Assembly (NCBI GenBank): GCA_018715825.1
Contig: DVKU01000112.1
Coordinates: 1 to 13,397 of the forward strand
DNA from: Candidatus Avacholeplasma faecigallinarum
GTDB lineage: Bacteria; Bacillota_I; Bacilli_A; Acholeplasmatales; Anaeroplasmataceae
Length of the DNA stretch: 13,397 nucleotides
Direction of reading: 5' to 3'
Both the position numbers and the translations under genes were made by a program. This document shows, piece after piece, positions 1-13,397 of this stretch. The notes under the pieces are model-generated. The model did not search any database, was not told the origin of the DNA, and saw only the letters and a program-made list of their open reading frames with translations. Position 1 is the first letter of the stretch. Each line of letters begins with the position of its first letter.

Positions 1-500
1 TACTCTAATTGCTCTTCAGTCTCTTCATGATCCTCTTCATATTCAGTTTCACAGGTAAAACGATACTCCTTATCCTCATAGATAACAATACCATAATAAT
101 TTGTTTCTATTTCTAACTCGTCTTCTTCAGACTCTGTTTCAACCCTTTTATTTTTAACATACATAGTATAATTTTCATCTAAGAAGGTTACTACATGCTT
201 ATAAATATAACCATCCCTATCAGATTCTAATGTCTCTACTTTTATTTCATCAGATAAATAGGCCTGTGATTGTTGTAATAAAGTAATACTAGGATCAACA
301 GAATTTTCAGTTGTGTTACTCATAGTCTTTACAGTAGAGCCTTTAAAGACACTTGTAGCCTCTATTGATGTAATAGCTCCTACAGCTAGTGTTTGCATCT
401 TACTGTCTGTAACTTGTTCACTTTCATTTACATTTCTACTACAGCCAAAACTTAAAAAACTAACAAAACATATAACTAAAACTACTAATATTTTTTTCAT
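1..500 (-). CDS. Probable lipoprotein, target of the adjacent ECF sigma factor (3' end outside window)
   Basis: The frame is open from the ATG at 500 to the left edge, 166 codons with no stop, so the C-terminus is missing. The ATG has a clear Shine-Dalgarno (AAAGGTGGT). The N-terminus is Lys-Lys, a hydrophobic stretch (residues 4-19) and LSFGC with Cys20, which reads as a lipoprotein signal peptide; Phe before Gly makes the lipobox non-canonical. The mature part has a Ser/Thr-rich stretch (about 45-72) and then alternating acidic and aromatic residues (about 85-166) suggesting beta strands. Its layout and composition resemble the exported part of the upstream membrane protein (569-1522); this is by eye and not an alignment. 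I do not recognise the family. The gene has its own promoter copy matching that of the sigma gene. Inference: a surface protein made when the sigma factor is active. Confidence 0.75.
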   Translation of the reverse strand, partial: MKKILVVLVICFVSFLSFGCSRNVNESEQVTDSKMQTLAVGAITSIEATSVFKGSTVKTMSNTTENSVDPSITLLQQSQAYLSDEIKVETLESDRDGYIYKHVVTFLDENYTMYVKNKRVETESEEDELEIETNYYGIVIYEDKEYRFTCETEYEEDHEETEEQLE

Positions 501-521
501 TGTATTTACCACCTTTCACCA

Positions 522-560
522 ATAATACAATTAAGGAGTATTACTTTATTGGATTTTTTT
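522..560 (-). promoter_or_regulatory. Putative ECF-type promoter of the lipoprotein gene
   Basis: Read on the minus strand, AAAAAAATCCAATAAA (545-560) is followed after exactly 15 bp by TGTATTAT (522-529), with the ATG 21 bp further on. The same block, spacing and -10-like sequence occur upstream of the sigma gene at 2054-2092. The hexamer at the -35 position for a 17-bp spacer is AATAAA, a poor match to the housekeeping TTGACA, so recognition by the encoded ECF sigma factor is the likeliest reading. A site for a shared activator remains possible. Confidence 0.6.
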
Positions 561-568
561 TATTTTTT

Positions 569-1522
569 TTAATTTAATATATAAAAATGTTTCCCATCAA
601 CAATCGTCATAATCATTTCTAAAGAAATGTTACGTTCTTTCTCTTCAACATATGATATCAAATAAGAATTATCAATTTTCTTAGTTTCTATTTGTAAAAC
701 TGTTTTACTATTTTCATATTCATAATCACATATAAGCTCATCATCTTCATATTCAATTTCTATTTCATATGTTTCAATTTTTTTATTATTTTCATAAATT
801 GAATATTCAATAGAAAATTCTTCCTTTTCAAAATCTCTTTCAATTTCTATAACCTGATTACCTCTTGTAAAGCTCATTTCAACTTCAGCCTCATCATTTT
901 CTATAGAGGCTTCTATAAAGCCAAGATAATATTGATCGTTTAAAAAATACAAAGCTTTAATTCTTTTATCGGTATTCATTATATCATCTTGTAAATATAT
1001 ACCAAATTCAGCAACTTGCATATAATAGCTATATTGATTATTTTCATAAATAAAATCACAGGATTCATAACAAGAATAAAGCCCATTTTTATTATTAAAC
1101 ATAGTTTGTATGATAGGATAAATCTCCTCATATTTTGCTTGAGCTCTATTAAAATCTTCTGTAGTTACTTTAGCAATACCTAACTTAGTAGAAGTTGATT
1201 TATTAGTGGCATCAAACATTGATCCACCATAAAATAATTGAAAAGACATAGCTGAAAGAAGTGATGTATCATTTAATTTAGAACTAGTGTTTTCTACATA
1301 AACACTATTATTATTTCCATTGTTATTTTCTTTGTTTATAAATAGTGTTGGAATAATTATAAGTACTGCTATTATAGCTATTAATGAAAATGAAATCGCA
1401 TAGCGATACTTTAAATACCAAGCTGGTTTATTATTTTTATTTAATTGATTTAAGATATCACTTGATGAAGTTTTAATATCGTAGCTATAAGCTTCTTGTT
1501 TAATTTTATCTTCAATCTTCAT
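569..1522 (-). CDS. Single-pass membrane protein, probable anti-sigma factor of the ECF sigma factor
   Basis: A 317-aa protein with a short cytoplasmic N-terminus (about 1-40), one transmembrane helix (about 41-62) and a large exported domain starting with an Asn-rich linker (66-73). The exported part has a hydrophobic and Ser/Thr-rich region (about 85-115), a helical stretch, a Cys-x3-Cys pair (151, 155) and then many short acidic beta-like strands to the C-terminus. The gene overlaps the end of the sigma gene by 11 nt and has a strong Shine-Dalgarno (GGAGG), so the two are translated together. Position right after an ECF sigma gene and the topology are typical of membrane anti-sigma factors, but there is no zinc anti-sigma motif (His-x3-Cys-x2-Cys) in the cytoplasmic part and I recognise no named family. 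The role as anti-sigma is inference; it could also be a co-regulated sensor or effector. Confidence 0.8.
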   Translation of the reverse strand: MKIEDKIKQEAYSYDIKTSSSDILNQLNKNNKPAWYLKYRYAISFSLIAIIAVLIIIPTLFINKENNNGNNNSVYVENTSSKLNDTSLLSAMSFQLFYGGSMFDATNKSTSTKLGIAKVTTEDFNRAQAKYEEIYPIIQTMFNNKNGLYSCYESCDFIYENNQYSYYMQVAEFGIYLQDDIMNTDKRIKALYFLNDQYYLGFIEASIENDEAEVEMSFTRGNQVIEIERDFEKEEFSIEYSIYENNKKIETYEIEIEYEDDELICDYEYENSKTVLQIETKKIDNSYLISYVEEKERNISLEMIMTIVDGKHFYILN

Positions 1523-2033
1523 TTTGTAATTCCCTCCTCACCTTAGCCATCGCATTATTATATGCCCAGGTAATACTACCTAATGGCCTTTTAGTAATTT
1601 TAGCAATCTCCTTGTGGGTTAATCCATTAATAACATGCAATACAACTATTTGAAACTCCTGGGGCTTTAAAATTTGGCTGATTTTTTCTAATAATTCAAA
1701 GTTATCTTGTTCCTTTGTGTCATTATCACAAACATTATCAAACTCCATAACCGTTTCCCTGCTTCTTTTTTTCAAAAGATTAAGACTCAAATTTTTACTG
1801 ATTTTTAACAAATAACCTATAATAGATTTTTCTAAGTGAATTCTATTAATATGCTTTAAAAATTTTAAATAGGTCTCTTGTAAAATGTCCTCACATAAAT
1901 CGCTATTTTTTAAAATTGAATAAGCCATATAAAAAACACTTTGTTTGGTCAAATTATAAAATTCATCAAAATAATTTAATTCATTATTTTTTAAATGCCT
2001 AAAAAGCTCCTTTATGCGCTCTTCATCTTGCAT
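1512..2033 (-). CDS. ECF-type RNA polymerase sigma factor
   Basis: A 173-aa protein of normal length for an extracytoplasmic-function sigma factor with only regions 2 and 4. Region 2 (about residues 23-90) contains CEDILQETYLKFLK, the conserved core- and -10-binding helix pattern. Region 4 (about 112-168) has the helix-turn-helix LTHKEIAKITKRPLGSITWA that reads the -35 element. There is no region 3 and no long C-terminal extension. The protein would direct RNA polymerase to a small regulon after an envelope signal frees it from an inhibitor, probably the overlapping downstream membrane protein. Its own upstream region carries the same promoter-like pattern as the lipoprotein gene, which points to autoregulation. 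The ATG follows GTTGGTG, a modest ribosome binding site, only about 14 nt after the predicted transcription start. Family assignment is firm; the ECF subgroup is not determined. Confidence 0.93.
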   Translation of the reverse strand: MQDEERIKELFRHLKNNELNYFDEFYNLTKQSVFYMAYSILKNSDLCEDILQETYLKFLKHINRIHLEKSIIGYLLKISKNLSLNLLKKRSRETVMEFDNVCDNDTKEQDNFELLEKISQILKPQEFQIVVLHVINGLTHKEIAKITKRPLGSITWAYNNAMAKVRRELQNED

Positions 2034-2053
2034 ACTACACCAACTTCCATAAT

Positions 2054-2092
2054 ATTATACAAATTTACAACCGTGTTTTATTGGATTTTTTT
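2054..2092 (-). promoter_or_regulatory. Putative autoregulated ECF promoter of the sigma gene
   Basis: On the minus strand AAAAAAATCCAATAAA (2077-2092), 15 bp, then TGTATAAT (2054-2061), with the ATG 20 bp downstream. It is the twin of the element at 522-560: the 16-base block is identical, the spacing is identical and the -10-like octamer differs at one position. The 15 bp between the elements do not match between the two copies, which argues for conserved binding sites and not a simple recent duplication. The TATAAT inside it could also serve the housekeeping sigma factor weakly. Confidence 0.65.
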
Positions 2093-2099
2093 AAAATTT

Positions 2100-2137
2100 A
2101 AAAAATACTAGTGCCAAATAATACAGCACTAGTATTT
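2100..2137 (-). terminator. Intrinsic terminator of the yaaA-recF-gyrB-gyrA operon
   Basis: Perfect 12-bp inverted repeat, AAATACTAGTGC (2103-2114) and GCACTAGTATTT (2126-2137), with an 11-nt loop. On the minus strand the 3' arm runs into a six-T tract (2105-2100). It starts 4 bp after the gyrA stop codon and ends just before the sigma-gene promoter block, so it isolates the sigma operon from gyrase transcription. Confidence 0.88.
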
Positions 2138-2141
2138 ATTT

Positions 2142-4673
2142 TTATTCAGATACTTCCTCTTTATTGATAGTGTTTTGTAAATCTTGGGATGCTACATCTT
2201 CGCCATTTTCCTCTTCTTGATGAGCAACTACTGCCACAGTAGCTATAGATTGGTCATCCTTAAGTCTTATAAGCTTAACTCCTTGTGTAGCACGACCTGT
2301 TTGAGATATGTCAGAAATATGCATACGAATTATTACACCCTTATCGGTTGTTATAATTAAATCCTGCATATCATTAACACTCTTCAAAGCTACTAAAGCT
2401 CCATTTTTATCGGTAACATTAAGTGTTTTAACTCCTGAACCGCCACGACCTTGTAAACGATATTCATCGATAGTAGAACGTTTACCAAAGCCTTTCTCGG
2501 TAACGACTAAAATTTGATTATATTCATCTGTTACAATAGCCGCACCAACTATTTTGTCAGCAGGACCTAAACTCATACCTCTAACACCAGCCGCACTACG
2601 ACCAATAGGACGAACATCATTTTCATTAAAGTGAATAGCCTTACCATTAGAAGCTCCTAAGACAATTTCACGACTACCATCTGTAACCTCTACTTGTAAT
2701 AATTCATCATCATCAGAAAGATTGATCGCAATTATACCATTAGTTCTAATATTTTTAAATTGTGATAATACTGTTCTTTTAACAATTCCTTTTTTAGTTA
2801 CAAAGAATAAATATGATAAATCATCATCTAAGCTTTTAACGGTAGTAACAGCAGCTAATGACTCATCAGGCTGAAATTGTAAAGTATTTACTAAAGGAAT
2901 ACCTTTAGAAATTCTACTACATTCTGGGATTTGGTAGCCCTTAATAGTGTAAACTCTACCTTTATTAGTAAAGAATAATAAGTGATTATGGGTTGAGGTA
3001 GGTAATATAAAGCTAACATCATCATTTTCGTTTGTTTTAATACCACTCATTCCTACACCACCACGGCTTTGAGTCTTATATGCATCCTGCTTCATACGTT
3101 TAGCATAACCCTTATTAGTAATGGTAATAATAACATCCTCTCTTGGTATTAAATCTTCATTTTCGATGTTTATATCGGTATGTAAAGAAATTTCACTCTT
3201 TCTTGCATCACCATATTTTTGTTTAATATCTAAAAGTTCAGTCTCAATAATTTCCTTTTTCTTGTCAGTAGAGCCTAAAATTTCTCTATAGCCTTCACAT
3301 GCTACAACAAGTTCTTGATGTTCTTGTAAAATCTTATCTCTATTTAAACCTGATAAACGACGTAATTGCATATCCAAAATAGCTTGAGCCTGTAAATCAG
3401 ATAGCATAAATCTTTGCATAAGCTTTTCTTTTTCAGTACCGTCGTTTGTGCTTCTTATAATTTGAATAATTTCTTCGATATTATCCTGAGCTATAATGTA
3501 ACCATCTAAAATATGAATACGAGCTAACGCTTTATCAAGATCAAATTGGGTTCTTCTTGTAATGACCTCAATTTGATGTTTTAAATAAACCTCTAAAGCC
3601 TCTTTTAAAGTAATGGCCTTAGGCTTATTATCAACAAGGCAAATCATATTCATACCGTAGCTTTGTTGAAGCTGAGTGTATTTATATAGATTATTTAAAA
3701 GAACCTCAGGGTTGACATCCTTACGAAGCTCAATAACTATTCTAATACCCTTACGGTTAGATTCATCACGTAAATCAGTAATACCGTCAACAATCTTTTC
3801 TTTTGCCACCTCAGCAATTCGTTCGATTAAACGTGTTTTATTAAGCATATAAGGTATTTCTGTAACAACTATATGGCTTTTACCATTTTTCATATGCTCA
3901 ATTTCAGTTTTAGAACGGATGACAATAGAGCCATTACCAGTTGTATAAGCATTTTTAAGACCTGTAAGTCCCAATATTAATCCTCCTGTTGGAAAATCAG
4001 GGCCTGGAATATAACGCATTAGCTCCTCACTAGTAATATTTTCATTGTGAATTAAAGCTATAACACCGTCAATAACCTCAGATAAATTATGAGGAGGAAT
4101 ATTCGTAGCCATACCAACAGCAATACCAGTAGAACCATTTACCAATAAATTTGGAAATCTTGCTGGTAAAACATTAGGCTCAACCTCTGTTGCATCATAG
4201 TTATCGGAAAAATCAACTGTATTTTTATCAATATCTCTAAGCATTTCCATAGAAATTTTGGACATACGTGCTTCTGTATAACGCATAGCGGCAGCACCAT
4301 CACCATCAATATTACCAAAATTTCCATGACCATCAACTAAAGTATAACGATAAGAAAAGTCTTGAGCCATACGAACCATAGCCTCATAGATTGATGAATC
4401 ACCATGAGGATGGTATTTACCCATAACATCACCGACAATACGGGCAGACTTTTTATGGGCAACATTAGAAAACACCTTTAGTTCATTCATACCATATAAT
4501 ATACGACGCTGAACTGGTTTTAAGCCATCTCTAGCATCTGGTAGGGCACGAGCTATAATAACACTCATGGCATAATTTAAAAAGGATGTTTTTACCTTTT
4601 GATTAATATCTAATTGTTCTATCTTATCATGCTGTTGATTAGCAAGATCAAATTCTAAATCTTTTTCGTTCAT
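2142..4673 (-). CDS. gyrA: DNA gyrase subunit A
   Basis: Breakage-reunion subunit of type II topoisomerase, acting with GyrB to introduce negative supercoils. From the ATG at 4673 it is 843 aa. The catalytic tyrosine is Tyr132 in [10 protein letters not shown]. The quinolone-determining region reads [13 protein letters not shown] with Ser93, Ser94 and Glu97, the usual Gram-positive susceptible residues. The C-terminal beta-pinwheel carries the GyrA box as QSRGGVG, which separates it from ParC, and further RGG/GVK-type blade repeats; an acidic tail ends the protein. An in-frame ATG at 4691 overlaps the gyrB stop but has no ribosome binding site, whereas 4673 is preceded by GGTGAT at good spacing, so I chose 4673. 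It lies 10 bp after gyrB and is the last gene of the operon. Identification is certain; the start is probable. Confidence 0.97.
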
Positions 4674-4676
4674 ATC

Positions 4677-4682
4677 ATCACC
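4677..4682 (-). promoter_or_regulatory. Ribosome binding site that decides the gyrA start
   Basis: GGTGAT, matching the 3' part of the extended Shine-Dalgarno AGGAGGTGAT, lies 3 nt before the ATG at 4673. The alternative ATG at 4691 is preceded by CAATTTAG, which has no such complementarity. Confidence 0.55.
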
Positions 4683-4683
4683 A

Positions 4684-7632
<2,949 letters not shown>

Positions 7633-7636
<4 letters not shown>

Positions 7637-7839
7637 TTAATAACAAATTCTTCATTGCCAATTTTAATGACCATATCTTTATATAACTTACGGCCTCTTC
7701 TGTTTTCTATCTCACCATCAACTACTGCGGGGTTTTCAGCTAAAAAATACTTAGCTTCTCCACCTGAAGATATGATGTTTTCCATTTTTAATAGTTGTTG
7801 TAAAGTTATGTATTCATCGTTAATTTTGACTGTCTTCAT
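7633..7839 (-). CDS. yaaA: S4-domain RNA-binding protein YaaA
   Basis: A 68-aa protein that is almost entirely one S4 RNA-binding fold: TLQQLLKMENIISSGGEAKYFLAENPAVVDGE carries the conserved helix-turn and Gly-Gly-Glu-Ala-Lys, and NRRGRKLYKDMVI is the basic strand-loop. This is the small S4 protein encoded before recF in many Bacillota; its cellular role is thought to involve ribosomal RNA, but nothing in the sequence proves that. The ATG follows AAAAGGGG and lies about 15 nt after the predicted transcription start, so the leader is very short. It is the first gene of the recF-gyrBA operon. dnaN, its usual upstream neighbour, is missing here. Confidence 0.93.
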
Positions 7840-7860
7840 TTTAAAACCCCTTTTCTAGAT

Positions 7861-7889
7861 ATTATATCACATTATACCCTTTTTTTCAA
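7861..7889 (-). promoter_or_regulatory. Housekeeping promoter of the yaaA-recF-gyrBA operon
   Basis: TTGAAA (7884-7889), a 17-bp spacer and TATAAT (7861-7866), with an extended -10 TG one base before it. A second TATAAT lies in the spacer (7871-7876) but has no fitting -35. This is the best sigma-A-type promoter in the window, in keeping with the high expression of gyrase. Confidence 0.85.
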
Positions 7890-8109
7890 TATAAACCCTC
7901 TAAAATCAATTTTTATTTGTAAATGTATAGGAATACACAATTAGTTTAAAATGAAAATATGACACTCTAAAACTAAAAATAATGGTTATAAGCTAAAAAA
8001 TCAGTCAATATAGATTCACAATATATGATACATAATCAAAAAACAAATTGATTTTATTCAATATTAGTTCATGACAAATAAATTTAAATATAATTTTTAA
8101 TACCTAATT
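7890..8109. other. Non-coding AT-rich gap between yaaA promoter and the purA-block terminator
   Basis: The full gene-free stretch is 7840-8153 (314 bp). Besides the yaaA promoter and the terminator at 8110-8136, it holds no open frame of note, no tRNA-like fold and no repeat array. I looked for DnaA boxes (TTATCCACA) on both strands and saw none; the closest string, AGATTCACA near 8012, is a poor match. A 7-bp inverted repeat (TTAGTTT at 7941-7947, AAACTAA at 7970-7976) with a 22-nt loop is the only structure, and it may be chance in such AT-rich DNA. Confidence 0.6.
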
Positions 8110-8136
8110 AAAAAAGGGCACCTATACTAGTACCCT
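8110..8136 (-). terminator. Intrinsic terminator after purA-DUF523
   Basis: On the minus strand AGGGTAC, an 8-nt loop, GTGCCCT and six T. The stem is 7 bp with one G-U pair (arms 8130-8136 and 8115-8121, T tract 8115-8110). It lies 17 bp after the DUF523 stop codon. Confidence 0.82.
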
Positions 8137-8153
8137 AATTTGAAATATAAACA

Positions 8154-8593
8154 TTATTTTTTTAGAAGCTTTTCAATATCGTTTTCGGTATAAATGGCTA
8201 TATTATTACTAGCTAAAATTTTAGCAGTGATACCCATTTTATTTATTTTAGTATGAGTAAATGTTCCATCATAAATATAGCTGCTACCACAAGATGGAGA
8301 TCCATCTTTTAATATAGCAAATGAAACATGATACTTTAAAGCTAACTTAAGAGTAATATTGGCACCCTTATAGAAATTAATAGTAACATCATCACCCAAG
8401 CTAGATATAACCCTATCAATAGATACCTCACTAGGAAGTCTTGGTATAGGTAATCCACCACTTACCTCCGGACATATAGGTAATATATTATACTTAGACT
8501 TTAAAGCTTCTATATTATCTACCAAATTATTTTTACCATTATATTTAGTATTTCTACCTAACAAGCAGGCTGAAACTAAAATATATTCTTTCA

Positions 8594-8594
<1 letters not shown>
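8154..8594 (-). CDS. DUF523 family protein, TudS-like (2-thiouracil desulfurase family)
   Basis: A 146-aa protein with all DUF523 landmarks: VSACLLGRNTKYNG (start), CPEVSGGLPIPRLPSE (about 41-56), AILKDGSPSCGSSYIYDGTF (about 93-112) and a closing GITAKILASNNI. It contains exactly three cysteines, Cys10, Cys41 and Cys102, each in a conserved motif. Characterised TudS members use three cysteines to hold a [4Fe-4S] cluster that removes sulfur from thiouracil; applying that substrate here is inference from the family. The ATG overlaps the purA stop as TAATG, so it is translationally coupled to purine synthesis, and a terminator follows. A link to clearing thio-bases or salvaging nucleobases fits the context but is unproven. 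Confidence 0.9.
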
Positions 8595-9877
<1,283 letters not shown>

Positions 9878-9924
9878 TTATAATCTCCAGTTAAAATATT
9901 GTATTACGTAAAACGCACACAAGT

Positions 9925-9953
9925 ATTATACTAAAATTTTACATAAAAGTAAA
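9925..9953 (-). promoter_or_regulatory. Promoter of purA-DUF523
   Basis: TTTACT (9948-9953), a 17-bp spacer and a perfect TATAAT (9925-9930) on the minus strand. The -35 matches TTGACA at 4 of 6 positions. It starts 9 bp after the T tract of the long hairpin, so purA is transcribed separately from spoVT. Confidence 0.72.
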
Positions 9954-9961
9954 TTCTAAAT

Positions 9962-10055
9962 AAAAAAAGGGCGTGATATATATAGTGAACCCCATAAGTC
10001 TTTCTAGTATTTTCTACTAGTCCAACTTTAAGGGTTCACCTTAATTATCACGTCC
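9962..10055 (-). terminator. Long imperfect hairpin (87 nt) with T7 tract after spoVT
   Basis: The arms 9969-10009 and 10015-10055 fold onto each other without any gap around a 5-nt loop. From the outside: 10 bp with one mismatch (GGACGTGATA / TATCACGCCC on the minus strand), a 6x6 loop, 8 perfect bp (GTGAACCC / GGGTTCAC), a 3x3 loop, 4 bp (AAGT / ACTT), a 4x4 loop and 6 bp (CTAGTA / TACTAG); 29 of 41 positions pair by Watson-Crick rules. Seven T follow directly on the minus strand (9968-9962), so it very probably ends transcription of the block upstream. It is far longer than a usual terminator, so a second role as a structured RNA or a decayed inverted repeat is possible. Confidence 0.72.
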
Positions 10056-10095
10056 ACATACTTTTTCAAATTAGGATTTCCTACAAGCTCTAAAT

Positions 10096-10611
10096 TTAAT
10101 TTTGAATATATTGAAAATAAAGCTTTATAATTTCTATAGTGTCCTTATCTTTTTTACTTATCATATCATCACATATAGCAATATATCCAAAATCTTCATA
10201 ATCAATCTGAATATTTTGAATAAAAATATCTTTTTCAAGCTTATAATTTTCAATGATATTTATATTTAATTTTGAAGACAACTCTTTATCCAAATAAACT
10301 TGAATTTTTTGAATAAATTCTTGATTAATATTTTCACCACTTGATATTTCGTTATAGGTAGAATATAAAACCTTAGACGAATCAAATAAAATGAAATCAA
10401 CATTATAAACCCTTTTAAAGGCCTCTAAGACTGACCTTATAGGTAATATATCTCGACTAAGAGGATGATATTTTTGCAAGATAATTTCTTCATTATTTGT
10501 AAAAATATCTACCAAATCGCCATTCTTTATCTTTAGTCTACTACGGATTTCCTTGGGAATAACTACTCTTACTAATTCATCTAGACGACGAACAACGCCT
10601 GTCTCTTTCAT
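10096..10611 (-). CDS. SpoVT-like AbrB-family transcriptional regulator
   Basis: From the ATG at 10611 it is 171 aa. The N-terminal swapped-hairpin DNA-binding domain, MKETGVVRRLDELVRVVIPK onward (about 1-48), is very close to SpoVT/AbrB; the usual Gly in LGRVVIPK is Val here. The rest (about 60-171) has the length and pattern of the GAF-like sensory domain of SpoVT. SpoVT-type proteins are tetrameric regulators, in spore formers acting in forespore expression; here the targets are unknown and the homologue does not prove sporulation. An in-frame TTG at 10641 would add ten residues but lacks a ribosome binding site, while the ATG is preceded by GGAGTGAT, so the ATG is the start. A palindrome lies just upstream. 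The gene follows the enzyme I-like gene by 56 bp and may be co-transcribed with it. Confidence 0.9.
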   Translation of the reverse strand: MKETGVVRRLDELVRVVIPKEIRSRLKIKNGDLVDIFTNNEEIILQKYHPLSRDILPIRSVLEAFKRVYNVDFILFDSSKVLYSTYNEISSGENINQEFIQKIQVYLDKELSSKLNINIIENYKLEKDIFIQNIQIDYEDFGYIAICDDMISKKDKDTIEIIKLYFQYIQN

Positions 10612-10614
10612 TTT

Positions 10615-10622
10615 ATCACTCC
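10615..10622 (-). promoter_or_regulatory. Ribosome binding site that decides the spoVT-like start
   Basis: GGAGTGAT sits 3 nt before the ATG at 10611. It would fall inside the coding region if the upstream TTG at 10641 were used, and that TTG has no such site. The resulting N-terminus (MKETGVVRR) coincides with the start of B. subtilis SpoVT. Confidence 0.75.
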
Positions 10623-10624
10623 AT

Positions 10625-10646
10625 TTGTCAAGATTTGACAATTATA
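10625..10646 (-). promoter_or_regulatory. Palindromic operator candidate on a -10 element before the spoVT-like gene
   Basis: Perfect inverted repeat TTGTCAA-ATC-TTGACAA (10625-10641), directly after and sharing one base with TATAAT (10641-10646) on the minus strand, and ending 2 bp before the ribosome binding site. No good -35 lies 16-18 bp upstream. There is no T tract, so it is not a terminator. A protein bound here would block initiation; autoregulation by the SpoVT-like protein is the natural guess. Confidence 0.5.
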
Positions 10647-10667
10647 TTATTTACTTTAATTGTAATA

Positions 10668-12173
10668 TTATTCCTTTATTTTTTGATATTCGTCGTAAAC
10701 CATATTAAGCATCCTAATAGCTGATGGTGCAACTGATAAATTTCTAATGCCTATTTTATAAAATGAAATGGCAGCATTAGTAACTGAGGCTAATTCTCCA
10801 CAAACAGATAAACAAATATTATTGTCATCACAAAACTTAACAACTTTTTTAAGCTTTACTAATAAATCAGCAAAATAGCTATCCATCCTATCTATACCAT
10901 CATCGCGACTAATTTGATATAGTTGATTAGTTAAATCATTAGTACCAATGGAAATAAAATCAGCATCACTAAATTCCTCTATATGCTCTAAAGCCTCTTT
11001 AGTTTCAAGCATCATGCCAATTTTAGGCATATTATACTGGTTTTCCTCTCTAATTTTTAAAACCCAACGCTTTAAATACAAAAACTCTTCTTTAGACTCG
11101 ATCATCGGAAACATAATTCTAACATTACCATAAATATTAGCCTTCAAAATAGCACTAACTTGCTCAATAAATAAAATTGGATTATTTTTATAATTATCAA
11201 TACCCTTTTTAAAAGTTTTTAAGTATGGAAGCTGCTTATCATCTCCAACATCAAACGTCCTAAAACAGACGATTTTACCCTGCATTTTTTGAACAGTTTC
11301 TAAATAAATCTCATATTGTTCATTCATAGAATATGGTCTATGTGTATTCATAAAAATCATTTCTGTACGATAAAGACCAATACCATCAAAACCATAATCT
11401 AAGACTCTGCTTAAATCTAAATTAGAGCTAACATTAGCTAAAAACATAAATCCAGGATGAGCAATTGCTTTCTTTTCAAAGGAGCCTCTTTTTTCCATAT
11501 TAATCCTACATCTCGTTACTTCATCTTCACTTGGATCTGTAATCACAAGTCCTTTTCTAGTATCTATGATGACTAAGCTATTTTCAACAAAATCACCATC
11601 ACAAACTACAAATGGAATATCTAAAGAACGACATAATATAGCTGTATGAGAGGTATATCCTCCATAATTAGTTATAATACCTAATATGTTATGCATATTA
11701 GCAATTAAATAGCTAGGGTATAATGTCTTAGTAAATAAAATATAAGGCTCACTTTCTTTTTTTTCAACCACATCGTTAAGATTTTCAACGATTCTATTTA
11801 AAACATCCTCCATATCTGTAGAACGTTCCTTTAAATAGGATGAGCTTGACTTTTTAAGTCCGTCCATAAATTCAGCCATCACTTCACAAACAGCATCCTT
11901 AGCAGATACATTATTAACCTCGATGAAGCTATGAACTTGCTTAGTAAGACTTGGATCACTAATCATTAATTCTTGAATAGATAGATAATCCTGCATATTT
12001 TGATTTGATTCTTTTAGTTTAGCTATTTGTAATAATGATTTTTTTATAGCTAAATCAAATTTTTCAATTTCAAAGACAGTAGTATTTTTAGTCTCTACTT
12101 TAGATTCTACAATACATTTAATTTTACCCATCACATAGCCATTAGATAAGGTTTCAATAATTTCTTTTTTCAT
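10668..12173 (-). CDS. PTS enzyme I-like PEP-utilising phosphotransferase, shortened
   Basis: 501 aa against about 570 for enzyme I, which passes phosphate from PEP to HPr. Present: the phospho-His loop GGYTSHTAI (His176), GLYRTEMIFM (about 267-276), FRTFDVGDDKQLPY (Arg305), MFPMIES, GMMLET (Glu390), SIGTNDL (Asn412, Asp413), SRDDG (Arg423) and the catalytic-Cys motif VCGELAS (Cys458). Missing: the stretch that in E. coli enzyme I reads GWRAIR and the helix after it, including PEP-binding Arg332; here NNPILF is followed at once by IEQVSAIL. The second Gly of DIGGDK is Asp. About 30 C-terminal residues and part of the interdomain linker are also absent. It starts 7 nt after the phosphodiesterase stop, with weak ribosome binding site AGTGAT. 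It may be the true ptsI of this lineage or a specialised paralogue, so I give no symbol. Confidence 0.85.
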   Translation of the reverse strand: MKKEIIETLSNGYVMGKIKCIVESKVETKNTTVFEIEKFDLAIKKSLLQIAKLKESNQNMQDYLSIQELMISDPSLTKQVHSFIEVNNVSAKDAVCEVMAEFMDGLKKSSSSYLKERSTDMEDVLNRIVENLNDVVEKKESEPYILFTKTLYPSYLIANMHNILGIITNYGGYTSHTAILCRSLDIPFVVCDGDFVENSLVIIDTRKGLVITDPSEDEVTRCRINMEKRGSFEKKAIAHPGFMFLANVSSNLDLSRVLDYGFDGIGLYRTEMIFMNTHRPYSMNEQYEIYLETVQKMQGKIVCFRTFDVGDDKQLPYLKTFKKGIDNYKNNPILFIEQVSAILKANIYGNVRIMFPMIESKEEFLYLKRWVLKIREENQYNMPKIGMMLETKEALEHIEEFSDADFISIGTNDLTNQLYQISRDDGIDRMDSYFADLLVKLKKVVKFCDDNNICLSVCGELASVTNAAISFYKIGIRNLSVAPSAIRMLNMVYDEYQKIKE

Positions 12174-12180
12174 ACAATCA

Positions 12181-13397
12181 CTACTTTCTAAAAATACATA
12201 TAGGTATAATCATCTCATCCTTGGTTATTCCACCATGATGACTTTTAAAAATATGATTATCAATAGATTTATAGTTAAAATAATATTTATTATTAGCTAT
12301 AGCCACATAATCAGCCAAAAAATCATATGATCTTGGATTTATTAAATCACTTTTGTTACCAAAAAAACCCATATCTATAGCATCTTGACTTTTATATAGC
12401 CTATAAATACTACCAAATAGTATATTAAATAATTTTTCAAACTCTTCTTCCTTTGACTTTATAACGCTAAATGTTATACAACGAGAATCATTTGAAGGTG
12501 GCCTTTTTAGTAATCTCAATAATGGCTTACAAGCATAAAAATCTATAGGATTAACATCAGTATGTCCATGATCAGCACTAATAATCAATATTGTATCATC
12601 ATCTAAACTGTTGGCATAATTTTTTATCTTATTGTCAATTTCCTTTAAGAAATCTTTAACTTGTAAAGAATAACAACCGTAACTATGTAATAAGCCATCT
12701 GGCTCCTGATAATATACATATTGAATCGATTTAGGATATTTATGATTTATGTTAAGACTTTTCTTTAGTAAATCATCAAATTTATATTTAGGATTTGAAA
12801 AATCAGGCTCAACTACAAAGCCATCAACGTCCATATCATCATAAAACATGTTGTAAGGAATATATTTAACGGGAAGTACACCAGTTGGCTCATCATTATA
12901 GTAATTAACACCTGTAAATAAAACAACATTACGATTTAATTCCTTTAAATAGTTTTCCCATCCTAACCAGGCTGTAGAAATAGGGGTTAAACCCGATTTA
13001 ATAGTAGTTGTAGCACAAGCAGTTGTTGAGGGAAAAATAGCTTGACAACTATTTACAAAACTTTTTCTTAAAAAAGAATTTGAATCCAAATTACTATTTA
13101 ACACATTTGTTCCTAAGCCATCTAAAATCATAAGAACAACCTTTGAATATGGCTTATCAAAAAGATTAAATGACCTATATTTAGCATCATATCCATAATT
13201 GTTTCTAATTTCCGATATTACATTGAGTAATGTATTATCATAATTTGGATAAATTACCTCGCAGGGAGTATATAAAGCCTTAATTTGCGTTTTAATATTT
13301 TCATTAGGATTTGAAATGTGAATATAACTTAAAAGAACATAGTCATTATTCTTAACCAATTCCACGCACAAAAAAATGGAATCACAAATTACATAGC
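12181..13397 (-). CDS. Nucleotide pyrophosphatase/phosphodiesterase-like protein of the alkaline phosphatase superfamily (5' end outside window)
   Basis: The frame is open to the right edge, 404 codons, so the start may lie outside. Within the window the first possible starts are TTG at 13371 and GTG at 13365, neither with a ribosome binding site. Metal-dependent phosphodiesterase landmarks, numbered from the TTG: LMILDGLG (metal-binding Asp84), FPSTTACATTT with the nucleophile Thr (116/117), YQEPDGLLHSYG (Asp and His), ISADHGHT (Asp-His) and a C-terminal SHHGG. These are the family's two-metal centre. No signal peptide can be judged without the true N-terminus; about 40 residues before CEVIYPNYDN look like an extra N-terminal segment. 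Substrate is unknown; relatives hydrolyse nucleotide or phospholipid diesters. It is followed after 7 bp by the enzyme I-like gene, so they share a transcript. Confidence 0.85.
   Translation of the reverse strand, partial: YVICDSIFLCVELVKNNDYVLLSYIHISNPNENIKTQIKALYTPCEVIYPNYDNTLLNVISEIRNNYGYDAKYRSFNLFDKPYSKVVLMILDGLGTNVLNSNLDSNSFLRKSFVNSCQAIFPSTTACATTTIKSGLTPISTAWLGWENYLKELNRNVVLFTGVNYYNDEPTGVLPVKYIPYNMFYDDMDVDGFVVEPDFSNPKYKFDDLLKKSLNINHKYPKSIQYVYYQEPDGLLHSYGCYSLQVKDFLKEIDNKIKNYANSLDDDTILIISADHGHTDVNPIDFYACKPLLRLLKRPPSNDSRCITFSVIKSKEEEFEKLFNILFGSIYRLYKSQDAIDMGFFGNKSDLINPRSYDFLADYVAIANNKYYFNYKSIDNHIFKSHHGGITKDEMIIPICIFRK

Follow-up and report, generated by a model that had tools for sequence, protein, structure and literature searches.

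Paired promoter elements of a proposed autoregulated ECF sigma factor module in Candidatus Avacholeplasma faecigallinarum and related bacteria

Organization of the locus

The DNA analyzed here, referred to as the window, is a stretch of 13,397 nucleotides from Candidatus Avacholeplasma faecigallinarum. It represents the entire contig C92 of an incomplete draft genome (1,278,510 bases, 216 contigs, 79% complete). As read from the sequence, the operon module at one end of the window consists of an ECF sigma factor gene, a gene for a putative one-pass anti-sigma factor, and a gene for a lipoprotein with the outer domain of that anti-sigma factor (Table 1). The putative anti-sigma gene and the sigma gene share 11 bases. 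The hairpin and T-run behind gyrA form a probable intrinsic terminator that would part gyrA from the sigma operon.

Table 1. Features of the sigma factor locus in the window
Feature	Position	Strand	Remarks
gyrA end	2142	-	upstream neighbour of the sigma operon
Hairpin and T-run after gyrA	2103..2137	-	14-bp stem; -16.4 kcal/mol for a 57-base stretch
Sigma gene promoter (predicted)	2054..2092	-	-35 CCAATAAA at 2084-2077, 14-base spacer, -10 TTGTATAAT at 2062-2054
ECF sigma factor gene, 173 aa	1512..2033	-	sigma2 and sigma4 domains; N85; recognition helix PLGSITWAYNNAMAKVRREL
Putative anti-sigma gene, 317 aa	569..1522	-	from gene order and hydropathy
Lipoprotein gene promoter (predicted)	522..560	-	-35 CCAATAAA at 552-545, 14-base spacer, -10 TTGTATTAT at 530-522
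Lipoprotein gene	3..500	-	signal peptide ends SFGC; gene cut by the contig end

The domain composition of the sigma factor was examined with Pfam and NCBIfam models. Sigma70_r2 (E 2e-9, residues 28-92), Sigma70_r4_2 (E 8e-7, residues 115-154) and the sigma70-ECF model TIGR02937 all matched above cut-off. The protein has sigma2 and sigma4 domains only, as in ECF (group IV) sigma factors, and the nearest sequences of solved structure were SigW, SigK and SigH. A second relative of the sigma factor was not found in the draft genome (E up to 0.01).

The product of the second gene comprises about 42 residues, one membrane helix and then an acidic outer domain, as judged by hydropathy. It matched no Pfam or NCBIfam family above cut-off, including known anti-sigma families, and the best hit among solved structures (E 0.034) was not usable. 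The N-terminal pattern was weakly conserved in 14 aligned relatives. From its position and topology, the protein is regarded as a putative anti-sigma factor. Profiles of its outer domain and of the lipoprotein, built from 14 and 7 hand-chosen sequences, were compared and gave a probability of 98.8% (E 1e-16), by which the lipoprotein is homologous to the outer domain of the putative anti-sigma factor. A composition artefact was rejected as the source of this match; controls with reversed profiles reached a probability of only 2.8% and 3.4%. A gene for a site-2 protease (M50, PF02163) is present in the same genome (G000:C20:5905-7491, E 2.3e-60), and such a gene was found in all 60 genomes that were searched.

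Twin elements in the window and the genome

On the minus strand, the sequence AAAAAAATCCAATAAA-N15-TGTATAAT precedes the sigma gene (2092-2054) and AAAAAAATCCAATAAA-N15-TGTATTAT precedes the lipoprotein gene (560-522). The end of the -10 block is followed by 20 bases up to the ATG at 2033 in the first case, and by 21 bases up to the ATG at 500 in the second. A preliminary description of this DNA had reported two matching blocks 15 bp apart at 20-21 bp from an ATG, with unlike interiors; sequence, places and distances were all reproduced exactly, and the two 15-base interiors do differ.

Genome-wide occurrence of the pattern, a check set beforehand, was determined by an exact search and by a search with up to two mismatches. 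The pattern is not frequent: TCCAATAAA-N15-TGTATWAT has 2 exact copies in the whole 1.28-Mb draft genome, both at this locus, and tolerance of mismatches added 1 site with one and 2 sites with two mismatches. The core pattern had 0 matches in 200 dinucleotide-preserving shuffles of the window (chance expectation 0.00). The one-mismatch site, on contig C216, was taken as a chance match; by eye, a TATAAT-like block lies just downstream of it. The A-tract before TCCAATAAA was also considered as a part of the element and dismissed, its conservation being weak (in 115 sites, these columns are A/T-rich but none exceeds 0.40 bit).

Conservation of the elements in relatives

A protein search of 60 genomes, including that of the window, detected a relative of the sigma factor in 35 (E up to 1e-8). 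A scan of public genomes yielded 354 loci, and the best 80 of the 354 were analyzed. By record title, these come from Acholeplasmatales or Acholeplasmataceae, Izemoplasmatales, Anaeroplasmataceae, other Bacilli and some Clostridia. A tryptophan in the recognition helix was part of the scan pattern, hence its presence in all 80 loci. Occurrence of the string CCAATAA was recorded from -260 to +60 of the sigma match and from 700 to 1800 bases past the end of the sigma gene, an interval that commonly includes the beginning of the third gene.

The string was found upstream of the sigma gene in 53 of the 80 loci (antisense string 4, reversed string 2) and in the downstream interval in 51 (antisense 8, reversed 11). 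Both places were occupied in 40 loci, the upstream place only in 13, the downstream place only in 11, and neither in 16. Among the counted hits, L121, L128 and L137 upstream and L077 and L108 downstream look chance-like by eye. The 27 loci without the exact upstream string include 14 that carry a one-mismatch form together with a fitting -10 block at 13 or 14 bases (by eye), and five of these forms are CCAACAAA. The other 13 have no one-mismatch form either; one of them has just 30 bases of upstream sequence. A comparison of related sigma genes had been proposed in the preliminary description, and it bore the proposal out, the element being conserved ahead of the sigma gene as well as close to where the third gene begins. 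Two outgroup sigma genes (L063 and L064, family f5) belong to the same operon type and have another recognition helix, STSGVTFKLNVAL; the CCAATAAA element is absent just before them.

These data bear on whether the twin copies go back to a recent local duplication or to chance. Two copies with identical outer blocks inside 1.6 kb would suit a duplication, but interiors and flanks differ, the chance expectation is 0.00, and 40 of 80 related loci also carry the pair, with spacers that are not the same. We therefore regard this origin as negligible.

Spacing in most relatives is one base shorter than in the window, CCAATAAA-N13-TYGT instead of N14. In the picked promoters, the distance from CCAATAAA to the -10 block was 13 bases in 59 of 66, 14 in five and 15 in two, under a picking rule that favoured 13 bases. 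A profile of 115 sites with the 13-base spacer reads CCAATAAA-N13-TYGTWT; since sites had been selected by their -35 and GT, only its other positions count as evidence. Among these is a T-G step where -1/+1 would be expected, with T at 81% and G at 85% of the 115 sites. From the position of this pyrimidine-purine step in relatives, transcription of the sigma gene in the window would start at about 2048-2049. The predicted start for the lipoprotein gene is the G at 517.

Comparison with ECF promoters

The -35 in the window, CCAATAAA, is without AAC, and the -10 has TGT, not CGT. A CGT in the -10 was found in several relatives, mostly together with D at residue 85 of the sigma factor. In 5 of the 80 relatives the -35 is CCAACAAA, with AAT replacing AAC, and because of these forms CCAATAAA is best read as a lineage variant of the ECF -35, not foreign to ECF sigma factors. 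It had been suggested beforehand that a -35 without AAC may mark an undescribed ECF specificity; the absence of AAC stood, whereas a -35 foreign to ECF sigma factors did not, given the five CCAACAAA forms. Early hallmarks of ECF systems were a co-transcribed anti-sigma factor, autoregulation, AAC and CGT, and the defining features were later narrowed to the sigma2/sigma4 make-up, as stated in one review (PMC8103513). In the best-supported reading, the first two hallmarks would fit the present locus, and AAC and CGT differ by single bases.

Relation between sigma factors and their promoters

Agreement between the two promoters of one locus was compared with that of shuffled partners (40 pairs, 2000 shuffles). 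The -10 blocks agreed at 0.77 within loci vs 0.54 for shuffled partners (0/2000 shuffles). Agreement was also above that of shuffled partners in the spacer (0.381 vs 0.333, 11/2000), in the two bases after the -35 (0.525 vs 0.444, 98/2000) and in the ten bases after the -10 (0.537 vs 0.439, 0/2000). As spacer and post -10 flanks exceed the shuffles too, shared descent is a part of the within-locus agreement.

The forms of the -10 also bear on the possibility that both blocks belong to the ordinary promoters of the housekeeping sigma factor (sigma-A) and are alike by accident. The -10 blocks in the window contain TATAAT and TATTAT and would also suit the housekeeping sigma factor. However, no TTGACA-like -35 is seen by eye at 17 bases, and relatives have the -10 forms TTGTTTAAA, TCGTCTTTA and ACGCTATTA, which are far from TATAAT and agree within a locus. 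Core promoters of A. laidlawii are given as TTGACA/TAWAAT in a promoter-mapping study (PMC5138195). Recognition by the housekeeping sigma factor thus appears very improbable, and the elements are treated below as promoters of the ECF sigma factor.

Columns of the sigma alignment were scanned for association with promoter bases. Residue 85 was the top column for the first base of the -10 (z 23.9, next column 8.3), in a scan that used some wrong promoter picks, at least L089, L101 and L112, where the farther match was taken. A promoter was called for 66 of 81 sigma genes; the base before GT was T in 47 of 49 genes with N85, C in 13 of 16 with D85, and C in the single gene with S85, these counts having been made under another picking rule and with doubtful calls for L093 and L090. 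Second promoters, called in 46 of 81, gave T with N in 26 of 31, C with D in 10 of 14, and G with S in one. Co-variation of region 4.2 with the -35 variants gave no prominent column, the best one (residue 134, z 6.7) being outside the recognition helix.

Residue 85 aligns with N92 of Mycobacterium tuberculosis sigma-H, according to the numbering of residues named in the respective paper. In the crystal structure, N92 hydrogen-bonds the -11 base pair (PMC6411747). This contact is near but not identical, because the -11 pair corresponds to the G of GT and the correlated base is its upstream neighbour.

To account for descent, changes were placed on a tree built without column 85, which gave 7 for the residue and 5 for the base. 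Four independent supported pairs were obtained; 3 changed in the same way, 0 in the opposite way and 1 was neutral (p 0.25). For second promoters, about 2 changed in the same way, 0.1 in the opposite way, and 1.9 were neutral. The correlation between residue 85 and the promoter base in these alignments is strong, yet not significant after correction for descent. Within this limit it would link the sigma protein to the promoter.

Sites across genomes and the regulon in relatives

Sites were counted in genomes with and without the sigma factor, leaving aside 7 of the 60 genomes (G031, G042, G047, G049, G051, G057 and G059) with an intermediate sigma score or belonging to outgroup family f5. The 25 genomes carrying the sigma factor contained 65 sites (reversed control 11) vs 20 in the 28 genomes without it (control 15; p 3e-6); operon sites make up 29 of the 65, which renders these counts partly circular, since the motif was discovered on operon sites. 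Of the 36 extra sites, 17 are intergenic and located 40-268 bases ahead of 16 lipoprotein genes, one of which has two; 13 fall within coding sequence, 1 precedes another gene, and 5 are intergenic with no start found. In genomes without the sigma factor, 0 of 20 sites precede a lipoprotein gene (vs 17 of 36, Fisher p 1.4e-4, with sites of one genome not being independent). A pyrimidine-purine step at the expected start was present in 18 of 18 extra-target sites (TG 12, TA 4, CG 2).

A domain scan covered ten of the 16 target proteins, several of them incomplete, as cut by the fetched stretch. Seven contain a pectate lyase domain, one of these also a CBM77, and 3 have InlB-type repeats. In the genome of the window, the exact pattern search gave only the two operon sites, so the lipoprotein targets belong to sister genomes and paralogues. 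Two large pectate-lyase proteins are encoded in this genome (G000:C47:8323-8859 and G000:C91:5952-6503). They were considered as targets and rejected, the exact motif being absent from contigs C47 and C91; the pectin link is for this reason one of the sister paralogues.

Palindromes of the GAAAACGTTTTC type, which we take to be cre-like, were noticed by eye before the ATG in 10 of the 16 target-promoter stretches inspected. They lie between the -10 and the ATG at L176, L178, L179, L180 (two), L182 (two), L183, L192 and L197. Their presence suggests a joint catabolite control of the surface lipoproteins.

It was also considered that CCAATAAA is the operator of another regulator and not a -35. 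The -35 role was assigned from sequence, and the cre-like palindromes seen by eye close to some targets hint at further regulators at these places. On the other hand, CCAATAAA has a fixed distance to GT and to a pyrimidine-purine step at the expected ECF start, the number of sites follows the sigma gene, and the residue/base correlation lies within the sigma factor. An operator function is accordingly rated as highly unlikely, and CCAATAAA is retained as the probable -35.

Further sites were recorded as single observations. G054, which is a single contig, has three CCAATAAA sites (C1:411705-411731 +, 413338-413364 + and 1112185-1112211 -). In this genome, one extra site precedes what we presume to be a gene for a GlsB-like membrane protein and a flotillin-like gene. 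At L187 (G017:C174:9394 and 9479), two tandem CCAATAAA promoters, 85 bases apart, are placed before one lipoprotein gene. A near copy of the G054 sigma promoter, followed by a 12-codon frame, was found in G052 (L194, L229; G052:C33:7221-7247), where no sigma relative was detected at E up to 1e-8; it is possibly the remnant of a lost operon.

Proposed mechanism

The two elements are very probably promoters of the ECF sigma factor encoded next to them, which would provide positive autoregulation and a second output promoter. The preliminary description had already proposed an autoregulated ECF sigma factor with paired promoters, a view now supported by the rarity of the pattern, its conservation in relatives and the residue/base correlation. 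The features that the following mechanism builds on were obtained by sequence comparison: the element, its conservation, spacing and twin layout, the residue/base correlation, the target class in relatives and the site-2 protease gene.

The sigma factor would be set free from the putative membrane anti-sigma factor encoded next door, probably by proteolysis of the latter with an RseP-like site-2 protease. With the freed sigma factor, RNA polymerase would then use the upstream promoter for the sigma and anti-sigma genes and the second, internal promoter for the lipoprotein gene. Transcription from both would result in positive autoregulation and in extra lipoprotein relative to anti-sigma factor. 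Region 4.2 presumably recognizes CCAATAAA as the -35, and region 2 the -10 TTGTAT, where N85 would favour T and D85 would favour C before GT. Most likely, the lipoprotein exerts feedback on how a surface or extracellular signal is sensed; as a copy of the outer domain of the sensor, it could compete for the ligand or present it.

A wider reading is put forward tentatively and may be somewhat less likely to hold than to fail. According to it, CCAATAAA-N13/14-TYGT would define a class of ECF specificity not yet described, through which Acholeplasma-type bacteria and their relatives control a regulon of surface lipoproteins, and a single residue would serve as a natural code (N85 for TGT, D85 for CGT). 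A lipoprotein copy of the anti-sigma factor's outer domain, over-produced from the second promoter, would compete for the signal or present it and thereby set the gain of the switch. Paralogous modules in sister genomes would control pectate lyases together with catabolite repression.

Comparison with known systems

ECF sigma factors with a cognate membrane anti-sigma factor include SigW of Bacillus subtilis and sigma-E of Escherichia coli. The present module resembles these systems in the two-domain sigma factor, the adjacent one-pass membrane protein, the probable autoregulation, a similar -35/-10 geometry and the GT in the -10; SigW is also the nearest solved structure by sequence. In contrast to them, the -35 in the window does not contain AAC, the -10 begins with T, and in the membrane protein, which matches no known anti-sigma family, about 42 residues precede the helix. 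In the rpoE-rseA-rseB operon of E. coli, the sigma factor gene is followed by genes for a membrane anti-sigma factor and for an exported third protein able to modulate the anti-sigma factor. The gene order in the window is the same, with a putative anti-sigma factor in second place and, in third, an exported protein that may act on it. Unlike in E. coli, no RseA or RseB family was among the matches listed for the proteins of the window, and the third one is a lipoprotein with a promoter of its own.

Similarities to SigI/RsgI of Clostridium thermocellum were also observed. Third-gene lipoproteins of the Acholeplasmataceae type carry an RsgI_M domain (PF23750, E 9e-25 in L138), the gene-2 protein of the clostridial locus L115 has a weak RsgI_M match (23.7 bits, below the cut-off of 25.3), and the targets in sister genomes are surface proteins that degrade polysaccharides. 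The window sigma factor, by contrast, is of the ECF type by domains and models; no SigI model was among the matches listed for it (25 of 79 NCBIfam matches), and neither gene 2 nor the lipoprotein of the window matched RsgI_M. Stand-alone RsgI_M lipoproteins above cut-off, encoded third in an ECF operon and not beside SigI, are L138:6193-7233 and L115:6389-7771, and by eye the DINPSVEL or DINPSIEL stretch of these two is also present in L134 and L088. Self-cleavage has been reported for the periplasmic domain of RsgI (PMC12203970). This domain presumably corresponds to the RsgI_M of the third proteins; RsgI_M in the third protein together with self-cleavage of RsgI suggests a possible role of the third protein in sensing.

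Implications

That an ECF sigma factor has its own promoters is known already. The literature searched, main ECF classification work aside, contained no description of the -35 specificity, of the twin layout across related families or of the residue/base correlation, and a motif for this ECF group may be catalogued elsewhere. Regulation by alternative sigma factors is poorly described on the Acholeplasma side of the Mollicutes. In the promoter-mapping study on A. laidlawii, putative alternative sigma factors of Mollicutes are called primarily species-specific, and stress control by them is offered there as a hypothesis only (PMC5138195). With the present analysis, a motif, a target set and a one-residue prediction are concrete and testable on existing start-site data, and the N/D correlation represents a natural experiment on the ECF promoter code.
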